Made by a program: the position numbers and the translations under genes. The notes under the pieces are model-generated. The model was given only the letters and a program-made list of their open reading frames with translations, had not been told where the DNA came from and made no database searches. Positions 1-64,000 of a DNA stretch of 64,000 nt are shown piece by piece. This DNA comes from Desulfurococcaceae archaeon MEX13E-LK6-19. Its GTDB lineage: Archaea; Thermoproteota; Thermoprotei_A; Sulfolobales; Desulfurococcaceae. Positions within the stretch are counted from its first letter, which is position 1. Each line of letters starts with the position of its first letter. The stretch is from NCBI GenBank assembly GCA_029637525.1, contig CP072660.1, positions 434,001 to 498,000 of the forward strand, written 5' to 3'.

Positions 1-409
1 TTTTATATAGTATTCTCCTAAGTGTTGGCGATCTATCGAATAGCATGATCTCATTAATTATTTTATATAAGGTGTTAATGTCAATAACTATAGTTCTATA
101 TAGATTCTTCTCTTTAGCAGCTTCTTCAGCAAATAAATGTATACACGCTTTACTTTTCTTCTCTGACATTACGTGAATAACATAATCCTTACAGCTACAA
201 TATACGCCAGGAATTATTATGTGATCCCTTTTTACTCCTATGTAGAACCTTGCAGGATACTCGATTAGCGTCCCATGTATATCTATGTATATCTTGATTA
301 TTTTTCTAAGTGTAACAATTGATTCTATACGCGGGTTTCGTTTAATCTCCATGCTCCAGTGTTGTGAGATATAGTTTACCACTTCATTTATATCCATTGT
401 CTTTACCAT
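1..409 (-). CDS. SWIM zinc-finger-like protein (3' end beyond window)
   Basis: Reading the minus strand from an ATG at 409 gives an open frame of 136 codons that runs off the left edge. An in-frame ATG at 397 is an alternative start. Around residues 69-92 it contains Cys-x-Cys, then about 18 residues, then Cys-x-x-His, the spacing of a SWIM zinc finger (CxCx(n)CxH). SWIM proteins bind nucleic acid or protein partners and occur in archaea beside recombination and repair genes. The role here is unknown. The missing C-terminus limits assignment. Confidence 0.6.
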   Translation of the reverse strand, partial: MVKTMDINEVVNYISQHWSMEIKRNPRIESIVTLRKIIKIYIDIHGTLIEYPARFYIGVKRDHIIIPGVYCSCKDYVIHVMSEKKSKACIHLFAEEAAKEKNLYRTIVIDINTLYKIINEIMLFDRSPTLRRILYK

Positions 410-566
410 TAATCTTTGTGATCTGGTTATATCTATGATTGTCGTTATTACTATAAGTTAAGTATTCGGGAAAATATGTTGCGCTGCATAAAATAGTTAA
501 TTAACCAGACTTCCAAACTACTAGTCTCTGGTGGGCCCGTCGTCTAGCCTGGACTAGGATGCGGGG

Positions 567-599
567 TACGCCGGAGCCCCATTTGGGGGCGGTGCCCGA
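567..599 (+). other. probable tRNA intron 1
   Basis: These 33 nt separate the 5' anticodon-stem strand from the inferred anticodon loop. They contain the hairpin GCCCC-ATTTG-GGGGC. Boundaries are inferred from what restores a 7-nt loop with U33. A shift of one or two bases is possible because I could not draw a fully canonical bulge-helix-bulge. Confidence 0.5.
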
Positions 600-608
600 C
601 TCGGGACC

Positions 609-638
609 TGGATCCGCCGCTGGACCGGGCGGAACTCC
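609..638 (+). other. probable tRNA intron 2
   Basis: These 30 nt lie inside the 3' strand of the anticodon stem and contain the hairpin TCCGCC/GGCGGA. Removing them restores CCCCG opposite CGGGG. The C runs on both sides make the exact splice points ambiguous by one or two bases. Confidence 0.5.
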
Positions 639-672
639 CCGTGACCCGGGGTTCAAATCCCCGCGGGCCCAC

Positions 673-1734
673 TTACTTCTCTTCACTCCCTATTATTTTG
701 CGGAGATTTTCCTTGTATGGAGGATAGACTATTCCTTTCTCGGTAATTATTGCTGTTACTAAATCGGGATCAGTTATGTCGAATGCGAAATTGTATACTG
801 GTACATCGGGTAGCGTTATTAAGTGACCTAGAACTTTCCTTACTTCATCGGGGCTTCTTTCCTCAATAACTATTTTGTCACCAGTTGATTCTAGATCTAT
901 GGTGCTTGTCGGTGCTGCCACATAGAATGGGATATTGTGTCTTTTCGCTGCAAGAGCTATAGCGTATGTGCCTATTTTGTTAGCTACATAGCCGTCTCCA
1001 GTAATTCTATCCGCTCCCACAATAACTTTGTCTACAAGCCCTTTCTTGATAACAAATGCCGCCATATTATCTGTTATGAGAGTTATTGGTATACCCTCCT
1101 TAGTATACTCCCATACATTAAGTCTTGCGCCTTGGAGTACAGGTCTTGTTTCCGTAGTTATTACTCTTATCTTCTTACCCTGGTACCAGGCAGCCCTAAT
1201 GATACCGCCTACTGTTCCAAAAGCAGCTGTTGCAAGCGCGCCAGCATTACAGTGTGTTAAGATAGTGTCGCCATCCTCTATGAGTTCAGCACCGTAATCA
1301 CCTAATCTTATGTTGGCTTCAATATCCTCATTCATTATATTAATGGCTTCTTTAACAATAGCCTCGACTATATCTTCATATCCCTTGATGCTCCTGTATA
1401 GTATGTTTCTCATTCTCTTTAATGCCCAGAATAAATTGTAAGCTGTGGGCCTCGTTTTCCACAAGATCTCTATAGCATTGTCCACTTTTGCCACAAACTC
1501 TTCCCTACTTAAGCCTTTGAGGCTTACAGCATAAGCAGCTACGGCTAGTGCTGCAGCAACACCTATTGCGGGGGCTCCACGTATCTCCATATCAATAATG
1601 GCTTTGGCAACTCTCTTTGGATCGTTAGTACATCTAATTACTTCGTTAAAGGGAAGCTTTGACGTATCGATCCAGCAAACGTTGTTGTCTTCCCACCAAA
1701 CAGCTCTTATCTTTATGGGATATTTAAACCCCAT
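673..1734 (-). CDS. mtnA: S-methyl-5-thioribose-1-phosphate isomerase / aIF-2B family
   Basis: This 353-residue member of the eIF-2B alpha/MtnA family should isomerise methylthioribose-1-phosphate to methylthioribulose-1-phosphate in methionine salvage. Visible motifs are RGAPAIG (52-58), HCNAGALAT with catalytic Cys162, ETRPVLQGARL (195-205), and GADRI with Asp242. These fit MtnA better than the regulatory eIF2B subunits. Ribose-1,5-bisphosphate isomerase is a related alternative. The stop codon lies one base beyond the 3' end of the convergent tRNA gene. Confidence 0.88.
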   Translation of the reverse strand: MGFKYPIKIRAVWWEDNNVCWIDTSKLPFNEVIRCTNDPKRVAKAIIDMEIRGAPAIGVAAALAVAAYAVSLKGLSREEFVAKVDNAIEILWKTRPTAYNLFWALKRMRNILYRSIKGYEDIVEAIVKEAINIMNEDIEANIRLGDYGAELIEDGDTILTHCNAGALATAAFGTVGGIIRAAWYQGKKIRVITTETRPVLQGARLNVWEYTKEGIPITLITDNMAAFVIKKGLVDKVIVGADRITGDGYVANKIGTYAIALAAKRHNIPFYVAAPTSTIDLESTGDKIVIEERSPDEVRKVLGHLITLPDVPVYNFAFDITDPDLVTAIITEKGIVYPPYKENLRKIIGSEEK

Positions 1735-1862
1735 ATATAATCACCTTTACTCAAACGAACCCTATACAATAACTGGATTTATAGAGTATATTTAAGAGTA
1801 TGTTTATTTAACAAACATAAAGCATTAGAGTAAGAGTATGGATCAAAGGTGCGTATTAGAAG

Positions 1863-2372
1863 ATGAGAAAAATAATATTTGATGAAAAAACATGTCAGGG
1901 CATTGTTTACAATAAGGATGATATTGAGGTTCTTGATAAAAGATGGTTTGGACGAAGAGAGGGAGATAAACTCATTCTATCTCTAGAAGAAACAGCATAC
2001 CTGCTACTTAAAGGAGAGATTGTAATCGATTTAGGAACAAGTGAACTATCCTCGTTAGAGGAGTTAATGAGGAAATATAGCAGTTGCTTCGAGAAAATGT
2101 TTTGGCCAAAACTAATAGTGTATAATGACTTAAGAAGTAGAGGTAGACGAGTAAGAGTTCTTGATGAAAAAAGATTTTTAGTAAAACACAAAGACGGCAG
2201 CCTTAAATTATTGCTTATACTCGAGGAGAAGAGTTTGACCAGTATCAATGATATTATTAGTTATGTAGAGCAGGCTAGAAGAAACAACTTAGAACTAGCA
2301 TTGGCGATAGTCTCTCTCCAAGGAGATATCACATACTATACTGTATCCTCAATAGAGCTTGTAAGAGGGTGA
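1863..2372 (+). CDS. tRNA-splicing endonuclease-like structural (non-catalytic) subunit
   Basis: The 169-residue protein has the two-domain EndA layout. The C-terminal half carries the conserved DLRSRG (89-94) and the terminal ALAIVSLQGDITYY strand. By eye alignment with the Methanocaldococcus jannaschii enzyme, the catalytic triad is gone: Tyr is Lys108, His is Leu114, and Lys is Asn141 or Asn142. Crenarchaeal splicing endonucleases are known as heterotetramers of catalytic and structural subunits, so this is most likely the structural one. The catalytic partner is not in this window. The gene ends 7 nt before hisS, suggesting cotranscription. Confidence 0.75.
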   Translation: MRKIIFDEKTCQGIVYNKDDIEVLDKRWFGRREGDKLILSLEETAYLLLKGEIVIDLGTSELSSLEELMRKYSSCFEKMFWPKLIVYNDLRSRGRRVRVLDEKRFLVKHKDGSLKLLLILEEKSLTSINDIISYVEQARRNNLELALAIVSLQGDITYYTVSSIELVRG

Positions 2373-2379
2373 TATATGG

Positions 2380-3654
2380 ATGATAAATACTCCTAGAGGG
2401 ACGCGTGATATAGTAGGTGATGAGGCTAATTTATTCGAGTTTCTTGTAGAAAGATTTAAGAATATAGCGCGTCTCAATGGCTTTAATCCTATTATAACGC
2501 CGATTATCGAGTATTTCGAGTTGTTTGAGAAAAAATCTGGTGAAGAAATAATCAAGTCTATGTATGTATTTGAAGATAAGGCTGGTAGGAGAATAGCGTT
2601 ACGTCCGGAGCTTACAGCACCTGTTGTTAGAGCGTTTTTAGGAAAACTTCGTGGAATGCCCAGGCCCTTAATGTTCTATTACGTGGGGCAATGCTTTAGG
2701 TACGAGGAACCCCAAAGAGGGAGATATAGAGAGTTCTGGCAAGCTGGACTAGAAGTGATTGGTGAGCAAAGCATTGATGCAGATATAAAGGTTATTAATG
2801 TTATCGAGGAATTCCTCACCGACATAGGATTAGATCACTATTATGTAGTGGGTAATGTGGGAATATACAGGAAAATAATGAATGTTCTAGGCATACCAGC
2901 TCAAGAGCAAGACCATATACTTCATTTGATAGATAAGGGCATGATAGAAAAAGCTATTGAGTACTGTAATAAATTTGGCGAAAAAGTAGTTGATGCAATT
3001 AATATTCTGATCAACAATAAGTTAGAGAACATTGTAGATAGTTTGAAAACTTATGTTGATGAAAAAACTGTTAATGAACTATATGGTGAAGTAGAGAAAA
3101 CAATAACTTTACTTGAGTTTCTGAAAGAATTTGGGGCAAAAGCCGATTACGATCCTAAACTAGTTAGGGGGCTAGCATACTATAACAGTGTTATTTATGA
3201 AGTGAAGACAAGTGGGCTCGAAATAAGTATTGGTGGAGGTGGGAGATATGATGGTTTAACAACGGTTTATGGAGGACCTTTCGAGTATGCTACAGGAGCG
3301 GCATTAGGTATTGATAGGATAATGCTTGCAATAGAGAGTAAGAAAAAACTCAGTTATACATCAAAAGGTGTAATTATCATAGTTATTGATGAAGAACCCA
3401 GGGCTCTCCATTTAGCGTACTCTGTTACACGCAAACTACATGAATACGGGATTTACTCAAAGGTGATCGTTGGCAAAAAGATCTCGAAAGCACTTAGTTT
3501 AGCTAGTAGAGAAAAACAGAAGTATGCCATTATCATTGGTCCTAAAGAGGTTAAGGAGAATAGGGTTACAATAAAAGATCTCGAAAAAGGTGTTCAAGAA
3601 ACAGTAGATATTGAACATATACTTAATTACATAGCTTGTAGAGAATTTACTTGA
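2380..3654 (+). CDS. hisS: histidyl-tRNA synthetase
   Basis: A 424-residue class II synthetase that charges tRNA-His. It opens with PRGTRDI. Motif 2 is CFRYEEPQRGRYREFWQ (105-121), the histidine-binding segment contains VRGLAYYNSVIYE, and motif 3 includes GGGGRYDGL. The C-terminal roughly 100 residues match the anticodon-binding domain. Length is normal. The ATG at 2380 follows the preceding gene by 7 nt. The stop abuts the convergent dehydrogenase gene with no spacer. Confidence 0.95.
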   Translation: MINTPRGTRDIVGDEANLFEFLVERFKNIARLNGFNPIITPIIEYFELFEKKSGEEIIKSMYVFEDKAGRRIALRPELTAPVVRAFLGKLRGMPRPLMFYYVGQCFRYEEPQRGRYREFWQAGLEVIGEQSIDADIKVINVIEEFLTDIGLDHYYVVGNVGIYRKIMNVLGIPAQEQDHILHLIDKGMIEKAIEYCNKFGEKVVDAINILINNKLENIVDSLKTYVDEKTVNELYGEVEKTITLLEFLKEFGAKADYDPKLVRGLAYYNSVIYEVKTSGLEISIGGGGRYDGLTTVYGGPFEYATGAALGIDRIMLAIESKKKLSYTSKGVIIIVIDEEPRALHLAYSVTRKLHEYGIYSKVIVGKKISKALSLASREKQKYAIIIGPKEVKENRVTIKDLEKGVQETVDIEHILNYIACREFT

Positions 3655-4545
3655 TTAGTTTAGGTTCTTTTTCTTCTTTTTGGCTAGTTCAATAAAATAT
3701 CTTGCTACTTGAGGATAATCCTTATCAGCATAACCGTTACTGGCAGCTTCCATATACATTGATGATAGTGTTGATGAGACAAAAGATGGTAAGTGTTTCT
3801 CCTCAAGAGCCCTTACCACGTAAAGGTAATCCTTACCTGCCATCCAGACTTTGAACCTAGGGGTTTTCTCTTCGAATATTCTTGGTAAATATCTTTTTAC
3901 AGCATCACCAAACCATAGGTTTGAAATGATATTTAATAGCACGTCGAGATTGATATCCCATGCTTCTATTAGCGAAAAACTTTCTGCAAGTATTGGAGGT
4001 AGCGATAAGGCTATATTGTTTATGGCTAGTTTCAATACAATGGCTTTCGGTATTTCACCGGCATAAAATGTTTTTGAAGAATACTCGTTAACAAATCCTA
4101 CGATACTATCGACAAGATCTTTTTCTCCAGCTATCATTGATATAAGTCTGCATTCACGTGCTTCATGGACACTACCGAATACAGGTGCTTCCACGTAGCC
4201 TAGACCCTTCTCCTTTAGAACATTTGATACTCTCCTACTTGCTAGGGGTGTTACAGTACTTGCATTAATGACGACATGTTTTTTGTTGGTAGTTTCTATT
4301 ACTCCATTCTTACCAAAAATGACATCGTATAATGCCTCATCATCTGATACAAATACTATGGAATAGATTGCTTTATCAGCAACTTCACGAGGGGTATTAG
4401 CAACTACTGCATCAAGTTCTTTGGCTAACTTTAATGCTTTACTATGTGTCCTGTTGTAAAGAATTAGTTCGTATCCTTTAGATTTAAGACAATGTGCTAT
4501 ACTAGATCCCATGAGCCCTGTACCTATTATTCCTATCAAGGGCAT
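3655..4545 (-). CDS. NAD(P)-dependent beta-hydroxyacid dehydrogenase (3-hydroxyisobutyrate dehydrogenase family)
   Basis: The N-terminal Rossmann motif GIIGTGLMGSSIA and the later KLAINN segment carrying the catalytic Lys identify the 6-phosphogluconate/3-hydroxyisobutyrate dehydrogenase superfamily. The substrate cannot be told from sequence; glyoxylate or succinic semialdehyde reductases are alternatives. An upstream ATG at 4563 is in frame. I prefer ATG 4545 because GGAGAGGAG lies just upstream of it and the protein then begins directly before the Rossmann strand. Length about 296 residues, normal for the family. Confidence 0.82.
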   Translation of the reverse strand: MPLIGIIGTGLMGSSIAHCLKSKGYELILYNRTHSKALKLAKELDAVVANTPREVADKAIYSIVFVSDDEALYDVIFGKNGVIETTNKKHVVINASTVTPLASRRVSNVLKEKGLGYVEAPVFGSVHEARECRLISMIAGEKDLVDSIVGFVNEYSSKTFYAGEIPKAIVLKLAINNIALSLPPILAESFSLIEAWDINLDVLLNIISNLWFGDAVKRYLPRIFEEKTPRFKVWMAGKDYLYVVRALEEKHLPSFVSSTLSSMYMEAASNGYADKDYPQVARYFIELAKKKKKNLN

Positions 4546-4710
4546 GATACTTCTCCTCTCCATTAATTTATGTAGGTTTGTACTTCAATAAAAACATACC
4601 AGCTATGAAGTTTCTTGGGTAAGGTATAATAGGTTCGGCGGAGTAGGTCTAATAAGAGTATCTAGCCATGTACTTCTAAAGGCAAGTTTGTTGAAAGAGG
4701 TGTTTGTTGC

Positions 4711-6162
4711 TTGAGTCATGGCATAAAGATTGAGAGAATAGGGAAGTATGAGTGGAGAGTACCCAAAGGAGCTAAACCATGTATGCTTGTAGACGGTATA
4801 TTGTTTGCTGACGAGTATCTGCTTAAGAAAGCTATGGAGGATTTATCGCTTGTACAACTCGCTAATGTGGCTTGTTTACCAGGTATACGTAGAGCAAGTT
4901 TTGCCATGCCCGATGTCCATCAAGGATATGGATTTCCTATAGGTGGTGTTGCAGGGTTTGATATAGAAGAAGGTGTTATAAGTCCTGGTGGTGTTGGATA
5001 CGATATTAACTGTGGTGTAAGACTTTTAAGAACAAATTTGGACTATGAAGATGTCAAGCCAAAACTTAAAGACTTAGTTATGGCTTTATTCCGCAATATC
5101 CCCAGTGGAGTTGGTAGTACAGGCAAGGTATCTCTTAGTTTTAGTGAACTAAACAAAGTACTTGATGAAGGAGTAGAGTGGGCGGTCTCAAGAGGTTTTG
5201 GATGGCCTGAAGATCCCGAACATATTGAGGAGCGTGGAAGCTGGAAAGTAGCAGATTCAAGTAAGGTAAGTAATAGAGCCAAGCAACGTGGCCATAACCA
5301 GCTTGGAACACTTGGTGCAGGAAACCACTTCCTTGAAATACAAGTTGTTGAAAAGATCTATGATCCCGACACAGCTAAAGTACTCGGGATTACGCATGAA
5401 GGACAAGTAACAGTAATGATTCATACTGGAAGCAGAGGGCTTGGACACCAAGTGGCCAGCGACTATCTCTTGATAATGGAGCGTGCCATGAGAAAATATG
5501 GTATACGTCCTCCAGACAGAGAACTTGCAAGTCTACCCTTCAATAGTAAGGAAGCACAAGACTACTTCAAGGCTATGGCGGCAGCAGCCAATTTTGCATG
5601 GACTAATAGGCAATTGATAACACACTGGACTCGTGAAAGCTTCAAGCAAGTATTCCATAAAGACCCTGACCAACTTGGTTTAGAAATAATATATGATGTA
5701 GCACACAATATTGCTAAAATCGAGGAACATGATGTAGATGGTAAGAGAGCTAAACTAGTTGTTCACAGAAAAGGTGCCACCAGGGCGTTTCCACCAGGGC
5801 ATCCTGAAATACCTAAGGATCATAAATCAATCGGGCAAGTGGTACTAATACCAGGTTCAATGGGGACTGCAAGCTATGTACTCGTAGGCGTGCCATCAGG
5901 TGCCAGAACATGGTATAGTGCACCTCACGGTGCAGGAAGATGGATGAGTAGACATCAAGCAATAAGATCATATAATCCAGCCAAGATCCAGGAGGAACTG
6001 GCCAGCCGTGGAATAATACTCAAAGCAGCAACAAGACGTGTTATAGCAGAAGAAGCTCCGGGAGCCTACAAGGATGTTGATAGAGTAGTACATGTAGCCC
6101 ATCATGTAGGTATAGCTAAGCTTGTAGTTAAACTAAGACCTATTGGTGTTGTCAAAGGATAA
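4711..6162 (+). CDS. rtcB: RtcB RNA-splicing ligase
   Basis: A 483-residue RtcB that joins 2',3'-cyclic phosphate and 5'-OH RNA ends, the ligation step of archaeal tRNA splicing. Key motifs are DVHQGYG (68-74), GGVGYDINCGVRLL with metal ligands Asp98 and Cys101, NHFLEIQ, HTGSRGLGHQ, and APHGAGRWMSR with the His that takes GMP. There is no intein. The start is TTG at 4711 behind GAAAGAGG. It shares this 6-kb region with an intron-bearing tRNA and a splicing-endonuclease subunit. Confidence 0.95.
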   Translation: MSHGIKIERIGKYEWRVPKGAKPCMLVDGILFADEYLLKKAMEDLSLVQLANVACLPGIRRASFAMPDVHQGYGFPIGGVAGFDIEEGVISPGGVGYDINCGVRLLRTNLDYEDVKPKLKDLVMALFRNIPSGVGSTGKVSLSFSELNKVLDEGVEWAVSRGFGWPEDPEHIEERGSWKVADSSKVSNRAKQRGHNQLGTLGAGNHFLEIQVVEKIYDPDTAKVLGITHEGQVTVMIHTGSRGLGHQVASDYLLIMERAMRKYGIRPPDRELASLPFNSKEAQDYFKAMAAAANFAWTNRQLITHWTRESFKQVFHKDPDQLGLEIIYDVAHNIAKIEEHDVDGKRAKLVVHRKGATRAFPPGHPEIPKDHKSIGQVVLIPGSMGTASYVLVGVPSGARTWYSAPHGAGRWMSRHQAIRSYNPAKIQEELASRGIILKAATRRVIAEEAPGAYKDVDRVVHVAHHVGIAKLVVKLRPIGVVKG

Positions 6163-7603
6163 GCCATAAGTAAAGAACAAGGTTTTCAAGTAAAACAAGA
6201 AGAATTTTTACATCAATTAATCCATAGCCTTTGGCTATTCTATTTGCTACAAGCCAAGCAGATACTGATGATAATAATACATAACCTGGAATAATGTTTG
6301 GATCTACTGGAAGATACTCTGATATATTCATAGTCTTCAACGCGTAGGCTATCGCGTATATTGTTGGAGGTAATAAGAGAACGTAGGCGTACAGTGTTTT
6401 TATACGATTGCTTAAGTTATCTCTAATTGATCTAATTCTTCTAAAGAATTTGAGTACATAACCAACATGTTTACTCTTACTCGAAGTTATTTCTAGAGGA
6501 GACAACAGGAGACTTAGAATCTTCTTTGACAATGGCGTAAGTCTAAGCAACTCATCTATACGGCAACCCTTTATACCTAATTTAATAAGTTTAGCTAATT
6601 CCCTAGCAATCCAGCTATACTCTGTTGTTCTGTAGGATAAATTCATTAATGCTATATCCAGGCTAAATCCTTGGTTTGATTCCATATAGATATCTTCGGA
6701 AAGCTCGTATACATGTTCTTCGGCGATATGTTTTTGTAAGCAATATTTCTTCCAAAAGATATGGCTTGATAAAGTGAATGCAGTGACAAGAATTATTGTT
6801 TGGATAAACATGTTATTTCTAAGAAAAACATACATTAGCGCTATTAACAATAATGACAAAAATGTGAATAACATGGGCTCTTCATAGTATAGTTTCTCCG
6901 ATATAAAGCCAGCCGCGAAATACCCGCCAAAACCGAGTAACATTAATATTAAGTATATTACGTTCGTTAAACTTGAAATGGATGGAAAACTAGATAGCAT
7001 AATTATTGAAAGAAGTATTACGAGATATGCTTCATAGAAATTCTCTACTACATTTAGTAAATTATTCATAGCATCCTCGAGTTTAGAAAGTTCTGCGTCA
7101 ATGTATGACTCTATATATTCTAAGGTATTTCCGGTGGTTTCAAGTATGCCAACATAGCCTTCTAGAAAGTTCTTGATTTTTGATGAAGGTAGACTCTTAG
7201 CAAGTATACTGAGTGCTTTATAGGAACTTCCTGTAATAGCCTCAATGCTTGTATATGCTTCTGCGAGCTCTTTATAGATACTAGGTAGTTTTATTTCGTT
7301 TCTACATGCCATTAAGAATAAGTCGCTTAATCCCAATCCGTTTGATTCTAAGCTCATTAGTATTGTTATGAAGTCTAAAAAGTCTCTATTCAACTTGTAT
7401 GCGAACAATTGTTTCCTAAGGAACCTGATGGTGTAGAATGATGAGAAGAATATTAAAGGTGATAAAGGGATGAGTAATGGTTCTTTGACGATAAATACAA
7501 CTAGGAGTAAGTATACTATTGTTGCAAAGGAGCATAATAAGAGTGTAGAGAAAACAGGGTTCTTAATTATTTTTAGATGATGTATTGAGTACTTCAACAA
7601 CAT
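6152..7603 (-). CDS. TadC/FlaJ-like pilus assembly membrane platform protein (T2SS F family)
   Basis: The 483-residue protein is polytopic, with hydrophobic helices near the N-terminus (about 15-65), mid-protein (about 200-280) and C-terminus (about 405-480). These separate two soluble segments, a duplicated arrangement typical of GspF/TadC/ArlJ platform proteins. Its 5' end overlaps the upstream secretion ATPase by 41 nt and its 3' end overlaps the convergent rtcB by 11 nt. It should anchor the ATPase at the membrane for pilin assembly. Identification rests on topology and context rather than a sharp motif. Confidence 0.75.
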   Translation of the reverse strand: MLLKYSIHHLKIIKNPVFSTLLLCSFATIVYLLLVVFIVKEPLLIPLSPLIFFSSFYTIRFLRKQLFAYKLNRDFLDFITILMSLESNGLGLSDLFLMACRNEIKLPSIYKELAEAYTSIEAITGSSYKALSILAKSLPSSKIKNFLEGYVGILETTGNTLEYIESYIDAELSKLEDAMNNLLNVVENFYEAYLVILLSIIMLSSFPSISSLTNVIYLILMLLGFGGYFAAGFISEKLYYEEPMLFTFLSLLLIALMYVFLRNNMFIQTIILVTAFTLSSHIFWKKYCLQKHIAEEHVYELSEDIYMESNQGFSLDIALMNLSYRTTEYSWIARELAKLIKLGIKGCRIDELLRLTPLSKKILSLLLSPLEITSSKSKHVGYVLKFFRRIRSIRDNLSNRIKTLYAYVLLLPPTIYAIAYALKTMNISEYLPVDPNIIPGYVLLSSVSAWLVANRIAKGYGLIDVKILLVLLENLVLYLWLIL

Positions 7604-9200
7604 TCTCCTCTATCGAGTAGAATCTCTGGATTTCTTTCGATAAATCATCTATATCGAAAACGCCTTTTTCTACTAGTTTTGACAGAAATAGTGTTCTGTT
7701 CTCTAATTCTTCTTCTAGAGTATCCTTATCAAGAACGTGTTTTAATCTGATGCTATTCCTCGCTATCCCTGATATATTTGATGGTGTAAAAGTATTTTCA
7801 TTTATGTTGTACTTCATGATAGGATATAGTTTTTTTGCATCAAAACTTAGTTCGTGTACTTCTTTTATTCTTCGGATACCGGTTGATCCATGTGGATCCA
7901 TTGATACGATTGTCCATATGCTTGATAACAGGTTTCGGGGGATAGATATTGGTGGCGCTACAAGTCTTTCAATAGCGGAAGTAGCGTCATCTGCATGGAA
8001 TGTAGCTATAGTTCCATGCCCTAACCGGGATGCCTGTATTAGGAGTCTGGCTTCTCTTCCTCTCACTTCTCCAACAACTATGTAGTCTGCTCTCCGTCGT
8101 AATGCGAACTTTAATAGTTTATATTCATCAATAGTTGTTTCTCCTAGAGAACTATATCTAACAACCAAGGGATCCCATAGTCCTGTAGTGCTTGTTATTT
8201 CTGGCGTATCCTCGATAGTGACAACTCTTCTGAAAGGAGGTATCAATGTTAATAGTGCTTGGAGTAAGGTTGTTTTGCCTGTACCTATCCCTCCGACAAT
8301 AAGTATGGAACCTCTCAGTTCTAGTACAAGCCACAGATAAGCTGCTAGTTGGGGGGATAACATACCATTGTTGATGACCTTGGTTATAGTCCAGGGCTTC
8401 CATGGCTTCTTTCTTATGACAAAACTAGTGCCATGTCTTGATACTTCCCTAGAGAACGTTAGGGCTATCCTTAACCCCTCTGGAGTCAGTCCTTCAGTAA
8501 CGGGCTGGGATATGCTCAAGTGTTTGCCTGCCTTTCGTGCAAGTGATAACGCTATTGTATCTACTGATGTAGGGGACAAACCTATGTTAGTTTTAATCCA
8601 TCCATACCACGTGTATTTTCGATGTATTACATATACTATCTTATCCTCTTGACTACCTGCTATTTCCTCAATATTGTGGTCAAGTATCAATGGATATAGA
8701 GGGCCATAGCCGCTTCTTAATTTGTTGTAATGATAAAGTATTGTAGTGGGATTAGATGTAAACACTTCTATCTTTTCAGGTATTTTGTCCTCAAGTAATT
8801 CAATAAAACACCTTAGTTCCTTACACTCATTACCATACTTGATAAAAACAGCTATTATGTCGCTTACTTCATCAACATTTATTATTGGTTCATCTACTAT
8901 ATAGTACAGTGTATCATCTTTCTTAGCTATGTATACTCTCAGTATATTGTTTACGTTATATTCTTCAAGTATATCAAATGATAAAATATTGTACTTTAAC
9001 CCATATTCTACAAGTAAGTTATTTACTATGCGTGTTAGCCCTTTAAGATCTATTATTTCGGATTCTAATCTACTTCTAAGGAATCTGTGTATATTAATCT
9101 TACATTTTTGTAAAGTATTATATAATTGTGTATGAAAAGACTTTATTTTTCTTAGATTAAAAAAGATATTGTTTTTTAAACTAAAAACATGCCTTATCAA
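7563..9200 (-). CDS. type II/IV secretion system ATPase (archaeal pilus assembly, GspE/VirB11 family)
   Basis: A 545-residue secretion ATPase. Walker A is GGIGTGKTTLL, the Asp box is IEDTPEI, Walker B is YIVVGEVRG, and the His box is GHGTIATFHAD. The roughly 200-residue N-terminal domain precedes the RecA-like core as in archaeal pilus and archaellum ATPases. It powers pilin insertion or assembly at the cytoplasmic membrane. It sits between the pilin and the TadC-like gene in a minus-strand operon. Without archaellum accessory genes nearby, a non-archaellum pilus is more likely. Confidence 0.9.
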   Translation of the reverse strand: MIRHVFSLKNNIFFNLRKIKSFHTQLYNTLQKCKINIHRFLRSRLESEIIDLKGLTRIVNNLLVEYGLKYNILSFDILEEYNVNNILRVYIAKKDDTLYYIVDEPIINVDEVSDIIAVFIKYGNECKELRCFIELLEDKIPEKIEVFTSNPTTILYHYNKLRSGYGPLYPLILDHNIEEIAGSQEDKIVYVIHRKYTWYGWIKTNIGLSPTSVDTIALSLARKAGKHLSISQPVTEGLTPEGLRIALTFSREVSRHGTSFVIRKKPWKPWTITKVINNGMLSPQLAAYLWLVLELRGSILIVGGIGTGKTTLLQALLTLIPPFRRVVTIEDTPEITSTTGLWDPLVVRYSSLGETTIDEYKLLKFALRRRADYIVVGEVRGREARLLIQASRLGHGTIATFHADDATSAIERLVAPPISIPRNLLSSIWTIVSMDPHGSTGIRRIKEVHELSFDAKKLYPIMKYNINENTFTPSNISGIARNSIRLKHVLDKDTLEEELENRTLFLSKLVEKGVFDIDDLSKEIQRFYSIEENVVEVLNTSSKNN

Positions 9201-9245
9201 AGTTCATACCTCATATTTTTGCTATATTATTAATTACTTTTACGC

Positions 9246-9656
9246 TTATGAGATCACTACTTCTGCTTCTATGGGTTCTGTTGATTGTCCGTTTCCATAG
9301 TATATTACTACGAAGTATTTAGTATTGGAATTGAATGTCAAGCCTGATGTGGAGAATGTTTTTGTTATGCTAATTGTTTCTCCTGGTTTGATCTCGGTGT
9401 TTATCGGAACGGTTATTCCTAGAGGATAGATTAAAGCAGCTGTTATGTTAACAGGTTTTGTGCCCATAGATGCTACCTTTATGTTAAGTAACCCTGTAGT
9501 TCCTGATACTACTATTCTTGCTGAAATGGGTGTTAACGTCACGTAGTCTTTAGGTGCTGATACCGTGTTTAGTATGTAGTTGTAGAGTATGAGCCCGCCA
9601 GCTATTGTTGCTACAAGGAGCATTGCTGTAGCTACGAGTGGTGATGCAGCCTTCAT
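9246..9656 (-). CDS. archaeal type IV pilin-like protein
   Basis: The N-terminus MKAASPLVATAMLLVATIAG resembles archaeal class III signal/pilin sequences: a short basic stub, an ASPLVAT-type motif and one hydrophobic helix. It is followed by a Thr/Val-rich beta-sandwich-like ectodomain. I take ATG 9656, with GGGGAT just upstream. A TTG at 9677 would add seven residues. Prepilin peptidase would cleave after the basic stub. It is first in the operon pilin, ATPase, TadC-like, so it is probably the major subunit. Family-level naming is not possible from sequence alone. Confidence 0.8.
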   Translation of the reverse strand: MKAASPLVATAMLLVATIAGGLILYNYILNTVSAPKDYVTLTPISARIVVSGTTGLLNIKVASMGTKPVNITAALIYPLGITVPINTEIKPGETISITKTFSTSGLTFNSNTKYFVVIYYGNGQSTEPIEAEVVIS

Positions 9657-9865
9657 TATCTTATCCCCATTATTCAATTCTAAGGTTGAAAAGGAGTTGA
9701 TTTATGAAAAGAATAAAATAGTCTATGAGGCGGGGGGTCTGGGGTGTAACTATTCTTGTGTTAATCTATAGTGTATAATCAGTTGACTCATGTGTTGAAT
9801 CCCCATTTTTATAAGGAACTAAAAGGGGATTAGACTATGAATAGGATAAAGGGTGATTACTAGCG

Positions 9866-11458
9866 ATGGCTGCAGAGAGTGTACAGAGAGAACAGTTCAA
9901 AGCATTAAGCCCGGCAGAATTCTTTGCCAGATACAGAGAGATCGCTGGGTTTTCCAATCCCGTAAGAGCTCTTTACCAGACTGTTAGAGAGCTTGTAGAA
10001 AACGCGTTTGATGCAACAGAAACCCATGGTATCCTGCCAAATATAAAAGTCATTATTAGACGTAGTGTTGAAAACCCTAGCCATTATACAATAACTGTTG
10101 AAGATAATGGTATAGGTATACCGCCACAACATGTACCTGAAGCCTTTGGTAGGGTACTATACAGCTCAAAGTATGTTCTTAGACAAACTAGGGGTATGTT
10201 CGGTCTAGGTGTTAAAGCTGCAATCATATATAGCCAAATGACTACTGGCAGAGCGGTAGAAGTAATAACTTCGCAGCCTGGCCTCAAAAGAATATACTAT
10301 TTCAAGATAAGGATAGACTTGCAGAAAAACAAGCCCATAGTCCTTGAGAGAGGGTCATGGAGGAAGTCTCGAGACTGGCATGGTACAATAGTATCGATCA
10401 CTATTGAAGGAGATTGGTCTCGTGCTAGGCAGAAAGTAATAGAATACATGAGAAGAACAGCTGTTATAACACCTTATGCTAACATAGTTTTCGTAACACC
10501 TGATGGGGAGGTGTACTACTACAAGAGAACTATTGAGACTCTACCGCCGCCTCCTAAAGAGGTAAAGCCTCACCCATATGGTGTTGACTTAGAGTATTTA
10601 AAGGCATTGAAGGAAACAACTTCTTCACCTACTATAAAGGACATGCTTGTTGAGAGCTTCCAGGGAGTAGGAGATATTACTGCCAGGAATGTCTTAAGTA
10701 GGGCAGGTATTGACCCGAATACCCCGCCTAAAGAACTCACAGACAACGACATGGTTAAACTAGCAGAAGCACTAAAGAGCTATCCTGACTTTAGACCGCC
10801 AAAAGCCGATGCTTTATCCCCCCTAGGTGAGGAAATCATCAAGGCTGGTTTACAAAGAATATTCAACCCAGAGTTTGTAGAGGCAGTTACACGTAAACCA
10901 TCGGCATATCAGGGACATCCATTTATTGTTGAAGTGGGTATTGCTTATGGCGGAAATATTCCTGCGAGTAATGAACCTATCCTCTTAAGGTATGCAAACA
11001 AAATACCCTTGTTGTACGATGAAAAATCTGATGTCTCCTGGAAAGTTGTCTCAGAAACTGACTGGAGCTTGTACAACGTGAGTTTTCCTGCACCGATAAT
11101 AGTTTTGACACATATATGTAGCACAAAGGTGCCATTTAAGGGAGTTGGTAAGGAGAGTGTTGCTGACGTACCTGAAGTCGAAAGAGAGTTAAGACTTGCC
11201 TTAAGAGAGGCAGCGAGAAGACTTAGACTATACCTATCGAAGAAACTTAAAGAAGAAGAAGTTAAGAGGAAACTCTCAGTTCTAGTAAGGTATATTCCGG
11301 AAATAGCTCGTGGATTAAGTATTATAGCTAAGGATATTATGGGCGATAATGTTGGTGCTATAGTTACCGAGAAACTAGTCAATATAGTATCCAAGAAGAC
11401 AAGTATTGATAAACAAGAGATCATGGAATACCTTAAATCAGTTGAAGTAGGTGTGTAG
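9866..11458 (+). CDS. top6B: DNA topoisomerase VI subunit B
   Basis: The 530-residue ATPase subunit of type IIB topoisomerase VI. Bergerat/GHKL motifs are visible: VENAFDATE (N-box), DNGIGIP (G1), and RGMFGLGVKAAI (G2). A helix-two-turn-helix region and transducer domain follow. Subunit B binds ATP and gates DNA; subunit A cuts. A TATA-like TTTTTATAAGG sits near 9806-9816 and a GGGTGAT ribosome site precedes the ATG. The subunit A gene starts two bases after this stop, so they form an operon. Confidence 0.95.
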   Translation: MAAESVQREQFKALSPAEFFARYREIAGFSNPVRALYQTVRELVENAFDATETHGILPNIKVIIRRSVENPSHYTITVEDNGIGIPPQHVPEAFGRVLYSSKYVLRQTRGMFGLGVKAAIIYSQMTTGRAVEVITSQPGLKRIYYFKIRIDLQKNKPIVLERGSWRKSRDWHGTIVSITIEGDWSRARQKVIEYMRRTAVITPYANIVFVTPDGEVYYYKRTIETLPPPPKEVKPHPYGVDLEYLKALKETTSSPTIKDMLVESFQGVGDITARNVLSRAGIDPNTPPKELTDNDMVKLAEALKSYPDFRPPKADALSPLGEEIIKAGLQRIFNPEFVEAVTRKPSAYQGHPFIVEVGIAYGGNIPASNEPILLRYANKIPLLYDEKSDVSWKVVSETDWSLYNVSFPAPIIVLTHICSTKVPFKGVGKESVADVPEVERELRLALREAARRLRLYLSKKLKEEEVKRKLSVLVRYIPEIARGLSIIAKDIMGDNVGAIVTEKLVNIVSKKTSIDKQEIMEYLKSVEVGV

Positions 11459-11460
11459 CC

Positions 11461-12624
11461 TTGTCAACAGTCTCTAAAGTAGATCTTGAAGTAAGAAGAC
11501 GTGGTATAAAGATATTTCAAGAGAAGTTTAAGGAGCTTATACAGAAGATTATAAAAGAAAAAAGTCCATCGCTTATCATACCCAAGAGAACATTAAGCAA
11601 TACTATATATGATGAACGCCGCAAACTTCTTCTCCTTGGCCCAGAGATGCTTAGAAGAAGCTTTCTAGACGTAAACGAAGCGAAGAAATTCATGCAAACA
11701 ATATTGATGGCATCCATTATCTATGAGGCTTTGGTAAATAACGAGTATCCGACAATACGTGACTTATACTATAGAGGTAAACATACAATAAGATTTAAGG
11801 ACTTCAAAGGACGTTGGTCGGAAGAAAATACTTGGGACGAGCAGCGTGAATCAGATTCTGTGATAAGAGACATAGAAGTCTACCTAGGGCTTCTTAGAGA
11901 AGAGTTGCTTATACTTAGTAAAGAAAAAGGGAAAGTAGTTGGCAATATGAGGATCAAGAGCGGAGATGACATCATTGATCTAAGTAAAATGGGGCATGGA
12001 GCTTATGCTATTGAGCCTACTCCAGACTTAATAGAATTCATAGATGTTGATGCAGAATTCGTTCTAGTAGTCGAGAAAGATGCTGTATTCCAGCAGCTAC
12101 ATCGTTATGGATTCTGGAAGAAGTATAAGGCAATATTGATTACGAGCGCGGGACAGCCAGACAGAGCGACAAGAAGGTTTGTAAGGCGCCTTAGTGAAGA
12201 ATTGAAGTTACCAATATACATACTGACTGACGCGGATCCCTATGGATGGTATATATATAGCGTCTTTAAGATTGGCTCGATAACTCTATCATATGAAAGT
12301 GAAAGATTGGCAACCCCAGATGCAAAATTTATTGGTGTAAGCATGACTGACATTTTTGGTGATAAACAACGTAAAAAGAAGCCATGGCTCACAGAAAAAG
12401 AAGCCAAGAACTATATAATCAAGGCAAAAGATGCCGACATAAAAAGAGCTAAGGAACTCCTTAATTATAGATGGTTCCAGACACCTGAATGGGAACGCGA
12501 GATAAAAATATTCCTCGAAAAGAAAGCTAAACTTGAGATTGAAGCCATGGCTAGCAAGGGCCTTAAGTTCTTAGCTGACACCTATATACCACAGAAAATA
12601 GCCACCAAAGATTGGATAGAGTAG
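11461..12624 (+). CDS. top6A: DNA topoisomerase VI subunit A (Spo11-like)
   Basis: The 387-residue DNA-cleaving subunit. Its 5Y-CAP domain contains RDLYYRGK with the active-site Tyr at 103 or 104. The Toprim domain holds VVEKDAVF and TDADPYGWY with acidic metal ligands. It uses a TTG start at 11461, two bases after top6B. With subunit B it relaxes and decatenates DNA. Length is normal for archaea. Confidence 0.95.
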   Translation: MSTVSKVDLEVRRRGIKIFQEKFKELIQKIIKEKSPSLIIPKRTLSNTIYDERRKLLLLGPEMLRRSFLDVNEAKKFMQTILMASIIYEALVNNEYPTIRDLYYRGKHTIRFKDFKGRWSEENTWDEQRESDSVIRDIEVYLGLLREELLILSKEKGKVVGNMRIKSGDDIIDLSKMGHGAYAIEPTPDLIEFIDVDAEFVLVVEKDAVFQQLHRYGFWKKYKAILITSAGQPDRATRRFVRRLSEELKLPIYILTDADPYGWYIYSVFKIGSITLSYESERLATPDAKFIGVSMTDIFGDKQRKKKPWLTEKEAKNYIIKAKDADIKRAKELLNYRWFQTPEWEREIKIFLEKKAKLEIEAMASKGLKFLADTYIPQKIATKDWIE

Positions 12625-12705
12625 AAAGCTGTTATAAATGGTTAGCAGTAATAAAAAGTATAGATAATAGGTTTTGCAGTAATTAGTTGAAGTTGGTGAT
12701 ATGTA

Positions 12706-12975
12706 ATGAAGGTAAAAGTAGTATTCTTGCACAGAGCAGCAGATCTCGTTCCTCCAGATAAAAGAAATGTAGAGCTGGAATTACCAGATAACGCTACATT
12801 AAAAGACTTGTTGAATGTAATTAAAGAAAAAGTTAGTAAAAGAATAGGCGAAGGTGTTCTAAAGAAGAGACTTATATTTAATATCGTCGTGAATGGTCTG
12901 TCTGTTGCAAGTCTTGATCATCGTTTATCAGATGGGGATGTAGTAATGTTTATGACGCCTGAAATGGGTGGATAA
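12706..12975 (+). CDS. MoaD/ThiS-family ubiquitin-like protein
   Basis: An 89-residue beta-grasp protein ending in MGG. The C-terminal Gly-Gly is the feature that E1-like enzymes adenylate in MoaD, ThiS and the archaeal small modifier proteins. The stretch LSDGDVVMFMTPEMGG fits the family end. It could carry sulfur for molybdopterin, thiamine or tRNA thiolation, or be conjugated to proteins. No E1-like gene is in the window to decide. GGTGAT precedes the ATG. Confidence 0.8.
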   Translation: MKVKVVFLHRAADLVPPDKRNVELELPDNATLKDLLNVIKEKVSKRIGEGVLKKRLIFNIVVNGLSVASLDHRLSDGDVVMFMTPEMGG

Positions 12976-13267
12976 CATGTTAAAACGGAGTAAATACAAT
13001 AAGTGATGTTGTTCTCTTAGATGAATATCTATGTGATTCTTGGCAAACATGGGCATAAGTTTTACTACAAAAATAATTACTTCAGGATCTAGGATGAAAT
13101 GATCTTCTCTTCTAGATCAAGAGGAGTCAAAGTTAGTAATGTAACGATCCGAATAGTAGCAAAGACTTTTGCTGTTCAAAGGTAGACGGCTTCTAATTTT
13201 TATATACCATGTCTGTAACAACTGAAATTAATTAGGGTACTACTCATAGGCGCCTCTAGGTGTCTTT

Positions 13268-13795
13268 ATGGAAATTCCTCAGGATATTAAAGAAATGCTT
13301 GAACCTGACGAGAAAATTCTTTGGTGTGATAAACCTTTAAGAGCTCCTTTTGTGCGTAGAAGTATAGGACTTGTTTTTATTGGTATCCCCTGGCTTGTAT
13401 TCCCTCTGATCATAATTGGAATGGCATCAACAAAATTTTTATTTGAACCGCCAGTTTTGTTGTTTTTGATCTTTTGGTATGGAATATTGGGATTTATATT
13501 CTTTTGGACCCCAATATATTCCTCTTTGGTTTGGAAAAACATCTACTATGTCTTGACAAATAAACGAATCATAATTAGGAAGGGGCTCGTAGGAATAGAC
13601 TACGATGTATTAAATCTAGATGCAATACAGCAAGTAAATGTGAATGTAGGATTCTGGGATAGAAAGTATGGAACAGGAACTCTCACAATCCAAGCTATAG
13701 GAGTGCGGCCAATAACGTTATATGCAGTAAAGGAGCCTAGGAAAGTTTATGAAATAATTAACAGAGCATCAAGAACTAGGAAATATTCTACATAA
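13268..13795 (+). CDS. PH-domain (bPH2/YdbS-like) membrane protein
   Basis: The 175-residue protein has two adjacent hydrophobic helices at about 32-55 and 60-85. They are followed by a domain starting YYVLTNKRIIIRKGLVG, the hallmark of the bacterial PH-like DUF304/bPH2 family. The N-terminal LEPDEKILW is also typical. Function is unknown. AGGTG lies upstream of the ATG. It appears monocistronic, with about 290 nt on its 5' side. Confidence 0.75.
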   Translation: MEIPQDIKEMLEPDEKILWCDKPLRAPFVRRSIGLVFIGIPWLVFPLIIIGMASTKFLFEPPVLLFLIFWYGILGFIFFWTPIYSSLVWKNIYYVLTNKRIIIRKGLVGIDYDVLNLDAIQQVNVNVGFWDRKYGTGTLTIQAIGVRPITLYAVKEPRKVYEIINRASRTRKYST

Positions 13796-14639
13796 ACTAC
13801 ATCTGTTTAGAATTCCTTAAAATGTTAAGTTGAGATAATTCGATGTGGCTTGTAGGCTCAGTATTATATTTAAGAATAAATCTTTAAAGAACATAAACTT
13901 TTGCATCTGAAAACATAAAAACTTTTTCAATATTCTATCAAAATACTATATATTTTACTTGTGTTTTCAATTATTTATATAAATTCTGTGTACATCCATT
14001 TCATTTTTACGTAATTAATGGCCTTAGAAGGAGTAATCGTTTATTTTACAGACGTATAATGTTCTGTGTTAATAATACTTCCCATTCCTCCTTAGTTAGT
14101 TCTGTCAACGGTTTTTCTATATAGTTGTTAGCTGCCTTGTATACTGTTCTGAGTCTTGTTAGTCTAGAATATATCGTTACATTGCTTACCCAGTTTTTAT
14201 GTAGTAAGCACTTATCTTTAGAAATACTGGATGCTCTTCTCTGAACTGCTCTTTAAAGTCTTTTAGCAGATTGTCTATGTATATCTTGTGTATGTAGCCA
14301 ATATAGTTTGTTGTAGCGTTAGCTCTCACTGGTACTTACCTTAGCATGACATCCTTCAGTAAAACATAGCGAACTATAGGTATTCAAAAGATATAGCGAT
14401 GGACTCGGGTTGTCGTGTTGATGGATATCCAGAACGGATGAGTTATGGTGACCGGTATTCCAGAGTTGAACATTGCTGATGATCAGCTGAGACAGGTTAT
14501 TTCATTCCTTAGTCAATACCCCTTTCTCATCATCCACTATAATCAGAATATTATCACAAATATATAACTTGTCTTAATAGCAATATTGGTTTCAATAGGA
14601 GTACAAAATAGGAGTTATACCTTGAGGGCTTTGTTGAGA
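13796..14639. other. non-genic AT-rich stretch with degraded coding remnants
   Basis: This 840-nt gap holds no intact gene I can support. 13796-14040 is AT-rich spacer. 14046-14335 holds two overlapping minus-strand open segments in different frames (separate entry). Plus-strand 14399-14480 has a 26-codon open stretch starting MDSGCRVDGYPERMSYGD that ends in TGA and resembles nothing I know. I see no terminal inverted repeats or target duplications that would define an insertion sequence. Confidence 0.5.
14046..14335 (-). pseudogene. frameshifted coding remnant, possibly recombinase-derived
   Basis: Two protein-like minus-strand segments overlap in different frames. Segment one (14335 to stop 14186) includes YIGYIHKIYIDNLLKDFKEQ. 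Segment two (14252 to stop 14046) includes HKNWVSNVTIYSRLTRLRTV and ELTKEEWEVLL. Changing frame near 14205-14225 would join them into one reading, as expected of a decayed gene. The helical, basic character and the phrase ELTKEEWE recall the core-binding region of archaeal tyrosine recombinases, but that identity is a guess. Neither segment has a convincing start. Confidence 0.4.
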
Positions 14640-14795
14640 CTATTCTTCAATAAATTCTATTATCTCATGAAAGGTATTCTTTTTACAGTAAGGACAATAA
14701 TGGTAAAATGTAGGGAACTCTTTTTTAAGATTATAGCTCACATAGAGTTTCCATGTATTACCGCATTCCTTACATTTCAGAATCCAATAAGTCAT
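14640..14795 (-). CDS. small zinc-ribbon protein (51 aa)
   Basis: A 51-codon gene too short for usual length cut-offs. It begins MTYWILKCKECGNTW and has CysKECys (8-11) and CysPYCys (34-37), a classic four-cysteine zinc ribbon. Its ATG overlaps the TGA of the upstream ASCH gene as ATGA, so the two are translationally coupled. The partner suggests RNA-linked work, but the function is unknown. Confidence 0.7.
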   Translation of the reverse strand: MTYWILKCKECGNTWKLYVSYNLKKEFPTFYHYCPYCKKNTFHEIIEFIEE

Positions 14796-15394
14796 TTTTT
14801 ACCCCGTATGATTCCCTTTCTTAATAGCAAGTCAAGTACTTTCTTTAATGTTTTTCTTACGAGATATCTTTTTTCAATTGAACCAAATAAGTTGATTGCA
14901 GTCATTCTTATGCTGTTGGTTCGTGTAAGCTCTAATAGGATCTTCTTATCTTTATCGTTTAGTTCATTATTCAGATATCTTAGTCCAAGACGTGCTAGAT
15001 CTGATGGTTTAAGCCCCATGTACGGTTCTTGTACGGGTAGCTGGTCGAGTCTCTGTGTTACTTTAAATTCTATTATTGTCACCCAGTCGTCACTTGAAAT
15101 ATTCGGATAAACTTTTTTCAGTTCCTCTAGAAGTTCGCCAAGATTATTAAAACCGTCTTTTACGGCATCTTCTTCGGTTAACTCTTTTACTTTTTTGTAA
15201 ACCACTTTTGTAATTGATATTTTAGCTACAGGTCTTCCTCCGCCATGTACAATCATTTCCTTGTATCGTGGACGTACTAGACCCAATCTTATTGTTGCAG
15301 TCTTTTTACCAGAAAGAATTAAATCAACATATCTGCCCTTTACCATAATATGGCGTCCTAGGTACTTGTATCGTTTTTCGGTCACTGTTTTCAC
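14792..15394 (-). CDS. ASCH-domain protein
   Basis: The 200-residue protein has an N-terminal ASCH (PUA-related) fold. The stretch IMVKGRYVDLILSGKKTATIRLG is the strand-helix that starts most ASCH domains, and the domain ends near residue 115 (DDWVTIIEF). A C-terminal helical extension (about 125-200) is rich in basic residues and could be winged-helix-like. ASCH domains bind RNA or nucleotide ligands. The downstream 51-residue zinc ribbon overlaps it by 4 nt. Confidence 0.75.
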   Translation of the reverse strand: MKTVTEKRYKYLGRHIMVKGRYVDLILSGKKTATIRLGLVRPRYKEMIVHGGGRPVAKISITKVVYKKVKELTEEDAVKDGFNNLGELLEELKKVYPNISSDDWVTIIEFKVTQRLDQLPVQEPYMGLKPSDLARLGLRYLNNELNDKDKKILLELTRTNSIRMTAINLFGSIEKRYLVRKTLKKVLDLLLRKGIIRGKK

Positions 15395-15519
15395 CTATGC
15401 ATGTTAGAAAAAGTTATTTTAAGAGGATTTATCTAGTTTACTAAAATGGGATGATGACCTAGACTTTAATGAAGAGTAAAAGCATGCTCTAATGATTAGG
15501 GGCCAAAGCGCTGACTTCA

Positions 15520-17364
15520 CTAGTGATGGTAGCTAAATATTGGTCTACTGCTAACCCTAATTGGCAGCGTTTGCGAGATCTTGGGGTAACCTTTTGTTTC
15601 CTCGTCGAGAATCCTTATGAGCTCATCGAGAGACATAACTTTCTGGTCATTTGTTCTTCTAAACCTAACATTAATAGTGTTTGAATCTACTTCTCTTTTC
15701 CCTATTACGATAATGTATGGTATCCATTCTTTTCCAGCTTCACGAATCTTTTTGCCTAAGCTTTCATCTCTATCGTCTACGTCGACTCTATATCCTCTTG
15801 CCAAGAGTTCTTTAGCTATATTCATAGCGTAGTCGATGTACTCCTTTGATACAGGTATAATCCTTACTTGAATAGGTGACATCCATGTTGGTATGTATGG
15901 GGTCTTTCCTGATAACTCTAATTGTGCAGCAGTATCAAAGATCATGTATATGTATCTCTCTATAGAGCCTATGAGTGCTGTATGTATTATTATTGGATGA
16001 TGCTTTTGATCTTTTTCGTCAACGTATGTGATATTGAATCGTTTTCCATTACCTATATCTATTTGGAAAGTTGCTATTTCACGAGGCCTCTTCAAATTAT
16101 CTATTATATGGTATTCTACGTTTAGTACCCAATAGTATATGCCTCCAGGTATGAGGGCTACTAGGACGGGTTTACCTTCTCTCTTTACAAACTCGACTAT
16201 GTAATCGAAGTATTTATCGAAGAAATCTCTGGTAATGTTATATAATGCAACATATTCTCGTCCAGCCTTCCTTGCTTCTTCAAGAATTTTTTCTTGAACC
16301 TTCTTAGAAATTTCAATGGCTTCTTCGAGATCTCTGGTCAGTATATGGAGATCAGGCATGTAGAATTTTCTCATTCTAAAGCATATATTTAGTTCTCCTC
16401 TTTTCTCTAGCCTATAACTATCTGCTACTTCGAACATCCCCATAGGTAAATTCTTGTAGCTTATTATCCAGTCTTTCAGCATAGCAAATTGTTGATGGCA
16501 TGCAGCGTATCTTAAAACATATCTCTTTCCTTCCACTTCGAGTTCGTAGAGTCTATCACCAAATAGTTTAGCGTGCTCGTAGACAGGCTTCTTTGATAGA
16601 TCAAAAGTATTAGTGCCAATCACCTTGAAGACTGGTATACCTAAACTTTGTGCAACACTCCATGAGTACTGTATTACTGCCTCCATTATTGCTGCTGCAT
16701 GAGGGCCATATCTCATATGACCATAGTCGCTATAGGGTTCCCATTCGAAGCCAAATTTTTTACAGTAATCATTGACTTTGTTTTCTCCACCGGGAAGCTC
16801 TTTACCGAAAACTTCTTTATCAACCAATATTTTTAGGTCGTCGTATCCTGTGTAATCAAACTCTTCCGGTTTATAGATCTTTCCCTCAGGCGTTAAGATA
16901 ATGTACTCTTTAGGTATTTCTTTTCTAACAATTTCTCCAGCTTTGGTCTTTTCTATGCTTTTGGATAACTCGCTTAAGGGGTGGCCGAAACATTCTATAG
17001 CAAATGCCTTATACCAGCCGAAAGGTGCTCGGAAAACCTCGATATCAGTGGATTCCTTTAGTTTCTTTTCGAAGTGGGTCAGTAACTCTAGCGCTTTTGG
17101 TGGGGGAGCTAGATTACTTGATAGATGTGCATAAGGATAAACTACTATTGTTGAAGGTTTTATCTTTGGAAGAACACTCACTATATCTTTTACTGCCTGT
17201 TCCACGACTATTTCATCGTCATCTTTTTCTATAGTAGAGAATACGACAAGAACGTTTGAGAACTTCTTTTCAGAGTTTCTGTCGTCTACATCTTCCGCGC
17301 CATCAATAGCTTTCTCAGTCACTTTGTACCAAAAAGTCTTTGCATGAATCAATAAGAGTTTCAA
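15520..17364 (-). CDS. thrS: threonyl-tRNA synthetase, full-length archaeal type
   Basis: The 614-residue enzyme charges tRNA-Thr. The N-terminal roughly 140 residues form the archaeal editing domain related to D-aminoacyl-tRNA deacylase (VVYPYAHLSSNLAPP). The class II core follows: CHQQFAMLKDW with a zinc-site Cys, and motif 2 around FRMRKFYMPDLHIL. An anticodon-binding domain lies from about 500. Several crenarchaea split editing and catalytic parts into two genes; here both are in one chain. Confidence 0.93.
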   Translation of the reverse strand: MKLLLIHAKTFWYKVTEKAIDGAEDVDDRNSEKKFSNVLVVFSTIEKDDDEIVVEQAVKDIVSVLPKIKPSTIVVYPYAHLSSNLAPPPKALELLTHFEKKLKESTDIEVFRAPFGWYKAFAIECFGHPLSELSKSIEKTKAGEIVRKEIPKEYIILTPEGKIYKPEEFDYTGYDDLKILVDKEVFGKELPGGENKVNDYCKKFGFEWEPYSDYGHMRYGPHAAAIMEAVIQYSWSVAQSLGIPVFKVIGTNTFDLSKKPVYEHAKLFGDRLYELEVEGKRYVLRYAACHQQFAMLKDWIISYKNLPMGMFEVADSYRLEKRGELNICFRMRKFYMPDLHILTRDLEEAIEISKKVQEKILEEARKAGREYVALYNITRDFFDKYFDYIVEFVKREGKPVLVALIPGGIYYWVLNVEYHIIDNLKRPREIATFQIDIGNGKRFNITYVDEKDQKHHPIIIHTALIGSIERYIYMIFDTAAQLELSGKTPYIPTWMSPIQVRIIPVSKEYIDYAMNIAKELLARGYRVDVDDRDESLGKKIREAGKEWIPYIIVIGKREVDSNTINVRFRRTNDQKVMSLDELIRILDEETKGYPKISQTLPIRVSSRPIFSYHH

Positions 17365-17396
17365 GACCTAATGCACCCGTATCGCAATCTTGTATT

Positions 17397-17864
17397 TTAT
17401 TGTACTGGGGTATAGGATGTATTAGTGTTTTTCTTTCCATACATTTGTGGCGGAGGTAATGGCGGAACGGGTGGAGGCACTCCTAGCGATCTACTTAGTA
17501 TAATCGATTCTGCGATCATATTTGCAAATACTGTTTGTAAAAGGAATTGTGGTACACGTTTATTCTTTAATTCAGTTAACATCTTTTCTAGAGCTTTTGT
17601 GTCGGATGAAGATACTATGGCGTAGCCCTTTATACTTATTTGTACAACGGGGGGTCTTGATGATATTGTGAAACTAAAAGGAGTAACAAGAGTTTTTCCT
17701 CTATTAAATGGTGTAGATGATGGGATTGAGAGATTTATTTGGAATTGTATGTTAGGAGGTATGCCTTCGGAAAGCCTTTCAGCAGTAATGCTATGAATCT
17801 GTATTGCAATGTTGAACAACTCTCTCAGCCTCATATAGAGTTTCTCACGGTGGTTAATAAACAA
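17397..17864 (-). CDS. conserved unknown protein, possibly SecB-like fold
   Basis: A 155-residue protein. A Met at residue 11 (MRLRELFNI) may be the true start. The pattern is beta-rich through residue 100, then the helix VPQFLLQTVFANMIAESIIL, then a proline-rich tail VPPPVPPLPPPQ. A late helix followed by a PP-rich tail after an antiparallel sheet recalls SecB and its archaeal relatives. This is by eye and tentative. It sits directly upstream of thrS on the same strand and divergent from radA. Confidence 0.55.
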   Translation of the reverse strand: MFINHREKLYMRLRELFNIAIQIHSITAERLSEGIPPNIQFQINLSIPSSTPFNRGKTLVTPFSFTISSRPPVVQISIKGYAIVSSSDTKALEKMLTELKNKRVPQFLLQTVFANMIAESIILSRSLGVPPPVPPLPPPQMYGKKNTNTSYTPVQ

Positions 17865-17881
17865 GAAGTTGAGACTTATAC

Positions 17882-17890
17882 TTTATAAAA
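17882..17890 (+). promoter_or_regulatory. TATA box of radA
   Basis: TTTATAAAA lies about 26 nt upstream of the first in-frame ATG of radA (17912). This spacing would place transcription start at or next to that ATG and argues for a leaderless mRNA. Confidence 0.6.
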
Positions 17891-17911
17891 CCCTTTTTTA
17901 AACCTACTATA

Positions 17912-18880
17912 ATGGTTGGGATAAGTATGGCGTCTGAAAAAAGTAAGATATCAAGCCTCCCCGGTGTAACCCCTACAATAGAGAACAAGCTCATAGCAGC
18001 AGGATATGTAACCATAGAAGCAATAGCAATTTCTAAAGCAGAAGAAATAAGTCAAGTAGCTGGAATACCATTAACAACGGCACAAAAGATAGTGAAAGCA
18101 GCGCGAGAAGCTCTTGGTATAAGGTTTAAGACGGCAAAGGAAATCAAGATGGAAAGACTTAGTGTAAGGAAAATTACTACTGGAAGCAAGAATCTAGACG
18201 ACCTATTGGGTGGAGGTATAGAGACCAAAACAATAACAGAATTCTATGGAGAATTCGGTACTGGTAAGACCCAGATATGTCATCAATTAGCTGTCAATGT
18301 GCAATTACCTCCTGACAGAGGAGGGCTTGAAGGGAAAGCCGTATACCTTGATACAGAGGGAACATTTAGGTGGGAACGTATAGAATCTATGGCACGTGCA
18401 TTAGGCCTTGACCCCGATCAAGTAATGGAGAATATATTGTATCAACGTATTTACAATACTGATCACCAAATATCTGTTGTGGAGGAACTGTTCGCCCTAG
18501 TACCTAAAGAAAATGTAAAACTAGTGGTTGTAGACTCTGTAACAGGATTATTTAGAGCAGAATATCCTGGCAGAGAGAATCTTGCCATAAGACAACAAAA
18601 ACTCAATAGGCATCTACATCAGTTAATGAGGCTCGCAGAAGCATATAATATAGCTGTGGTAGTTACAAACCAAGTTATGGCCCGTCCAGACGTATTCTAC
18701 GGCGACCCAACGCAAGCGGTTGGAGGACATGTGCTATATCATGTTCCTGGCGTAAGAGTCCAGCTTAGAAAAAGTAAAGGGAACAAGAGAATAGCTAGAG
18801 TAGTTGATGCACCACATTTACCTGAGGGAGAAGCAGTATTCATTATATCTGATGAAGGAATACGTGACCCTGAAGAATAA
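17912..18880 (+). CDS. radA: DNA repair and recombination protein RadA
   Basis: A 322-residue archaeal RecA/Rad51 recombinase. An N-terminal helix-hairpin-helix domain ([18 protein letters not shown]) precedes the ATPase core. Walker A is GEFGTGKTQ, Walker B is KLVVVDSVT, and loop regions include [13 protein letters not shown]. There is no intein. The start at 17912 fits the TATA spacing; ATG 17927 (MASEKSK) is an alternative. It forms the filament for strand exchange. Confidence 0.95.
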
Positions 18881-18974
18881 AGCCATAACACTTTTACTAC
18901 AAAGTTTATGCACTATGTCTGCTTAACTTATGTAATTCGCTTATTCTCATCATCTACTATTAGTCCCACTGTAT

Positions 18975-19976
18975 CTAGTGTATAATGCAATGAACTATTA
19001 ATTGAATTAATGAGTCGCCAATCAATAAGAGTACTATATATCCTGCTAGTAAGAGTACAATGAAAGGTACACCATAAGTGACCCATATATAGTCGTTGGC
19101 ATGTAGGTAACCTTTCTCTATAAGCTCCTTTATATGTTTTTGATCCTCCTTATAATCCTCTTCAATATTAAATGAAGTCCTATATTCCACTATGACAGTA
19201 TTATTACTGATCTTAAATATCTGAAGCGGAAATATATGTTTTGACATAAGAAAATCCTTTATCTTCATGGGTCTTCCTGTGGATAGTATTATACTCCATT
19301 TCAATATGCCTATATTCTTGGGAGGAAGAACATCTTTGTATACTAATAAGTTCCTAATAATATTGAATGGTATATATGCCGCCATTACTAAGTTTGCATA
19401 CAAAAGTAAAGGTATTATAGGCGGGACGTGTATCGTGGAAATACTATACAAAGACATATTGTATATAAGATCGTTGTAAAAAGTGATCGACAAACCAGAT
19501 ATCGCAAAAACATCGGCTAAACCAAAGAGATCTATTTTGTATAAAATGTATGAAATCAAGGGACCTATGAGAAGTGATAAAGAAAGATACGTGAGCTCTA
19601 GGTAAATATTCCTCTTAGTTACTATAATTGAATAAGCAAATAATAATGAAAATAAGATTAAGGAAGCAGAAATAAATATGTAAATGTCTCTATCAGGGAT
19701 CTCTCTGTATTTCAGATCTAGATAACTAAAGTATACTAGAAATACTGTCATGACTATTGTTGAAGCATATAATATTACATAACCGTCCACTGCAGACCCC
19801 CTACTATTTATCTGCTTTTTATAAAGCACTAAACCAATTATGTATGTACAAGTAAGGAGATAATAAGTAGAGGCGTCTTGCTTTATGAGAATACTAAAGA
19901 GGCAAAGTAGAAATGTAAGGACTTTAATTAATTCTCTTAAACCACTCTGTAGTATTAACATAAATACATTAAACAC
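18975..19976 (-). CDS. archaeal type IV prepilin peptidase family protein
   Basis: The 333-residue protein has about seven or eight hydrophobic helices. The first catalytic motif of A24 prepilin peptidases appears as YLDLKYREIPD. The second, usually GxGD, appears as GLADVFAI and keeps the Asp. It would cleave the basic leader of prepilins. The pilin operon at 6.1-9.7 kb is its likely client. A soluble segment of about 80 residues lies between the last helices. Which pilin it processes is inferred from proximity. Confidence 0.75.
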   Translation of the reverse strand: MFNVFMLILQSGLRELIKVLTFLLCLFSILIKQDASTYYLLTCTYIIGLVLYKKQINSRGSAVDGYVILYASTIVMTVFLVYFSYLDLKYREIPDRDIYIFISASLILFSLLFAYSIIVTKRNIYLELTYLSLSLLIGPLISYILYKIDLFGLADVFAISGLSITFYNDLIYNMSLYSISTIHVPPIIPLLLYANLVMAAYIPFNIIRNLLVYKDVLPPKNIGILKWSIILSTGRPMKIKDFLMSKHIFPLQIFKISNNTVIVEYRTSFNIEEDYKEDQKHIKELIEKGYLHANDYIWVTYGVPFIVLLLAGYIVLLLIGDSLIQLIVHCIIH

Positions 19977-20256
19977 AGCAATATATTACATTGATGAGGA
20001 ATCATTAATAGTTATTGCAAGATGTAATATTAGAGAAAAAAGGCATAGAAAACTTAAATATGATCAGCTAAGTGGTCTTAAACTTAAGCTCATGGAATAT
20101 GAAATATTGTGCAATGGGATTCTGTTATTCAAAATCATGTGGGATAAAAGTATATATAAAATAATGTTTAATGATAAAAACCCATTTGTTCTATTAATAA
20201 AGGGGACAATAGCTCTTGATTCATTTATGTGTACACAAGATCTTATAAAAAGGTGA
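19885..20256 (+). CDS. doubtful hypothetical ORF in the gap between prepilin peptidase and HIT genes
   Basis: The 19977-20371 gap contains one open plus-strand frame of 123 codons whose start overlaps the divergent prepilin peptidase gene. If real it would begin further in, for example at the Met near 20092. Composition is Lys/Ile/Leu-rich with no domain I recognise. It ends in AGGTGA, followed by a 34-codon ORF. Listed so the gap is not read as empty; it may be noise. Confidence 0.2.
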   Translation: MRILKRQSRNVRTLINSLKPLCSININTLNTAIYYIDEESLIVIARCNIREKRHRKLKYDQLSGLKLKLMEYEILCNGILLFKIMWDKSIYKIMFNDKNPFVLLIKGTIALDSFMCTQDLIKR

Positions 20257-20259
20257 TTT

Positions 20260-20364
20260 ATGATATTAATATCGAAAAGGCTTTTATTCATATTTCAATC
20301 CAAAGAATTATTCATGAGGGTTTATTGTATGAAAATTGTTAACATAGTTGTAGGACTCGGGTGA
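20260..20364 (+). CDS. possible 34-aa leader ORF upstream of the HIT gene
   Basis: ATG 20260 lies three bases after AGGTGA, a good ribosome site, and reads 34 codons (MILISKRLLF...NIVVGLG) to a TGA 7 nt before the HIT start. The product would be hydrophobic and basic. Translation here could couple to the HIT gene. There is no independent support. Confidence 0.25.
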   Translation: MILISKRLLFIFQSKELFMRVYCMKIVNIVVGLG

Positions 20365-20371
20365 GAAATAC

Positions 20372-20884
20372 TTGGACAGTGTATTCAAGGTCTTATGGTC
20401 TCCTTGGAGAAGCGAGTATATAAAGAGTTTTGGTAAGTCCAAGAAAGAAGAGTGTTTATTCTGTATATTGCCTAAGAAGAGTGATGAAGAAGCATATATT
20501 GTTTATCGTGGAAAATATGCCTATGTTGTATTAAATGCCTTCCCATACAATAGCGGTCATTTGATGATAGTTCCTTATAGACATGTTCGGTCGGTTATTG
20601 ATTTAAGAGAAAGTGAAATACATGAAATATTCGATGATCTTCTTAAGAAGAGTATTCTCGCATTAAGTGAAACTCTTCGTCCAGATGGATTTAATGTAGG
20701 TATTAACATAGGTAGAGTTGCGGGAGCAGGAATAGAGGATCACGTGCACGTGCATGTTGTTCCTCGATGGATTGGCGATACTAATTTTATGCCCGTTATT
20801 GGTGGAACAAAGTCTCTTCCAGTAGCTCTTGATGAGACTTACAGAATATTAAGGGATTACTGGGTAAAAAATTTTGGGCGATGA
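20372..20884 (+). CDS. HIT-family nucleotide hydrolase/transferase
   Basis: The 170-residue protein has the HIT triad as HVHVHVV, with an N-terminal zinc-binding CLFC and the GHLMIVPYRHV strand. Members hydrolyse dinucleoside polyphosphates or aminoacyl/sulfo-adenylates. It starts with TTG at 20372 behind GGGTGAG. The stop codon lies inside the C box of a candidate C/D sRNA. Confidence 0.88.
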   Translation: MDSVFKVLWSPWRSEYIKSFGKSKKEECLFCILPKKSDEEAYIVYRGKYAYVVLNAFPYNSGHLMIVPYRHVRSVIDLRESEIHEIFDDLLKKSILALSETLRPDGFNVGINIGRVAGAGIEDHVHVHVVPRWIGDTNFMPVIGGTKSLPVALDETYRILRDYWVKNFGR

Positions 20885-20934
20885 AGACGCCCTCGATCAC
20901 TGATTTTTGATGAAAGCGGGGTTTTACCGAGCTT
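20874..20934 (+). ncRNA. candidate C/D box sRNA overlapping two gene ends
   Basis: C box GCGATGA (20878-20884), 15-nt guide, D' CTGA (20900-20903), 4-nt spacer, C' TGATGA (20908-20913), 13-nt guide, D-like CCGA (20927-20930). The order and spacing match archaeal 2'-O-methylation guides of about 50-60 nt. The C box contains the HIT gene stop codon and the D box lies in the 3' end of the convergent aminotransferase gene. The guide target was not searched. Confidence 0.55.
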
Positions 20935-22285
20935 TAATTTCTTTATCAACTTTTCTAAGTATATCTTCGAGTATACTCAACGCCTTCTCAGCAACTTCAA
21001 TACTTATATTCAGTGGTGGAGCTATTCTGAGTGCTGACAACCCTGCGCCTATTACCAAGACGCCACGTTTAAATGCTTCATCGAGTACTTTAGCTAACTC
21101 CTTGGACGCAGGTTCTTTTGTATCTTTGTTCTTTACTAGCTCCACACCTATCATTAGCCCCTTTCCTCTAACGTCACCTATTATCTCCAGTTCATCCTTG
21201 AGCTCATTGAACCTCTTGATAATATAGTCGCCTACACGTTTAGCGTTGTCGAGAAGTTTTTCTTCTTCTATAATCCTTATTACTTCCCGGGCAACACGAC
21301 AAGCAACGGGGTTGCCGCCAAAGGTTGTAGCATGGCTTCCTTTAGGTAGGCTCATTATTTGTTCTCTTCCTATAATAGCTGATAAGGGTAAGCCTGAAGC
21401 TAGGGCTTTTGCTGTTGTTATTATATCTGGTTCTACATTCCAGTGTTGTATAGCCCACCATTTTCCTGTTCTACCCATACCGCTTTGTACTTCGTCAGCC
21501 ACTAGCAGTATACCATATTCATCGCATAGTTTTCTTAGTCCCGGTAAGAAGTTGTCTGGAGGGACTATGTATCCTCCCTCACCTTGTATAGGCTCTACAA
21601 ATATAGCTGCAACTTCATCTCCATAAACATATTTACCTAGAATATAGTCCTCAATGAATGCGAGTGCTTGCTCTCCACACTCAATAGGATCATCTGTTTT
21701 GAAGGGGCATCTATAAGGATAAGGATAAGGAGCGTGGAGCACTGCTGGTAGCATTGGTGCAAACCATCTGTGCTGTACGGGTTTACTTGCCGTTAAAGTA
21801 TTTGCACCCATGGTCCTGCCATGGAAAGCTCCATAGAAAGCTATTATGTAAGGACGCTGGCCTTTAAAGAATCCTCTTGAAATCTTTATTGCCCCCTCTA
21901 TTGCTTCAGCACCACTGTTCCCAAAGAATACTTTCTTCCTCCCGGACATGGGCGCTATTCTAGTCAACTCTTTTGCCAAGTCTACTGCTTCTTTGTAATA
22001 GAAATCGGTAAGCGAATAATGAAGAATTTTACCTAGCATACTCCTTATTGCCTTTAGTACTCTAGGATGGTTATGCCCTACATTTAGTACCGCCAGCCCG
22101 GAGTTCATATCAATGTAAACGTTACCATCGACATCTTCTACGAATACTCCAGTACCACGTTTTATAACTAGTGGATACCATCTAACAAAAGACTGCATTA
22201 AGTACTTCTCATCTTCACGTATAATACGTCTAGCTTTAGGACCTGGAGGTGTCGTTTTTATAATAGGGGCATCCATAATCATCAA
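20924..22285 (-). CDS. class III PLP-dependent aminotransferase / amino-acid racemase
   Basis: A 453-residue fold-type I class III enzyme. PLP contacts include NSGAEA, ADEVQSGMGRTGKWW, and the Schiff-base Lys in TTAKALASGLPL. It resembles 4-aminobutyrate aminotransferases, and also the Pyrococcus broad-substrate amino-acid racemase, which arose from this family. Sequence alone does not separate the two. The 3' end overlaps a candidate sRNA. Confidence 0.85.
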   Translation of the reverse strand: MMIMDAPIIKTTPPGPKARRIIREDEKYLMQSFVRWYPLVIKRGTGVFVEDVDGNVYIDMNSGLAVLNVGHNHPRVLKAIRSMLGKILHYSLTDFYYKEAVDLAKELTRIAPMSGRKKVFFGNSGAEAIEGAIKISRGFFKGQRPYIIAFYGAFHGRTMGANTLTASKPVQHRWFAPMLPAVLHAPYPYPYRCPFKTDDPIECGEQALAFIEDYILGKYVYGDEVAAIFVEPIQGEGGYIVPPDNFLPGLRKLCDEYGILLVADEVQSGMGRTGKWWAIQHWNVEPDIITTAKALASGLPLSAIIGREQIMSLPKGSHATTFGGNPVACRVAREVIRIIEEEKLLDNAKRVGDYIIKRFNELKDELEIIGDVRGKGLMIGVELVKNKDTKEPASKELAKVLDEAFKRGVLVIGAGLSALRIAPPLNISIEVAEKALSILEDILRKVDKEIKAR

Positions 22286-22431
22286 CCAGAAATTATCTGT
22301 ACAGTCTTCTCATTAATTATTTTTGGTCTTAGTTCCATTGTTATTGTTAAATATTTATTATTAAGAATTATGATTATAATGACATCAATATTAATAACCC
22401 ACATTATCTAATATTAAGAAGGGTATTCTAC

Positions 22432-22650
22432 ATGGAACTTTCCAAGAAGGATCTCCTAATTAAAGAAAAATATGTGTTCCTAGGACAAATGAGGTATAGA
22501 ATACAAGTCGTGGGAACAAACATAATCCTCAATATCTCGGCTGAAAACGATGACGAGGCTTATGAAAAAGCTTTGAATATGACTAGGAAAATGGGGTTGA
22601 CCAAAGACATCGTTAATATAATTAAAAATAGAATTCAAGAGAGACTATGA
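22432..22650 (+). CDS. conserved-looking small protein (72 aa), unknown
   Basis: A 72-residue protein starting MELSKKDLLIKEKYVFLGQM. It has a short beta-hairpin-like region (YRIQVVGTNIILNISA), then a charged helix (DDEAYEKALNMTRKMG) and a basic C-terminus. No known domain. An AAATATTTATT element upstream could be its TATA box. It stands alone between divergent and convergent neighbours. Confidence 0.5.
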   Translation: MELSKKDLLIKEKYVFLGQMRYRIQVVGTNIILNISAENDDEAYEKALNMTRKMGLTKDIVNIIKNRIQERL

Positions 22651-22745
22651 ACTAATATAGAATTTTATTTTAGTTCAATATACTATAATACTTCTCCAAG
22701 AATACTTTGTAAAACTTATTATCCTGGTTGGCAAAAGATGTATTT

Positions 22746-22806
22746 CTGATGAAGAAACTTGCCCCCCAGCGACCTTTAAGGGGATGATGACATTACCGCG
22801 AACAGA
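22746..22806 (+). ncRNA. weak C/D box-like RNA candidate
   Basis: CTGATGA (22746-22752), 16 nt, GCGA (22769-22772), 11 nt, ATGATGA (22784-22790), 12 nt, CAGA (22803-22806). The two C-type boxes are good; both D-type boxes deviate from CTGA. The second half closely resembles the element at 23881-23910. It lies in the spacer between convergent genes. Confidence 0.35.
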
Positions 22807-22827
22807 TTTAAAGACTAGTATCTAGTA

Positions 22828-23073
22828 TTAGATCTTCTTCGATCGAGCTTTCTCAATCAATTTGATCTTTTCAATTAATTCTTCTCTTATCCTCTTTAGA
22901 TAGCCTTTTAGTTCATCTCGAGGAACTCTCTCGAGAAGCAGCTTTAGGAATTTTGCGGCGCAACGACTACTATGAAATGTTAATTCCAGATCTTCATCGT
23001 ATTTAATTACTATTCCTTGTCCTTCGGGGAATTTTCTTCCACATACGAGGCATGTATATTTCTTTGTGGTCAT
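22828..23073 (-). CDS. small treble-clef/TRASH-like zinc-finger protein
   Basis: An 81-residue protein with CLVCGRKFPEGQG at residues 8-20 and FHSSRC later, the layout of the L24e/TRASH finger. One usual Cys is His here, which can still bind zinc. The C-terminal half is a charged helix rich in Lys, Arg and Glu. It overlaps the upstream membrane-protein gene by 4 nt. Possibly RNA- or ribosome-linked; function unknown. Confidence 0.65.
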   Translation of the reverse strand: MTTKKYTCLVCGRKFPEGQGIVIKYDEDLELTFHSSRCAAKFLKLLLERVPRDELKGYLKRIREELIEKIKLIEKARSKKI

Positions 23074-23798
23074 TCTTTACACTCTCTTAGAATGTTCTTT
23101 TCTACAAGTTTCTCTTTAAGTCTTGTTATATTTTCACTATATAGTTTTATTTTGAACCCAGGATTCTTTTCTGATCGTATCTCAATGAATTTCCTTATTG
23201 GATCATATTTGTAGCAATGATCGTCGGTAAATCTTATGAACATTCTATTATTTGCTAAGATTCCGCTTGGATACACTACAAAACGCTGTGGTAAGAGTAT
23301 GTTGATAGGCTTGTATATTTTTGATAACCCTAATCTAACTAATGATATTATTGCAAATACGAAGTTATACATTATGAAGAAGTTTAGGAATTTCGCTGCT
23401 AATTCATTGTTTAGACTGCTCTGTAATGCTGATTCTACATAAGGACCTATATAACTTGTATATAATGGGAATAGCACTAGTATCAATGGAAACGTTATGA
23501 ACAACATTAATGTAGATCTCATTTGTTGCATTAATTCTTTAGAAAGCTCCTTGTCGGCCATAGCTATTTTCATCGCGTTATTCTCTCTAAATAGTGGAGT
23601 CTTGAGCTCTTCAGGTTTTGCTCTAGTTTTTTTCGTCATAGTATATGATGTCAGTCCAAAAATCAATATTGTATACAATATTATTGCTATGATAAAGTAT
23701 CCAGGAAAAAACGCAGATATTACCGACATAAGTACTATAGCAGACTCGCTCAATATTATAGTATATTTTCTAGATGGTTGTTGATACACTATGTACAC
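23070..23798 (-). CDS. membrane protein, unknown (EMC3/DUF106- or DUF2208-like possibility)
   Basis: The 242-residue protein has hydrophobic helices at about 15-50, 92-115 and 140-160, then a roughly 80-residue basic soluble C-terminus. Between the first and second helices is a charged segment (MAMADKELSKELMQQMRS-like). That recalls the cytosolic coil of DUF106/EMC3 insertases, but I cannot confirm it; DUF2208 is an alternative. Translationally coupled to the zinc-finger gene. Confidence 0.5.
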   Translation of the reverse strand: MYIVYQQPSRKYTIILSESAIVLMSVISAFFPGYFIIAIILYTILIFGLTSYTMTKKTRAKPEELKTPLFRENNAMKIAMADKELSKELMQQMRSTLMLFITFPLILVLFPLYTSYIGPYVESALQSSLNNELAAKFLNFFIMYNFVFAIISLVRLGLSKIYKPINILLPQRFVVYPSGILANNRMFIRFTDDHCYKYDPIRKFIEIRSEKNPGFKIKLYSENITRLKEKLVEKNILRECKE

Positions 23799-23880
23799 CT
23801 ACGCATAAATTATCCACTCTACTCTTTTCTTAACATAGTTAGGATAGGATATTAACCTTCTTGTACTATTATTACTCATA

Positions 23881-23934
23881 GATGATGATATGCCACGGAC
23901 AGATTTAAATATGAAGAAGGTCCGTGTTTCTGAT
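23881..23934 (+). ncRNA. candidate C/D box sRNA (or regulatory hairpin)
   Basis: C box ATGATGA (23882-23888), 11-nt guide, D'-like CAGA (23900-23903), 7-nt loop, C'-like ATGAAGA (23911-23917), 12-nt guide, D box CTGA (23930-23933). Spacing is typical. The segment also holds a 7-bp inverted repeat CACGGAC/GTCCGTG. It could instead fold as a hairpin in the 5' region of the next gene. Confidence 0.45.
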
Positions 23935-23996
23935 CTCTTATCTTAACTATTTAAGAAGTTTAGGTAGAGAAAATTATGGGGGGATGAAGAAGAAGG

Positions 23997-24575
23997 GTGA
24001 TCGAGGATATGATGAAGAAGTTATCCCCGTCGGACCCCTCTATACGGTATAGGGTTATTCTTGATATTGTGTTGAAAGAAAACGTGATTGCCTCAAAAAT
24101 TATTGCGAAACTAAAAAAGAAAGATATCAAAAACATAGAACTTATTGGACGTAGTTTAAGAATAACATTATCTGGTACTAATATAGGGAAATTACGTGAG
24201 CTACTTGATAAAGTCCTTGAAGTACTAAAAGATGAAGATTATGATGAGCTTTGTTACCAATTATATCTTATTCTGCCCTATGAACAGTATATTGAGAAGC
24301 TGATGACAATACCAGCTGAAAGTACTAGCAAAAGTGATGGTATTGAGATAAAGGTGTTTGGTTATGATAATGAAAAATATTGGATGTATATAAACTCCAA
24401 AAAGAAAAAGCTTTTATTGAAAAAACTTAGCAAGAAGATAACCAGCCCAATATTAGACCCAGGGTTAATTAGTGAAGTTTTGTTTATAACATGCATTAAT
24501 AGTATTGATAAACTTATTGAAAGTATACAGAACGATATAAGTAAGTATGAGAGTATGCTAAAGAATTTGACTTAA
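23997..24575 (+). CDS. unknown protein (192 aa)
   Basis: Starts with GTG behind an A/G-rich AAGAAGG, with nearby in-frame ATG codons at 24009 and 24012 as alternatives. It has a beta-alpha start (RVILDIVLKENVIASKII) and a charged C-terminal half rich in Lys and Ile with a helical end. No domain recognised. The alternation suggests a compact alpha/beta N-terminal domain of about 85 residues. It is followed by a candidate sRNA and a membrane-protein gene on the same strand. Confidence 0.5.
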   Translation: MIEDMMKKLSPSDPSIRYRVILDIVLKENVIASKIIAKLKKKDIKNIELIGRSLRITLSGTNIGKLRELLDKVLEVLKDEDYDELCYQLYLILPYEQYIEKLMTIPAESTSKSDGIEIKVFGYDNEKYWMYINSKKKKLLLKKLSKKITSPILDPGLISEVLFITCINSIDKLIESIQNDISKYESMLKNLT

Positions 24576-24621
24576 TAACTTATTGCTGAGAGAACTATAT
24601 ATCGACGTATCGAATAGTTAA

Positions 24622-24692
24622 TAAACTGGTGATGACCGCCCTATCCGTGTATGACCCCGCGGGATGACTGGAAGAACTCCGTCTGAGGTTTA
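24622..24692 (+). ncRNA. candidate C/D box sRNA
   Basis: A 5-bp terminal stem TAAAC/GTTTA (24622-24626, 24688-24692) encloses C box GTGATGA (24629-24635), 15-nt guide, D'-like ATGA (24651-24654), loop, C' GGGATGA (24661-24667), 15-nt guide and D box CTGA (24683-24686). Both guides have equal length and the stem is perfect. It ends 13 nt before the next gene's start. I rate it the best C/D candidate here; the target was not searched. Confidence 0.65.
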
Positions 24693-24705
24693 GGGTGAAA
24701 AAGTA

Positions 24706-26070
24706 TTGATTGACACTGACATATTGGGTGTTAGTGAGATAGAGTTTGTCGTCAAGATAATTATAGGGTTTCTCGTGGGAGCTTTAATAGGAATAGAAAG
24801 AGAGAGAACAAGACTTATTTCTACAACCGAGAAACCTAAAAGCCTCCCTGGAGTACGCTCATTTGGTCTTCTTAGTTTGTATGGAGCAATTACGGCGCAT
24901 TTGGCTTTAATTCTCGAGGAACAAGGGTTGACAATTATACAAATGTTTGTATTAGCAGTATTCGCTTCAATAATAGTTGTTCTAATAATTCTATATATGT
25001 ATCAAAGAATGAGTATTCTTGGAAGAACAGGTATAACAACGTATATTGTGATGGGGCTAGATCTAGGGTTAGGTTTTCTAGTAGGTTTAGGGAAGATTCT
25101 CGAAGCGGTTTCGGCATCAATACTTGTAACGTTTATTCTAGCTACAAAGCCTTCAATAGAAAAATTCGTGAAAGGTATATCGTACAAAGAGCTTTTATCA
25201 GGGCTTGAGCTAGGGTTATTCGTATTTATATTAGGGCCTGTGTTTTTACTGAAACCCATAGTGATAATGGGTTTTGATCTTAGTAAACTCTATTTACTCT
25301 TCATAATAATTCTCGCACTATCATTCATTAGCTATATTGGTGTAAAAATAAAAGGTGGGGAAGCTCTCAAGTACATATCGTTTCTGGGAGGTTTAGTTAA
25401 TAGTGAAGCATCAGTTGCGAACATAGCTTCAATACTTGCTGCACAAGAAAATGTTTCGCAGGATTTACTTAAGAGTATAGCCAAGAGGAATATATTCATA
25501 ATTATAGCGGCAATGCTTGTTCGTAATATGATAATCATATCAATGTTGTCTATATCATCTCTTGATGCCGTCAAGACGTTAATTGTAGTAGGGTTATCTT
25601 TTGTGGCATTTACACCTCCTATACTATTAGGTGTACTGGCCTGGCTCTTTGAGAAAGGAGAGCCATTAAAGAATATGCGTGTAGATATACAGAACCCGCT
25701 TAGTATCAATACAGCAATACGTATAGTTGTTGTCTATGCATCAATATTCGCTGTAAGCTATGTCTTATACTACATTTTTGGCTCACAAATAATATACTTA
25801 ATAGCGGTTGTTGGAGGATTCGTTAATGCTGGTGCTACCATACTAACCATATTTGCCCTATCAGGAATAGGCTTTGTCGATGTATATACTCTTGTAGCAT
25901 CGCTTGTTATAACAAATCTTGCTGCAATTGCAAATAAGATTCTGTACGTCCATGTAACAACGAAGAACAAAGTACTTCTAGATGCATGCTTAAGAGCTAT
26001 AATAGTTGCATCTTCGTCAATGATCATAGTATTCTTGTTAGCTTCTCAGGTTGTAATGATCTTTTTCTGA
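24706..26070 (+). CDS. MgtC/SapB-DUF4010 family membrane protein
   Basis: The 454-residue protein has about 12 hydrophobic helices. The first 140 residues match MgtC/SapB: FLVGALIGIERER and PGVRSFGLLSLYGAI. The rest matches the associated DUF4010 region. It probably acts in divalent metal or membrane homeostasis; the exact transport role is unknown. It uses a TTG start at 24706, immediately after the sRNA candidate. Confidence 0.8.
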   Translation: MIDTDILGVSEIEFVVKIIIGFLVGALIGIERERTRLISTTEKPKSLPGVRSFGLLSLYGAITAHLALILEEQGLTIIQMFVLAVFASIIVVLIILYMYQRMSILGRTGITTYIVMGLDLGLGFLVGLGKILEAVSASILVTFILATKPSIEKFVKGISYKELLSGLELGLFVFILGPVFLLKPIVIMGFDLSKLYLLFIIILALSFISYIGVKIKGGEALKYISFLGGLVNSEASVANIASILAAQENVSQDLLKSIAKRNIFIIIAAMLVRNMIIISMLSISSLDAVKTLIVVGLSFVAFTPPILLGVLAWLFEKGEPLKNMRVDIQNPLSINTAIRIVVVYASIFAVSYVLYYIFGSQIIYLIAVVGGFVNAGATILTIFALSGIGFVDVYTLVASLVITNLAAIANKILYVHVTTKNKVLLDACLRAIIVASSSMIIVFLLASQVVMIFF

Positions 26071-26147
26071 AGAATACTTAAATATAGGATGCTATTACCT
26101 TACTCTATTAGAATCAAGTTAATGTATATAAGGTAGGTGCTAATGCA

Positions 26148-26420
26148 ATGTCGTTTGGTGCTAACACTAAGGTTATTGATGTAAGTAAAAAACCTATATC
26201 AGAATACGTCTTTGACGCTGTAGTAAGTTTCAACCAGGGTGTGGACGAGATCATTATAAAAGGACGAGGTGACTTTATTAGTAAAGCAGTTGATGTGTAT
26301 AGGCATCTTGCTGAAAGACTAGGTGACAGTATAGAAATAGTTAACATAGATATTGGAAGCGAGAAATTCCGTGGTAGAAGGAGATCATATATTGCAATAA
26401 GAATTAAGAGAAAGTACTAG
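26148..26420 (+). CDS. albA: Alba-family chromatin protein (second copy)
   Basis: A 90-residue Alba/Sac10b protein. The fold pattern is clear (ISEYVFDAVVSFNQGVDEII, then KGRGDFISKAVDVY). It lacks the GKK acetylation-site motif present near the N-terminus of the copy at 30253, having SKKP instead. It resembles Alba2-type paralogues, which heterodimerise with Alba1. It faces reverse gyrase tail to tail with 12 nt between. Confidence 0.9.
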   Translation: MSFGANTKVIDVSKKPISEYVFDAVVSFNQGVDEIIIKGRGDFISKAVDVYRHLAERLGDSIEIVNIDIGSEKFRGRRRSYIAIRIKRKY

Positions 26421-26432
26421 GCGTTAGAGAAA

Positions 26433-29400
26433 CTAAACAGTAGCTTTCTCGCGTTCTCCTGGAACATGAATAAGGTTGTGGAATACTAGTTTACTAACTA
26501 CATTATCAATTGCAGATTCTAAACTTAGTTGCCCAAGCCTGATCTTATCTATAGTCTCCTCCATATATCTTGTTGTTTCTTCGGATACTAGGTCGTTGTG
26601 TCTTCTAGACAAGTATTCATATACGTTTATACCGATCTTTGTAGGTATTATATAGTTTCTTTTCTTTGAGAAGATTATGTATCCATGCCTCCGTAAATTC
26701 TTCAATGTGGCCGTATAAGTGCTAGGTCGACCTATTCCACGTTCTTTCATTAACTTTATGATAGTACCTTGTGTTGGCAATGGGCTTTTTGAGGTTCTAT
26801 ACATTGTAAGTCTTTGAACGGGTACAGTTATATTACTTCTCTTGTTTTCTAAAAGCCAGGTATACACCTTTGGTTGTATTATTTCGTTAAATCCTCTCTC
26901 AATGATCTTTACTGGAAGTTTTTGAGTTACAATTTTGTCGTTACTAAGTCTTACATTGATTACAGCTACTTGTTGCTTATAGGGCTTCATTTGACTTGCT
27001 ATAAATCTCCGGAATATAAGGTCGTATAATTTTATGTGTAAAGGCGTCAAGTATATGGGTAAGGGAAGTAATCCTTCACTGTAGTACTTTTCTATATCAG
27101 ATGAATCCCATGGATTTGTTGGTCTAATTGCTTCATGCGTTCCTTGGTTACCCCAATGACGTCCAGCGAATAGGTTTGTTGAATACTTTGTAGACAAGTA
27201 TTTTTTCGCAAGCTCTATACCATAGGTTGATACGTAGGTAGAGTCTGTTCTATGGTATGTTATCAAGCCGCTTTCAAATAGTTCTTGTGCAAGCTTCATA
27301 GCCAATGTGGCGGGTATACCTATTCTTGATGCATCATAAAGTAATTCATCTGTTGTATATGGTGGTGATGGCTTTACTTCTTCGGTGAAAGTCTCTACTA
27401 TCTCAATGGAGATAGTGTTATTCTTCTTAATCGAGTTTATAATGTCCTCTATTTCTTCTTTAGACTCGGAACAATATTGTATCTGTAAATAAGGTTCTTT
27501 GGTGCCAGCTATGATTTTGAGTGCATAGCATTTATTTCTAAGGTATTCATTATAGTAGTCTATAACCCAGCCAAGGACAGGGGTTTGTACTCTTCCTGCG
27601 CCGAGCCAGTGTTTCTCATATACTCTCCATAACTCCTGGCTTAAACTGAAGCCTATCAAGCGATCTAATACGCGTCTGAATATTTGTGCATTGACTAGAT
27701 TGTAGTCGATTGCTCTCTTATTCTTTAGTGCTTTTTCCAGTTCTCTTAATGTTATTTCGTGGAATTCTACTCTATACACGTTGTCGTTAAATGGTTTTAC
27801 GGTTAAGAATATGTCATAAGCTATCTTCTCTCCTTCGGTATCAGGGTCTGTGCCGATCAGTATTTCGTCTACTTCAGAAGCTAATTTACGTAGTACGTTA
27901 ATTACCTCTATCGAGTCACTATAATAACTACTGCCACATCGGGGACAGACGTCGCCATCGGTGAATTGATGTCCACATACACGACATCTCTTTATAGTTT
28001 TGTAGAATAATGTTATATTTTGGCCATTTACATAATCGATGTTCATTCCAAAAGTATTTCCGGTATTTGTTGATAAGTCGTATAGATGTCCTTTTGTTGC
28101 AACGATGTTTAAGTATGTTATATTATTGTCCTTAACAATTGGGGTCTCGTAAACTGTGACTGAACCTAATTTTCTGCGTGCAGGTTTACCAAAGAAGTTT
28201 GCTATAGTCCTTGCTTTAGTAGGAGATTCAACAACAAGTAATACTGTTTTAAATGCTATATTTGCTGATCTATTAGATTTTACTCTGCTTTTCTCGATTA
28301 TATTCTTTTCATAATCTATATCAATAGTATCGAAGGATTTAAGTCCAGAACTACGATTAATATATTTTATTTTTGTATTCATTGCATCAATTAATTCTTC
28401 GAGAGATTGGTCTTCAATAATAATCGATAATCCATGTGTCATTACACCATGGTATAATCTCGAGGTTCTTCCACTAGCCTGTATATAGGTCATTGCATCA
28501 GGCATTAAGGCGATATACTTCTTGTTAATCTTGTAGATGACAATGGTTCCTATTCTCTGCTTAATTTCTTGGTCCAGTAGCTTCTTGTATGTATCATAGG
28601 CTCTTTCGGCTATTTCTTTGATTTTCTCGTATTTCTCCCTAATTTTATCGTTATTTATGTCCTCTATGGGTATTCGTTCTCTCAAAAGATCTTTAAGTAG
28701 TCTTAATTCATTAGATGATGTATATCTAAGTATTTTGGACAGTATGGTGATATCCTGGAGTACGTCGTACCCTTTTTCTTTCAAGTGAAGTAGTAACCTA
28801 TACAAGGTCTTCGGGTTGTACAGAAGATTCTTCAGATCGGTTACAAAGACTGGTGTTCCAATAAATATGACATATTTTATCTTTTCAGGAGAATCAATAC
28901 CTCTCACACCGACGCCATAATATGAACTAGAACCAATAATTAGATCTATTTCTCCGTTAATTAGTTTCTGTATAGAAGATGGCGATGCTTTGGAGATCTT
29001 GTATCCTTTCTCGCTCAGATATTTGATAAGCTCCTCTATATTAATAGTCTTTTTCAAGGGGTGATAGGGGCTTAGTAATATTATTCCGCCGCTTCCTATT
29101 CGTGATACTATTTCCACTATGAAATCATATACTTCTTTTGCACTTTTCACCAGTTTATAACAGTCAGTTACATCTCTTGCATAGAGCGTTATACCTGTTA
29201 TATCTAATGCCAATAATTCTCTCATAACAGGTATGAAGGGACCACGAGCTCTACCCGTAGCACTTGCTATTACTAATTGGCCTTTCTTAGTAGTTTTAAG
29301 TACTTTATAGAGCTTGGTTTCAAGCTCAAGATAGTCTCTTAAGTATTTTTGGTATGCTTCTTCAAGCCCGTTTATTTTCGCTAGCAATATTTTTGATCGA

Positions 29401-30101
29401 AGATTTACAATTTTCTTAGCCAATTCAATTGATTCATCTGTATAACCAAGCATGTTCAATATACGAAGAATATTTCTTGAACGATTTAATATAGAGTCTA
29501 CGTCATCCGCAATAATTATGTCGAAGTGCTTTCCTTTGAATAACGAGCTGTGTCTTGAAAGAAACGCGTTTGTTACGACAAGTATATCGTATTCTCCATT
29601 CTTAATCATCGTAATAATTTCATTTTTCTTGTTTCTGGATAGCCTTGAGTCGTAGAATACTATCCTTAAATTGGCGTTAATATTATCACACATAGCCTTA
29701 AGTCTCATGTATGTTTGTTTAGCGAGAGATGTTGTTGGCGATAATATGAGTATTTTTTCTTTGTACATAATAGCTGAATACAGTGCATATACTGTGAGTA
29801 AAGTTGTTTTACCTATGCCTGTTGGTGCTATAATGCTTGTATTTTCTTTCTTGAGAAGCCGTTTGACCCAAATTCTCTGGCTTCCCCAAAGAGTATAACC
29901 ACCTGTTGCTCTGCGGAAAAATTCCTCGAATTCTTTCACATCAGATTCTATCTCTTCAATATATTGTATTGCGTTAAGATTATGGTTTTTGTTTAGTCTT
30001 GATATACATCTGCTGCACATACCAAATTTAGTAATAAAGCTGGCTTCGCCCCATTTACCACATGAAGGACATAATCTTTCATATATTGATTCCACTGGCA
30101 A
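26433..30101 (-). CDS. rgy: reverse gyrase
   Basis: A 1222-residue fusion of an SF2 helicase-like domain and a type IA topoisomerase that adds positive supercoils; a hallmark of hyperthermophiles. Zinc finger 1 is Cys11/14/29/32. Walker A is APTGIGKT (92-99) and motif II is DDVD. The topoisomerase half begins VESPTKARTIANFFGKP. Zinc finger 2 is CRVCG...CPRCG. The active-site Tyr lies in LITYHRTDSTY, with GRVQTPVLGW nearby. There is no intein. It is flanked by both Alba genes. Confidence 0.97.
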   Translation of the reverse strand: MPVESIYERLCPSCGKWGEASFITKFGMCSRCISRLNKNHNLNAIQYIEEIESDVKEFEEFFRRATGGYTLWGSQRIWVKRLLKKENTSIIAPTGIGKTTLLTVYALYSAIMYKEKILILSPTTSLAKQTYMRLKAMCDNINANLRIVFYDSRLSRNKKNEIITMIKNGEYDILVVTNAFLSRHSSLFKGKHFDIIIADDVDSILNRSRNILRILNMLGYTDESIELAKKIVNLRSKILLAKINGLEEAYQKYLRDYLELETKLYKVLKTTKKGQLVIASATGRARGPFIPVMRELLALDITGITLYARDVTDCYKLVKSAKEVYDFIVEIVSRIGSGGIILLSPYHPLKKTINIEELIKYLSEKGYKISKASPSSIQKLINGEIDLIIGSSSYYGVGVRGIDSPEKIKYVIFIGTPVFVTDLKNLLYNPKTLYRLLLHLKEKGYDVLQDITILSKILRYTSSNELRLLKDLLRERIPIEDINNDKIREKYEKIKEIAERAYDTYKKLLDQEIKQRIGTIVIYKINKKYIALMPDAMTYIQASGRTSRLYHGVMTHGLSIIIEDQSLEELIDAMNTKIKYINRSSGLKSFDTIDIDYEKNIIEKSRVKSNRSANIAFKTVLLVVESPTKARTIANFFGKPARRKLGSVTVYETPIVKDNNITYLNIVATKGHLYDLSTNTGNTFGMNIDYVNGQNITLFYKTIKRCRVCGHQFTDGDVCPRCGSSYYSDSIEVINVLRKLASEVDEILIGTDPDTEGEKIAYDIFLTVKPFNDNVYRVEFHEITLRELEKALKNKRAIDYNLVNAQIFRRVLDRLIGFSLSQELWRVYEKHWLGAGRVQTPVLGWVIDYYNEYLRNKCYALKIIAGTKEPYLQIQYCSESKEEIEDIINSIKKNNTISIEIVETFTEEVKPSPPYTTDELLYDASRIGIPATLAMKLAQELFESGLITYHRTDSTYVSTYGIELAKKYLSTKYSTNLFAGRHWGNQGTHEAIRPTNPWDSSDIEKYYSEGLLPLPIYLTPLHIKLYDLIFRRFIASQMKPYKQQVAVINVRLSNDKIVTQKLPVKIIERGFNEIIQPKVYTWLLENKRSNITVPVQRLTMYRTSKSPLPTQGTIIKLMKERGIGRPSTYTATLKNLRRHGYIIFSKKRNYIIPTKIGINVYEYLSRRHNDLVSEETTRYMEETIDKIRLGQLSLESAIDNVVSKLVFHNLIHVPGEREKATV

Positions 30102-30186
30102 TACTATTATACCTCATTAATAACCCTATGCGATTATTCTTGGGATTAAAAAGAGAGGGTCTAATAACACCAGGATAAAGGTAAGG

Positions 30187-30194
30187 TTTATATA
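30187..30194 (+). promoter_or_regulatory. TATA box of alba
   Basis: TTTATATA preceded by a purine-rich GTAAGG (BRE-like). It lies about 60 nt upstream of the Alba ATG. GGAGGAG at 30239-30245 is the ribosome site, so the mRNA has a leader of about 35 nt. Confidence 0.6.
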
Positions 30195-30252
30195 CAAGCA
30201 CCATTATTTCTTGTGATTTGACGATATCTGGGAAATCTGGAGGAGAGCGGAA

Positions 30253-30549
30253 ATGGCAGAAGTCACACCCCAGCCAAGTAACACCGTCCTAGTAGGTAAG
30301 AAGAACGTAATGAATTACGTCCTAGCAGTATTAACTCTAATAAACCAGGGCGTAAAAGAGATCGTTGTCAAAGCTAGAGGCAGAGCAATAAGCAAAGCAG
30401 TTGACACAGTAGAAATCGTAAGGAACAGGTTCCTACCAGGCAAAGTAGAAATCAAAGAAATCAAAATAGGCAGCCAGACAGTAACCAACCCCAACGGCCG
30501 CCAAACAAGAGTATCAACAATAGAGATACTACTAGGACTTAAAGAGTAA
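30253..30549 (+). CDS. albA: Alba DNA/RNA-binding chromatin protein
   Basis: A 98-residue Alba1-type protein. It has [22 protein letters not shown] with the tandem Lys (16, 17) that contacts DNA and is acetylated in Sulfolobus. The central loop [14 protein letters not shown] and the basic hairpin TNPNGRQTR follow. Codon use is less AT-rich than the neighbours, as expected for a highly expressed gene. Strong TATA and GGAGGAG support this. Divergent from reverse gyrase. Confidence 0.95.
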
Positions 30550-30630
30550 ATAAATCAAAAACCGGTCGATAATAAACAATAAGTATTTTTCTAATAACGT
30601 ACAAACAACGTAAAGTTACCGGTACGCTAA

Positions 30631-30927
30631 TTACTTCTTTTGAAGTCTCTTCTTTCTACTGCTAATATAATCTTCTAAATAAGAATCAAGAACTTCGTTA
30701 ATACAACGTGGAGATACAACCATGGGTTCTTGTTTTTTAAGCAAACCTATTCTAATTAAATGTTTGATTATATTTAGTGAAGTTTTTCTATTAAATCCAA
30801 ATGTCGAAGTTATTAAATCGAGTAGTTCACCTATATTAACGGACTTATTACAGCCGATTGTCTTATAGATAAAATAGTATACCATGAATTCTCTTTTCTT
30901 TATCCATCTTTTTCCTTGTTTACCCAT
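30631..30927 (-). CDS. small winged-helix-like protein (98 aa)
   Basis: A basic 98-residue protein. Helix-turn-helix-like spacing appears in VNIGELLDLITSTFGFNRKT followed by IIKHLIRIGLLKK, a typical recognition helix plus wing. Both ends are rich in Lys and Arg. It may bind DNA or RNA, but no family is recognised. Another short unknown gene follows on the same strand side, 37 nt upstream. Confidence 0.55.
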   Translation of the reverse strand: MGKQGKRWIKKREFMVYYFIYKTIGCNKSVNIGELLDLITSTFGFNRKTSLNIIKHLIRIGLLKKQEPMVVSPRCINEVLDSYLEDYISSRKKRLQKK

Positions 30928-30964
30928 GGTTCATACCTGCACCCAAATAAAACTATTTGCTATA

Positions 30965-31300
30965 TTATTCTTCATATAATTCAACGATTATTCTTGCTTT
31001 AACTTCATTAGAAGAAAATGGAGGGAGACTAGAGCCTAGATCTACGGCAAATGAAACAATATTGCCCAAGCTATCTTTAAACCTTACTTCAGCGACATAC
31101 CTCTTTTCAGGACCCTCTTCAAAACTTTTTATAATAGCGTTGTATATTCTTGATAAAGCCATTTGTAATGCTATGGGGCTACTGAAATCTTCTGGAGTAA
31201 GTCTTATATTGGCAAGGTTCTTTAGTACTTCGCCTATTTTTGCCGTACCTTCATATATTGCGATTTTCCTTACCTTTTCTGTATCTGACAAGGCGTTCAC
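30965..31300 (-). CDS. unknown protein (111 aa)
   Basis: A 111-residue protein with a helical N-terminal half (VRKIAIYEGTAKIGEVLKNL) and a beta-rich C-terminal half (KRYVAEVRFKDSLGNIVSFA). No motif recognised. It is followed by the winged-helix-like gene on the same strand and is divergent from the 31390 gene. Confidence 0.55.
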   Translation of the reverse strand: MNALSDTEKVRKIAIYEGTAKIGEVLKNLANIRLTPEDFSSPIALQMALSRIYNAIIKSFEEGPEKRYVAEVRFKDSLGNIVSFAVDLGSSLPPFSSNEVKARIIVELYEE

Positions 31301-31389
31301 CTAAGAGCGGAAAGATATCTACTCTCTGGAGTAAAGACTAAAATAAGTCATAATTAACTTTTTCAAATAACTTAATACATGGTGGAAAA

Positions 31390-32127
31390 ATGCCGATGAT
31401 AAGGGAAGGGGCTGTAATAATACCTAAAGAGAAGTTTATCGATATAGGTGATGATAGTATACTTAAAAACATATTGAATTTATTGGTGGGTGAAACAGCA
31501 TATTTAACCATGGAAGCATGTATTGCTGATGTAGAATATGGTGATGGACTAGTTCTTTCAGTAAGTTTGGCACCTTTATCAATGATTTTGTATCCTCACG
31601 AAAATTTGTATCAGAGACTACCTAAAGAAGTAATCTATATCGTACGAAAACCTTTCTGGGCTAAAACGTGTACTGTACACTTCTCTATTGATTATTATGA
31701 ATTTGTTGAAGATATTATGAAAGAAATTGAGAAACATGAATGTATATGCATTAATTCCGATAATGATATCCTAAACAAATGTGATGATATAGAATCGCAA
31801 GAAAAAATTCTTTGTATTGAAAAATTTAAAAAGGAAGAAAACATAACAAAGATAATACCTATCAATACTAGTCATCCAATTGTTTATGGGCTCTTAAATC
31901 CTCTGGAACCTTTTGATAACGATTATAGTAACGCCTTATCTAAGTACTTATCAACACCGTATAAGGGATTCGATACACTAGCATATATTAAGACAATTAA
32001 TGGAGAATTAAAAGAATTTGTTAGTGTTAATAATAGGTTCAAAAGAGTACGTTTAAAGTATATTAATAATCAGGATTTAGTTAAAAGTATTGTTCTCCAG
32101 GGAATATTGTGGATCAAATGTGAGTAG
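31390..32127 (+). CDS. unknown protein (245 aa)
   Basis: Starts MPMIREGAVIIPKEKFIDIG after GGTGGAAAA. A mixed alpha/beta soluble protein with scattered cysteines in the middle (HECICI, KCDD, ILCIE) not arranged as a finger. No domain recognised. The C-terminal stretch FKRVRLKYINNQDLVKSIVLQG looks like a compact alpha/beta end. Convergent with the XPB gene, 12 nt apart. Confidence 0.5.
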   Translation: MPMIREGAVIIPKEKFIDIGDDSILKNILNLLVGETAYLTMEACIADVEYGDGLVLSVSLAPLSMILYPHENLYQRLPKEVIYIVRKPFWAKTCTVHFSIDYYEFVEDIMKEIEKHECICINSDNDILNKCDDIESQEKILCIEKFKKEENITKIIPINTSHPIVYGLLNPLEPFDNDYSNALSKYLSTPYKGFDTLAYIKTINGELKEFVSVNNRFKRVRLKYINNQDLVKSIVLQGILWIKCE

Positions 32128-32139
32128 AATTATTTTTAT

Positions 32140-33804
32140 CTATAAGAATTCGTCTATACCCTCTAGTATTGTTTTTCTTTTCCTAGCGAGGAACTCGTCG
32201 GCGGTGCCACTAATTACTATTTCATAGAGTTTAGCCTCGTTTTTTCCTTCTCTAGGTCTTAGCAATCTCCCCAGTCTCTGTATGAACTGCCTCCTTGAGC
32301 CAGTCCCTGAAACAATTATACCAACATTGGCATCTGGTATGTCAAGTCCTTCGTCACCTACAGTTGTTACAACAAGAACGCCAGAGGGTTTTTCTTTAAA
32401 TTCTTTCAAAACACGTTGACGCTCTTTGGTATCGATTTCTCCGGTAAGTAGATAAGCTCCTAGTCTTTTGCTTATTTCTTTTGCTTGATTAACATATTGT
32501 GTGAAAATAATTATCTTATTGCCTTTCTTAAGTTCTTTCTCGGCTATTTCAACCGCCTTCAGTATCTTGTTCTCAGAGTTTGCCACTAGCATTCTCAATC
32601 TGCTATGAATTCTTAATGCTTGTTGTGCCTTTGTATCACCTAGCTTTGCTGCCTCTAGAATTTCTTGGAAACTTCTTCCTCCAGCCAATGTTTTATATAT
32701 TTTATAGAGTTCCTTGTATTCCTTCCTTTCCTTACTACTTAGACCAACCTTTATTGTATAAACCCGATATCTGGCAAGATAACCTTGTTGTGCAAGCTCA
32801 GCTGCTGATTTATGATATATTATCCCGCCCATTAGTGGGAATAATTCTGTGTGTTTTCCATCTTCCCTAACGACTGTTGCAGACAAACCCATACGGAAGG
32901 GTGCAATTGAGTACATTGCAATATGTTTAAACTTCTCAGCAGGAAGATGATGACATTCATCTACTATGAGTAAATCAAAGTAACGACCCATGAACTCAAT
33001 GTTCCTGAAAGCTGACTGATATGTAGTTATTGTTATTGGTGCAAGCTTTTTTTCTTCAGTGTAATATAGCCCTACAAGCTCTGGTGCGATATTGGTAAAC
33101 TTAATAATCATTTCTCGCCATTGAAACATTTGTTCTTTAGTATAGGTAACAATTAGTGTTCTCCTCTGTACTTTGGCTAAACCAGCGATTGCAATAATTG
33201 TTTTACCAGAACCAGTGGGTAAAGCTATAACACCACGGTAATTGTTTTCACTCCACTTTTCCAATGCCTCTTGTTGGTAGGGTCTTAACTCTCCTCTAAA
33301 TTCTAGTTTTTGTGCAAGAGTCTTTTCTTTCGTTATACCCGTCTTGTCTTCAATATTTATGCCTTTGCCTTTAACTAGCTCAATAACTGTACTTAATTTA
33401 TATGGCTTAAATGTGTAGTAGATAGCCTCTTGGTCTTTATTATAAAAACGTATACCTATACCACGTAGTTGTTCCTTCAATATGTTCCATACATTCCAGG
33501 GTATTTTCATTATTATATCATTAGAAGTACTCTCTACATCAATGGTTATTTTTGTTTTTTCTTCAATAATCTCTCTTAAGTAATCTAAATTACCTTCTTT
33601 GATCTCTAAGTCATACTCATTAATAATATTGATGATATCTTCAAAAGTATAGTTGTTAGATAAAATCTTCTTTACATTTATTTTAAATAAAGCACCAGCA
33701 CCTTTTTGATATCCCATATAGTCAGCTATCTTTAGTATTTCTCTGAATTCAGTATTATCAAGCCATCTTCGTGCTCTGAGGATAATTTGGTCGTTTGAAG
33801 ACAT
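32140..33804 (-). CDS. XPB-like DNA repair helicase
   Basis: A 554-residue SF2 helicase. Walker A is LPTGSGKT, motif II is DECHH, and motif III is LSAT followed by VREDGK, which contains the RED motif specific to XPB. Motif VI is QRLGRLLR. A helical and damage-recognition-like N-terminal region of about 170 residues precedes the core. Archaeal XPB usually works with the nuclease Bax1, which is not evident next to it here. Confidence 0.88.
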   Translation of the reverse strand: MSSNDQIILRARRWLDNTEFREILKIADYMGYQKGAGALFKINVKKILSNNYTFEDIINIINEYDLEIKEGNLDYLREIIEEKTKITIDVESTSNDIIMKIPWNVWNILKEQLRGIGIRFYNKDQEAIYYTFKPYKLSTVIELVKGKGINIEDKTGITKEKTLAQKLEFRGELRPYQQEALEKWSENNYRGVIALPTGSGKTIIAIAGLAKVQRRTLIVTYTKEQMFQWREMIIKFTNIAPELVGLYYTEEKKLAPITITTYQSAFRNIEFMGRYFDLLIVDECHHLPAEKFKHIAMYSIAPFRMGLSATVVREDGKHTELFPLMGGIIYHKSAAELAQQGYLARYRVYTIKVGLSSKERKEYKELYKIYKTLAGGRSFQEILEAAKLGDTKAQQALRIHSRLRMLVANSENKILKAVEIAEKELKKGNKIIIFTQYVNQAKEISKRLGAYLLTGEIDTKERQRVLKEFKEKPSGVLVVTTVGDEGLDIPDANVGIIVSGTGSRRQFIQRLGRLLRPREGKNEAKLYEIVISGTADEFLARKRKTILEGIDEFL

Positions 33805-33818
33805 AAATAATCACTCTG

Positions 33819-34214
33819 TTACTGATCAATATACTCTTCTTCGTACATAATATCTACATCTTCATGAAGAATATAAAATATGTTTGTACATGAAAAAGAG
33901 GTTGCCCAATGAGCAAGAACATGTAATATTCTTTCATTAAGATTTTTCATATAAAAAGAGACTCTGTCTTTTTCTTTTATAATATGGAATGATTCATTAA
34001 ATAGTATTAATATTTTGTCTGTTACATCAATTTTGCTCGGTACTTTGATTGAATATAATGTGCCAACGATGTTAAACTCATTGATGCTTCCATACCATAC
34101 TATATGTACAACAATGCATGCATCAACATTATCTGATAGGTTTAAACAATATTCGATAAAGTTCTTACCATTAAACCAGGCTTGGACAAGGCTTTCCGAA
34201 ACAATATCGAACAA
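33819..34214 (-). CDS. unknown protein (131 aa or longer)
   Basis: Assigned from TTG 34214. The frame stays open and protein-like back to 34310 (including KAKTLISYLSTLIEQITKK), but I find no ATG, GTG or TTG there, so the true start may be non-standard or 34214. The rest alternates strands and helices and ends very acidic (DVDIMYEEEYIDQ). It lies 14 nt upstream of the XPB gene, so probably cotranscribed with it. No family recognised. Confidence 0.45.
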   Translation of the reverse strand: MFDIVSESLVQAWFNGKNFIEYCLNLSDNVDACIVVHIVWYGSINEFNIVGTLYSIKVPSKIDVTDKILILFNESFHIIKEKDRVSFYMKNLNERILHVLAHWATSFSCTNIFYILHEDVDIMYEEEYIDQ

Positions 34215-34321
34215 AAGATCTTCTGGGCATCTTTTTTTAGTAATCTGCTCTATTAAAGTTGATAAATAACTTATGAGTGTTTTTGCTTTAGGTGTCGTGT
34301 TAATAATTAATCACCTAGATA

Positions 34322-34382
34322 AGGGTCGTCGCGTGGGTTTTTCTTCATTACAAATCAGCATTTAAGACCCGCTTCATCCCCT
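34322..34382 (-). ncRNA. possible C/D box sRNA, minus strand
   Basis: Read on the minus strand: AGGG, GGATGAAG, 13-14 nt, CTGA, TTTG, TAATGAAG, about 14 nt, ACGA, CCCT. The internal D' box CTGA and the AGGG/CCCT terminal stem are good. Both C boxes carry one mismatch and the D box is poor. It sits in the spacer between divergent genes. Confidence 0.35.
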
Positions 34383-34476
34383 ATTTCCTAAGTAATAGAA
34401 GCCTTAAAAGATATTATAAGGTTTATTAATTTGTGTCTGATAGTAGTTGTATAAAGAATGATGAGGGCATTCGGGG

Positions 34477-35286
34477 ATGATTGCTTTAGATGATTATTTT
34501 CCCGCATTACTGACCAAACCATCTCCTCAGAATGTTGAAAGACTTAAAGAGAAGTTAAGTTCTTGGTTTTCTATAAACAAATACATGTCATTTTATGCAC
34601 GTCTCTTATCAATTGAATTTCTAAGATTGATGAAGACCAGAGTATCATACGGGGTTCTTTCCCAGTTAACGGGTATTCCTGAATCTGTTTTGTGTAGGTA
34701 TGTTAAGGGCTCTATTATTCCAAGCTTTGAACAAGCTATAAATATTCTTGCAAATCTCTCGCAATCCATAAGCATAAATGAGTTAATAAGGAGATTTTTA
34801 GAGAAAGAAAAAACAACTATTATAGATTTGTCAAGACTATTAAACGATCCGTACTTGCTTAGATTATTATCGTTCATATTATTGCTTGAACTTACCGGTA
34901 AAAAGATTGATAAAATACTTGTTGGAAGACCTGGTGTTCTGCCTTTAGCTACAACTATTGCATTAGAGCTTAATAGCAAAATTGTACTGGCCAAAAACAG
35001 GAAATACCCTGGAGTTGAATATTATGAAGAAACAATAATTCGTTCTATGAGAGAAGTCGAGATTCTTTATGTAGACAAAGATATGTTAAGTCGAAGAGAT
35101 AATGTGCTAATAATGACTGATGTCGTTATTACGGGAAAAACGTTACGTGGATTAATAAATATTGTTGAAAAGGCACGGGCAGAAATAGCAGATATAGTAA
35201 CAGTTATCGCCATAGGGAATGAGTGGAAGAAGAGAGTTGGTAGAAAAATAAAGACGTTAAGTTATTTAGAGGAGCCCTTCTTTTAA
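34477..35286 (+). CDS. HTH plus phosphoribosyltransferase-domain regulator (GfcR/PurR-like architecture)
   Basis: A 269-residue protein. An Xre-type helix-turn-helix is at about 57-90 (YGVLSQLTGIPESVLCRYVKG). It is fused to a phosphoribosyltransferase domain whose PRPP loop is VLIMTDVVITGKTLRGL. This architecture is known in archaeal regulators of sugar or purine metabolism that sense PRPP-like ligands. Targets cannot be told. It is upstream of a second regulator (AbrB-ACT). Confidence 0.8.
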   Translation: MIALDDYFPALLTKPSPQNVERLKEKLSSWFSINKYMSFYARLLSIEFLRLMKTRVSYGVLSQLTGIPESVLCRYVKGSIIPSFEQAINILANLSQSISINELIRRFLEKEKTTIIDLSRLLNDPYLLRLLSFILLLELTGKKIDKILVGRPGVLPLATTIALELNSKIVLAKNRKYPGVEYYEETIIRSMREVEILYVDKDMLSRRDNVLIMTDVVITGKTLRGLINIVEKARAEIADIVTVIAIGNEWKKRVGRKIKTLSYLEEPFF

Positions 35287-35381
35287 AATAGTTACTGAGT
35301 AAACGTTAATAGGATCACTACATGTATTTATATTAGTGAATAGAAGGTTAGATAGGCAAATAATTATAGCGGTGGGTACAT

Positions 35382-35795
35382 ATGAAGATTAGAGAAGTAG
35401 TTAGAGTAGATAATAAAGGAAGAATAACAATACCCCTTGTAATAAGGGATGCTCTTGATATTAGAGAAGGAATGTCGCTTCTACTAATAGCTGATGTTGA
35501 TAAAAAAGAGATCCTTGTAACTCCTATATCTCGAGAAGCAAAACTTTATGAAATTGAAATAGAAATTGAAGATAGGCCTGGAGCATTAGCTGAGGTAGCC
35601 AACGAGCTTGCAAAACACGGTATAGATCAAGTTATGACACGTTGCACAACACTACGTCGTGGTGAAATAGCTGAATGCGTCATTGTTGTTGATACATCAA
35701 AGGCTTCAGTTGCCGATGAAAAAGATCTCGAGGAATTAATTAAGAGAATAGAACCGATTAGAGTTGCTAGAATAAAACCTTTCCATAGAGGATAG
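35382..35795 (+). CDS. AbrB/SpoVT-ACT fusion regulator
   Basis: A 137-residue protein. Residues 1-45 form a swapped-hairpin AbrB/SpoVT domain (RVDNKGRITIPLVIRDALDI). Residues about 62-130 form an ACT domain (EIEIEDRPGALAEVANELAKHG), which usually binds an amino acid. It is likely an amino-acid-responsive transcription factor. GGTGGGTACAT precedes the ATG. Confidence 0.85.
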   Translation: MKIREVVRVDNKGRITIPLVIRDALDIREGMSLLLIADVDKKEILVTPISREAKLYEIEIEIEDRPGALAEVANELAKHGIDQVMTRCTTLRRGEIAECVIVVDTSKASVADEKDLEELIKRIEPIRVARIKPFHRG

Positions 35796-35824
35796 TATTC
35801 CAGTATACCAGTTAGGGCGATTTA

Positions 35825-36544
35825 ATGCATTATAGAATATCCCGCGGTATTTACGTGGTTGGTGGAGGAGAACTTAGTAGTCTAGCCGATAATAATGTAT
35901 ATTTAATCACTATGAATAATGAAAAACTCTTACTCTATGACTCGGGTTCGCCATGGGGGGTTATTGCTGTAATTAGGAATATAATGGAACTAGGTTTCTC
36001 GCCAAGAAAAATAGAATATGTTGTAATATCACATGCCCATATAGAGTCGGCAGGCGGTGCGAGCACATTATATTGGATTAACAATAATGTTAAGACAATT
36101 GCTCATGAACCTGATAGTACTATGATCAGACAGGGAGATCCTTTATATACTAATTCTTGCGTTTACAACGTAGATTTCCCATCTTATCCAATAACTATAT
36201 CGTTGTCTATGAGTATTAAGGAATACAATGTTGTTGAAAGACCCCTCATAAAACTTTTTCACACCCCAGGTCATACTAAAGGATTAATAACACTTGTATA
36301 CGAAGACAGTGATGAAAGAATAGCCTTTATATCGGATGCGCTAGGACCTCTATGTAGCTCATGGTTATCTGATGATAGGGATTTTATGGAAACACTCGAT
36401 TTTCTGCAAAAAATGGATTGTACAAAATATTGTTCCAGCACTAAATGTTATAGTAGAAAAGAGTTTAATGCTCTTGTTGAGACTATTATGGAGAAAGGAG
36501 TAGATGCTCTGAGGGTTAAATGTTGCAGCAAAAAATATGGGTAG
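35825..36544 (+). CDS. metallo-beta-lactamase-fold hydrolase with altered metal motif
   Basis: A 239-residue MBL-fold protein. The usual HxHxDH appears as SHAHIESAGG, keeping both leading His but replacing Asp-His by Glu-Ser. The later HTPGHTKG and SDALG ligands are present. It may bind one metal or have shifted chemistry. The Cys-rich C-terminus (CTKYCSSTKC) is unusual. Overlaps the DUF72 gene by 25 nt. Confidence 0.75.
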   Translation: MHYRISRGIYVVGGGELSSLADNNVYLITMNNEKLLLYDSGSPWGVIAVIRNIMELGFSPRKIEYVVISHAHIESAGGASTLYWINNNVKTIAHEPDSTMIRQGDPLYTNSCVYNVDFPSYPITISLSMSIKEYNVVERPLIKLFHTPGHTKGLITLVYEDSDERIAFISDALGPLCSSWLSDDRDFMETLDFLQKMDCTKYCSSTKCYSRKEFNALVETIMEKGVDALRVKCCSKKYG

Positions 36545-37296
36545 GATGTTGTGGTTTTCCTGTCTCTCGTAAAAAATATTATCAACACTTCAAGATTGTA
36601 GAGTTACAAAACACATTCTATAACCTACCATCTAGCGAGTGGGCGAGAAAATTCAAAGAAGAACTACCAGAGGAATTCATTGTCTCTATTAAGGCTTGGC
36701 AAGTTATTACACACCCTTCTTCAAGTCCTACATGGAAGAAAATGAAAGACAAACCTAGTGGTGAAATAAAAAATTATGGATGGCTAAAACCTACTAAAGA
36801 AAACATAGATGCTTGGAATAAAATTGTTGATCTCGCAAAAATTATTGGTGCCAAATTTATTGTTCTGCAAACACCAGGATCTATGCCGTATAATGAGGAA
36901 TCTGTTCGTTGGGTATACCAGTTCTTTAAAGAGATAATTTCTCTAACTCCACGTGAAATAGTAATTGGTTGGGAGCCAAGAGGACAATGGCTTACCGCTA
37001 ATGCCATACATGATTTAGAGAAAATATTGAATGAATATAATGTTGTACATATAGTTGACCTCTTTAAGCACGAGCCTGTTACAAGAAACCTATTGTATAC
37101 AAGGCTTCATGGCATAGGTAAAGGTGAAGTAAATTATAGATACAAGTATACGGACGATGATCTAAATAGATTGGCAAACATAATTATGAAATTAGGATTA
37201 AGTCGCAACTATGTATTGTTCAATAATGTGTATATGTTTAACGATGCTTTGCGCTTCAAGGAAATGCTTTCACAACATGGTTTTACTGTATTCTAA
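36520..37296 (+). CDS. DUF72 family protein
   Basis: A 258-residue TIM-barrel-like DUF72 protein. It opens with VGCCGFPVSRKKYY and has the family signature VELQNTFYNLPSSEWARKF. WEPRGQW and YTRLHG are also family-typical. Function is unknown in the whole family. Its start overlaps the MBL gene, so the two are coupled. Confidence 0.85.
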   Translation: MLQQKIWVGCCGFPVSRKKYYQHFKIVELQNTFYNLPSSEWARKFKEELPEEFIVSIKAWQVITHPSSSPTWKKMKDKPSGEIKNYGWLKPTKENIDAWNKIVDLAKIIGAKFIVLQTPGSMPYNEESVRWVYQFFKEIISLTPREIVIGWEPRGQWLTANAIHDLEKILNEYNVVHIVDLFKHEPVTRNLLYTRLHGIGKGEVNYRYKYTDDDLNRLANIIMKLGLSRNYVLFNNVYMFNDALRFKEMLSQHGFTVF

Positions 37297-37317
37297 ATAT
37301 TTCTATTATTTTAATTA

Positions 37318-37410
37318 GGCCTTCATCCCTCGATACAGGCTACCCCATCGGGGGTTAGGTGTTATTGTCCCCCGCCGCGGATACTGTATCTCATCGGTGC
37401 GGCCACATCT
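37318..37410 (+). ncRNA. candidate H/ACA guide RNA
   Basis: GGCC (37318-37321) pairs with GGCC (37401-37404), directly followed by ACA (37405-37407) near the 3' end. An upper stem GATACAG/CTGTATC (37332-37338, 37384-37390) is perfect. Between the stems lie 10-nt single strands on both sides, like a pseudouridylation pocket. A GGGGG/CCCCC hairpin (37350-37354, 37369-37373) tops it. It is much more GC-rich than its surroundings and contains no ORF. The pocket target was not searched. Confidence 0.55.
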
Positions 37411-37500
37411 ATATTTCAATGTACACAAGAGTTTATACGCTCTCCTCAATAATAACCTATAGAGCTAGGAAATAGTATTCGTTGTGAGGGGTTAAGTAAA

Positions 37501-37758
37501 GTGACAATCTATTGGGAGAGATGTAGCATTTGTAGTAGATACCATGCTGTTAAACAATGTGTGCTCTATAGTGATATTCTTGTATGTCCGCATTGTTGTG
37601 TTATTTGTCCTAAAAGAAGTACGTGTCCAAAACCAGTTTGGGAAATAGAGCTACGTGAAAAGAAGCTTGTGGAAGCAAAGAAGCCTGTAGTCCAGCAAAA
37701 GAAACGTGCAGAAAAGGTATTATTAGATTTGTTGAGTAAGCTTGAAGCTAAAGAATAA
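37501..37758 (+). CDS. Cys-rich zinc-binding small protein (85 aa)
   Basis: GTG start at 37501 after GAGGGG. The N-terminal 42 residues hold nine Cys plus a His in pairs (CSIC, CPHCCVICPKRSTC), enough for two zinc sites. The rest is a charged helix rich in Lys and Glu, possibly coiled coil. Function unknown. It follows the candidate H/ACA RNA by about 90 nt. Confidence 0.65.
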   Translation: MTIYWERCSICSRYHAVKQCVLYSDILVCPHCCVICPKRSTCPKPVWEIELREKKLVEAKKPVVQQKKRAEKVLLDLLSKLEAKE

Positions 37759-37797
37759 GTAAAGGCAAAATACAAAATTAACATTAATTTATGTTAA

Positions 37798-38550
37798 TTA
37801 TGTTCTTGGTGCTATCCAGTAAGTTAGTACTCCACCGCCCGGTAGTTCAAACTCTACTTTGAGAGGTTTGTCTGAATCGAATTCCAATAAGACGTTTTTA
37901 GATGCAGAAGCTGCTTTGAGTGTTGCTTCTAGTAATCCAACACTATATCTTGCCGTTGCTCTATCAACTGATGCAGTTATCGATATTAATGGGTTGTCTT
38001 GCTCAAATACGCCATGGTATTCTTTTTGTTGAGCTGCACTTTTCACTTCTAATTTACCTGAAGAATATATGAAGATTGCTTCTTCACCTACCACTTTAAG
38101 ATCTCGTATAATGTTCTTATAATCATCAGATAACATGCGAATACTCACACTTAGAGAAATATTTATTTCAGGAACTTTCTCTTCAACACGTTCTCTTAGA
38201 GACAAGTAGAATGTTCTTTCAACACCAGTTTTCTTATCCTTAAACATAAACTTAAGTACTTTATTCTCCCTATCAAGCTCTAAAATAACAACATCGTTTC
38301 TCGAACCTCTACGGGCAATCCTGTTAAACTCATCGGCGTTTATTACAAAGAATTCTTCTTGGTCGCAGACATATTCTTCAAATGCTATTGAAGGCATTTT
38401 TAGTATAGTCATGGTAGTCTTATCAGGACTAAGAACTCTAGCCTCTAATACATCGGGCTCGGCATAAAACGGTATTTCATCAACAATTTTTGCCAGCGTT
38501 TGCGCTATGTATTTGAATTTTGACGCAGACGGGTAGACGGCTCTAAACAA
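37798..38550 (-). CDS. pcn: DNA polymerase sliding clamp PCNA
   Basis: A 250-residue clamp subunit with two repeated domains. It starts MFRAVYPSASKFKYIAQTL and ends ELPGGGVLTYWIAPRT. The interdomain loop region lies near 118-130. Crenarchaea usually carry several PCNA paralogues that form heterotrimers; which one this is cannot be told. It uses a TTG start and is divergent from the 38671 gene. Confidence 0.93.
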   Translation of the reverse strand: MFRAVYPSASKFKYIAQTLAKIVDEIPFYAEPDVLEARVLSPDKTTMTILKMPSIAFEEYVCDQEEFFVINADEFNRIARRGSRNDVVILELDRENKVLKFMFKDKKTGVERTFYLSLRERVEEKVPEINISLSVSIRMLSDDYKNIIRDLKVVGEEAIFIYSSGKLEVKSAAQQKEYHGVFEQDNPLISITASVDRATARYSVGLLEATLKAASASKNVLLEFDSDKPLKVEFELPGGGVLTYWIAPRT

Positions 38551-38670
38551 TAATCTTCACCCATACTCCTAATTCTAGTCTAGAGGAAATATTATTTGGT
38601 AGTAATTATTTAATTTAACCATAGTTGTGTATAGGAATAAAGGTATTAACAATTGTGTAGAGGGTTGCCA

Positions 38671-39057
38671 ATGGGGAAGAGTGTAGTTGTGAAAATTGAT
38701 ATAGGAAAATACAAGTATGTTGATGTACCGTTAGATGATGCTATAAGACTATTAGAGAAAATAATTAGTGTACGAGGTGAAACACGGGACTTAATGGAGT
38801 CTCTTAGATACCTAAAGAACTTTGATGAATTCTATAGTTATATGAAGAAGAAATTTAAAGATTTTATAACGCCTCCTAAAGAACCTAAGGATCTAGTTAT
38901 GGGGAAAGTTGTTGTTGATAAAGTAAAATTGTATGTGGAAGATAATGATAAGCGGGTAATAATAGTATTTGACCGGAGAGTTGATGTATCATTTATAAAA
39001 GAGATGCTTGAATCTATTGGTTACGAGGACGTTGAAATTCAAAAAGAACTATTTTAG
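38671..39057 (+). CDS. unknown protein next to pcn and rpo13
   Basis: I place the start at ATG 38671, 6 nt after GAGGG; an upstream TTG at 38653 is open. 128 residues, basic, alpha/beta. It has a helical middle (LRYLKNFDEFYSYMKKKF) and a C-terminal strand-helix (KRVIIVFDRRVDVSFIKEML). No domain recognised. Its 3' end overlaps convergent rpo13 by 4 nt. Confidence 0.6.
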   Translation: MGKSVVVKIDIGKYKYVDVPLDDAIRLLEKIISVRGETRDLMESLRYLKNFDEFYSYMKKKFKDFITPPKEPKDLVMGKVVVDKVKLYVEDNDKRVIIVFDRRVDVSFIKEMLESIGYEDVEIQKELF

Positions 39058-39413
39058 GATTCTCCGGATTTGCTTTTTCTTTTAGAGCTTTTACTTGTTT
39101 TCTGTTTTTTAGAAGAAGTCTTCTTCCGCTCTTTCTTAGCTTTTTCAGCCTTTTTTGTTTTCTTGGCCTTCTTTGCAGCTGTCTTCTTTTCTTCTTTTAA
39201 TAATTCTGTTAATGGTAGTTTTCCGTTGATAAATTGGATCCATAGCTCGGTCTTTTTAATAAATTCTGAAAGGTCGAGAATTGAAAAATCCTTGGCTTCC
39301 TCAAGCTCCTCATATTCTTCATAGCCGGTCTCTGAAATCTCTTCGGCAGTTTCTTCGGTGGTTGAAGGAACTTCCTCGTAGGTTTCCTCAGTATTCTCCT
39401 CGATCAAGCGCAT
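39054..39413 (-). CDS. rpo13: RNA polymerase subunit Rpo13
   Basis: A 119-residue protein with an acidic N-terminal arm (about 1-45). A central helix pair reads LDLSEFIKKTELWIQFINGK. It ends in a Lys/Ala/Ser-rich basic tail of about 45 residues. The centre matches Sulfolobus Rpo13 (known pattern TEIWDNLLNGK), and both proteins share the acidic-core-basic layout. Rpo13 sits in the polymerase cleft near downstream DNA. ATG 39413 has AGGTGATC upstream; an earlier ATG (39434) is open. Confidence 0.8.
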   Translation of the reverse strand: MRLIEENTEETYEEVPSTTEETAEEISETGYEEYEELEEAKDFSILDLSEFIKKTELWIQFINGKLPLTELLKEEKKTAAKKAKKTKKAEKAKKERKKTSSKKQKTSKSSKRKSKSGES

Positions 39414-39489
39414 GATCACCTTGATAGAAAGCATATGTCTGCTGGAAAGATATGTTTTGATGCCCTTTTTAATTTTTCATTAAAGACCT

Positions 39490-41400
39490 CTATGAAGGAA
39501 ACTTTTGTAAAATACTTAGGCTATGACTTGTATCTATGATGTATAATGTGTTGTCAATAATGGTTACGGCATTTAGTTTTCCTAGTGAGGATATAGCTAA
39601 TTTGACGGCATATACCTTTGAATAGTCAGTGTATCCTGATAATGTTTTTGAAATGTAATCTAAATTCCTGATTTCGGTTAGTCCAAAGACTATTTTTATT
39701 GAAGAATTCACTATTACTGCTTCACTTGTATCAAGAGGTTGCTGAGTTATTGCAAGTATTCCTAGGCCGTATTTTCTGCTTTCCATAAAGAGTCTGTTAA
39801 CGAGTGCACGACTACGATTTCGCTTGAAGAGGAGGTGGGCTTCATCAATAACCAGTAGTATTTTGTTAGATATTGTTGTTGTGTACATTGCTCTAATTAA
39901 TCTATGTAAGAATGTATCAACATACATTGCACGTACTTGGTCGCTAGGTAATGATGCTAAAAGTATTATTGTGGGTTTTGTGAGAATTTCATGAAATGAT
40001 ATTTTTGTTTCAGCAAAAACATCTTGCGTAAGCATCTTTATATATGGCCTAATCCTTTTATATTGATCCTCATATATGCCTTCGCTTATGAAATTATCTA
40101 TAACATCTAATACATCACCAAAATTTGGCGGCTGCTTTGACCAAGTTGAAGGATCGTCGGTAAGTATCCCCTTGAGTTCGTATGTTTTGATGAAAATTTC
40201 TTCGAGTGCATTGCGTTGTATGTATCCTAAGTTAAATATAGATTTTATTGTATCAGCTAGTTCTATAGCTCTTTGTTTAGGAGAAGTATTCGGGTCGAGT
40301 TCAAAGGGGTTAATGGATGCCTTATAAGAATCTAGTATATTGAGATCTTTCCCTAGAACATCCATGAGGTCAAGGTATTCATTGTGATGATCTAATACTA
40401 AGAAAGAATAGCCATAGTTTTTGTATGCTTGGAAAATAATTGACTTAGCTAGAATAGATTTACCCATACCGCTAGCGCCGAAAATTGATATATGCATATT
40501 AGGAATAGATTCGAGGTCTATACTCAGTTCTCCCCTCGTTTCTTGCCAAAACCATGTCTTTCTTCTTGTGTGTTTCACTTTTTCTATTATGGGATCTTGA
40601 TTGATCTTGGTATAGATGCGTCTAGGCTTATCATATACTAGTATAGCTTGTTTATTGCCTAGAATAATCTTCTTTTTATACAAATTACTAAAGGCAAGTC
40701 CGTGGCCGGTACCTAGACTTGCTAGTAATAGTGGTATAGCTGGTACTCCATACCATGAAGTAGCTAGCACTATAGATGACTGTAATGTTGTGTTAATCCT
40801 TTTAGACAGCATGGTAAGTATAGATGTTATTGGAAGAATTAATAGTATTCCAGTAACATAAATACTTTCACTGCTTGGAACACTTATATTGAGAAAAGTG
40901 AGTATAAACAATATTATCCCAGATATACACAGATGAAGTGCAAGCTGTGATATTGAATCCAAATTAAGGTCTAGGAATTTTTGACGATCTTTTAATAAAG
41001 AAATCAATGTATCTTCTTTTACACGATATTTCTTCATCTTATACATAATGGAAATTGCTGGTGCCATTAGTACGAGTATAATTATGTAGAAAATCTCAAT
41101 AAAGGGTACTGGCTTGAGTTGATGAGAGAGCGTTCCTGTGAATACTATTAACTGTAATAGAAAGTATATTGTCCCTAGCAGAAAAGATCTGCTAATGAGC
41201 ATTAGTATCAATGCTATAATAAACGGAATTATAAAAAATACCGTGAAGATCCTCATGAGTACGCTGATGTAATCTAGTGTGAATATTGTAGACGATTGAA
41301 TTATGGAAGGACTATAAACATTTATCAGAACAACAATAAGTGTAAGAACTAATAAGGCTAGCCAGGAGATCTCGGATGGTTTTTGTTGATTGTTATTCAT
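39490..41400 (-). CDS. membrane-anchored HerA/VirB4-type ATPase
   Basis: The 636-residue protein has seven or eight N-terminal hydrophobic helices (to about residue 245). A FtsK-HerA ATPase domain follows. Walker A is FGASGMGKS, followed by VLDHHNEYLDL. Walker B is LLVIDEAHLL, then ITQQPLDTSEAV. Such proteins pump or move DNA. The membrane anchor suggests transport across the envelope rather than end resection with NurA. It is distinct from the ATPase at 51035. Confidence 0.75.
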   Translation of the reverse strand: MNNNQQKPSEISWLALLVLTLIVVLINVYSPSIIQSSTIFTLDYISVLMRIFTVFFIIPFIIALILMLISRSFLLGTIYFLLQLIVFTGTLSHQLKPVPFIEIFYIIILVLMAPAISIMYKMKKYRVKEDTLISLLKDRQKFLDLNLDSISQLALHLCISGIILFILTFLNISVPSSESIYVTGILLILPITSILTMLSKRINTTLQSSIVLATSWYGVPAIPLLLASLGTGHGLAFSNLYKKKIILGNKQAILVYDKPRRIYTKINQDPIIEKVKHTRRKTWFWQETRGELSIDLESIPNMHISIFGASGMGKSILAKSIIFQAYKNYGYSFLVLDHHNEYLDLMDVLGKDLNILDSYKASINPFELDPNTSPKQRAIELADTIKSIFNLGYIQRNALEEIFIKTYELKGILTDDPSTWSKQPPNFGDVLDVIDNFISEGIYEDQYKRIRPYIKMLTQDVFAETKISFHEILTKPTIILLASLPSDQVRAMYVDTFLHRLIRAMYTTTISNKILLVIDEAHLLFKRNRSRALVNRLFMESRKYGLGILAITQQPLDTSEAVIVNSSIKIVFGLTEIRNLDYISKTLSGYTDYSKVYAVKLAISSLGKLNAVTIIDNTLYIIDTSHSLSILQKFPS

Positions 41401-41502
41401 TTTCGGGTATTCCCCAAGTATTAAAACTTACTTCTTGTTCTCTTTATTTGTTAATTTAGAATATATTAGACTCTTTTCATTAACCAGAGGATTGGTTATA
41501 CT

Positions 41503-44406
41503 ATGGGTCACTGGAAAAACGATATAGTACCTTGCATAGATTTAAGGAATGTATTTAAAGATGATGGTGTGATTACTTGTCTGAATAAACTTGGCTATAA
41601 ACAAATAAGTATACTTCAGTACAATGTATTTAAGTATGTAAGTGAAGGATTTTCCGTTATAGTAGTAGCTCCAACAGGTGCTGGAAAAACAGAGGCAGCT
41701 CTCTTTCCAATACTTTACAAAGTATACAAGAGAAGACAACGCCCTATTTCTGTGATTTACGTAACTCCGTTAAGAGCGTTAAATAGAGATATTGCTGAGA
41801 GAATAGAAAAAATAGCGTCTTGTTTTGGCCTCAGTGTGAATATTCGTCATGGAGATACGCCTCGTTCTTTAAGAAGAAAAATAAAGGAAAATCCTCCTCA
41901 CATACTGGTTACAACCCCTGAGACACTTCAGTATATTATAGTTGATAAGACTTTGAGGGAGAAGCTTGCTAATCTTAAATATGTTGTTATAGATGAGCTT
42001 AGGGAAATGATTACAAGTAAACGAGGAATAGAATTATTTTCAGCGCTTGACTTAATTGAGAAAACCATAGGGAAGAGAATAATTAAGATAGGGCTTACGG
42101 CAACTCTCTCTAGAAAAGATGAAGCAGTTAGTTTCTTCGACGGGCCAAGTCTAACTAAAATAGTAGAATCAAGTACTGTTCGAGGAATGAATATAGAGAT
42201 AAGGACGCCGAAATCGGAACAGCATTATACTGAAATGGTTAGAGAGATTGATATAGAACCTGATTTCTTTGAACGTGTTAAGTATATTGTTGAAAAGATC
42301 AGGGAGAATGGGCATACGCTAGTGTTTGCCAATACTAGAGATCTCGTAGAGCGGATTGCTTGGGCTCTTTCAGTATTGTTTGGAGATAAAGTAAAGATAG
42401 GTGTTCATCACGGTAGTTTATCGCGTTCTCATAGGCTCAGTGTTGAGAAAGCCTTCAAGAGAGGCGAGATTAATGCCCTGGTGGCTACGTCAAGTCTTGA
42501 GCTAGGTCTTGATATAGGAGTAGTAAAATACGTGATCCAGTACATGTCTCCGCGTCAAGTATCTAGACTGGTACAGCGTATAGGACGTAGTCTCCATAGA
42601 TATTCTCTCAAACCACGGGGCTCCATAATTACCATAGATAACTTCTACGATATGATAGAATCTATAGTGATAGCTAGACGTTCTATTGAAAACCTCATTG
42701 AAAACGAAGAAATACCACAAAGACCTCTCGATGTACTTGCGCATCAGATATGTGCAAAGATATTTATAGAGCCAGGCATTTCGCTTGAAAAGCTTTATCA
42801 TGAGTTTTATAGTAATAGAGTATTTCGTGGAATAGATTATGATGATTTCGAAAAAGTCATTGAGTATCTCGTCTACACAAGAATACTGAAAATACAAAAC
42901 AACAAAGTATATCCAAGTTATAGAGCCAAGATCTACTACTATAAAACAACAATGATTCCTGATGTGAGAAATATTGATGTTATTGATGTTAGTAGTGGAA
43001 AGAAGATAGGAGTTCTCAATGAAGAATTCGTTACACTAAACTGTGAATATAATACAATAATAGTTTTAGGCGGAGGTATATGGAAGGTAATAGATTATAA
43101 CAATACTGAAGGAAAACTCTATGTAGAGCCACTTGAGAGCACACGAGAAGAGATTATTATCCCTAAATGGGAAGGTGAAAGCATACCTGTAGATTACATG
43201 GTTACGCGTGAAGCAGGTGCGCTTCTAAGACTACTTAGCATGAATGTAAATGCTAATAACAGCGCAGACTTCTTTAGAATACCAATATTTAGACATAAGA
43301 TTAATGAATACAAAAAATCCATTGTAATAGATAAGACGATCAAAGAGAAAATAGTTAATGTAATAAAAAATGCTATGGAGGAATTAGGTATAATTCCATC
43401 GGATAGAAATATAGTTGTTGAAGTCTGTAGTAATGAGAAAATAATCGCATTCTACACTTTTCTTGGCAGTAAAGCCAATAATTTACTAAAGGAAATACTG
43501 ACTGCTCTCTTCAGGCGATACTACTTAACCGACATAACAGCTTACTCTTCACCCTATTATGTGATATTCCAGACTGTACACAGACCGTCAAGAAATGATG
43601 TTATAAATATTGTTAACCAATTGATTGACGTGTTTGATAAGTATGGGGAAGATGCTTTAACAGAAATTGTTATGAATAGTAATGCGTATCTGTGGAGAAT
43701 CTTTTTTGTTGCACAACGTTTTGGCGCGATTGATCCTAGTAAAGTTAAGGTAACGAAGACGTTATTGAAAGGCTATAAGGATAGTATAATAGGTGTCGAG
43801 GCTTTAAAGGAAACCATGCTTAGGGATTATGATATTAGTGTAGTTAGAAAGATTGTTGACGGTATCAAGAGGGGTACAGTAAAAATACATGTTGTTGAAA
43901 CTAAAAAGCCCAGTATTCTTCTTAAGGAAGCCCTATCTAGAATACCAGGAGTTTATAGAATATACAAAACAATAGATCTTGATGCATATAAGCTTAGGCT
44001 TCTAAATAAAGAAGTTACGGTAATATGTCTACTATGTGGAAATGCTTTTAGACTTAAGCTAAATAGTATTGTAGGAGAAGACAATATTGCTTGTCCTAAA
44101 TGCTCTTCAAGAGCTTTAGCAGTTGTCAAGGGTGATGGTAAAGAAGAAATTGATGTAGTGAGGAAGGTTTTGTCTAAAAAGAGGCTTAAAGGTGAGGAGA
44201 AAAACCTCTATAAAGAATTGCAGAAAAAAGCTATGCTTGTAATGAATTATGGTGCTGACGCTATTATTGCTCTTGCTGGATATGGTGTAGGTGTAGTAGA
44301 GGCCTCAAGAATACTATATAAACATAAAGCATTCAATGAGGATCTTTTTAAGTTGATCTATGAAGCAGAGAAGAAGTTCTTGAGGATAAAGAAATATTTA
44401 GACTAA
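41503..44406 (+). CDS. Lhr-type SF2 helicase with altered motif II
   Basis: A 967-residue helicase. Walker A is APTGAGKTEAA, motif Ia is TPLRALNRD, and motif III is LTATLS. Motif V is SSLELGLDIG and motif VI is QRIGRSLHR, as in Lhr proteins. Motif II reads IDELREM, with Arg where Lhr family members normally have His. The roughly 450-residue C-terminal region includes a zinc site (CLLCG...CPKCS) and helix-hairpin-like end. It likely acts on RNA or DNA repair intermediates. Confidence 0.85.
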   Translation: MGHWKNDIVPCIDLRNVFKDDGVITCLNKLGYKQISILQYNVFKYVSEGFSVIVVAPTGAGKTEAALFPILYKVYKRRQRPISVIYVTPLRALNRDIAERIEKIASCFGLSVNIRHGDTPRSLRRKIKENPPHILVTTPETLQYIIVDKTLREKLANLKYVVIDELREMITSKRGIELFSALDLIEKTIGKRIIKIGLTATLSRKDEAVSFFDGPSLTKIVESSTVRGMNIEIRTPKSEQHYTEMVREIDIEPDFFERVKYIVEKIRENGHTLVFANTRDLVERIAWALSVLFGDKVKIGVHHGSLSRSHRLSVEKAFKRGEINALVATSSLELGLDIGVVKYVIQYMSPRQVSRLVQRIGRSLHRYSLKPRGSIITIDNFYDMIESIVIARRSIENLIENEEIPQRPLDVLAHQICAKIFIEPGISLEKLYHEFYSNRVFRGIDYDDFEKVIEYLVYTRILKIQNNKVYPSYRAKIYYYKTTMIPDVRNIDVIDVSSGKKIGVLNEEFVTLNCEYNTIIVLGGGIWKVIDYNNTEGKLYVEPLESTREEIIIPKWEGESIPVDYMVTREAGALLRLLSMNVNANNSADFFRIPIFRHKINEYKKSIVIDKTIKEKIVNVIKNAMEELGIIPSDRNIVVEVCSNEKIIAFYTFLGSKANNLLKEILTALFRRYYLTDITAYSSPYYVIFQTVHRPSRNDVINIVNQLIDVFDKYGEDALTEIVMNSNAYLWRIFFVAQRFGAIDPSKVKVTKTLLKGYKDSIIGVEALKETMLRDYDISVVRKIVDGIKRGTVKIHVVETKKPSILLKEALSRIPGVYRIYKTIDLDAYKLRLLNKEVTVICLLCGNAFRLKLNSIVGEDNIACPKCSSRALAVVKGDGKEEIDVVRKVLSKKRLKGEEKNLYKELQKKAMLVMNYGADAIIALAGYGVGVVEASRILYKHKAFNEDLFKLIYEAEKKFLRIKKYLD

Positions 44407-44417
44407 TAGCTATCATT

Positions 44418-46391
44418 TTATGGAATTAATCCCATTGATCTAAACGATTCTAAGACATCTTCTCTATAAGCTTTTGTAGGGCGCCGCCAAGCGTCGTACT
44501 TTTCTAGAATTAATGGTATTACCACTTTTTCCACAAGTACATCAGCGACAGGACATACATCAATACAAATCCTACACGAAGAACAAGGTATCTCGGGTAC
44601 TGGTCCAAATGCGGTTAACTTTATGGCTTTATTAGGACACCATACTATACAACTTCCACATTTGGCACATCCATGTATTCTATAGATAATTTTCACTATG
44701 TTGAAGACATCTTCTATACCTTTTTCGTTCTTTAACTCATACCTTATTGTATTCTTTTCAACAAAAATATCGGCATTTTGTGTTGAAATACTGTATTGAA
44801 TAGCGTTATCATGTTTTTTCTGTGTAATATTATACTTGAGCATCCTAACATTACTTTCAAATTGTGTAAGCGCATCTAGGGGGATGAGTTCTTTATTAAA
44901 TTCTATAACTCCTTGTAGTGCCTTCTTTTCTGACCTTATTGGAGCTAAATTCAATTTTCCATGTAGGAGCCTTTTTGTGTACTCACTAAACCAGTTAATT
45001 TCGTAGTTTTCAATTCTATGTATAAGTCTATACTTTGCCCGTGATGGTGTAAGCCATCTCCAGAGACCGTATTTTATCCATTCTATTGGCTGATCTAAAC
45101 GTTTTCTCCAAGTTTCAAGAACGTTGTACCATTTACTCCATAGTTCTTGATGGGTTTCTTCTAATGTTTTAAACTCAGCTAACGTACTTGATGGACATAA
45201 ATAACAACCTAAACGCTCAAATCCCAAGTCATATGCTTTATTGTATGGTAACTTGTATTTATATATGTAAAGCCATACATGTAGTTGACTCCATTCTTGT
45301 ATGGGCGATATACTCAATAAATTAGGTATCCATTTGTTCCTCCAAACACGAGGGCTCTTAGCTCTGTCAATGGACTCGAAAGCTCTTTGGCCAACTATAT
45401 TTAATGCTCCTTGGGGCCATTTATTCCTTGCAATACGTGCAAGTGGAACTAGCTTTGCGATCTTGCAGCACCAGCGATAATCTTTGCCTGGCGGACCAAA
45501 TATCTCAACATTACGCCAAAAAGCCTCACCAGCATCTGCTACCACGGTCTCTATATCATATTTATCCGAGACGTATTCTACGTTTTCTAGCGTCTCAGGA
45601 AGCTCTAGTCCAGTATTATTGAATAGTATTTTTACCTTACCTATTGTTGATAAAGTTAAATGAAGTGAAACAAGACTATCTTTCCCTCCAGAATAAGATA
45701 CTATAACCTCCTTCCCGACCTTGCTATACATGCTATAAATAAATGCTTTCGCTCTTGACTCAAAGTAATATATACCATATTCATTCTTCTTTAGCACGTC
45801 TTGCATAGTGTTTGTTTTCCAGGAGGTTTCAATAGGTTTTATGAAGTTCTTAAATGACTTAATAACAAAGAGGCCTTCGCCAGGAATGTTCTCAGCTATA
45901 CCAAGAGGTCTCATATCCTTAGATACAATGACTACTTGACGTGCACTTGATGAGAAGTTTGTTTTAATGATACTTTTCTCTTTAACCCATTTGTAATCGA
46001 CTACAATGTAGTCAACTAAATTATTTATTGCTGCAAGGTAAGCGCCAGTAGAGTTGAGCCTAAATCTCCAACGTTCAATAAATGGGTCATAGTATAGTTG
46101 ACCAAGTACGTTACCTGAAGAAACTACCTCCCACATTTGATCCCAATGCGGGACCTTGTTAAATAGTAAAAACTGGTTCTCAAAGAACTTCTTGTAGATG
46201 CTGAGATCATTGAATTCATATTTAATTGCATCAATTAAATTCTTGAGATCCTTCTCATTAGCAGGTCTAGCATCGCCTGGTTCAGTGAGTTTCAATTCAA
46301 AAACATTAGCGTCCTTTCCGGGTGGAGGTTTTATTAATGGTACATTGTATTCTGCATCCCAATATATCTTTGCTGTTGTAGGCCAGATCAT
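44418..46391 (-). CDS. PAPS-reductase-family protein with two ferredoxin motifs
   Basis: A 657-residue protein. The N-terminal region includes a PUA-like segment near 135-200. An adenylyl-binding core follows with SYSGGKDSLVSLHL and CYLCPSS. The C-terminal part (about 575-630) has CAKCGSCIVWCP and CSSCRICIDVCP for two [4Fe-4S] clusters. The mix resembles archaeal PAPS-reductase-like proteins of uncertain role, where tRNA or cofactor thiolation is as plausible as sulfate reduction. No sulfate-assimilation neighbours are present. Confidence 0.8.
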   Translation of the reverse strand: MIWPTTAKIYWDAEYNVPLIKPPPGKDANVFELKLTEPGDARPANEKDLKNLIDAIKYEFNDLSIYKKFFENQFLLFNKVPHWDQMWEVVSSGNVLGQLYYDPFIERWRFRLNSTGAYLAAINNLVDYIVVDYKWVKEKSIIKTNFSSSARQVVIVSKDMRPLGIAENIPGEGLFVIKSFKNFIKPIETSWKTNTMQDVLKKNEYGIYYFESRAKAFIYSMYSKVGKEVIVSYSGGKDSLVSLHLTLSTIGKVKILFNNTGLELPETLENVEYVSDKYDIETVVADAGEAFWRNVEIFGPPGKDYRWCCKIAKLVPLARIARNKWPQGALNIVGQRAFESIDRAKSPRVWRNKWIPNLLSISPIQEWSQLHVWLYIYKYKLPYNKAYDLGFERLGCYLCPSSTLAEFKTLEETHQELWSKWYNVLETWRKRLDQPIEWIKYGLWRWLTPSRAKYRLIHRIENYEINWFSEYTKRLLHGKLNLAPIRSEKKALQGVIEFNKELIPLDALTQFESNVRMLKYNITQKKHDNAIQYSISTQNADIFVEKNTIRYELKNEKGIEDVFNIVKIIYRIHGCAKCGSCIVWCPNKAIKLTAFGPVPEIPCSSCRICIDVCPVADVLVEKVVIPLILEKYDAWRRPTKAYREDVLESFRSMGLIP

Positions 46392-46557
46392 TACTTTCTA
46401 CCTGCTTTTCCTTATGTCGACTACCTATTACCCCATTGTCATGAATTACAATGGAGTCTAATAAATTATAACTAATGCTTTTCTACGATCTAGGAAAGAA
46501 AGTATCGGTCAGGGGGGTCTTATTTTTAAAGATGCGAAAAAGTAGGGAGTAAAAGAA

Positions 46558-46980
46558 ATGAGGGCTTTATCGAGCTATGTATCCTTAATTATAACATTAT
46601 CTATGGTGACACTGGCTTCTACAGCTGCATTTGTCAGTATAAGAGAATACTATAACAAAGCACTACATAACGTTTACAATGGTGTATATGATACAATTAT
46701 TGTTGAGAAATATAGTGACAATATTAGTGTTATTATCATAGGTTTTGTCGATGAAATAACCATAAGCAAGATATCATTGATGAAAAATGGAAGCATAATA
46801 TTAGTCGTAGAGAATACGACATTGTATGAAGATCAAAGGGTTTTCATAGAATTCATTAATGCGACAATCAGCGAACAAGGCATTGTTTGTAACGAACATA
46901 GTTCCATAATAATCATGTTAAAAGATCCTACGATAATTGTGATCATAAATACAGATAGAGGTGAGTACTGTATTGGCTAA
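46558..46980 (+). CDS. small membrane-anchored pilin-like surface protein
   Basis: A 140-residue protein with one N-terminal hydrophobic helix (SLIITLSMVTLASTAAFVS) right after a short basic stub, then a beta-rich extracellular domain. It has several NxS/T sites and two Cys. It may be a pilin-like subunit, though the stub is not a clear class III signal. TTATTTTTAAAG near 46527-46538 may be the TATA box. Overlaps the 726-residue gene by up to 20 nt. Confidence 0.55.
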   Translation: MRALSSYVSLIITLSMVTLASTAAFVSIREYYNKALHNVYNGVYDTIIVEKYSDNISVIIIGFVDEITISKISLMKNGSIILVVENTTLYEDQRVFIEFINATISEQGIVCNEHSSIIIMLKDPTIIVIINTDRGEYCIG

Positions 46981-49141
46981 AGGTATTTCGCAGTATCCTA
47001 TGGTCTATACAATCATAGCGTCAATGCTTATGATATCATTACTGACAATTATTGCCATGGAATCAGTAACTGATACTATCCGGTTCAGCGAAAAAATTGC
47101 TGGGCACGAAGATGTATTAAACAATATAGCGAAATATATTGTTATAAATGGCTCATTATACTTAATTACATCAATAGAATACGTTGGTGAATACTACGCT
47201 CTATATATAGATGCAAAGAGTAATAGCACTATAGTAAACAAGCTAAATACTGTTGTCTGGAAGGAGAATTATTTACTGATTGGACCTATTAACACTTCAT
47301 ATGATGAAATAGTATTGATAAGACATTACAAAACACCAGCAATTATCGATATTCTTGTTAAAAAACATCTTAATGCAACTACTGAAGAGTACATTCTCAA
47401 GAATACAATAATTCCTCCATCAATTTCTTTAAACATGTTAGTAGGTGATATATCAGTTCTCAGAACAATTAATGGTAGATATGAGTATTTCTTCGTATCC
47501 CCAATGATTAATCCTTACAAAAGAGTTATTGTGTATAAAAATAGCTATTACGTATTAAATAAAACATATGATCCGGTACTAGTAAATGATTTTGTAAAAG
47601 AACTTGAGTTTGCTAGTATTAAACAAGTAATTAATTGGGGTGACTTTAAAAAATCCACGTATAATGACTCGGCATTGCCTTATGTTCTAAATACCTATGG
47701 GAGAATAAAATACGTCAACAACATAACTATACTCTCTAATAATACATACTATATCCCATTGTCTGAACCATGGTATTTTAATAGCATAGAAAGTAACTAT
47801 TACTTCTACATAACAGAACATAGGGTCTTGGGCAACTTTAATTTAAATAGAATTAACTGTTATAACAAGCTTTTCTTGAACTTTACTCATAGTGTGGATA
47901 AGATCGTTATTCAAGGAGTTGATACAGGCACTTACTATAGGGCGACGGTTTATGTTAGTTATAATGTCTTAGTATATGTTGGCTCAACGAGGTACTCATT
48001 TAGTTTCTATGACTCATTTTATACGTCTACTCCTGCTAATGATGTTTTCGACAAAATTATTAGCTTAGATCTAGAATTACCTACCAATATATCTGATACT
48101 GTTTCTGTTGAAACGTATATTAGCTACACGGTATACATAACAAATCCTACTAGTGAAAATGTCAACGTTACACTTGTAACGAGTATTAATGGTAATTACA
48201 ACGATACTTATTGTGTAAAGGTATTGTCTTCAGGAATAGTGTCTCTCTATGGAGACTCTCTGGCAAATGAGTACAAGTTTTATGTAGATAACGATGGTTA
48301 TAGGAATGTTTCTATAGAGATAATCCTAGAGTTAGATAAGCCGATAAATGTGACGGTCTATATTGATGGATCAAAAGTCATTAATACTAGCTGTAGTTTT
48401 CTCGAAGTAGGTTACTATGGAAAGCTAGTATTAGTTAATGCATCTCGTGCTTTACCGGATAGTGTTATTGATATAAATGATCTGATTATTGAAAATATTA
48501 ATGTAACTAATGGGTTAGTCTATAGAATTAATGACTTCATCGGTATATATCTAAGTAATTCTACTGAAACAATATTAAAATATACTGTACCAGGTGTTGT
48601 CAATGTATCTGGTACCTCTATAGAGTTCTATGGAGATACCATAATCATAATAGATCTCTGGAATAATCTTACCATGATATACTCTGATTCATTTATGACA
48701 GTAAACTCTTCAAACATACAATTTGTTCAAAATACTTTAATAGAGAATGAAATAAACTTTATTGAGCCCTTGCTCGTGTTTGAAAATGTCAGTGTACCAT
48801 TATTGGTGAGAATAGTCTATATAGATAATACGAGCATACAATATACCATAACACCAATGGATGATACTATCAGAATAAAGATAGATCCTAAGCCAATATC
48901 TTATTTAGAAATAAAAATTTTGGAGAATACTAGTGATATAGACTTATACATATCGTATAAGAACAGATGGCTAATGGTTCTTAATGGTCAAGTAATTGCT
49001 ACTAGTGAGGGATATCTTGACCCCTCTGTAAAGGCGGTACAGACATTTCTAGGAAAATACCTGGTATTACAGCGAGACGATTCAATTACTGTAATACCTT
49101 ATACAGTTTCACTCTACCCCCTCCATTATATAAGCGGCTGA
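46961..49141 (+). CDS. large N-terminally anchored surface glycoprotein-like protein
   Basis: A 726-residue protein. The start is GTG 46961 or TTG 46973; the latter has GAGGTGA better spaced. One N-terminal hydrophobic helix (YTIIASMLMISLLTIIAM) is followed by a long Asn/Thr/Tyr-rich beta region with many NxS/T glycosylation sites. No C-terminal anchor. No named domain, but the layout suits a surface adhesin or minor pilin. It lies 19 nt upstream of the CedA1-like gene, so it may belong to that cluster. Confidence 0.6.
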   Translation: MSTVLAKGISQYPMVYTIIASMLMISLLTIIAMESVTDTIRFSEKIAGHEDVLNNIAKYIVINGSLYLITSIEYVGEYYALYIDAKSNSTIVNKLNTVVWKENYLLIGPINTSYDEIVLIRHYKTPAIIDILVKKHLNATTEEYILKNTIIPPSISLNMLVGDISVLRTINGRYEYFFVSPMINPYKRVIVYKNSYYVLNKTYDPVLVNDFVKELEFASIKQVINWGDFKKSTYNDSALPYVLNTYGRIKYVNNITILSNNTYYIPLSEPWYFNSIESNYYFYITEHRVLGNFNLNRINCYNKLFLNFTHSVDKIVIQGVDTGTYYRATVYVSYNVLVYVGSTRYSFSFYDSFYTSTPANDVFDKIISLDLELPTNISDTVSVETYISYTVYITNPTSENVNVTLVTSINGNYNDTYCVKVLSSGIVSLYGDSLANEYKFYVDNDGYRNVSIEIILELDKPINVTVYIDGSKVINTSCSFLEVGYYGKLVLVNASRALPDSVIDINDLIIENINVTNGLVYRINDFIGIYLSNSTETILKYTVPGVVNVSGTSIEFYGDTIIIIDLWNNLTMIYSDSFMTVNSSNIQFVQNTLIENEINFIEPLLVFENVSVPLLVRIVYIDNTSIQYTITPMDDTIRIKIDPKPISYLEIKILENTSDIDLYISYKNRWLMVLNGQVIATSEGYLDPSVKAVQTFLGKYLVLQRDDSITVIPYTVSLYPLHYISG

Positions 49142-49160
49142 TATTCTCCGGGGAGATGGA

Positions 49161-49427
49161 ATGAGTGATATTATATCGTTTATTCAGGATCTAGTACTCA
49201 ATGTAATGATAATAGCGTGGATAATGTTCTTTCTGACATGGTCTGTAGGATGGGCATTGAAAGGTTCGCCAATACCTTTCCTTAGAGTTAAAAGAACAGG
49301 ACATAGATTCATAGAGGATGCTGTATGGGCGGCATTTTGGCTAGCCATGGGTAGTACCGTATTCGCCCTAATAGCATATATTACAGCACAAGTACAACAA
49401 CCATTTCCGCCGCCACCATCACCATAA
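49161..49427 (+). CDS. cedA1: CedA1-like two-helix pilus protein
   Basis: An 88-residue protein with two hydrophobic helices (VMIIAWIMFFLTWSVGW and WAAFWLAMGSTVFALIAYI). They are joined by a basic loop, ALKGSPIPFLRVKRTGHRFIEDA, and followed by a Pro-rich tail. This pattern matches CedA1 of the crenarchaeal DNA-import (Ced) system as I remember it; CedA1 forms the Ced pilus in Aeropyrum. GGGGAGATGGA precedes the ATG. Followed by CedA-like and CedB-like genes. Confidence 0.72.
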   Translation: MSDIISFIQDLVLNVMIIAWIMFFLTWSVGWALKGSPIPFLRVKRTGHRFIEDAVWAAFWLAMGSTVFALIAYITAQVQQPFPPPPSP

Positions 49428-49480
49428 GTGAATTGCTCGGACTGATACTACTGAAAAATTGTTTGTGGGGTGATATTTTT

Positions 49481-50878
49481 ATGGAGTACGAGTTTCTCAT
49501 AATAGCATTCTATTTAAGCATATTATCTTACTATTTGGGAGTACTTCTCTATATGATTCCATTACCGTTTTATGGCGTAAAGAAGTGGGCTCCCACATTA
49601 ATGGTTGATGGAGTATTTTCTGCAATACTGATCTTTTCATACACATTGCTCTTGAGCATCATAAATTATCTAGGGTCTTTATTTGGTAGTGACTGGAATA
49701 GCTTCTTTCTTTGGCTAGGATTCAAGACGAGTATTGTTGTTACTCTTCTTGTTATTCTTAAGTTTATTGGCGTCAGTCTTAGTTTGAGTGGTCTACAGTT
49801 CATAGCAAACTCTATAATATCATCGCTCATCAATAACTTAACCAATATACTATTTCTGTTGCTTTCATTATCGATAGCTTCATCAATAATAGTAACCTAT
49901 GGGTCTAAGATACTTGCTTTAGGAATACTGTTGCACTCTATTCCCTTTAGATTAACTAGAGTTAGTGGCTCTATGATGATAGCGGTCATAATGGTTTTCT
50001 CTATAGGACTACCGTTAATGCCTGCTTATGTCGAAACAGTAAGTCAACCACCTGGTTTTAATGAGTCGATTCTAGTTGAGTATGGTGTTGCTTATGGTTA
50101 TATAAACATTGTAGACTTGTTGAATTCATCAGTATCTTATCCCGTCATTAACATTTATACCTCTGATAAAGACGTGTTATTGGCAAAATATCTTGGTAAT
50201 CGAGATGGTGTTATTGATGCATCAAGCCCTGATAAGGGGTTTCCATCAACTAAAGAGTATATTGTATTAGTTGAATATGGCGGTCTCCAATACTGGTTGA
50301 CTATTGATCCATTGAAGGATTATGTTGATGCGGGGGATGGTAAGTATAATTTATCTATAGTGCTTCCTATAATACATATTAATGATTTACGATATATTTA
50401 TCTAGAGAATTGTGAATTAAAAGATATTGTATTAGACAAGATCATATATTTTACGGTTTATGTTGAAGATAAAGGTGTAGTATACATAGTTGTAAACTAC
50501 GATGATAATGCTTATGTGTTTATTGATGGTGTATTAAGGGATCCTGATGTAGTTGTTGTTTATAATTGGTATGGAATAAACTTTAGGGCATTAAAATACT
50601 TTATTGATAGTGGTGTCCATAGTTTCAGGGTTTACGTGAAATACAGTAGTCTTGACCTCAAGCCCAATGTTGAAGAAGTGTATTATGTGAGGGATTCTGC
50701 GGGACTTTATCAATTTGAGCCAACAGATCTTGTTAAACCCGTCGTTTATATGGTATTTAACTTGTTTATAGCTCCTTTAACATACATAGCGATCCTCTTC
50801 TCTGCTTCGATAGCTTTAGCTAGATTGCTTGGAGGGGCTGCCCCAAGCATTGCTAGAATAATACTCGTGGGTGCATAA
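49481..50878 (+). CDS. cedA: CedA-like polytopic membrane protein
   Basis: About 465 residues from ATG 49481, which has GGGGTGAT 6 nt upstream; a TTG at 49433 is also open. Six or seven hydrophobic helices fill the N-terminal 200 residues, an extracellular beta-rich domain follows (about 200-410), and one or two helices lie at the end. YGVKKWAPTLMVDGVFSAIL and the position between CedA1-like and CedB-like genes support CedA, the import channel. A VirB6-like role is an inference. Confidence 0.7.
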   Translation: MEYEFLIIAFYLSILSYYLGVLLYMIPLPFYGVKKWAPTLMVDGVFSAILIFSYTLLLSIINYLGSLFGSDWNSFFLWLGFKTSIVVTLLVILKFIGVSLSLSGLQFIANSIISSLINNLTNILFLLLSLSIASSIIVTYGSKILALGILLHSIPFRLTRVSGSMMIAVIMVFSIGLPLMPAYVETVSQPPGFNESILVEYGVAYGYINIVDLLNSSVSYPVINIYTSDKDVLLAKYLGNRDGVIDASSPDKGFPSTKEYIVLVEYGGLQYWLTIDPLKDYVDAGDGKYNLSIVLPIIHINDLRYIYLENCELKDIVLDKIIYFTVYVEDKGVVYIVVNYDDNAYVFIDGVLRDPDVVVVYNWYGINFRALKYFIDSGVHSFRVYVKYSSLDLKPNVEEVYYVRDSAGLYQFEPTDLVKPVVYMVFNLFIAPLTYIAILFSASIALARLLGGAAPSIARIILVGA

Positions 50879-50880
50879 AA

Positions 50881-51048
50881 ATGAGAACCCCTCTAGAAAA
50901 AATTATAGTGTTTATGATAGTTGTTATTGTTCCTTTATCTTATTTACTAATAGACCCTGTATCGGCAACCTTGATCAATGTCGTATTTCTTTCATTAATA
51001 TTTATATTAAAGATTCTTGTGAGGATGATTATTAGTGAAGATCGGTGA
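50881..51048 (+). CDS. 55-aa two-helix membrane protein (CedA2-like candidate)
   Basis: ATG 50881 lies two bases after the CedA-like stop and reads 55 codons. There are two hydrophobic helices (IIVFMIVVIVPLSYLLI and LINVVFLSLIFILKILV) with basic flanks. Its end overlaps the CedB-like GTG by 14 nt. The Ced system is known to include a second small two-helix protein, CedA2; position, size and topology fit, sequence identity unproven. Confidence 0.65.
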   Translation: MRTPLEKIIVFMIVVIVPLSYLLIDPVSATLINVVFLSLIFILKILVRMIISEDR

Positions 51049-52696
51049 TATCCTCAGAAAAATTATTGGCGATGAAATCGAGGTTCATATAAAAAATAGT
51101 TACCTAATGGTTCATTTTGGGAAGAAGATCCATTTAATAAAATACTTGATTGTAGAAGAAGCAGAGTTTGGTCTCAGAGATATGGATCCTCAAGAACTTT
51201 ACACAATACTTGAAAGATTCACAGCAGTTTTCTCAAAACTACCTCCGGGAAGCGAGGTCAAGACGATAAGACTTGCAAGAGACCTTAGGAAGATTAGAAG
51301 AAATATAGAGAACGAAATGCTTAACATCAAAGCTGCTATGGAGACCATAAAGGAGCCTCATGTGATGAAAAAACTTGAGCGACGACTGGATATACTTACG
51401 AGAATTTACAGTAGGATTCTTTCTGCAAATGACATAGTAAGGGTTGTAACAGTGTTCAAGATAAGAGGAGAGGCGGATCCAAATAGTATTAATGATGTGA
51501 TTACATCAATGGAACAATTGGCAGACATTATTAAATCTTTATTTTCTTCTTCCTTAGGCTTCAAGATCAGAGATGCCTCTGAGAAAGAGATTAAAGACAT
51601 TATAAAATATGAGATGGGGATAATAGACAGCTCACCTGTCAAGTCGATTTTAATTGAGGACAAAAGACTTGCGTTTCAAGCACCGCTACCAAGGGTCAAG
51701 AAGCCAGCTGTAGAAAATTATACAGGTATATACGTGGGAATAGATATTGATACAGGCTGGCCTGTGTTTATCGACAAAGAAATGTTTCATAAACACATAT
51801 TAATAGTAGGTCCTACAGGAAGAGGGAAAACTTCAACACTAGCACTTATCATAGAGAACTATATATCATTGTATGGTAACACTCCATTAGTCATAGATTT
51901 CAAGGGAGATTTATCTGAACTTATTGATGATAAATTGGTACCGAAAGTAACTCCTCTCGAAATACCCTTGAACATACTTGTAAAACCAGCAATAGTTTCA
52001 TCAATAGACTGGGCTCTAATAGTATCCGATATACTAACTAAAGTAATGAAGATTGATCCGCGGAAAGCATCTAATATAGTGAAAGTAATACTGGGTGGAT
52101 ACATTGAGAAATATATTAACGACCCTAAGAAGCTGCTTCTAGACCCCGACTTATCTATTTTGTCAAGCGTTATTGACTTAATAACTACAACTCCTAACTA
52201 CGATAAAGCTATAGAGTATATTAGTAAAGGTGCACTTTTCGATCTCAATGGTTATGGAACGGCGTATCAAAATATCTATGGTGGTCTAATACTTCATTTA
52301 GCAGCATATTTAGTGTCTTCAGGTAAGCTTAGGGATAAATTAATAGTTATTGATGAAGCTTGGCGTATAGGCAGCGTCAAGGCTCTCTATACTCTTATTA
52401 AAGAAGGGCGAAGCAGACGTGTAGGAATAGTTCTCGCTACTCAAAACATTGAGGATATACCTGGTGAGATCATTGAAAACATTCATGTACTAATAGTGTT
52501 TGGCAGTCATAGTGATGAATACCTATACAAAGTTTCCCGCATATTAGGTCTCAAGAGATCAGTAATAGAAAGTCTCAAGAGACTCTCTATAGGTGAGGCA
52601 CTAATACTAAATTCTCTTGATCCACATCCCGTCTTTGTAAGAATAGAACCACCATCATTATTGAAGAAAAGAGCTAAAACTTGGAAACAATATTAA
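51035..52696 (+). CDS. cedB: CedB-like HerA/VirB4 ATPase
   Basis: A 553-residue ATPase. A helical N-terminal region of about 240 residues is followed by Walker A VGPTGRGKTS and VIDFKGDLSELI. Walker B is LIVIDEAWRIG, then LATQNIEDIPGEI, typical of VirB4/HerA proteins. No clear membrane helix is present. GTG start at 51035. With the CedA-like and CedA1-like genes it forms a DNA-import module for recombination repair. Name given by context. Confidence 0.72.
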   Translation: MKIGDILRKIIGDEIEVHIKNSYLMVHFGKKIHLIKYLIVEEAEFGLRDMDPQELYTILERFTAVFSKLPPGSEVKTIRLARDLRKIRRNIENEMLNIKAAMETIKEPHVMKKLERRLDILTRIYSRILSANDIVRVVTVFKIRGEADPNSINDVITSMEQLADIIKSLFSSSLGFKIRDASEKEIKDIIKYEMGIIDSSPVKSILIEDKRLAFQAPLPRVKKPAVENYTGIYVGIDIDTGWPVFIDKEMFHKHILIVGPTGRGKTSTLALIIENYISLYGNTPLVIDFKGDLSELIDDKLVPKVTPLEIPLNILVKPAIVSSIDWALIVSDILTKVMKIDPRKASNIVKVILGGYIEKYINDPKKLLLDPDLSILSSVIDLITTTPNYDKAIEYISKGALFDLNGYGTAYQNIYGGLILHLAAYLVSSGKLRDKLIVIDEAWRIGSVKALYTLIKEGRSRRVGIVLATQNIEDIPGEIIENIHVLIVFGSHSDEYLYKVSRILGLKRSVIESLKRLSIGEALILNSLDPHPVFVRIEPPSLLKKRAKTWKQY

Positions 52697-52707
52697 ATCC
52701 TTGTTGA

Positions 52708-52773
52708 GGAGCTGTGATGAATGGTGGGCTTGACCGACTCTCTTGATGGAGAGTGCGGTCGTAGCTGAGCTTT
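52708..52773 (+). ncRNA. structured RNA candidate with C/D-type K-turn boxes
   Basis: C box GTGATGA (52714-52720), CCGA (52734-52737), TGATGGA (52744-52750), and D box CTGA (52765-52768). A 3-bp AGC/GCT closing stem brackets these. The interior also folds as a strong GC hairpin, GACCGACTCTC/GAGAGTGCGGTC with one bulge and a 6-nt loop (52732-52760). Both reading as guide RNA and as hairpin with a K-turn base are possible. Confidence 0.5.
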
Positions 52774-52875
52774 AATGAATAGCTTTCAAGTACCTTTTTT
52801 GAGAACTTTAAGACAAAAGGACAGGATTATAATTACTACAACACCACTTCATTACCTAATCAAATATAATAGATG

Positions 52876-52885
52876 AAATATATTA
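52876..52885 (+). promoter_or_regulatory. TATA box at the head of the ribosomal operon
   Basis: AAATATATTA lies about 40 nt upstream of ATG 52920. A GGGGG ribosome site (52909-52913) follows. It would start transcription near 52905-52910 for the 31-aa ORF and SPOUT gene. Confidence 0.5.
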
Positions 52886-52919
52886 GTTAGCAGGAGAGCT
52901 CTAATAAAGGGGGTCATTG

Positions 52920-53015
52920 ATGGGTGGTCGCCAGAGAACGAGTCTATTTATGACCAAAGAGAAGAAGCCTGGTGAGGAGGGAAAAGAGAAGAAGTCGGGG
53001 AAGTATAGGAAGTGA
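52920..53015 (+). CDS. 31-aa basic ORF heading the S10-type operon
   Basis: ATG 52920 is placed 6 nt after GGGGG and reads 31 codons starting MGGRQRTSLFMTKEKKPGEE. The product is rich in Lys, Glu and Gly and probably disordered. Its TGA overlaps the following GTG start as GTGA. The good ribosome site and coupling suggest it is translated. It could be a tiny ribosomal protein or a leader peptide. Confidence 0.5.
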   Translation: MGGRQRTSLFMTKEKKPGEEGKEKKSGKYRK

Positions 53016-53899
53016 ATAAGAATACCAAATGTTTTTTGATGAAGAGGAGTAAACCTCTCGTACTAGGGATCCCTTCTTCTATCCTTGAGACAGAACCTAG
53101 CCTTAGAGAAAAGACTTTGAAAACCTCTCTAGTACTTAGGGCTGCTGCTATTTTTCGTGTAGATGAAATAATAATTTATAACGATGGTACTATATCTGAA
53201 GAAAGCCATACAAGGTATTCGCGATTAATTAAGAAAATTCATAGATACCTTACAACACCCCCGTATTTAAGGAAGAAACTAGTACCGCTTGATAACGACC
53301 TCAAATACATAGGTATTGCACCGCCATTGAGGCTTCATGTATTTGACGTGGGTAAGCATCCAAGCAATGGAGAGTATAGGATTGGAGTTGTTGTTGAGTC
53401 TAAGAGAAAATATATGCTTGTAGATGCTGGTTTAAAGAATCATGTAAAAACTTTTTGCGAACAAGAATGTCCTAGCGTAAATGAATTAGTAGTAATAAAT
53501 ATTGTTTCAATTAATCCGTTAAAGGCTATATATGATAAGAAGTTTGAAGAAACAATCTATCTTGGCCCAAGTATAAGAGACAGTAATATAATAAACTCCA
53601 TTAAAGATTATAGAGCAAAAGGATACTACTTGATTGCTACCAGTAGAAAAGGCAGGATAGTGGATATAAAGACCCTCCGTGTATTATCGAAGAAACTTAC
53701 TAGCTACAAGGGAGTTTATGTATTATTTGGAGGACCTTATGCGGGACTCTATGAAATATTTAGTAGTATGGGTTTTGATCTCGACGAACTAGTTGATCTA
53801 GTAGTTAATACGATACCATGCCAGGGAACGAAGACTGTTAGAACAGAAGAAGCAATATATGCGTCTCTAGCATTACTAAACATTGTCCTGAAGGAATAG
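53012..53899 (+). CDS. SPOUT-class RNA methyltransferase (C9orf114/SPOUT1-like)
   Basis: A 295-residue protein from GTG 53012; ATG 53039 (MKRSKPLVLGIPSS) is a plausible shorter start. Family features are IPSSILETEPSLREKTLKTS, LVLRAAAIFRVDEI and FGGPYAGLYEI near the knotted C-terminus. Archaea often carry this gene before L3 in the ribosomal operon. It likely methylates rRNA. Same operon as L3. Confidence 0.82.
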   Translation: MNKNTKCFLMKRSKPLVLGIPSSILETEPSLREKTLKTSLVLRAAAIFRVDEIIIYNDGTISEESHTRYSRLIKKIHRYLTTPPYLRKKLVPLDNDLKYIGIAPPLRLHVFDVGKHPSNGEYRIGVVVESKRKYMLVDAGLKNHVKTFCEQECPSVNELVVINIVSINPLKAIYDKKFEETIYLGPSIRDSNIINSIKDYRAKGYYLIATSRKGRIVDIKTLRVLSKKLTSYKGVYVLFGGPYAGLYEIFSSMGFDLDELVDLVVNTIPCQGTKTVRTEEAIYASLALLNIVLKE

Positions 53900-53964
53900 A
53901 AGATGAGTAGAATTTAATAGACCCTATCTCTGTTAGACTGGAATAGCATTGAAGGTGACAAGTT

Positions 53965-55098
53965 ATGGGCCATCGAAAACATAGTGCGCCAAGGCATGGT
54001 AGCTTAGGGGTTAGGCCCAGGAAAAGAGCAGCTGATATAGTCCCTAGAGTACGCTCATGGCCTGAGGTGGTGTCAGAACAGCCGTTACTGCTTGGTTTTG
54101 CTGCCTACAAAGCCGGTATGACGCACGCGATAGTTATCGATGATAGGCCGGATAGCTATACCTCTGGTAAAGAAATATTCATGCCTTTGACAGTACTAGA
54201 AACACCGCCTATGATAGTATTAGCTGTTAGAGGATATCGCTACGATACAACCTACGGTTATAGAACCATAGGAGAGGTTTGGAGGAGCCCTATAGAGGCT
54301 TTAGAAAATATCGCCAACAAGTTTGCTACCAGTCCATTTATCAAGAAGGAGCCCAAGGATATAGTTAGAGGATATCTAAAAGGCTTAAGAAAGAGATTGC
54401 CGAGTCTAGTCAAGCCTGATGAAGCTTCTGAGTACAAGTACAAATTCCTCGAGAAGAACTGGGAGCAACAATTAGAGAAACTTTTCTCGGAGAAAGTAGA
54501 CGATGTACGTGTGATCCTGTCAACAGTTCCAATAATATCTGGTGTTGGTAAAAAGAAGCCAGAACTAATAGAGGTAAAGATTGGTGGTGGAAAAGATATT
54601 AGTGAAAGAATCGAGTATGCGAAAAAGATCCTGGGGACCTACATTACTGTATTTGATGTATTCAAGCCAGGGCAATTTGTTGATGTGATAGGTGTAACAA
54701 AAGGTAAAGGGTTCCAAGGCGTCATAAAGAGATTTGGAGTTAAAGAATTACCTAGATGGCATAAACACAGGAAAGGAAGCAGGAAAATTGGTAGCAGAAG
54801 CCCTGGCTTCGGTACTGTAAGCACAACTCCACAGCCAGGTCAAATGGGGTTCCATAGGAGGACTGAATACAATAAACGAATTATAATGATGGGTGAAAAC
54901 GGCATAGAAGTCACACCCGCCGGAGGATTCATAGGTTACGGTATTGTGAAAACACACTATATTGCTCTACAAGGCTCAGTCATAGGGCCGAGAAAGAGAC
55001 TGATCGTATTAAGACATCCAATAAGAGCTCCAGCATGGACACCTGAATCTACTCCGAAAATAGTCTACCTAAGTCTCACAAGTAAACAAGGAGTCTAA
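53965..55098 (+). CDS. rpl3: 50S ribosomal protein L3
   Basis: 377 residues (archaeal L3 is about 340-380). N-terminal [20 protein letters not shown] and the core [25 protein letters not shown] are diagnostic. [15 protein letters not shown] completes the family core. Binds near the peptidyl-transferase centre of 23S rRNA. Followed by L4 after 11 nt; GGTGACAAGTT precedes the ATG. Confidence 0.97.
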
Positions 55099-55109
55099 TG
55101 GTGGTTTAA

Positions 55110-55925
55110 ATGGTCTGGTCTATTGTTATACCCGTGTCTATAAGTAAAGTAAAAGCAAACGTGTATAATGGTTATGGTGATGTAGTAAAAGAAATAGAGC
55201 TCCCACCAGTGTTTGGCATACCAATACGCAAGGATTTGATCAGAAGGGCATTCTTATCGGCATTTACAGCAAGACTACAACCCAAGGGTAGAGACCCGCT
55301 TGCTGGTAAAAGAACTACGGCAAGAAGCTGGGGTGTGGGTCACGGTATAGCTCGTGTTCCAAGGCTCCCTAATGGTAGGGCTGCATTTATATCATTTGCT
55401 CGTGGAGGACATAGAGCGTTTCCACCTAGACCTGATAGAAGAATCCATGAGGAGATTAATAAGAAAGAAATGGCGCTAGCTATAGCGTCAGCACTAGCTG
55501 CTACAGCTAATATAGAATTCGTTAAAGCTAGAGGTCACGTGTTTTCTGTAGATAAACTACCGGTGGTAATAGAAAACAGTGTTGAAGATAATGTTGTTAG
55601 AACAAAAGACGCAAAAGCACTACTACAAAAACTAGGTTTATGGGAAGACGTTGAGAGAGCTCATGAGAGGATTAGAATAAGGGCAGGTAAGGGAAAAATG
55701 AGAGGAAGAAGATATGTTGAGCCAAAGAGTATACTATTTGTGATATCAGATAAAGACAAGCCTATAAGGAAAGCAGTGGAGAATCTGCCAGGAGTCGACG
55801 TGGTTACACCTAAATTGCTAAGTATACTCCATCTAGCTCCCGGCGGCGTCCCTGGAAGACTGACTGTGTTCTCTGAAAAAGCACTTGAGGAAATTGCAAG
55901 AAAATATGAGGTGATAACACTTTGA
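55110..55925 (+). CDS. rpl4: 50S ribosomal protein L4
   Basis: 271 residues of the archaeal/eukaryotic L4 type. The long exit-tunnel loop is visible (RARSW-like [19 protein letters not shown], then [20 protein letters not shown]). [14 protein letters not shown] is C-terminal. It overlaps L23 by 4 nt (TTGA), so the two are coupled. Confidence 0.97.
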
Positions 55926-56185
55926 CAGACATCTACAAGGTTTTAATAAGGCCTCTCCATACAGAGAAAGCACTCACGCTTATAGAGAAAGAGAACACGC
56001 TAGTATTCATAGTTGACAGGAAAGCCACCAAGCAGGATATAAAGAGAGCTGTTGAAACGATATTTAATGTAAAAGTAGAAAAAGTAAGAACATTAATAAC
56101 ACCGCGTGGCGAGAAAAAAGCCTATGTCAAGCTCGCACCTGAGTATAGGGCATCTGAAATAGCAACACATCTCGGTCTAATCTAG
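55922..56185 (+). CDS. rpl23: 50S ribosomal protein L23
   Basis: 87 residues, archaeal L23. It contains [19 protein letters not shown] and [16 protein letters not shown]. It lies at the polypeptide exit and contacts SRP. Starts with TTG overlapping the L4 stop; L2 follows after 27 nt. Confidence 0.96.
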
Positions 56186-56212
56186 ATCTAGGTGTAGAGG
56201 TGTAGGAAGACA

Positions 56213-56932
56213 ATGGGTAAACGTATTCTTGTACAAAGAATGGGTAGAGGGTCGCCGACATTCAGAAACCGTGGGCACTTGAGGGTAGGTCCAGCGAGAT
56301 ACCCATCTATACCTCCTGGCACTACGCTACGTGGGCGTGTAGTAGATTTACTTCATGACCCTGGTAGATGGGTTCCTCTAGCAAAGGTAGTTCTTGAAAA
56401 TGGAGAAGAATTCTTGATGCCAGCTGTTGAAGGAATGTATGTGAACCAAGTAATAGCTATCGGTCCTGAAGCAGAGATAAGCAACGGTAATATACTACCT
56501 GTTGGCGTGATACCCGAGGGTACACAGATCTCTAATATCGAGATAAGGCCAGGTGATGGAGGAAAACTTGCTAGGTCATCAGGAGCATATGCCGTCATTG
56601 TTGGAAGAAGCGGCTCAAAAACACTAATACAATTACCTAGCGGTAAAATAAAAGAGATACCAAATAATGCGCGTGCAACAATAGGCGTTATAGCAGGTGG
56701 TGGAAGAGAAGAAAAACCATTATTGAAGGCTGGTGCAGCATACCACAAATGGAAAGTAAAAGCGCGTAAATGGCCTAGAGTGAGAGGTGTGGCAATGAAT
56801 GCTGTAAGCCACCCACATGGTGGTGGAAGTCACCAGAGCGTATCATTCCCGTCAACTGTTGCTAGAACAGCACCACCAGGACAGAAAGTCGGTCATATTG
56901 CGGCAAGAAGAACAGGTAGAAGAAAAGGCTAA
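56213..56932 (+). CDS. rpl2: 50S ribosomal protein L2
   Basis: 239 residues. Universal C-terminal peptidyl-transferase region [16 protein letters not shown] is present, with the conserved His. [14 protein letters not shown] at the N-terminus is archaeal. GTGTAGGAAG precedes the ATG. In most archaea S19 follows directly; here a 3.9-kb block intervenes. Confidence 0.97.
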
Positions 56933-57159
56933 TTTTCTTGACTCTATTTAAACCCATATTTAAACAGCCCATGTAATGTTTGTTTTTAGATTTAATAGAA
57001 CCCTAGGAAGAGATCTTATTAAGAATATTTAATTGCCTGTTTTAATTATTTGCAGTAATACGCATGGTTGCATCGCCTATTTAGTAAACAATGTTTAATG
57101 TACAATTAAACGTTTTTTATCAACAAGCAAGTAGTATCAATATACATTGACGTAAAGGC

Positions 57160-57168
57160 TTAAAAATA
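57160..57168 (+). promoter_or_regulatory. TATA box of the Cren7-like gene
   Basis: TTAAAAATA preceded by GTAAAGG (BRE-like) lies about 65 nt upstream of the ATG. It supplies an independent promoter in the gap after L2. The 56933-57150 stretch before it is AT-rich and holds no gene I can see. Confidence 0.6.
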
Positions 57169-57225
57169 TATCAGCATATAGAATAATCATGAAAAAGAAC
57201 TCGTATGCGTAAGGGGTGAACACAC

Positions 57226-57366
57226 ATGCCCAAGTGTCCAAAGTGTGGAGCTGAGGTAGACAAACCAATCAAAACATGGATACTAGCACCCAAGGGCAGG
57301 AAAGGCGTTAAGATCGGCCTCTACAGGTGTCCAAACGGCCACTACTTCAGAGCAAAGGCCGAGTAA
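57226..57366 (+). CDS. Cren7-like chromatin protein with zinc-knuckle ends (46 aa)
   Basis: 46 residues starting [18 protein letters not shown]. The core [12 protein letters not shown] is identical to the Sulfolobus Cren7 sequence as I know it, and YFRAK follows. Unlike Sulfolobus Cren7 the N-terminal strands are replaced by CysPKCys and the distal loop by CysPNGHis, so a zinc site probably closes the small barrel. GGGGTGA (57213-57219) and GC-richer codons suggest high expression. It should bend and compact DNA. Confidence 0.85.
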
Positions 57367-57390
57367 CGCCATTAGCCCGTTGGGTATTTT

Positions 57391-57765
57391 TTAACATAAA
57401 TTCATGTATTTTTTGTACAATCTCAAACCTTGTTTTAAAAGCTCCTTCTTCTTGTAGTCAATATAGAAAAACAGAGTCTCTCCGCTCTTTAATTCGATCA
57501 TTAAACATATTTTATCGTTAAAACTAGATCTATTGATTCTAGTTATTTCATCGTATGGTATGTCTTCACAGAATCCATAGTCCTGTCTTTGGATCAATGC
57601 TTGAATTATTGCGTTATCTATTTTGCCCTTAAACCTCTTTTTTCGTGATACGATCTTTTCTGTTAATTTGCATATGGTGATGGCTTTTTCTCTAAACACG
57701 AGAGTATAATATACTTCTCCTTCACCGTATCCTTTGACCCAGTGTATGCGCACTTCTTTCTTCAC
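57391..57765 (-). CDS. unknown protein (124 aa) opposite to the ribosomal operon
   Basis: A basic 124-residue protein, beta-rich, starting MKKEVRIHWVKGYGEGEVYY. Strand-loop pattern and a C-terminal helix (LLKQGLRLYKKYMNL) recall small PH-like or SHS2-like domains, with no certain family. It is the only minus-strand gene in this part and splits the ribosomal cluster's transcription direction. Confidence 0.5.
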   Translation of the reverse strand: MKKEVRIHWVKGYGEGEVYYTLVFREKAITICKLTEKIVSRKKRFKGKIDNAIIQALIQRQDYGFCEDIPYDEITRINRSSFNDKICLMIELKSGETLFFYIDYKKKELLKQGLRLYKKYMNLC

Positions 57766-57828
57766 GTGCTGTAAGCCCTCTATCTTCTATCTACCCTAGA
57801 CCGTCATAATGATTACTGAATATAAGGT

Positions 57829-57841
57829 AGTATATATATTA
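57829..57841 (+). promoter_or_regulatory. TATA box of the MoxR gene
   Basis: AGTATATATATTA lies about 20 nt before ATG 57854. It implies transcription start at or near that ATG, hence a leaderless mRNA, and argues against the upstream ATG at 57809. Confidence 0.6.
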
Positions 57842-57853
57842 TGTATAGCGAAC

Positions 57854-58822
57854 ATGGCAGGGGAAAAAGTGTTGTCAAAGAACGTTGCTAGAGAAAACAG
57901 TATAGCTATCGATCCTATTGTAAAGAAAGTCTGGGAAATCTATGGTCAGGTGATAGAAGAACGTAAACCAGTAAGAAACCCTGTCAAAATACTTGAACTA
58001 CTACGTACACAGTATAAGCTTCTTGTAGAACCTCGTGTAGTGTATCTAACAATTGCAGCATTTATGAACAATAGGCCTGTTCTCTTCGAAGGACCACCGG
58101 GCACAGGGAAAACAGAGATAGGCGAAGCAATACTTACTCTGTGGTCGGGTAAGACGGCTTTTATTCTCCCTTGTAGTGAGAATTATGATGAATATCGTGT
58201 AATAGGGGATTTCCATCCTGTAATGGCGATGTCTAAAGGATTTAATGAAGAAAGTTTCATACCAAGACCTCTGTTGGCAGCGCTAATACTTAATACAGGA
58301 ATACTTATTGACGAGATAAGACGTAGCAGTGAAGAATTTCAGAATATGCTTCTAGACATAATTGATAAACGAAGAATTATTGTTCCCGAGCTTAAGAAGG
58401 TATATGTGCAAAGAGATATAGGGTTCCAAGTTATTCTGACTAGCAACCCTGAAGACATTGCACAGAATGAATTAAGTGATGCCTTCTTGCGTCGTGTAAT
58501 TAGAATAAAGTTTAGTTATCCTGATCCCGAGACTGAAGCCCAGATTCTTAAATTGAGACTAGACAAAGATTATAACATGATCCCATCGAGTCTCTTAGGA
58601 AGGATGATTGATGTGGTTAATAAACTTAGAAAGGAGGCATCATATAAGCCGGGTCCAGCAGATACAGTGTCTTGGGCATCGCTCGCTGTAAGACTTGCCG
58701 TATCTCGTGGTAAAAAAGTTGTTGACAATAGAGATGTTATTGAATCCGGTGAAGTAGTATTGATAAAGAATTTGGAGGATGAGAAGCTTGTTCAAGACCT
58801 CTTGTACAGTGTGTTCAAGTAA
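57854..58822 (+). CDS. MoxR-family AAA+ ATPase
   Basis: 322 residues from ATG 57854 (MAGEKVLSKNV). Walker A is FEGPPGTGKTE, Walker B is GILIDEIRR, sensor 1 is ILTSNPED, and the arginine finger is in DAFLRRVIRI. MoxR ATPases remodel partner complexes through a VWA-domain co-factor; the overlapping downstream gene encodes one. An earlier ATG (57809) lies upstream of the TATA box and is less likely. Confidence 0.88.
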   Translation: MAGEKVLSKNVARENSIAIDPIVKKVWEIYGQVIEERKPVRNPVKILELLRTQYKLLVEPRVVYLTIAAFMNNRPVLFEGPPGTGKTEIGEAILTLWSGKTAFILPCSENYDEYRVIGDFHPVMAMSKGFNEESFIPRPLLAALILNTGILIDEIRRSSEEFQNMLLDIIDKRRIIVPELKKVYVQRDIGFQVILTSNPEDIAQNELSDAFLRRVIRIKFSYPDPETEAQILKLRLDKDYNMIPSSLLGRMIDVVNKLRKEASYKPGPADTVSWASLAVRLAVSRGKKVVDNRDVIESGEVVLIKNLEDEKLVQDLLYSVFK

Positions 58823-60803
58823 CGATAAAACGATTAAAGGAGATGCCGCCGCTTCTACGTACGACATAACTATTCGATTAGTAGAATTCCTCAATAGACA
58901 CAAAATACGTGTTCCTCCATCACAAGTAAACCTTTATGCAGATATGCTGGAGACATTTGCTGCACTAAAAGGCGGTGTTGAAGTAGACGATATTATTTAT
59001 CTGGCAAAATCAGTTTTCACAACGGTAAAGTGGACTGAGGATCTAGAAAAAGAGATAAAAGAGTACTTTATAGGTAGGAAACAAATAACCAGTATTAATG
59101 ATATTATAGAGAGTAGTAGGATCGTTTCAAGAATCAAATTTGGGAAAAACTTGTCTACCACAGATCTATTTCCTCCAACAGCTTCTAAAAAAGATCTCTT
59201 GGAATATATTTTCTTAAGGAAAATAGGTGTGATACGACGTGATAAAAGTGGTAGATTAAGGGCTGTAAGATATAATGAATTCGTTAAGCTGGTTAAAAGA
59301 AGTAAGTATGGCTTGGAGAAAATTAGTATTGATGATGTAATAAAGTATATTCCCGAGATACCTTCATATCATTGGGCTAAACTACTTACTGAAGATATTC
59401 TTGATAAGGCATCACTTAATCAGCTTCTTAAACTAAGTATGCATGCAGCTCATTCAAGAAATAAAGGGTTGGGCAAAAAGATTCTTACAAGGATTTCACG
59501 TATACTTTCTGAGGGTCATCATCTTAAAGGAAAGCAACGCAAAATTGTATACAAATTAATGAAGCATACTGGTTATAGTGACGATACATTATTGTTTGAG
59601 ACAATGTCGGTCTCTTCTAATATTGGTGATGCAAAAAGTCTTGAGCCCGAAAAAATAATCGATAAGATATCGGGATTACCTCTCAAGGAACGTATGAAAA
59701 TAGTTTCCAAGCTTCAGAAGAGTATTGGTGATAAGGAGGAGTTATTTGATAAATTCGATCTTATAACATTATCTTCATTGAATTCATCGGTTAACAAAAG
59801 GCTGAAGAATAGAATATTTTTGGGTAAAGCATTAGGACAATTGATTAAATATTATATTACTGGTGATGAATCATATCTAGATTATGCAGGTCATTATCTA
59901 AGAAAAATTGATTTTAATAACTTAGATCCGAAGTATAAGCCCATATATGAGAGTCTGTTAGAAAATGATTTTTATGGAGCTTTAAATAAACTTAGTTTTC
60001 AGGATAAACAAGCTCTTTTAGAGTATACTATCTTTATTGCTAGAGATCAAAACTTAGTAAGTTCACGTGAAGAATTAAAAAAGGCTTTAGAACTAGGTTA
60101 TAGGCTCTTAAGAAATGTTGTATTTAGGAAGGGCACCAAGTATGAAGGACGGAAAATTGTTACATTACGTGGAGAACATGTAGCTATTAGGAACACTATT
60201 TACCAGTTCATTAGGTTTAACTACAAAATGCTTTTCTCGAAGAAAATAAAAGGAAAGGACATAATTGCAGTTCTCGATACAAGTGGATCGATGCTGCCAT
60301 ATAGTCTCTGGGCGCTCATGACACTAGCTGCAGTTATTCATAGAGTTAGATATGTTGTTGTATTTTCTGAAACACCATCAGTTATTAGGATCGATAGAAA
60401 GAAGAAAAGTGTACTTATGAATATTCTAGAAAATATTTTGGAGACTAGTTTTCGTGGTTACACTGATATAGCTGGAGCGTTAAAGAAAACTCTTTCTCTA
60501 TGTAGGAATAAATCAATAATCATACTGATTAGCGACCTTAAACAAACCCTTCCAGGTAACCCTCTCGAGACTGTTGTAGATATGGTCAATAAGGGTCATA
60601 AGGTTATTGTGATAACTCATCCTGATCACAATATCGATCTGGCCCATAAAATATCTGGTCTAGGTGTGGACGTCATTATAGTTGATTCCCCTTATGTAAT
60701 ACCCTTTATTCTTAAGAGAAAGCTAAACTTAAAAGGAGGCGTTGTAAAGGAGAGTAAAAGACTGGAAAATGTGTGGCTGAGAAACAATAATGTTATGGGG
60801 TAG
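58779..60803 (+). CDS. VWA (CoxE/ViaA-like) partner of MoxR
   Basis: A 674-residue protein. A long helical N-terminal region (about 1-490) is followed by a VWA domain. MIDAS residues are DTSGS at 500-504, Thr in GYTD (561-564) and Asp in ISDL (585-588). The start ATG 58779 overlaps moxR by 44 nt; GTG 58809 is possible. It ends 6 nt before the S19 start. Functionally it probably docks the MoxR ATPase to a substrate. Confidence 0.8.
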   Translation: MRSLFKTSCTVCSSNDKTIKGDAAASTYDITIRLVEFLNRHKIRVPPSQVNLYADMLETFAALKGGVEVDDIIYLAKSVFTTVKWTEDLEKEIKEYFIGRKQITSINDIIESSRIVSRIKFGKNLSTTDLFPPTASKKDLLEYIFLRKIGVIRRDKSGRLRAVRYNEFVKLVKRSKYGLEKISIDDVIKYIPEIPSYHWAKLLTEDILDKASLNQLLKLSMHAAHSRNKGLGKKILTRISRILSEGHHLKGKQRKIVYKLMKHTGYSDDTLLFETMSVSSNIGDAKSLEPEKIIDKISGLPLKERMKIVSKLQKSIGDKEELFDKFDLITLSSLNSSVNKRLKNRIFLGKALGQLIKYYITGDESYLDYAGHYLRKIDFNNLDPKYKPIYESLLENDFYGALNKLSFQDKQALLEYTIFIARDQNLVSSREELKKALELGYRLLRNVVFRKGTKYEGRKIVTLRGEHVAIRNTIYQFIRFNYKMLFSKKIKGKDIIAVLDTSGSMLPYSLWALMTLAAVIHRVRYVVVFSETPSVIRIDRKKKSVLMNILENILETSFRGYTDIAGALKKTLSLCRNKSIIILISDLKQTLPGNPLETVVDMVNKGHKVIVITHPDHNIDLAHKISGLGVDVIIVDSPYVIPFILKRKLNLKGGVVKESKRLENVWLRNNNVMG

Positions 60804-60809
60804 TGGGGC

Positions 60810-61244
60810 TTGGCATCAGCAACAATAGAAATCCCGCCGGAATGGAAGAAATTCAGGTACAGAGGTAAGACATTGGAAGAATTACTTGATATGCCAATGG
60901 ATGAACTTATAAACCTATTCCCTGCACGTCAGAGAAGGAGTCTGAAAAGAGGTTTGACCGAGGCACAGGTAAAACTTCTAGCCAAGATAAGAAAGGCTAG
61001 AGCGTTAATGGCGCAAGGCAAGAAAGTTGTTGTGAAGACGCATGTTAGAGACATGATTATACTTCCCGAGATGGTTGGTCTCACGATTGCTGTTTATAAT
61101 GGTAAAGAGTTTATTCCTGTAAAGATAACTCCTGAAATGATAGGTCATTATCTTGGTGAGTTTAGTCCAACCTGTAAGAGAGTACAACATGGTGAGCCAG
61201 GACTTAAGGCTACAAGGAGCAGTATGTTCGTATCACTGAAGTAA
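60810..61244 (+). CDS. rps19: 30S ribosomal protein S19
   Basis: 144 residues, archaeal S19. It contains [38 protein letters not shown] and [17 protein letters not shown]. It uses TTG at 60810, only 6 nt after the VWA stop, so it is read from the same transcript as the MoxR/VWA pair. Followed by L22. Confidence 0.96.
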
Positions 61245-61257
61245 TGGGTGATAAAAT

Positions 61258-61728
61258 ATGCCAGAATGGCATTACTCATACAAAGTTAGAGATGAGTCAA
61301 AAATAGCTAAGGCAGTAATACGTGATGTCGATGTCTCGGTAAAGGATATGAGAGAATTAGTTAATGCAATAAAGGGATGGAAGCTTGACAAAGCAATAGA
61401 GTTCTTAAAAAGAGTTATTGAGTTAAAAGAGCCAGTCCCGTTTAAGCGTTATAAAGGTAAGATCGCGCATAAGCGTGGTATGGCCGACAAATGGAAGTGG
61501 CCTAGCGGGAGATATCCCGTTAAAGCAGCAAGATTTGTACTAAAACTGTTAGAGAACGTTAAAAACAATGCTGAGAACAAGGGACTCGATACAGAGAAGC
61601 TCGTAATACGACATATTGCTGCTCATAAGGGTATTACATTAAAACGCTGGATGCCTCGTGCTTTTGGGCGTGCAACCCCCAAGTTTGATAGAAGAAGTAG
61701 TGTTGAAGTAGTTGTTGAGGAGGTTTGA
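61258..61728 (+). CDS. rpl22: 50S ribosomal protein L22
   Basis: 156 residues, archaeal L22 type. MRELVNAIKGWKLDKAIEFL and the C-terminal beta-hairpin loop HKGITLKRWMPRAFGRATP are clear. Sits at the tunnel. GGGTGATAAA precedes the ATG; overlaps the S3 reading frame end to start. Confidence 0.96.
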   Translation: MPEWHYSYKVRDESKIAKAVIRDVDVSVKDMRELVNAIKGWKLDKAIEFLKRVIELKEPVPFKRYKGKIAHKRGMADKWKWPSGRYPVKAARFVLKLLENVKNNAENKGLDTEKLVIRHIAAHKGITLKRWMPRAFGRATPKFDRRSSVEVVVEEV

Positions 61729-61733
61729 TTAAA

Positions 61734-62423
61734 ATGACTGGCCCGAGAATAAAGAGATACTTCTTGGAATATAATCTAAAGAAAGCAATGCTTGACGAGT
61801 TTTTAGCAAACTACTTCTATACAGCTGGCTATGCAGGTCTCGATTTATACAAGACCCCAACGGGGTATCGTGTCATAATATATGCCGAGTATCCTGGGAG
61901 AATAATTGGTAGAGGAGGAAGCGTTATCAGAAAGTTATCGCAGATTATACAGCGCAGATTTAACTTAGAGAACCCGAACATTACTGTATCCCCCGTACCT
62001 GACCCTGATCTAAATGCTCGTATTGTAGCTTTCAGAATAGTTAGGGCGCTAGAGAAAGAGATACCTTATCGTAGAATTGCTTTAGCCATGTTGAGAAGGA
62101 TAATGGCGGCTGGTGCTGTGGGAGCAGAAATAGTTATAAGCGGTAAACTTAGATCCGAAAGAGCTCGTTATGAGAAACTTAAGGCAGGAAGAATTTATAA
62201 AGCTGGTGATCATGTCGAGTACATTGTTGATAGAGCTGTTGCCAAAGCTCTACTGAAGAGAGGTGTTTATGGAGTAGAAGTTATTATCGTAAAACCAGGT
62301 CTACGCCCGTCAGATTATGTTGCAATACGTGAGCTTAAACCGGAAGAACTTGAAGAACTTCGTCCTCAACCAGTTGAAACTCCTGTAGAAAAGAAGGAGG
62401 AGGTTGGGCAAAGTGAAGCCTGA
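61734..62423 (+). CDS. rps3: 30S ribosomal protein S3
   Basis: About 229 residues from ATG 61734; GGAGG is 9 nt upstream, so I prefer it to TTG 61725. The KH domain has [18 protein letters not shown]. The C-terminal acidic tail is archaeal. Forms part of the mRNA entry site. Confidence 0.96.
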
Positions 62424-62637
62424 TGATATAAGGAAGATGCCTCCAGAAGAACGTATTAAGAAACTAAATGAACTTAGACTAGAACTACTAAAACTTAGAA
62501 TGCAGTCACGAGTGGGGACACTAACTAATACGGCAAGAATAAGAAACATTAGAAGAGATATAGCTAGAATACTGACAATAATGAGAGAAGAAGAACTAGC
62601 TAAAGAAAAAGAGAAACAGAAGAAACGTGAAAAATAA
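62404..62637 (+). CDS. rpl29: 50S ribosomal protein L29
   Basis: 77 residues, two-helix L29: [20 protein letters not shown], then [20 protein letters not shown] start 62404 directly after AGGAGG, overlapping S3 by 20 nt. The C-terminus is a Lys/Glu extension. Confidence 0.93.
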
Positions 62638-62700
62638 CCCAAAGACGCTGGCTGCGGTTTATTAACTACTTTAGTATAATTCCCGTTATGGGTAGTATTT

Positions 62701-62982
62701 TTGAAACATACGAGAAAGAACATATTTTATCATGAATTAATAGGATTAAATATACATGTACTCGAACATACAGATCCTTCTTTAGTTTGCGTTAGAGGCA
62801 TTATAGTTGACGAGACTCAAAAGACTCTTCTCATACAGACTATTGAAGGGAAGAGGAAAAGAGTTTTAAAGGAACATGGTGTTTACGAGATACAGCTTCC
62901 AACAGGTGAGAAAGTAGTTATAAGGGGGTATCAGATTTTAGGTAGACCGGAGGATAGGTTGAAGAATATAGTGAAAAAATAG
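62701..62982 (+). CDS. rnp1: RNase P protein component 1 (Rpp29/Pop4)
   Basis: 93 residues with the Sm-like Rpp29 fold. GLNIHVLEHTDPSLVCVRGI and the family signature VDETQKTLLIQTIEGKRKRV are visible. The RNA subunit of RNase P is not in this window. TTG start at 62701. Position between L29 and S17 is the usual archaeal one. Confidence 0.92.
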   Translation: MKHTRKNIFYHELIGLNIHVLEHTDPSLVCVRGIIVDETQKTLLIQTIEGKRKRVLKEHGVYEIQLPTGEKVVIRGYQILGRPEDRLKNIVKK

Positions 62983-63001
62983 TAGATGAGAGGAATGAGT
63001 C

Positions 63002-63355
63002 ATGGCTACAAGGAATATTGGTATACCGGGAATTAAGCCACCGGAAAAAGAGTGTAATGACCCTAAGTGTCCATGGCATGGTCATATTAAAGTACGTGGG
63101 ACTATACTGACAGGTGTTGTTGTTAGCGCCAAGATGCAGAGAACTGTTGTCGTTAGGCATGATTACCTGCATTATGTGAAGAAGTATAAGAGATATGAGA
63201 AACGTCACAAGAAAATACATGCACATAATCCCCCTTGTATAAATGCTAAAGAAGGAGATGTCGTCATTATTGGTGAGACCAGGCCTTTAGCTAAAACAGT
63301 TGCTTTTGTAGTCCTTGGTGTTGTTGAAAGGAAAAGTAGTGAAGGTGGTAGGTGA
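63002..63355 (+). CDS. rps17: 30S ribosomal protein S17
   Basis: 117 residues, archaeal S17. It contains [38 protein letters not shown] and [16 protein letters not shown] Cys pair in the N-terminal extension is archaeal. The stop overlaps the L14 start. Confidence 0.96.
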
Positions 63356-63777
63356 TGCCCAAGAAAGGACGTGGAAAACCAGCTATAGCTAGGAGAAGAA
63401 TCAATACAGGGCTTCAAGTAGGTTCTTATGTTACTGTTGCTGATAATAGTGGAGCAAAAGAAGTTATGATTATTGGTGTACCGGGGTATAAGGGTAGACT
63501 AAGGAGAATACCGCCAGCTGGCGTAGGAGATCTTGTTGTAGTTACTGTTAAGAAAGGTACACCTGAGATGAGAAAACAGATCTTCAAAGCCGTTATTGTG
63601 AGGCAAAAAAGACCTTATAGAAGACCAGATGGTACATGGGTTTCCTTTGAAGACAACGCAGTTGTCATAGTTACTCCAGAAGGAACTCCAAAAGGTAGTG
63701 AGATACGTGGACCGATAGCTAAAGAAGCTGCTGAGAGATGGCCTCAGATTGCGAGTATTGCGACAATAATTGTTTGA
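63355..63777 (+). CDS. rpl14: 50S ribosomal protein L14
   Basis: 140 residues from ATG 63355, which overlaps the S17 stop by one base (TGATG). GTG 63352 is also open. It has the L14 features [15 protein letters not shown] and [19 protein letters not shown]. Contacts the small subunit in the assembled ribosome. Confidence 0.96.
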
Positions 63778-63796
63778 ATTTAGGAGGTGGAATAGA

Positions 63797-64000
63797 ATGG
63801 TATTAACTACTTCATCAAAACCGAGTAAACAGAGAAAAGCATTCTTTAATGCACCACTCCACATAAGGCATAAATTCTTTAACGCTCCTCTATCGCCTGA
63901 GCTTAGGGAAAAATATGGTGTAAAACGACTGCCTGTAAGAAAAGGAGATGTAGTAAGAATTATGAGAGGAGATTTTGCCGGTCATGAAGGCAAGGTTGTA
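63797..64000 (+). CDS. rpl24: 50S ribosomal protein L24 (cut by window edge)
   Basis: ATG 63797 follows GGAGGTGG. 68 codons are visible, ending within the KOW motif ([20 protein letters not shown]). [20 protein letters not shown] is the archaeal L24 N-terminus. The 3' end lies beyond the window. Confidence 0.95.

Follow-up and report, generated by a model that had tools for sequence, protein, structure and literature searches.

The 64,000-nt window, which corresponds to positions 434001-498000 of a complete 1.91 Mb genome, contains a locus whose genes identify it as a Ced operon for DNA import, from a heat-loving archaeon of the Desulfurococcaceae type, and two pilin-like surface genes, here called S1 and S2, directly precede it. 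The explanation that we favor, with middling confidence, is that S1 and S2 represent an Ups-like recognition module linked to Ced. In Sulfolobales, Ups and Ced are both needed (PMC7064770, PMC9905601, PMC11868833). Some Crenarchaeota, for example Aeropyrum, have Ced but no Ups, which leaves the recognition of partners before DNA exchange unexplained (PMC9905601). A pilin pair within the operon, a nearby Ups-like locus and a damage-type promoter box that is conserved outside Sulfolobales would together give a testable answer; the same features would enlarge the known damage regulon of archaea and link DNA exchange to S-layer identity.

The ced operon and its two upstream surface genes

The following features were found at the locus:

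46558..46980, + strand: S1, short type IV pilin-like protein (140 aa)
46961..49141, + strand: S2, long pilin-like surface protein (726 aa), predicted to be heavily N-glycosylated
49105..49122, + strand: damage-type promoter box AGTTTCACTCTACCCCCT, then TATA-like TTATATAA, inside the 3' end of S2
49161..49427, + strand: cedA1, pilin of the DNA-import (T4SS-type) pilus (NF041797)
49481..50878, + strand: cedA, VirB6-like channel (NF041796)
50881..51048, + strand: CedA2-like ORF between cedA and cedB (55 aa, two TM segments)
51035..52696, + strand: cedB, HerA/VirB4-type ATPase (NF041017, Pfam DUF87, AAA_10)
39490..41400, - strand: CedD-like ATPase with six N-terminal TM segments (NF053655)

S1, S2, cedA1, cedA, the 55-aa ORF and cedB are on the same strand and are separated by short gaps or overlap. 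The overlap of S1 and S2 is 20 nt, and the 19 nt between the S2 stop codon and the cedA1 ATG (49142-49160) confirmed the spacing given in the original prediction. Its order of CedA1-, CedA- and CedB-like genes was likewise confirmed by a search with Ced profiles, in which CedA1 reached 125 bits against NCBIfam NF041797, above the curated cut-off of 100. CedA (NF041796, E=4e-38 across residues 3-188) and CedB (NF041017, E=6e-31) were clear matches but stayed under their curated cut-offs of 330 and 700 bits, respectively; the gene order and neighbors of both are consistent with a Ced system. For cedA, an alternative TTG start is located at 49433, upstream of the ATG start at 49481. The genes listed in the prediction were all present, while the 55-aa ORF and the box in the end of S2 had been missed.

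The 55-aa two-TM ORF is the positional counterpart of CedA2. A hydrophobic ORF of 44-66 aa was observed directly 3' of cedA in most families, Sulfolobales included; CedA2 has been reported as not conserved outside Sulfolobales. The CedD-like gene, on the opposite strand and 5 kb upstream of S1, matched the CedD model NF053655 with E=2.5e-22, under the cut-off. A similar CedD-like gene was seen just upstream of cedA1 in another genome (L060). CedA proteins from beyond Sulfolobales carried an extra region of ∼240 aa, probably extracellular, and a last TM segment. They were usually 447-497 aa long in the non-Sulfolobales loci that were read, and the Sulfolobales CedA model, with its 259 positions, does not include the extra region and last TM segment.

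Compared with the known Ced systems of Sulfolobales and Aeropyrum pernix (CedA1, CedA, CedA2, CedB, CedD), the locus has the same CedA1-CedA-CedB order, a small two-TM ORF after cedA, a CedD-like ATPase nearby and an ANTTTC-type box before cedA1. It differs from them by the pilin-like S1-S2 pair in front, the C-terminal extension of CedA with its additional TM segment, and the sub-cut-off scores of CedA, CedB and CedD.

The N-termini of S1 (MRA/LSSYVSLII) and S2 (LAKG/ISQYP), and those of other S genes (LFKG/LTSYP, AKA/LSEYP, RRG/QAALTA and KKG/LSNLISALL), were of the archaeal prepilin type. This pattern fitted 9 of 11 intact S genes vs. about 8 of 824 other genes, a background of ∼1%. In both window proteins the predicted prepilin-type N-terminus is followed by a hydrophobic helix, as in type IV pilin-like proteins. 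This single N-terminal helix per protein is also the basis on which they can be called membrane-anchored, as had been predicted. The description of the pair as glycosylation-rich applied to S2, which has 24 N-X-S/T sites vs. 10.2 ± 2.8 expected from shuffled sequences and a site density ∼15 times the median of the window's genes; in S1 the enrichment was weak (4 sites, P=0.015).

Neither window protein had a family match in Pfam or NCBIfam. The S1 protein of a related genome (G226, locus L070) matched UpsB with E=3e-5 and 24 bits, under the curated cut-off of 70, and no UpsA or UpsB cut-off was passed by it or by the window S1, which gave no match. When an S1 profile was searched against 229 genomes, the best match outside its own members was a true UpsB (150 bits) that adjoins UpsA and an endonuclease III, and the N-terminal part of the S2 profile of family f11 returned true bindosome pilins (BasB). 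Ups models cross-match other archaeal pilins, and the Ups-type scores were all under the curated cut-offs. The structure models showed a long helix followed by strands, with mean pLDDT values of 50.5 and 37.4; in S1 the helix comprised 42 N-terminal residues and the confidence past it was low. Based on the prepilin N-termini, the matches to UpsB and bindosome pilins and the sequon count of S2, we read both proteins as type IV pilin-like and S2 as a long adhesin-like pilin.

Recurrence of pilin-like and stalk genes upstream of cedA1

The CedA1 model had matches in 177 of the 229 genomes of the class, and the survey was based on the 164 genomes in which 1.4 kb or more of sequence before cedA1 could be read. 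A pilin-like gene ending no more than 70 nt from cedA1 was present in eight of these (6 genera, 3 families); in the window's family (f1), such genes precede cedA1 in 3 of 28 genomes. Five genomes from two families have a short pilin-like gene followed by a long one, the two overlapping or almost touching and the pair ending 20-67 nt before cedA1: the window's genome, G073, G090, G226 and G227. The third family has a single long pilin-like gene 29 nt before cedA1; such single genes were found in G066 and G067, and a C-terminal part was visible in G068. S1/S2-like genes were absent from the other 156 ced loci. The conservation next to ced genes on which the original prediction had staked its case was therefore mostly lacking, but the arrangement recurs across families.

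The S2 proteins of the window and of G090 are homologs (BLAST E=5e-7 in a very small database), and S2 homologs were found in the same position in L032 and L041. Clear S2 pairs were G073-G090, G226-G227 and G066-G068. Profile comparison found no sequence similarity between the three S2 groups, which have only architecture and position in common. No window-family S2 was found away from ced in the 229 genomes, the three profile hits being the sequences from which the profile was built. Because most ced loci are without them, S1 and S2 are not core parts of Ced. Judged from these comparisons, the S1-S2 module is accessory, fast-evolving and recurrent, and it was either ancestral with frequent loss or gained more than once.

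A second kind of surface gene was found in the same neighborhood. Tetrabrachion is the S-layer stalk protein of Staphylothermus marinus, and in this organism its gene, recognized by a match to the crystallized coiled coil, is located directly upstream of S1-S2-ced. The same place is occupied by a tetrabrachion homolog in G073 (42% identity over 1270 aa) and by stalk-type relatives in G226 and G227, so that four of the five S1-S2 loci have such a gene directly upstream of S1. In G182 (putative Pyrolobus) and G005, genes for stalk-type giant proteins precede cedA1 without S1 or S2. The tetrabrachion and stalk-type genes upstream of S1-S2-ced or of cedA1 alone are at L041:758-5341, L032:2-4837, L070:1703-5671, L072:3-620 and L068:3246-7730. 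No stalk gene was present beside S1-S2 in the window, nor at the g32 locus, where a long pilin-like gene adjoins ced. S1 and S2 themselves differ from tetrabrachion in having no coiled-coil stalk and no C-terminal TM segment, which places them outside the tetrabrachion/stalk family. The genome nearest to S. marinus (putative S. hellenicus) had no match to tetrabrachion, S1 or S2; its ced genes are otherwise intact, and the ced region shares 88% identity with its S. marinus counterpart.

The damage-type promoter box

In Saccharolobus islandicus, the Orc1-2 damage-response element has the motif ANTTTC (PMC9738581). The box and the TATA-like element of the window fall in the final codons of S2, so that cedA1 is probably transcribed from a promoter of its own within S2, and co-transcription of S1-S2-ced would be possible but not required. 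Across genomes, ASTTTCR was found ∼40-78 nt before cedA1 on the sense strand in 53 of 169 genomes vs. 2 on the antisense strand. The sign-test value of P=9e-14 overstates independence, as the genomes are related; the strand bias and the position are nevertheless strong. Within the window's family, 25 of 28 genomes, from 9 of the 10 genera, have the box before cedA1. It resembles the Sulfolobales DDRE, with ASTTTCR followed by a YC-rich tail, and occurs at a fixed distance in several families outside Sulfolobales.

Upstream of S1, the box occurs in reverse orientation in the window, G073 and G090. The box was also present before the UpsA-like pilin gene of a locus linked to topoisomerase VI genes in two putative Staphylothermus genomes and G073, and, carrying one mismatch, in the window; the corresponding place in G066, G226 and G227 did not show it. 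Over whole genomes, matches to the strict pattern were barely above the reversed control and, for this reason, no regulon was drawn.

Ups-like pilus genes and the proposed role of S1 and S2

Type IV pilus machinery is encoded elsewhere in the window:

6152..7603, - strand: pilus platform protein, UpsF/TadC type (PF00482, 25.6 bits, cut-off 25.2; 7 TM segments)
7563..9200, - strand: pilus assembly ATPase, UpsE/ArlI type (PF00437, 98 bits)
9246..9677, - strand: UpsA-like pilin (NF046073 UpsA, E=6e-7, nearly full length, under the cut-off)
18975..19976, - strand: prepilin peptidase, PibD/ArlK type (PF06847, 79.5 bits)

The pilin, ATPase and platform genes adjoin the topoisomerase VI genes (region 6152-12624), and the same block beside topoisomerase VI genes was found in the relatives that were read. 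The locus is named Ups-like rather than Ups because the Ups-type scores were under the curated cut-offs. No UpsE ATPase or UpsF platform gene is located beside S1 and S2, and the UpsA/E/F-like locus is 37 kb away. Two further pilus loci are present elsewhere in the genome.

In the explanation that we favor, the prepilin peptidase would trim S1 and S2. The UpsB-like S1 and the long, glycosylated pilin-adhesin S2 would then join the Ups-like pilus or remain anchored at the surface, where they would mediate the recognition of partners of the same species. CedA1, CedA, the CedA2-like protein, CedB and the CedD-like ATPase would import partner DNA for repair, and S1/S2 and Ced may be induced jointly. 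S1 and S2 may in this way be the partner-recognition device that this archaeal group was thought to lack. As in the Ups system of Sulfolobales (UpsA, UpsB, UpsC, UpsE, UpsF), there are prepilin N-termini, a UpsB-like protein, a UpsA/E/F-like locus in the window and, in relatives, a damage-type box before the UpsA-like pilin. In contrast to Ups, the pilin genes are divided between the ced operon and the locus beside topoisomerase VI, S2 has five times the length of Ups pilins, and the scores are under the cut-offs. The small number of carriers (8 of 164 loci), the sub-cut-off Ups scores, the dissimilarity of the S2 groups, the poor structure models and the separate cedA1 promoter count against an Ups-like module, and the tetrabrachion-type neighbors of S1 also fit a surface-gene cassette.

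Such a cassette, consisting of an S-layer stalk and associated pilin-like proteins that came to lie before cedA1 by genome history and have no role in DNA exchange, is the strongest of the alternatives, and we consider it possible though clearly less probable than the Ups-like module. It would account for the stalk-type genes upstream of S1 in four of five loci and before cedA1 alone in two more genomes, for the joint absence of tetrabrachion, S1 and S2 from the genome nearest to S. marinus, and for the box and TATA of cedA1's own. A tetrabrachion-type neighbor was rejected as proof of an S-layer cassette, since pilin-like genes are found without it in the window and in g32. Both of these loci, with pilin-like genes beside ced and no stalk gene, argue against a cassette, as does the shorter distance of S1-S2 to cedA1 (20-67 nt vs. 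about 146-185 nt to the stalk gene). Further, a tetrabrachion gene beside S1-S2 would likewise agree with a recognition locus, given that Ups pilins of Sulfolobales have been proposed to bind S-layer glycans (PMC7064770; also PMC9905601, PMC11868833).

According to the original prediction, S1 and S2 would be physical parts, such as tip or adhesin, of the CedA1 T4SS-type import pilus. Their adjacency to cedA1 on the same strand in eight genomes agrees with this, and bacterial conjugative pili do have a tip adhesin, VirB5. However, the pilin-type N-termini and the similarity to UpsB and BasB point to another pilus class, namely a type IV (Ups-like) pilus distinct from that of CedA1, or to an adhesin anchored in the membrane, and the ced genes of the genome nearest to S. 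marinus are intact without S1 and S2, one of 156 such loci among 164. We therefore regard a role within the CedA1 pilus as improbable. Even less credit is given to a chance placement of stand-alone pilin genes beside ced: about 1% of the genes in ced neighborhoods look pilin-like and pilin genes of Crenarchaeota commonly stand alone (PMC4858521), but chance would hardly give two families, between which S2 is no longer recognizably similar, the same short-then-long pair at comparable spacing, nor a window-family S2 that occurs nowhere except beside ced.

Beyond the Ups-like module itself, we tentatively suggest that some Desulfurococcales could possess a complete mating locus, with the stalk protein as recognition target, the glycosylated pilin-adhesin pair as recognition device and Ced as DNA conduit, all in direct succession and under a damage-response box in common with Sulfolobales, although we think this less likely than not. 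If true, such a locus would supply the missing Ups function where Ced was reported without Ups, and its surface genes would decide mating compatibility. Tetrabrachion adjoins S1-S2 in S. marinus, and a homolog or stalk-type relative does so in three other S1-S2 loci, in contrast to the window locus.

The arrangement of S1 and S2 is also similar to that of crenarchaeal type IV pilus loci (bindosome and Desulfurococcales types, PMC4858521) and of L191, in which a short pilin stands beside a long glycosylated pilin-like protein. It differs from the former in that S1-S2 has no adjoining ATPase or platform gene and ced is the neighbor instead. L191:10081-15777, in the window's genome, encodes a prepilin-like protein of 1898 aa with 31 sequons, beside a 172-aa pilin, an ATPase and a platform protein.
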